From the NCBI GenBank assembly GCA_026398835.1, contig JAPLSD010000799.1, positions 1 through 12,449 of the forward strand: a stretch of 12,449 nt of DNA, read 5' to 3'. Shown piece by piece: positions 1 to 12,449 of the stretch; positions within the stretch are counted from its first letter, which is position 1, and the number at the start of each line of letters is the position of its first letter. A program made the position numbers and the translations under genes. This DNA is from Pseudomonas sp. (GTDB taxonomy: Bacteria; Pseudomonadota; Gammaproteobacteria; Pseudomonadales; Pseudomonadaceae). Below the pieces are notes generated by a model. The model saw only the letters and a list, made by a program, of their open reading frames with translations. It was not told the DNA's origin and made no database searches.

Positions 1-1
1 C

Positions 2-664
2 GGCACGCTGATGGAAGAGCTGTTCAAAAATGGCGTGACCCTGGTCGCGACATCGAACATCGTCCCGGACGGTCTGTACAAAGATGGCCTGCAACGTGCG
101 CGCTTCTTGCCGGCTATCGCCCTGATCAAGCAGAACACCGATATCGTCAACGTCGACAGCGGCGTCGATTATCGTTTGCGTCACCTCGAGCAGGCCGAGC
201 TGTTCCATTTCCCGCTGGACGCGGCGGCCAATGAAAGCTTGCGCAAGAGCTTCCGCGCCCTGACACCGGAATGCACTCAGGCCGTCGAGAACGATGTACT
301 GATGATCGAAAATCGCGAAATCCGAGCCCTGCGCACCTGCGATGACGTGGCCTGGTTCGACTTCCGCGAACTCTGCGATGGCCCTCGCAGCCAGAACGAC
401 TACATCGAACTGGGCAAGATCTTCCACGCCGTGTTGCTCAGCGACGTCCAGCAGATGACCGTCACCACCGACGACATCGCCCGACGCTTTATCAACATGG
501 TCGACGAGTTCTACGACCGTAACGTCAAGCTGATCATTTCGGCCGAAGTCGAGCTCAAAGACCTCTACACCGGCGGTCGCTTGAACTTCGAGTTCCAGCG
601 CACCCTCAGCCGTTTGCTGGAAATGCAGTCCCACGAGTTCCTGTCGCGGGCGCACAAGCCGTAA
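2..664 (+). CDS. zapE: Cell division protein ZapE (AFG1-family ATPase), 3' part
   Basis: This is the C-terminal 220 residues of an AFG1/LACE1-like AAA ATPase. The reading frame is open to the left edge, so the real start lies outside the window; the ATG at 11 is internal. Near the start of the visible part is the segment VATSNIVPDGLYKDGLQR followed by ARFLPAI. This is the characteristic sensor-1 (ATSN) and arginine-finger (LQRxRFLP) region of ZapE proteins. The family is about 365-375 residues, so the P-loop and Walker B motifs lie upstream. ZapE is a cytoplasmic ATPase linked in E. coli to the Z-ring during late division. In Pseudomonas it typically lies just before the rplM-rpsI-petABC neighbourhood, as here. 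A strong terminator begins 17 bases after the stop. Confidence 0.93.
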   Translation, partial: GTLMEELFKNGVTLVATSNIVPDGLYKDGLQRARFLPAIALIKQNTDIVNVDSGVDYRLRHLEQAELFHFPLDAAANESLRKSFRALTPECTQAVENDVLMIENREIRALRTCDDVAWFDFRELCDGPRSQNDYIELGKIFHAVLLSDVQQMTVTTDDIARRFINMVDEFYDRNVKLIISAEVELKDLYTGGRLNFEFQRTLSRLLEMQSHEFLSRAHKP

Positions 665-680
665 GACTGTCTAGATCGTC

Positions 681-711
681 AAAAAAGGGCCTGCATTGCA
701 GGCCCTTTTTT
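681..711. terminator. Bidirectional intrinsic terminator between zapE and the asparaginase gene
   Basis: A 14-bp perfect stem (AAAAAAGGGCCTGC at 681-694 with its complement at 698-711) encloses a 3-base loop. The stem has a GC core with an A-run on one side and a T-run on the other, so it ends in a U-tract whichever strand is transcribed. It sits 16 bases past the zapE stop on the plus strand and 7 bases past the asparaginase stop (719) on the minus strand, so it can end both converging transcripts. Confidence 0.95.
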
Positions 712-718
712 GTGTATG

Positions 719-1714
719 TCATTTTCCAGACTTGATGTCCTCTTTGAGGTAACGCTCTAGCTCATTTTGTCGCTGGCAGCCGACGAGCATCCAGAGCAGG
801 ATTCTGGCTTTGCGCGGACAGAGAAATCCCGCCATCGATGCACCTTTGCGGATCAGATCCATCTCGCTGCCAATAAAACCATAAGAGGACTGAGCGGTAG
901 AGCCTGAACCGGTCCGGGTCGCAATGATGACCGGGATTTTTTCTGCGATTTTTTCGATAGCCTCAGCCCAGCTCTCTGAGACGTGTCCTGCGCCGAAACC
1001 AGCGATAACCAGTCCGTCGTACCCCAGCTTGAGGATGTTCTCCAATAGCAAGGTGTCCGCAGAAAGAGATGCTTCCAGCAGGGCAATCTTCTGGGTTGTC
1101 TGGTGTGGCAAGGGTAAAAGCATCCGGGGGGCCGGCCGGCGTAGATAGCGGACGGTTCCCTCCACGAGCATGCCTGTGGGACCAAAAACTGGGGAGGTAA
1201 ACGCTTGCAATGCCAATGAGTCGGTTTTACGGACGCTGCACGCTGGGTGAGTCTGGCCGTTCATTACCACCTGAACGCCTCGCTGACGGCTGTTTTCAGT
1301 CAGTGCTACTCGGCAGGCATCCAGCAGATTCGCCGGCCCATCGGCCCCCACTTGGGCTGCTGAACGCATAGCACCGGTCAGGACCAGAGGTTCGTCGTGA
1401 TTCCACAAGTAATCGAAAAATATTGCTGTTTCTTCGAGGGTGTCCGTGCCCTGAGTGATGACAACGCCAATAGCGCCTTGCTCAACCTGGTATTTCGCCC
1501 AGGAAAGGACACTCAGCAAGAACTCGAAATCCAGTGAGGCACTTGGGAGTAGCCCGAGTGTTTCAACGGTCACCCGGGCCAGTGTCGTCAGTTCCGGTAC
1601 CGAGGCCAGGAGGGTTTCGCCGCTGACTGTCGGGATAACACCTTCACCAGCATTTCTGGCTTGCATGCTCACGGTGCCGCCGAGAGCCGCGATGGCCAGT
1701 TTGGGCAGGTTCAT
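719..1714 (-). CDS. L-asparaginase family amidohydrolase (cytoplasmic)
   Basis: A 331-residue protein of the bacterial asparaginase/glutaminase family, which hydrolyses the side-chain amide of asparagine (or glutamine and related amides) to the acid and ammonia. Family landmarks are in order. LGGTVSM at 11-17 has the nucleophile Thr14, although the usual motif is TGGTIA. TQGTDTLEET at 87-96 has the second catalytic pair Thr90/Asp91. TGAMR is at 113-117 and VRKTDS at 161-166 carries catalytic Lys163. There is no signal peptide, so it should be cytoplasmic, unlike the periplasmic type II enzyme. The ATG at 1714 has a GAGG ribosome site about 9 bases upstream. It is the last gene of the minus-strand block, 100 bases after the membrane protein gene. 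The substrate may be asparagine or an amide made by the upstream enzymes; the sequence does not decide this. Confidence 0.87.
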   Translation of the reverse strand: MNLPKLAIAALGGTVSMQARNAGEGVIPTVSGETLLASVPELTTLARVTVETLGLLPSASLDFEFLLSVLSWAKYQVEQGAIGVVITQGTDTLEETAIFFDYLWNHDEPLVLTGAMRSAAQVGADGPANLLDACRVALTENSRQRGVQVVMNGQTHPACSVRKTDSLALQAFTSPVFGPTGMLVEGTVRYLRRPAPRMLLPLPHQTTQKIALLEASLSADTLLLENILKLGYDGLVIAGFGAGHVSESWAEAIEKIAEKIPVIIATRTGSGSTAQSSYGFIGSEMDLIRKGASMAGFLCPRKARILLWMLVGCQRQNELERYLKEDIKSGK

Positions 1715-1742
1715 GTCATACCTCGCTCGATTTATTGCGATT

Positions 1743-1789
1743 AAAAAGTGGCTGTACCCAGTCTTCAGTGGCGGGACATTGGTACAACC
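1743..1789 (-). terminator. Possible attenuator hairpin before the asparaginase gene
   Basis: In the 100-base gap between the membrane protein stop and the asparaginase start, GGTTGTACC (minus strand, 1789-1781) can pair with GGTACAGCC (1758-1750) through a 9-bp stem with one G-U pair. A T-run (1747-1743 on the minus strand) follows two bases after the stem. This is the form of an intrinsic terminator or attenuator. The loop is long (22 bases), so the call is tentative. If real, it would lower asparaginase expression relative to the genes upstream. Confidence 0.4.
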
Positions 1790-1814
1790 GAATGGGAGAA
1801 GTGCGGCTTATGAA

Positions 1815-3035
1815 TTAATTGGTTATCAGGAGTCCGATAAGCGGAACGATCAGCAAGGTGCTGATGGCCATGGACAAGACATTCCCGATGTAGGAATGCA
1901 TGTCGGTCGGCAACCTTTTGGCAATCGCACACGCCAAGGGTGGCGCAATAAGTGCTCCTAGCAGTGCGCTTGAGCCTATGACCTGCCAACTGCCGCCATA
2001 TGTCAGAACCGCCGCCGGCACTACGGACACCAGCGGAATGTAGGTGGGATACCAGCCGCGCAATATCCATTGTCGACGCCAGATCACCACGCCTAAAGCT
2101 GACGTCAAAGCCTGCGCGCCGATCAGCTGTGGCAGCAAACCTGAGCCGTATACCGGACTCATGGGGTTCAAGGTGTAAGCCAACACCGCCCCCAGTAACA
2201 GGCCAAGGCTGGCCAGTTCATTGCCAAAGAACGGCGCTTCCGAAAAGTCTGCCAAAACTCGGCGCAGGCTCCAGAAAACTCCGTAGTCAGGTGTCTTTTT
2301 TACGGCAACTGCGGCCGAAGAGTCGGATGGCTTCTCAGATAGGCCGGATTGCTCGGACTTCACCAGGCTCGGCAGGTACCGACAGAGCAGAAAGGCAATG
2401 ACACTGGCGACAGCCATGCCCGAGACATTGCCAATCACAGCTGGCAAACCCAATGGATTACATACGTAGTTGACGATCAGCAAACACATCGGGGTGACGA
2501 GCACGGCGCCCATGATTGCTCCGTTGATCGTGACCTTCCAGCCACCTCCAAACATCAGCACCATCGCCGCCGGCAATGAAACAAATGCCGCAAACGTGGG
2601 TTGCCAACTTGTCGCCGTGACCGTCCAGCCCCAAAGGAGGTTACTCAGCAGCAGTCCAAGCAGCGAGCTAGTGATCAGCCATGGCCATAATCCAGTGCCG
2701 TAGGAAATGGCAAAACCTTGCCAGGACTTCCCCGTTCGATTCGCCCAGTAGGCCAGATAGGCCCCAGCCAGCAGCCCGATAGAAGCGAACTCGTGTTTGT
2801 AGAAGGCAACCTCGCTGATGTCTCCCAGCACCCAGCGCAGCCAGGCACTCGGCTCGGAAAGGCTCGACACCATGTCACTGTAGCTTGGCCAATGTGCTGA
2901 CCAGGAAGAGCGGTTGGTGAATGAAAGCCAGATAATCAGCAGTATCGTGCCGATCATCAGCAGGATGATCGCAGTATCAAGCAGCGATCTACTGGCAAGT
3001 CGGTTCGGCCGGTGTTTTTCGGTTGTGGTTTCCAT
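1815..3035 (-). CDS. Unrecognised polytopic membrane protein with an internal duplication
   Basis: A 406-residue integral membrane protein that I cannot assign to a named family. After a short basic N-terminus there is a hydrophobic helix at about 19-39, then two homologous halves at about 65-221 and 256-404. The halves match strongly: VLGDISEVAFYKHEFASIGL (69-88) against VLADFSEAPFFGNELASLGL (260-279), PAAMVLMFGGGW (155-166) against PAAVLTYGGSW (340-350), and IGNVSGMAVAS (201-211) against IGNVLSMAIST (383-393). A charged linker (about 222-255) joins them. A two-repeat membrane fold suggests a transporter, but no transport signature is visible. The start follows the nitrilase stop by 17 bases, with a GGGGG stretch about 11 bases before the ATG, which suggests translational coupling. 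By context it could move the substrate or product of the monooxygenase/amidase pair. Confidence 0.85.
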   Translation of the reverse strand: METTTEKHRPNRLASRSLLDTAIILLMIGTILLIIWLSFTNRSSWSAHWPSYSDMVSSLSEPSAWLRWVLGDISEVAFYKHEFASIGLLAGAYLAYWANRTGKSWQGFAISYGTGLWPWLITSSLLGLLLSNLLWGWTVTATSWQPTFAAFVSLPAAMVLMFGGGWKVTINGAIMGAVLVTPMCLLIVNYVCNPLGLPAVIGNVSGMAVASVIAFLLCRYLPSLVKSEQSGLSEKPSDSSAAVAVKKTPDYGVFWSLRRVLADFSEAPFFGNELASLGLLLGAVLAYTLNPMSPVYGSGLLPQLIGAQALTSALGVVIWRRQWILRGWYPTYIPLVSVVPAAVLTYGGSWQVIGSSALLGALIAPPLACAIAKRLPTDMHSYIGNVLSMAISTLLIVPLIGLLITN

Positions 3036-3052
3036 ACGTCATGCCCCCGCTA

Positions 3053-3940
3053 TCAGCGCGGGAGACAAGGGTGTTGGGTATAACCGAGCATCTGATCGTA
3101 GAGATCGGCTCGACGATCGCGATGCAGATCGTTCAAGTTGTTCCAGATGGGCGCACTACGGGAGCTGGTCAGGTCAATATCGGCAAACAGAATTTCTTGC
3201 TTGTCCGCAGAGGCCACTGAGCCGATAGGCCAGCCATTGGTACCGGCAATCAGTGAGCAGCCCAGGTAACGAGCACCTCGCTCTTCGCCGATCCGGCTGG
3301 CGGCTGCAATAAACACGTTGTTGACGTGAGCTGCCGTCATCGTCAGATACGAAGCCATGCACTTGCCGGCGTCGTCGAACAGGGGCGGAGGCGTCCAGAC
3401 CCAGTTGTTCAAGCTGCAAATAATGTCCGCGCCTTGCTGACTCAGGATTCGCGGCACTTCCGGGAACCAGATATCCCAGCATATCAACAACCCGATGCGG
3501 CCTATTGGCGTATCAAAAACAGGGAAGCCGAGATCACCTGGTGTGAACCATAGTTTTTCCAGGTTCCACAAATGGGCTTTTCGATACTTGCCAATATAAC
3601 CGTCAGGTCCCACAAGAACGCCGGTGTTGAAGAGTCGCATACCGTCGCGTTCGGTCAAGCCGGCCACCAGGTAGACCTTGTGCTTGCAGGCGAAATCCAT
3701 CCAGACTTGCACACTCGGCCCGCAGGGAATCTTCTCCGAATGATCGAAGGCATCCTGGCGATTGCTGAAGAAATAACCGGTATTTGAAAGCTCAGGTAGA
3801 ACGATGAGATTTGCCCCCCCGTTCACCGCCTCCAGGGCCAAATCCAGACCATAACGTAAATTACGCTCACAATTCGCCATGCCGACTTGTGGGTCGAATT
3901 GCACGACTGCTACACGAACAGGACTTGTTGATTCGCTCAT
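3053..3940 (-). CDS. Nitrilase-superfamily carbon-nitrogen hydrolase (probable amidase)
   Basis: A 295-residue cytoplasmic enzyme of the carbon-nitrogen hydrolase superfamily, which cleaves amide, carbamoyl or nitrile C-N bonds through a cysteine thioester. The full catalytic set is visible: Glu50 in VLPELSNTGYFF, Lys121 in KYRKAHLW, Cys154 in LLICWDIWFPEVPRIL, and the additional Glu128 in WNLEKLWFTPG. I chose the ATG at 3940 because AGAGGT lies 8 bases upstream. A TTG at 3970 would add ten residues (MQNNKKRSSE) lacking family similarity. The C-W-D-x-W-F-P-E context resembles amidase and N-carbamoyl-amidohydrolase branches more than true nitrilases, but substrate cannot be read from sequence. 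Next to an amide-forming monooxygenase, hydrolysis of that amide to an acid plus ammonia is the simplest role. It does not look like the DavA amidase of lysine catabolism. Confidence 0.9.
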   Translation of the reverse strand: MSESTSPVRVAVVQFDPQVGMANCERNLRYGLDLALEAVNGGANLIVLPELSNTGYFFSNRQDAFDHSEKIPCGPSVQVWMDFACKHKVYLVAGLTERDGMRLFNTGVLVGPDGYIGKYRKAHLWNLEKLWFTPGDLGFPVFDTPIGRIGLLICWDIWFPEVPRILSQQGADIICSLNNWVWTPPPLFDDAGKCMASYLTMTAAHVNNVFIAAASRIGEERGARYLGCSLIAGTNGWPIGSVASADKQEILFADIDLTSSRSAPIWNNLNDLHRDRRADLYDQMLGYTQHPCLPR

Positions 3941-3987
3941 TTCGGACGACCTCTTTTTATTGTTTTGCAACCTGTGTGGTTGTCTTT

Positions 3988-4058
3988 TTTATAAGAGTCG
4001 AACCGGCTGATGGCGTAAGTCAGCAGTTTCCTTTTAGGCTGTAGTCCCGATCCCTAAA
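3988..4058 (-). promoter_or_regulatory. Candidate promoter and operator upstream of the nitrilase gene
   Basis: On the minus strand, 48 bases before the nitrilase ATG, there is a TATAAA box (3993-3988) with no good -35 at 16-18 bases. Upstream of it lies a perfect inverted repeat, TTTAGG-N14-CCTAAA (4033-4058), 40 to 65 bases before the box, where an activator of the LysR or AraC type would bind. A weak -35 together with an upstream palindrome fits activator-dependent transcription. This rests on pattern only. Confidence 0.3.
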
Positions 4059-4145
4059 GTTGATGAGGGGTAGTTCGATTTTGCTCGATTGGCGGCAAAA
4101 TGGCCCGATAGTGCTGGTAGGGAGGGATTTATGGTGGGTGAGGCT

Positions 4146-4172
4146 GAGCCAATACACTTCATGCATTGGCTC
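4146..4172. repeat. Hairpin after the monooxygenase gene
   Basis: GAGCCAAT (4146-4153) and ATTGGCTC (4165-4172) form a perfect 8-bp stem around an 11-base loop, starting 20 bases after the monooxygenase stop in the direction of transcription. No T-run follows on the minus strand, so it is not a standard terminator. It may protect an mRNA 3' end or mark a processing site. The rest of the 252-base spacer (3941-4192) holds the candidate promoter and operator and no gene that I can see. Confidence 0.5.
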
Positions 4173-4192
4173 TTGAGCGGCGAGAATGGAGG

Positions 4193-6139
4193 TCAGCTCC
4201 TGAGCTTGTATTCTGGATAGTCACTCATGGAAAAACCGCCATTGAATGTAGCTTCGGTTTTATTGCAGATATGAATGACCGCATCGACGGCGCCTCGAAA
4301 GCAAGGTTCTGTCCAGCCGGCATCGACTGAAAAGGACTCGCCAGAAAAATAGAGGCCTGAAATATGTGAAAAGTCCCTGTTGTACTTCATCAAGCCTACG
4401 GCGTCGTAGTAGGTGCCGGGCCGGTATAACTTGGCACACCCCAAGGCATTTTTATCGGTCATCCAGCGCTGGACGACTGCTTGATCAATACCGATATAGG
4501 GAGAGATTTTTTCTTGAATATTGGCGGAGTTCATGAGTATCCGATCAAGCTCTTTTGCGCACTTCGTAACAAGCTCTTTGTCGGTGAATGAGGCGAGTTT
4601 GGTTGCGTCATCCTCCCATGTGTAGCTTAGAAGAATGCAGTCATAACTATAGTTTTCATTATAGCGATAGGTGTATATGTCATGGATAAAGCTGTCTGTG
4701 ACTATGGCCTGCGGAATTTTGGTGTTTTTTGATAAGAATGATTTTTTTAACGGCGCATAGACTTTACAGCTGGTTTCCCAGTGAGCAGTTTTATAGGCAT
4801 TGATTGTGTCGAACGGAAGCATCTCCTGGTTGAAGTTTTCCAGTTTGATTCGTGTTTCGATCAGCCATGAGGGAAGGGTCATGATGACAGAGTCAAAATC
4901 ATCGAATAATTCCTGAGTTTGCTCGGGGCGGCTGGATTTCCAGTTGAAGTAGACGCGTGTTTTTTGGTTATCCAGTTTTTTCAGCTTCGTCACGGATGAG
5001 TCCGTGAGGAAACCGGTACTTCTTTCAATGCTGTGTTCATAGAAGGATTTTCCGGTTTCCTCTGTTTTCATGAATAGCAGACATTCATCCAAAGTAGCTA
5101 GCCCGATATACCGAGGCCTATCGAAGTCCAGTCCCTTTGAGTCAAAAACGGCTTCGCTGTGCAAGCAAGGTGAATCTATAGGCTCACCGCTTGAGTCTAC
5201 TCGACCATGGATCAGTTGTAGCTGGCTGCTGAATCCAAAAATTGCAGTACGCAGGGGATAAAGGGAGCAGACGTCATAAAAGGCGCCCCAGCTACCGTCA
5301 CCAATGCCTATCGAATAGAAAACAGCAGACTCTTCTGTGGTCATGCCCATCCCACCGAAATTTCCGGGTGAGCTTTCATGCCAGGTTTCTACTGCGGGCA
5401 TGCTGACCAGGTCGCGAAATGAAATGCTCTCGTATTTTTCGACGATAGCGGCCCACATGGCTTCCCATTGTTGACTGGCGTAAACCTCTGCTACGTGGCG
5501 AGTCATGCGGTCGGCAAATGCTTTCCACTTGGCGTAAACCTTTTGAAGCTCCTCGCCGGGCGGCGGTGTCAGGCCGTCTTCATTCGTCCATATCAGCATC
5601 TGTGGAGTAGGTCCGCCCCCCACGCTTCCTTCTCGAAGATAGATTCCAGTCGACGTTACCCACTGGCTTCCAGGATTGGGGAAGTCTGAAATAGACAAGT
5701 CAAATTCCTTGGCATAGTAAGCCATCAGGGATCTACCCTCCGTAGGTGGCTCGCCTGCTCTGTTGAAGAAGGGCATGCGCATAGCCCCCATTTCAAACGG
5801 TGTATGACTCGCTGCGGAGTTCCGACTTCCAGAAACTGTAAGGTGTCTGCCACCTATGCGTTTAGATTGTTCTATAAGCGTTATATCGGTAAAGCCGCAA
5901 CGATAAAGTTCTCTGGCGGCAGTGAGTCCAGTCACACCTGCACCAATGATGCATATTTTATGGTTTGGGTTGGTTGCTTTTGCGATGCCATTCTCTTGAT
6001 CTACTAATGCTCGATAGTCAAAGCATAAGTCTGGCGGGTTCGGGAAGCGAGCGACCCATTTATTTTTAGCGGAGCGCGTTGTTCGAGCAGTATCCTTGGC
6101 AATATCTGAAGGATAATTGTAGCTTGATCCGATAGTCAC
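4193..6139 (-). CDS. Flavin-dependent L-amino acid 2-monooxygenase family protein (tryptophan/phenylalanine 2-monooxygenase-like)
   Basis: A 648-residue FAD enzyme of the amine oxidase superfamily. The dinucleotide-binding motif IIGAGVTGLTAARELYR is at 64-80, ending in Glu90, and RIGGRH follows at 94-99. GAMRMP at 118-123 matches the GAMRFP of tryptophan and phenylalanine 2-monooxygenases, whose Arg binds the substrate carboxylate. LLSYTWEDDATKL (503-515) is a near match to the same family's LLSYTWEDD segment. The C-terminal FAD segment is GLYFSGESFSVDAGW at 595-609. These enzymes oxidatively decarboxylate an L-amino acid to the shorter amide; some act as plain oxidases. It is longer than tryptophan 2-monooxygenase (about 557 residues), with about 60 residues before the FAD motif. 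The start is GTG, with AGGGA about 10 bases upstream. GC is low (24 of 60 bases at 4681-4740), which suggests acquisition. The substrate is unknown. Confidence 0.85.
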   Translation of the reverse strand: MTIGSSYNYPSDIAKDTARTTRSAKNKWVARFPNPPDLCFDYRALVDQENGIAKATNPNHKICIIGAGVTGLTAARELYRCGFTDITLIEQSKRIGGRHLTVSGSRNSAASHTPFEMGAMRMPFFNRAGEPPTEGRSLMAYYAKEFDLSISDFPNPGSQWVTSTGIYLREGSVGGGPTPQMLIWTNEDGLTPPPGEELQKVYAKWKAFADRMTRHVAEVYASQQWEAMWAAIVEKYESISFRDLVSMPAVETWHESSPGNFGGMGMTTEESAVFYSIGIGDGSWGAFYDVCSLYPLRTAIFGFSSQLQLIHGRVDSSGEPIDSPCLHSEAVFDSKGLDFDRPRYIGLATLDECLLFMKTEETGKSFYEHSIERSTGFLTDSSVTKLKKLDNQKTRVYFNWKSSRPEQTQELFDDFDSVIMTLPSWLIETRIKLENFNQEMLPFDTINAYKTAHWETSCKVYAPLKKSFLSKNTKIPQAIVTDSFIHDIYTYRYNENYSYDCILLSYTWEDDATKLASFTDKELVTKCAKELDRILMNSANIQEKISPYIGIDQAVVQRWMTDKNALGCAKLYRPGTYYDAVGLMKYNRDFSHISGLYFSGESFSVDAGWTEPCFRGAVDAVIHICNKTEATFNGGFSMSDYPEYKLRS

Positions 6140-6380
6140 AGTTGATCTTCCCTGTCAGGTGCGCAGTTATCGTGTGTTGATGTTGTTTGCAGGGATGTAT
6201 GTTGAAGTCTTAAGCGGTTGGCTTACAAGTGTAAAGTCGAGTTCTCTAGTGCTCTGTGTTCCGATTTTTGTGTAGGATAAATACTCGTGAGGCTAGGGAT
6301 TGTATTTTAATAGGGTGTTGTATTTGTGAGTTAGATATAAGTGTTGAATTGGAATTGTTGGTAACGCTCAAATGTTCAAT
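6140..6380 (-). promoter_or_regulatory. AT-rich upstream region of the monooxygenase gene
   Basis: No gene is visible here. The stretch is very AT-rich (17 G/C in 60 bases at 6301-6360) compared with the flanking core genes. It must hold the monooxygenase promoter on the minus strand, but I see only weak matches, such as TTTACA-N17-TAAGAC (6235-6207). A perfect small palindrome, TTACA-CT-TGTAA (6223-6234), lies 84-95 bases before the GTG start, overlaps that weak -35, and is a possible regulator site. Confidence 0.35.
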
Positions 6381-6411
6381 AGGCGCCGCTCAGCTATCTG
6401 AGACGGCGCCT
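6381..6411 (-). terminator. Strong hairpin after the AraC-family regulator gene
   Basis: AGGCGCCG-CTCAG (6381-6393) pairs with CTGAG-A-CGGCGCCT (6398-6411), a 13-bp stem with one bulged base and a CTAT loop. It lies 5 bases after the regulator stop codon in its direction of transcription. The bases after it (ATTGAACATTT) are AT-rich but not a real T-run, so it is probably a weak or factor-assisted terminator. Confidence 0.6.
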
Positions 6412-6416
6412 GTTCT

Positions 6417-7412
6417 TTAAGCCGCCTGCTGAAACTGCTGCCGATACTGATTCGGCGACAGCTCAGTGTGCTGGCGGAACAACCTGGCAAAGAAGCTCGC
6501 ATCGTCATAACCGACTTCATAGCTGATGGTCTTGATGCTTTTGCGACTGGCGGAGAGCAGACCCTTGGCGGTTTCGATGCGCAGGCGTTGCAGGTAGTGC
6601 AGCGGCTTGTCGCCGGTGGCGGTCTGGAAGCGACGCATGAAGTTGCGGATGCTCATGCCGTGTTCGCGAGCGACGTCCTCGAAGCGGAACTTGTCGGCGA
6701 AGTGCTCTTCGAGCCAGTGCTGAATCTGCAGGATGATCACGTCCTGGTGCAGTTTCTGTCCGCCGAAACCGATTCGGCCGGGGGCGTAGCTGCGTTGCAC
6801 TTCATAGAGAATGTCGCGGGCCACGGCTTGGGCAATGTTGCTGCCGCAGAAGCGTTCGATCAAGTAGATATAGAGGTCGCAGGCCGAGGTGGTGCCGCCG
6901 GCGCAGTAGAGGTTGTCGGCGTCGGTCAGGTGCTTGTCCTGATTGAGATGGACCTTGGGGAAGCGTTCGCTGAAGGCATTGAAGAAGCGCCAGTAGGTGG
7001 TCGCCTCCTTGCCGTCGAGCAGGCCGGCTTCGGCGAGCCAGAAGACTCCAGTGGCTTCGCCGCAGAGCACGGCGCCGCGGGCGTGTTGTTCGCGCAGCCA
7101 TGGCATCACTTGTGGATAACGCTGGCAGAGTGTTTCGAAATCGTCCCAGAAGGCCGGCAGGATGATGACGTCGGTATTTTCCAGGCCGCCGTCCACTGGC
7201 AGGATCACATCGCTGAAGCTGCACACCGACTGTCCATCGGGGCTGACCAGACGGGTTTCGAATGCCGGGGTCAGGCCGTGGCCGAGTTGTTTGCCATAGC
7301 GCAGGCTGGCCAGATGAAAGAAATCCTTGGCTTGCATAAGGGTTGAGGCGAAAACCCGATCGATAGCCAGGATGCTGACGCGCCGCAGGGGCGTGGAGAG
7401 CTGGATAGACAT
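6417..7412 (-). CDS. GlxA-type transcriptional regulator (DJ-1/PfpI domain plus AraC DNA-binding domain)
   Basis: A 331-residue regulator with an N-terminal class I glutamine amidotransferase-like (DJ-1/PfpI) domain at about 10-200 and a C-terminal AraC-type double helix-turn-helix at about 225-328 (RFEDVAREHGMSIRNFMRRF at 243-262; ISYEVGYDDASFFARLFRQH at 296-315). Such proteins sense a small ligand and bind DNA; relatives control carnitine, choline and arginine catabolism. The usual cysteine of the CTGAF nucleophile elbow appears as Ala120 in GEATGVFWLAEAGLLDG, with a Cys three residues earlier, so the domain is probably only a sensor. Its ATG at 7412 has a weak ribosome site. It is divergent from the acyl-CoA dehydrogenase gene, which may be its target, and it lies upstream of the monooxygenase gene on the same strand. 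A PAO1 counterpart is, from memory, PA4436. Confidence 0.9.
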   Translation of the reverse strand: MSIQLSTPLRRVSILAIDRVFASTLMQAKDFFHLASLRYGKQLGHGLTPAFETRLVSPDGQSVCSFSDVILPVDGGLENTDVIILPAFWDDFETLCQRYPQVMPWLREQHARGAVLCGEATGVFWLAEAGLLDGKEATTYWRFFNAFSERFPKVHLNQDKHLTDADNLYCAGGTTSACDLYIYLIERFCGSNIAQAVARDILYEVQRSYAPGRIGFGGQKLHQDVIILQIQHWLEEHFADKFRFEDVAREHGMSIRNFMRRFQTATGDKPLHYLQRLRIETAKGLLSASRKSIKTISYEVGYDDASFFARLFRQHTELSPNQYRQQFQQAA

Positions 7413-7556
7413 AATTCAATTATTCTTATAGGGGAAAGTGGTCACCAAACGGCTGGATCGTCTTATTTTTTGTCGGATGTGTCCAGTGTCCTGTGAGGGA
7501 TAGGCGGCATAGGCTCTGTGGGTCAATCCCGACTAACAATAATTAGAGGTGTCCGC
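7413..7556. promoter_or_regulatory. Divergent promoter region between the GlxA-type regulator and acyl-CoA dehydrogenase
   Basis: This 144-base spacer separates two divergent starts and must carry both promoters and probably the regulator's binding site. A TATAAG box (minus strand, 7430-7425) lies close to the regulator ATG. For the dehydrogenase I see only AT-rich AACAATAATT just before its AGAGGT ribosome site. I cannot place the -35 elements with confidence. Confidence 0.4.
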
Positions 7557-8693
7557 ATGGTCCCCAGAACCTTGTTCAGTTCCGAGCACGAACTCTTTCG
7601 CGACAGTGTGCGTACCTTTCTCGAAAAAGAGGCTGTGCCGTTCCATGGGCAATGGGAAAAACAGGGATACATCGACCGCAAGCTATGGAACAAGGCGGGG
7701 GAAGCGGGGATGCTCTGCTCGCATTTGCCGGAAGAGTACGGTGGGCTGGGGGCGGACTTTCTCTACAGTGCGGTGGTGATTGAAGAGGTCGGCCGTCTCG
7801 GATTGACCGGTATTGGCTTTTCACTGCACTCGGACATCGTTGCGCCCTACATCCTGCATTACGGCAGTGAAGCCCTGAAGCACAAATACCTGCCGAAACT
7901 GGTCTCTGGCGAAATGGTCACGGCCATTGCCATGACGGAGCCGGGCGCCGGTTCCGACCTGCAAGGGGTGAAGACCACTGCGGTGCTGGACGGTGACGAG
8001 TACGTGATCAATGGCTCGAAAACCTTCATCACCAACGGCTTTCTTGCCGACCTGGTGATCGTCGTGGCCAAGACCGATCCGAAGGCGGGCGCGAAGGGCA
8101 CCAGCCTGTTCCTGGTGGAAGCGGACACGCCGGGCTTTGCCAAGGGCAAACGTCTGGAAAAGGTCGGCATGAAGGCCCAGGACACTTCGGAGCTGTTCTT
8201 TCAAGACGTCAGTGTGCCCAAGGAGAACCTGCTGGGGCAGGCCGGGATGGGCTTCGCCTATCTGATGCAGGAGTTGCCGCAAGAGCGCCTGACGGTCGCG
8301 ATAGGCGGTCTGGCGTCGGCCGAAGCGGCTTTGCAGTGGACGCTGGAATACACCCGCGAGCGCAAGGCGTTTGGCAAGGCCATCGCCGATTTTCAGAACA
8401 CCCGTTTCAAATTGGCGGAAATGGCCACTGAAATACAGATCGGCCGGGTCTTCGTCGACCGCTGCCTGGAGCTGCATCTGCAAGGCAAGCTGGACGTGCC
8501 GACGGCGGCGATGGCCAAGTACTGGGGCACTGATCTGCAATGCAAAGTGCTCGACGAATGCGTGCAGTTGCATGGCGGTTACGGCTTCATGTGGGAGTAC
8601 CCGGTGGCCCGCGCCTGGGCGGATGCGCGGGTACAGCGGATCTATGCGGGGACCAACGAGATTATGAAGGAGATTATTGCGCGGTCTTTGTAA
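7557..8693 (+). CDS. Acyl-CoA dehydrogenase, long-chain (LCAD)-like
   Basis: A 378-residue FAD-dependent acyl-CoA dehydrogenase, which introduces a trans-2 double bond into an acyl-CoA thioester and passes electrons to ETF. The signature AMTEPGAGSDLQG is at 125-137, KTFITNGFLADLVIVVAKTD at 155-174, RKAFGKAIADFQ at 269-280, and QLHGGYGFMWEYPVARAW at 337-354. The MCAD-type catalytic Glu position is Ala364 here (IYAGTNEIMKE), while Glu243 in LPQERL matches the alternative catalytic Glu of LCAD and isovaleryl-CoA dehydrogenases. I chose the ATG at 7557 because AGAGGT is 6 bases upstream. A GTG at 7518 would add 13 unsupported residues. It is divergent from the AraC/DJ-1 regulator, which may control it. 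The acyl substrate is not determined. A PAO1 counterpart is, from memory, PA4435. Confidence 0.93.
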   Translation: MVPRTLFSSEHELFRDSVRTFLEKEAVPFHGQWEKQGYIDRKLWNKAGEAGMLCSHLPEEYGGLGADFLYSAVVIEEVGRLGLTGIGFSLHSDIVAPYILHYGSEALKHKYLPKLVSGEMVTAIAMTEPGAGSDLQGVKTTAVLDGDEYVINGSKTFITNGFLADLVIVVAKTDPKAGAKGTSLFLVEADTPGFAKGKRLEKVGMKAQDTSELFFQDVSVPKENLLGQAGMGFAYLMQELPQERLTVAIGGLASAEAALQWTLEYTRERKAFGKAIADFQNTRFKLAEMATEIQIGRVFVDRCLELHLQGKLDVPTAAMAKYWGTDLQCKVLDECVQLHGGYGFMWEYPVARAWADARVQRIYAGTNEIMKEIIARSL

Positions 8694-8806
8694 TGATCGT
8701 TCCCACGCGCAGCAAAGGAATGCATCCCGTGACGCTCTGCGTCACATTCAGAAGCAGACGCGGAGCGTCCATGGCGGCATTCCCACGCAGAGCGAGGGAA
8801 CGATCA
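8694..8806. repeat. Pseudomonas REP-type palindromic element
   Basis: A nested palindrome fills the gap between two converging genes. The outer arms TGATCGTTCCCACGC (8694-8708) and GCGAGGGAACGATCA (8792-8806) match at 14 of 15 positions. A second pair is GGAATGC/GCATTCC (8717-8723, 8777-8783). Inside are two short hairpins, GTGACGC-TCT-GCGTCAC (8729-8745) and GACGC-GGA-GCGTC (8757-8769). This is the familiar GATCGTTCCCACGC / GTGACGCTCTGCGTCAC intergenic repeat of fluorescent pseudomonads. It begins directly after the dehydrogenase stop and may also serve as a transcript end. Confidence 0.9.
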
Positions 8807-8816
8807 GCGCTGGAAA

Positions 8817-9857
8817 TTACGGTGCTGGATTCGGGTGATCCTTGTGAATCGCCTCGATTCCGGTCAGCACTTCATCAGTCAGCTTCAAATCGAAGCTGGC
8901 AAGGTTGCTCTCAAGCTGCTCGAGGGTTGTGGCGCCAATGATGTTGCTGGTCACGAACGGCTGCTGGGTCACATAGGCCAGGGCCATTTGTGCCGGGTCC
9001 AGACCGTGTTCGCGGGCCAGGGCAACATAACGGCTGCAGGCAGCCTCTGACTGCGGGTTGAAATAGCGGCTGAAGCGGCTGTAAAGGCTCAGGCGGCCTT
9101 TGGCCGGGCGTGCCCCACCTTCGTATTTGCCCGACAGAAAACCGAACGCCAGCGGCGAATAAGCCAGCAGGCCGCACTGTTCGCGGATGGCGATTTCCGC
9201 CAGGCCGACTTCGAAACTGCGGTTGAGCAGGTTGTACGGGTTCTGGATCGACACCGCCCGCGGCCAGCCACGGCTTTCGGCCAGCGCCAGAAACTTCATG
9301 GTGCCCCATGGCGTCTCGTTGGACAGGCCGATATGGCGGATCTTGCCAGCCTTGACCTGTTCGTCCAGCGCTTCGAGGGTTTCTTCCAGTGGCGTGAAGT
9401 CTTCATCAGCCTTGTGCTTGTAGCCGAGTTGCCCGAAGAAATTGGTGCTGCGCTCAGGCCAGTGCAGCTGGTAGAGGTCGATCCAGTCGGTCTGCAGGCG
9501 CTTGAGGCTGGCGTCCACAGCTTCGACGATATGCTTGCGGTTGTGTTTGAGCTGACCGTCACGCACGTAGTCGATGCCGTTGCCGGGGCCGGCGATCTTG
9601 CTGGCGAGTACCCAATCGGCGCGATCGCCGCGAGTCTTGAACCAATTGCCGATGTAGCGCTCGGTGCTGGCATAGGTTTCGGCTTTTGGCGGCACCGGGT
9701 ACATTTCGGCAGTGTCGATAAAATTGACCCCGGCACTTTTGGCCAGTTCGATCTGGGCAAAGGCCTCAGCCTCGCTGTTCTGCTCGCCCCAGGTCATGGT
9801 TCCGAGGCAGATAGCACTCACGTTCAGATCGGTTCGGCCTAGCTGGCGATAGTCCAT
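8817..9857 (-). CDS. tas: NADP(H)-dependent aldo/keto reductase, Tas type
   Basis: A 346-residue aldo/keto reductase, the same length as E. coli Tas and strongly similar to it from memory (GLSNETPWGTMKFL, NPYNLLNRSFEVGLAEIAIR). The catalytic tetrad is in place: Asp48 and Tyr53 (FIDTAEMYPVPP), Lys87 (ASK) and His132 (LYQLHW). It should reduce carbonyl compounds with NADPH in the cytoplasm; the natural substrate is not known. I chose the ATG at 9857 because GGAG lies about 7 bases upstream and the residues MDYRQLGRTDLNVSAICLGT match the family N-terminus. A longer open frame back to 10028 overlaps the rplM promoter and is not needed. It converges on the dehydrogenase across the REP element and is divergent from rplM. 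Confidence 0.93.
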   Translation of the reverse strand: MDYRQLGRTDLNVSAICLGTMTWGEQNSEAEAFAQIELAKSAGVNFIDTAEMYPVPPKAETYASTERYIGNWFKTRGDRADWVLASKIAGPGNGIDYVRDGQLKHNRKHIVEAVDASLKRLQTDWIDLYQLHWPERSTNFFGQLGYKHKADEDFTPLEETLEALDEQVKAGKIRHIGLSNETPWGTMKFLALAESRGWPRAVSIQNPYNLLNRSFEVGLAEIAIREQCGLLAYSPLAFGFLSGKYEGGARPAKGRLSLYSRFSRYFNPQSEAACSRYVALAREHGLDPAQMALAYVTQQPFVTSNIIGATTLEQLESNLASFDLKLTDEVLTGIEAIHKDHPNPAP

Positions 9858-9893
9858 CGGGTGCTCCTTCGGCAAAACAATCATAAAAGCAGG

Positions 9894-9921
9894 TTGAAAA
9901 TTTTTTCGCAATCTGCATAAT
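9894..9921 (+). promoter_or_regulatory. Sigma-70 promoter of the rplM-rpsI operon
   Basis: TTGAAA (9894-9899), a 16-base spacer and CATAAT (9916-9921) make a good sigma-70 promoter, as expected before a ribosomal operon. Transcription would start near 9928, giving a leader of about 85 bases before the point where rplM sequence appears (10012). It lies in the 154-base spacer shared with the divergent tas gene, whose own promoter is probably around the TATGAT on the other strand (9885-9880). Confidence 0.75.
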
Positions 9922-10011
9922 TGCGCACCTCTTTCTGCAGTGGAAGTGATGCGCCGCCTGCCGAAGAATCTTGCCGTTGAACGGACGCGCTGACCCGAGC
10001 CCCCGATAGCG

Positions 10012-10407
10012 AAGCGCGACTGGTTCATCGTCGACGCTGCTGGTCAGACCCTGGGTCGTCTGGCCACCGAAATCGCGAGCCGCCTGCGTGGCAAGCACAA
10101 GCCTGAGTACACTCCGCACGTTGACACCGGTGACTACATCGTCGTGATCAACGCTGAGCAAGTACGTGTCACTGGCGCCAAGTTCACTGACAAAATGTAC
10201 TACTCTCACTCCGGTTTCCCGGGCGGGATTAAGTCGATCAACTTCGAAAAGTTGATCGCCAAAGCTCCTGAACGCGTGATCGAGACCGCGGTAAAAGGCA
10301 TGCTGCCTAAGAACCCGCTGGGTCGCGACATGTACCGTAAGCTGAAAGTCTATGCGGGCGCTGTACACCCTCATACTGCTCAGCAGCCCCAAGAACTGAA
10401 GTTTTAA
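10012..10407 (+). CDS. rplM: 50S ribosomal protein L13, 5' end missing (no start codon)
   Basis: The frame from 10012 encodes [20 protein letters not shown] and continues to the normal L13 C-terminus ...AAQQPQ-type (here [10 protein letters not shown]), 131 residues. E. coli L13 is 142 residues and reads MKTFTAKPETVKRDW at its start, so exactly the first 11 codons are absent. Upstream, in frame, are AAG, GCG, ATA, CCG, CCC, GAG, CCC and then a stop (TGA, 9991-9993), with no ATG, GTG or TTG and no ribosome site. The first in-frame alternative start is GTG at 10144, which would discard about a third of the protein. The promoter and leader look normal and rpsI follows by 14 bases. L13 is an early 50S assembly protein and, in E. 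coli, a repressor of its own operon. A small deletion joins leader to codon 12; an assembly error is as likely as a real mutation. Confidence 0.9.
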
Positions 10408-10421
10408 CGGAATAGTTCATT

Positions 10422-10814
10422 ATGTCGGCGACTCAAAATTACGGCACTGGCCGTCGCAAGACTGCAACCGCACGCGTTTTCCTGCGTCCGGGCACTGGTA
10501 ACATCTCCATCAACAACCGCTCCCTGGATAATTTCTTCGGTCGCGAAACTGCCCGCATGGTAGTTCGTCAGCCGCTGGAATTGACTGAGACTGTCGAGAA
10601 GTTCGACATCTACGTCACCGTGATCGGTGGTGGTGTAAGTGGTCAAGCTGGCGCAATCCGCCACGGTATCACTCGCGCACTGATGCAGTACGACGAAACT
10701 CTGCGCGGTGCACTGCGCAAAGCTGGCTTCGTTACTCGTGATGCACGTGAAGTTGAACGTAAGAAAGTTGGTCTGCGTAAAGCGCGTAAGCGTCCGCAGT
10801 ACTCGAAGCGTTAA
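10422..10814 (+). CDS. rpsI: 30S ribosomal protein S9
   Basis: A 130-residue protein with the full S9 pattern. It has the N-terminal [20 protein letters not shown] (7-26), the central [20 protein letters not shown] (67-86), and the basic tail ending KRPQYSKR, whose C-terminal SKR reaches the P-site tRNA in the 30S subunit. It starts 14 bases after rplM, with GGA about 8 bases before the ATG, so the two are cotranscribed. An intrinsic terminator follows 20 bases after the stop. Nothing unusual is seen in the gene itself. Confidence 0.98.
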
Positions 10815-10830
10815 TTCGCTTTTACGTTCA

Positions 10831-10867
10831 AAAGCGCCCAGTTTCCTCACGGAGCTGGGCGTTTTTT
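10831..10867 (+). terminator. Intrinsic terminator of rplM-rpsI
   Basis: CGCCCAG (10835-10841) pairs with CTGGGCG (10855-10861), followed directly by TTTTTT (10862-10867). The stem is flanked by AAAA on its 5' side, so it can extend by further A-U pairs across one mismatch. Confidence 0.92.
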
Positions 10868-10895
10868 ATGGGCGATGTTTTTTTGGTGTGACAAC

Positions 10896-10922
10896 TTGCC
10901 ACATCCGCAGAGCCCCTATACT
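10896..10922 (+). promoter_or_regulatory. Probable petABC promoter
   Basis: TTGCCA (10896-10901), a short 15-base spacer and TATACT (10917-10922) lie about 150 bases before the petA ATG, giving a long leader. A second option, TTGTCA-N17-TACCAT (10958-10986), is closer to the gene and has better spacing. The 254-base gap between rpsI and petA holds these, the rpsI terminator and an inverted repeat, with no gene. Confidence 0.5.
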
Positions 10923-10974
10923 ACAAGGCTTGCCGCTGGGGCAGGATGGTAATTACCTTGTCAGAATAGGGGCT
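10911..10974 (+). repeat. Inverted repeat overlapping the petA promoter
   Basis: AGCCCCTAT (10911-10919) and ATAGGGGCT (10966-10974) are perfect 9-base complements 46 bases apart. The right arm is followed by TTT. The left arm overlaps the candidate -10 box, so only transcripts reading through from rpsI would form the complete stem. It may back up the rpsI terminator or act as an operator. Confidence 0.55.
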
Positions 10975-11068
10975 TTTCATTACCATTCGGCAAAATTTTT
11001 ATAAGTTCAGATTTTTACTTAGTAGATGCCTGATTTAACAGGCCACAAAGCTGATGGGAGAGGACTGA

Positions 11069-11662
11069 ATGAGCAATGACGGCGTGAATGCAGGCCGGCG
11101 TCGCTTCTTGGTAGCAGCCACATCCGTGGTGGGTGCTGCAGGAGCGGTTGGGGCTGCGGTCCCGTTCGTGGGGTCATGGTTTCCCAGTGCCAAGGCGAAA
11201 GCCGCAGGTGCACCGGTGAAAGTGAATATCAGCAAGATCGATCCAGGCCAGCAGATGATTGCTGAGTGGCGCGGTCAACCGGTATTCATCGTCCGCCGTA
11301 CAGAGGAAATCCTGGGGAATCTGAAGAAGATCGAGGGCCAGTTGGCTGACCCTACCTCCAAGAACTCGACGCAACCGACCTATGTCGACCCGCAAACGCG
11401 GTCGATCAAGCCAGAAGTTCTGCTGCTGATCGGCATCTGCACGCATTTGGGCTGCTCGCCGACCTTCCGTCCGGAAGTGGCGCCTGCTGATCTGGGTAAG
11501 GATTGGGTGGGTGGCTATTTCTGCCCTTGCCACGGTTCTCACTACGATCTGGCCGGCCGCGTCTACAAGTCGCAACCTGCGCCTCTGAATCTGCCAGTGC
11601 CACCGCATTCCTATGAGTCGGACAGCGTCATTGTCATTGGCGTCGATACGGAGAAAGCGTGA
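11069..11662 (+). CDS. petA: Ubiquinol-cytochrome c reductase, Rieske iron-sulfur subunit
   Basis: A 197-residue Rieske protein of the cytochrome bc1 complex, which takes an electron from ubiquinol at the Qo site and passes it to cytochrome c1. The N-terminus has a twin-arginine motif (RRRFLV, 10-15) and one hydrophobic anchor (about 15-38), as expected for export by Tat with the anchor retained. The [2Fe-2S] site is complete: CTHLGC (124-129) and CPCHGSH (152-158) give ligands Cys124, His126, Cys152 and His155, with Cys129 and Cys154 forming the usual disulfide. The start is supported by GGAGAGGA, 5 bases before the ATG. Its stop overlaps the petB start (TGATG), so the two are translationally coupled. 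Confidence 0.98.
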   Translation: MSNDGVNAGRRRFLVAATSVVGAAGAVGAAVPFVGSWFPSAKAKAAGAPVKVNISKIDPGQQMIAEWRGQPVFIVRRTEEILGNLKKIEGQLADPTSKNSTQPTYVDPQTRSIKPEVLLLIGICTHLGCSPTFRPEVAPADLGKDWVGGYFCPCHGSHYDLAGRVYKSQPAPLNLPVPPHSYESDSVIVIGVDTEKA

Positions 11663-12449
11663 TGAGCAAGTTCATGGATTGGGTTGATGCGCGCTTCCCC
11701 GCCACTAAAATGTGGGAAGACCATCTCAGCAAGTATTACGCCCCGAAGAACTTCAACTTCTTCTATTTCTTTGGCTCCCTGGCACTGCTGGTTCTGGTTA
11801 ACCAGATCGTTACCGGTGTCTGGCTGACCATGAGCTACACCCCGTCGGCAGAAGAGGCATTTGCTTCCGTCGAATACATCATGCGCGACGTCGAGTACGG
11901 CTCGATCCTGCGTCTGCTCCACTCCACTGGCGCCTCGGCGTTTTTCATCGTGGTCTATCTGCACATGTTCCGTGGTTTGCTCTACGGTTCGTATCAGAAG
12001 CCGCGTGAACTGGTGTGGGTGTTCGGCATGCTGATCTACCTGGCACTGATGGCTGAAGCCTTCATGGGCTACCTGCTGCCTTGGGGGCAGATGTCGTACT
12101 GGGGAGCTCAGGTGATCATCTCGCTGTTCGGTGCGATCCCGGTCATCGGCAACGACCTGACCCAGTGGATCCGTGGTGACTACCTGATTTCGGGTATTAC
12201 CCTGAACCGCTTCTTCGCTTTGCACGTCGTAGCGTTGCCGATCGTGATTCTCGGTCTGGTCGTGCTGCACGTTCTGGCGCTACACGAAGTCGGTTCGAAC
12301 AACCCGGACGGCGTGGACATCAAAAAGCACAAAGACGAAAACGGCGTACCGCTGGATGGCATTGCCTTCCACCCGTACTACACCGTGAAAGATATCGTCG
12401 GCGTGGTGGTGTTCCTGTTCATCTTCTGCTCGATCGTGTTCTTCTTCCC
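11662..12449 (+). CDS. petB: Cytochrome b of the bc1 complex, 5' part
   Basis: The first 262 residues of about 400 are present; the frame is open at the right edge. This is the membrane core of the bc1 complex, carrying hemes bL and bH and both quinone sites. Heme ligands are visible as His87 and His101 in helix B (LLHSTGASAFFIVVYLHMFR) and His187 and His202 in helix D (LHVVALPIVILGLVVLH). The Qo-side segment GYLLPWGQMSYWG is at 135-147. Membrane helices lie at about 34-57, 82-107, 117-139, 181-206 and from 243. The ATG overlaps the petA stop. The later part, including the PEWY loop, and petC should follow outside the window. Confidence 0.98.
   Translation, partial: MSKFMDWVDARFPATKMWEDHLSKYYAPKNFNFFYFFGSLALLVLVNQIVTGVWLTMSYTPSAEEAFASVEYIMRDVEYGSILRLLHSTGASAFFIVVYLHMFRGLLYGSYQKPRELVWVFGMLIYLALMAEAFMGYLLPWGQMSYWGAQVIISLFGAIPVIGNDLTQWIRGDYLISGITLNRFFALHVVALPIVILGLVVLHVLALHEVGSNNPDGVDIKKHKDENGVPLDGIAFHPYYTVKDIVGVVVFLFIFCSIVFFF

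Follow-up and report, generated by a model that had tools for sequence, protein, structure and literature searches.

Layout of the locus

We analysed a 12,449-nucleotide stretch of Pseudomonas sp. DNA (the window), in which four adjacent open reading frames lie on the same strand at positions 719–6139 (Table 1), as a preliminary description of the DNA had reported. They encode a flavin amino acid oxidase/2-monooxygenase (MONO; PF01593), a nitrilase-superfamily amidase (NIT; PF00795), a membrane protein with no Pfam family (MEM), and an asparaginase-fold amidohydrolase (ASN; PF00710/PF17763). The preliminary description gave the exact length of the NIT-MEM gap, and was also right that the membrane protein is duplicated: the halves of MEM are 36% identical over 148 residues in a one-pair BLASTP comparison (E = 1.3e-17). 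MEM and ASN are separated by 100 bases, and the regulator gene and MONO by 277 bases. The hairpin in the MONO-NIT gap has a fold z-score of only -1.4, and 15 of 200 shuffled sequences were equally good, so we do not claim a terminator there. Our search for promoters and terminators gave no clear excess over shuffles. Since the MONO-NIT gap is wide, a single four-gene transcript is not established.

Table 1. Features of the locus, in window coordinates.
Feature	Positions	Strand	Remarks
MONO, flavin amino acid oxidase/2-monooxygenase family	4193-6139	minus	648 aa, GTG start
MONO-NIT gap	3941-4192	minus	252 bases; hairpin (about 4146-4172) lacking a T run
NIT, nitrilase-superfamily amidase	3053-3940	minus	295 aa, ATG start
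NIT, alternative start	3970		TTG; gives the longest ORF, 305 aa
NIT-MEM gap	3036-3052		17 bases
MEM, membrane protein, family unnamed; urea-transporter fold predicted	1815-3035	minus	
MEM repeat 1	2397-2840	minus	residues 66-213, contains E75
MEM repeat 2	1851-2267	minus	residues 257-395, contains E266
ASN, asparaginase-fold amidohydrolase	719-1714	minus	331 aa
AraC-like regulator gene	6417-7412		

The three enzymes

MONO scores 102.8 bits against the FAD amine oxidase domain model PF01593 (cut-off 19.8). Its best sequence match in the PDB is tryptophan 2-monooxygenase (TMO) 4iv9, and its best fold matches are L-AAO/MOG AIU 813 and 4iv9. Residues R121, Y506, K459, W559 and W609 align to 4iv9 and are invariant in 25 sequences; R121 and Y506 would contact the substrate carboxylate, and K459 and the aromatic cage would act as in TMO. 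Together, the three matches and the retention of the aligned active-site residues place MONO in the L-amino acid oxidase/2-monooxygenase group, in agreement with the preliminary description. PMC5832979 covers some roles of TMO-type active-site residues, and reports that changing C254 of AIU 813 to Ile abolishes monooxygenase activity and that D238 of the same enzyme selects lysine, an acidic residue matching a basic side chain. MONO aligns F303 with C254 and, in an alignment through the Pseudomonas locus L144, F287 with D238, and hence lacks the acidic lysine-selecting residue of the AIU 813-type lysine 2-monooxygenase (DavB). A Phe in place of C254 means that MONO could be an oxidase and speaks somewhat against an amide-forming step, although the iaaM product of locus L142 has Tyr at this place. 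In the explanation favoured below, the product of MONO would be an amide, not a keto acid.

Some relatives of MONO are named tryptophan 2-monooxygenase in public records, and PMC3596284 proposes an indole-3-acetamide route in strain UW4 from a gene of that name, which may correspond to MONO. These names would fit a signal or auxin route in which MONO makes indole-3-acetamide or phenylacetamide, NIT converts it to auxin, and MEM releases the auxin. IaaM-IaaH (tryptophan 2-monooxygenase and indoleacetamide hydrolase) follows the same monooxygenase-amidase logic, and MONO keeps the TMO active-site residues. However, MONO is 25% identical to the iaaM product of L142, from which it differs by several insertions (the largest of about 35 residues) as a separate branch; the gene after the L142 iaaM is of the amidase-signature type (PF01425), not a nitrilase; and indole compounds would be a tight fit for a pore of the urea type. 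We therefore regard the auxin route as highly improbable. Since the partners of MONO point to small-amide nitrogen metabolism, MONO should not be read as a tryptophan 2-monooxygenase, nor should auxin synthesis be inferred from it.

NIT, in its 305-aa form, scores 170 bits against PF00795 (cut-off 23.2; E = 6e-50). Residues E50, K121 and C154 are invariant in 21 sequences and presumably form the Glu-Lys-Cys triad of the nitrilase superfamily; its score does not reach the NCBIfam cut-off for aliphatic amidase. ASN matches PF00710 (E = 2e-50) and falls under the curated cut-offs for asparaginase types I and II (TIGR00519, 120.7 against 260.5 bits; TIGR00520, 187.3 against 314.3 bits). Its residues T14, T90, D91 and K163, aligned to 5k4g and invariant in 16 sequences, are what we take to be the catalytic Thr pair, Asp and Lys of L-asparaginase. 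Residue A59 is Ala in 16/16 sequences, where 5k4g has Gln.

Predicted fold of the membrane protein

The structural model of MEM, built from 22 similar sequences with middling confidence (pLDDT 70), has the predicted duplicated fold of the urea transporters (UT), with Foldseek E-values of 0.06–0.29. MEM thus resembles UT/SLC14 (PF03253) in predicted fold, in its internal duplication and, perhaps, in an acidic residue near the beginning of each repeat; these residues, E75 and E266, do not vary across 24 sequences drawn from Pseudomonadota and Actinomycetota. By contrast, a sequence relation to UT is not detectable, and MEM, unlike UT/SLC14, is partnered by an amidase. We obtained no sequence proof of UT homology, all three kinds of search being negative: hhalign of MEM against the UT family gave a probability of 1 in both of two runs, a profile search of the PDB, also run twice, returned no match, and PF03253 was not among the Pfam matches of 22 MEM members at E-values up to 5 or of 24 members at E-values up to 1.

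We also scored UT repeat profiles along MEM. Of 387 windows, those ranked first and second by the repeat-2 profile carry E266 and E75 in register, with 15 and 52 of 300 shuffles, respectively, scoring as high. With the repeat-1 profile, the best windows start at residues 73 (two residues out of register; 10/300 shuffles) and 262 (14/300). When the repeats were pooled, window 262 ranked first (8/300) and window 73 second (179/300). This motif test is only suggestive of a UT-like start of the MEM repeats.

Database records mostly call MEM hypothetical, and a few name it a membrane protein or a threonine/serine exporter. A ThrE-type exporter would be consistent with the last of these names and with weak matches to PF06738 in 12 of 22 MEM members at E-values up to 5; the match, however, scores 18.1 bits where 26.3 are required and spans only 72 residues, and the predicted fold and the amidase neighbours point elsewhere. 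The 50 fold matches listed include no ThrE structure, so the fold comparison is silent on ThrE. We consider this assignment very unlikely.

Another alternative is that MEM conducts the product ammonia, in the manner of Rh/Amt proteins, rather than an amide. Urea transporters score twice as high as Rh/Amt in the fold comparison of MEM, and in a swap seen between Variovorax and Phyllobacterium the place of MEM is taken by a urea-type ABC transporter; both observations argue against an ammonia channel, which we judge to be improbable. The matches of the ABC proteins to the Urt models are all under the curated cut-offs, so urea itself is not implied as the substrate.

Conservation of the genes and a putative amide module

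The locus is also present in Pseudomonas fluorescens FW300-N2E3 (L062; NZ_CP012830.1, 3351983-3371926). Gene order was scored in the best 80 of the 113 GTDB loci found. NIT comes after MONO in 79 of these 80 loci, the remaining contig stopping within NIT; MEM comes after NIT in 77, and ASN after MEM in 55. The four-gene arrangement is not due to chance. The MONO-NIT gap ranges from 62 to 239 bases across 79 loci (median 171), and the NIT-MEM gap is 13–18 bases in 43 loci, all close relatives, these being the loci whose MEM match starts at residue 1–2. In the 60 largest of the clusters formed by neighbouring ORFs of the 80 loci, we found no further conserved pathway gene beyond the four in more than 42 loci. 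The AraC-like regulator and rpsI were rejected as members of the set; they lie beside the cassette only at one chromosomal position (42/80 loci), to which the locus map likewise ties acyl-CoA dehydrogenase, aldo-keto reductase and petA.

Across genomes, the preliminary description's expectation that the four genes co-occur held in one direction. A full-length MONO was always accompanied by NIT and MEM in the same genome (26/26). By contrast, 13 of 39 genomes keep NIT-MEM with MONO missing or in pieces, ASN is absent from 9 of 39, and six plasmids outside Pseudomonas carry MEM with no MONO within 9 kb, indicating that the set of four is variable; a strict four-gene pathway was rejected, since NIT-MEM persists without MONO. 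The MONO reading frame is interrupted in two loci (L077 and L117), its matches fall in two pieces in three others (L100, L112 and L128), and that of genome G037 contains an internal TGA.

These distributions also bear on a closed catabolic path from amino acid to amide to acid that would need all four genes, with MEM importing the amino acid or exporting the product and ASN acting in the same path. The conserved order and the 26/26 co-occurrence favour such a path, as do two other Pseudomonas loci (L144 and L145) in which the gene for an AIU 813-like enzyme lies near that for a nitrilase 37–38% identical to NIT. The genomes and plasmids without full-length MONO argue against it, as does the predicted fold of MEM, which is that of a urea transporter and not of a known amino acid carrier, and overall we find this path unlikely.

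NIT lies at a contig end in G007, which was counted as being without MONO, and MONO lies on a separate short contig in G072. MEM and NIT are not adjacent in G086 and G051, NIT is present and MEM absent in G017 and G091, MEM is fragmented in G037 and G046, giving two matches in each, and locus L154 has a second MEM copy with no adjoining NIT. In Streptomyces (L211), NIT occurs with no annotated transporter adjoining, and, of four NIT loci that are more distant, two have different neighbours. No amidase was found near MEM in Arthrobacter locus L209. MEM has so far been found in Pseudomonas, Phyllobacterium, Rhodococcus, Prescottella, Arthrobacter and Paenarthrobacter. When five first-look candidates were scored in the genomes listed, MEM was present in 2 of 398 Pseudomonadota genomes, both Pseudomonas; the plasmid search gave an alphaproteobacterial copy, so this survey misses some. 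Judged by title or the start of the abstract, none of the open-access papers listed by our literature searches describes this gene set or MEM.

The explanation we favour, and consider probable, is that NIT and MEM, in most cases together with ASN, make up a module for amide transport and hydrolysis, to which MONO has been added in many Pseudomonas as an internal source of amide. Gene content, conservation, conserved catalytic residues, the predicted fold, the association with amidases and the transporter swap support this module. We infer its substrates, transport direction and cellular locations as follows. MEM, as a channel of predicted urea-transporter fold, would pass a small amide or urea-like solute across the inner membrane, most probably into the cell; in the cytoplasm, NIT would hydrolyse this amide, yielding an acid and ammonia; and ASN would cleave a second or related amide. 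Where present, MONO would convert an L-amino acid and O2 to CO2 and an amide one carbon shorter, which NIT would then hydrolyse. The purpose of the module is probably the uptake and breakdown of small amides for nitrogen. A mostly hypothetical MEM would thereby gain a concrete role, as an amide channel travelling with amidases, and the recurrent loss of MONO from strains that retain NIT-MEM provides natural strain pairs for finding the amide.

More tentatively, and with less confidence than in the module itself, MEM may represent an unrecognised family of amide channels that has a UT fold with no detectable sequence relation and can, in amidase operons, stand in for urea-type ABC transporters or be replaced by them. 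Joined in Pseudomonas with an amino acid monooxygenase, it would allow one locus both to make an amide and to move it across the membrane; such an amide could be shared, or retaken to serve as a store of nitrogen or as a signal, and strains lacking MONO would use the amide of others.

Several known systems resemble the locus in part. DavB-DavA (lysine 2-monooxygenase and 5-aminovaleramidase) also pairs an amino acid monooxygenase with an amide hydrolase; MONO differs at the two AIU 813 positions above, and the transporter and ASN are extra here. Urt-like (urea/amide) ABC clusters (L200, L201, L210, L213 and L215) encode a related NIT, 47–65% identical, together with an asparaginase (L200/L202 and L201/L203) or an amidase (L210 and L215), or with urease in place of the second amidase (L213), and have an ABC transporter where this locus has MEM. 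The ami operon of Pseudomonas aeruginosa is an amidase operon with an AmiS/UreI-type amide channel, and this operon and the Rhodococcus clusters of the same type likewise have a dedicated membrane channel next to an amidase acting on small amides. By contrast, MEM has a predicted UT fold and does not match the AmiS/UreI family (PF02293), and its partner is a nitrilase-superfamily protein under the aliphatic amidase cut-off. In L206 and L207, an AmiS/UreI gene and an amidase gene lie a few genes away from MEM.

The cassette and its NIT-MEM core

We found all four minus-strand genes claimed in the preliminary description, MONO, NIT, MEM and ASN, as open reading frames in the window (contig C135 of an incomplete 881-contig genome with a completeness of 73.87%). 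The gap between NIT and MEM is 17 bases, as had been described, and NIT lies 252 bases downstream of MONO. Domain searches assigned families to three of the genes (see table); MEM had no family match in Pfam or NCBIfam at E 0.001.

Features of the window and of compared loci (L-numbers)
Locus	Coordinates	Feature	Domains or setting
Window, minus strand	4193-6139	MONO	amine oxidase domain
Window, minus strand	3053-3940	NIT	carbon-nitrogen hydrolase domain
Window, minus strand	1815-3035	MEM	
Window, minus strand	719-1714	ASN	both asparaginase domains
Window	6417-7412	regulator	N-terminal part DJ-1/PfpI-like, AraC helix-turn-helix; nearest NCBIfam models FtrA and GbdR, both below cut-off
L062	6842-7810	additional AraC-like gene	opposite strand, immediately upstream of MONO; 26% identity to the window's AraC-like gene
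L128	6840-7808	additional AraC-like gene	as in L062
L127	399-1484	second, divergent MEM copy	about 60% identity to the window's MEM; 2 kb upstream of MONO, thiamine-pyrophosphate enzyme gene in between
L154	4967-6148	second, divergent MEM copy	about 50% identity to the window's MEM; no NIT beside it
L142 (Pseudomonas)	4135-8632	iaaM	then amidase gene and carboxyl transferase domain gene
L144	4201-7169	AIU 813-like L-amino acid oxidase/monooxygenase gene	nitrilase as divergent neighbour
L145	3807-15228	two AIU 813-like oxidase genes	Transp_cyt_pur permease, nitrilase
L206, L207	about 11600-19000	stretch beside amidase-MEM	type 1 glutamine amidotransferase, AmiS/UreI, amidase, glutamine synthetase-like protein, acetate-CoA ligase

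We scanned one genome per GTDB species for MONO relatives and kept the best 80 of 113, all 80 titled Pseudomonas. Among these 80 loci, some cut by contig ends, NIT lies directly downstream of MONO in 79 (the remaining contig stops inside NIT), and MEM directly after NIT in 77. ASN is present in 58 of the loci, in 55 of them as the gene immediately downstream of MEM. MEM is upstream of MONO in L115 and L119. The window's chromosomal position is common to 42 of the 80 loci; the others sit elsewhere, one group of them without ASN. The conserved unit is the cassette rather than the chromosomal place.

We also surveyed the presence of the four genes in 119 Pseudomonas genomes (G-numbers). MEM occurred in 39, including G037 and G046, where it forms two matches with a broken frame, and leaving out a weak broken match in G109. 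NIT at ≥65% identity occurred in 41 (two more at 49-50%), ASN in 31 (one partial) and full-length MONO in 26, including G037 with an internal TGA. All 39 MEM genomes contain NIT, adjacent to MEM in 37 (exceptions G086 and G051), and 30 contain ASN; NIT without MEM was found in G017 and G091. Of the same 39 genomes, 26 have a full-length MONO, six have it in pieces (G057, G067, G076, G081, G085, G102) and seven lack it (G002, G004, G007, G040, G052, G106, G116); the syntenic locus of G002 retains NIT-MEM-ASN and lacks MONO. The core of the gene set is thus NIT-MEM. We mapped MONO presence onto a 42-row NIT tree that includes two outgroup rows and excludes G051; it requires at least 10 changes with pieces scored absent, at least 11 with G037 also scored absent, and at least 7 with pieces scored present or left out; these counts are approximate because 14 of the 39 inner branches are weakly supported. 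The cassettes of G037 (L050, L077) and G046 (L193), with their broken MEM frames, are in decay.

MEM and ABC transporters as alternatives at NIT

A tblastn search of plasmids with MEM returned six records, none from Pseudomonas, at 36-49% identity. An amidase gene directly adjoins MEM in five of the six: the order is asparaginase-nitrilase-MEM in Paenarthrobacter, nitrilase-MEM-amidase-tautomerase in Phyllobacterium, and amidase-MEM in three records (Rhodococcus, Prescottella, Rhodococcus). Domain searches confirmed the amidase-type neighbours in L204-L206, and the window's NIT shares 67% and 63% identity with the two nitrilases beside MEM. MEM therefore accompanies amide hydrolases of three families: nitrilase, amidase-signature and asparaginase. 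Over 19 kb of the unannotated Arthrobacter record (L209), neither NIT nor ASN had a match, and none of five neighbouring ORFs scanned for domains was an amidase. MONO had no match within 9 kb of MEM in any of the six records. The L206/L207 neighbourhood resembles an acetamide or amine catabolic cluster.

Five plasmid NITs exceed 60% identity, including those of Streptomyces (L211) and unannotated Embleya (L212), and two of the five, from Paenarthrobacter and Phyllobacterium, have MEM. Instead of MEM, the Variovorax plasmid carries an ABC transporter immediately upstream of NIT, and an amidase and a tautomerase come next. Compared with Phyllobacterium, where MEM stands in for the ABC transporter, identity is 73% for NIT, 57% for the amidase and 70% for the tautomerase. 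For two components of the Variovorax transporter, the binding protein and the first permease, urea ABC models gave the best match, below cut-off. No transporter is annotated at the Streptomyces NIT. Of 66 plasmid records with NIT below 60% identity we inspected four: L213 and L215 have NIT-ABC transporter, then urease or amidase, and L214 and L216 have different neighbours. In Pseudomonas G048 and G044, a NIT of 49-50% identity is the first gene of a cluster that also contains ABC genes and an asparaginase (34-36% identity to ASN). UrtABCDE models, scoring below cut-off, were nearest to the G048 ABC proteins; in G044, two of the ABC proteins have the same Pfam domains as those of G048. Given this exchange of MEM and ABC transporters at NIT, the simplest reading is that MEM transports the NIT substrate or a close analogue. 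The enzymes are ordinary and the logic, an amidase with an amide transporter, is known, but they are joined here by an unrecognised putative transporter type, MEM, and an optional putative monooxygenase feeder, MONO.

Specificity of ASN and MONO

The catalytic Thr, Thr, Asp and Lys of ASN are invariant across 16 sequences. Invariant E284 aligns with a Glu of the Wolinella asparaginase 5k4g, and the A59 position, Gln in 5k4g, is Ala in all 16. ASN may be other than a plain L-asparaginase. Inspection by eye revealed no signal peptide in ASN.

The best sequence match of MONO was tryptophan 2-monooxygenase (4iv9), and its best fold match L-Lys oxidase/monooxygenase AIU 813. We aligned MONO with iaaM (L142), a TMO-like enzyme (L143) and AIU 813-like enzymes from L144 (E 5e-97 against 3we0) and L145 (classed by alignment). 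A PF01425 amidase gene comes next after both iaaM and the TMO-like gene. In MONO the Arg and Tyr for the carboxylate are conserved, as are the Lys and the aromatic cage; MONO also carries insertions, one of about 35 residues relative to iaaM. According to PMC5832979, AIU 813 D238 binds the lysine amino group and C254 sets the oxidase/monooxygenase ratio; these positions align with MONO F287 and F303, the latter being Tyr in iaaM. Because C254I is reported there to abolish AIU 813 monooxygenase activity, MONO could be an oxidase. Pocket details of MONO are not trusted, because its structure model has a pLDDT of 67.6, falling below 50 at residues 278-309. The L144 and L145 nitrilases are 37-38% identical to NIT.

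In several Pseudomonadota (L159-L161, L163-L171, L175, L178-L186), urea-transporter (PF03253) matches also fall within open frames that span about 710-870 codons, representing either a urea-transporter domain fused to a larger protein or simply long frames.
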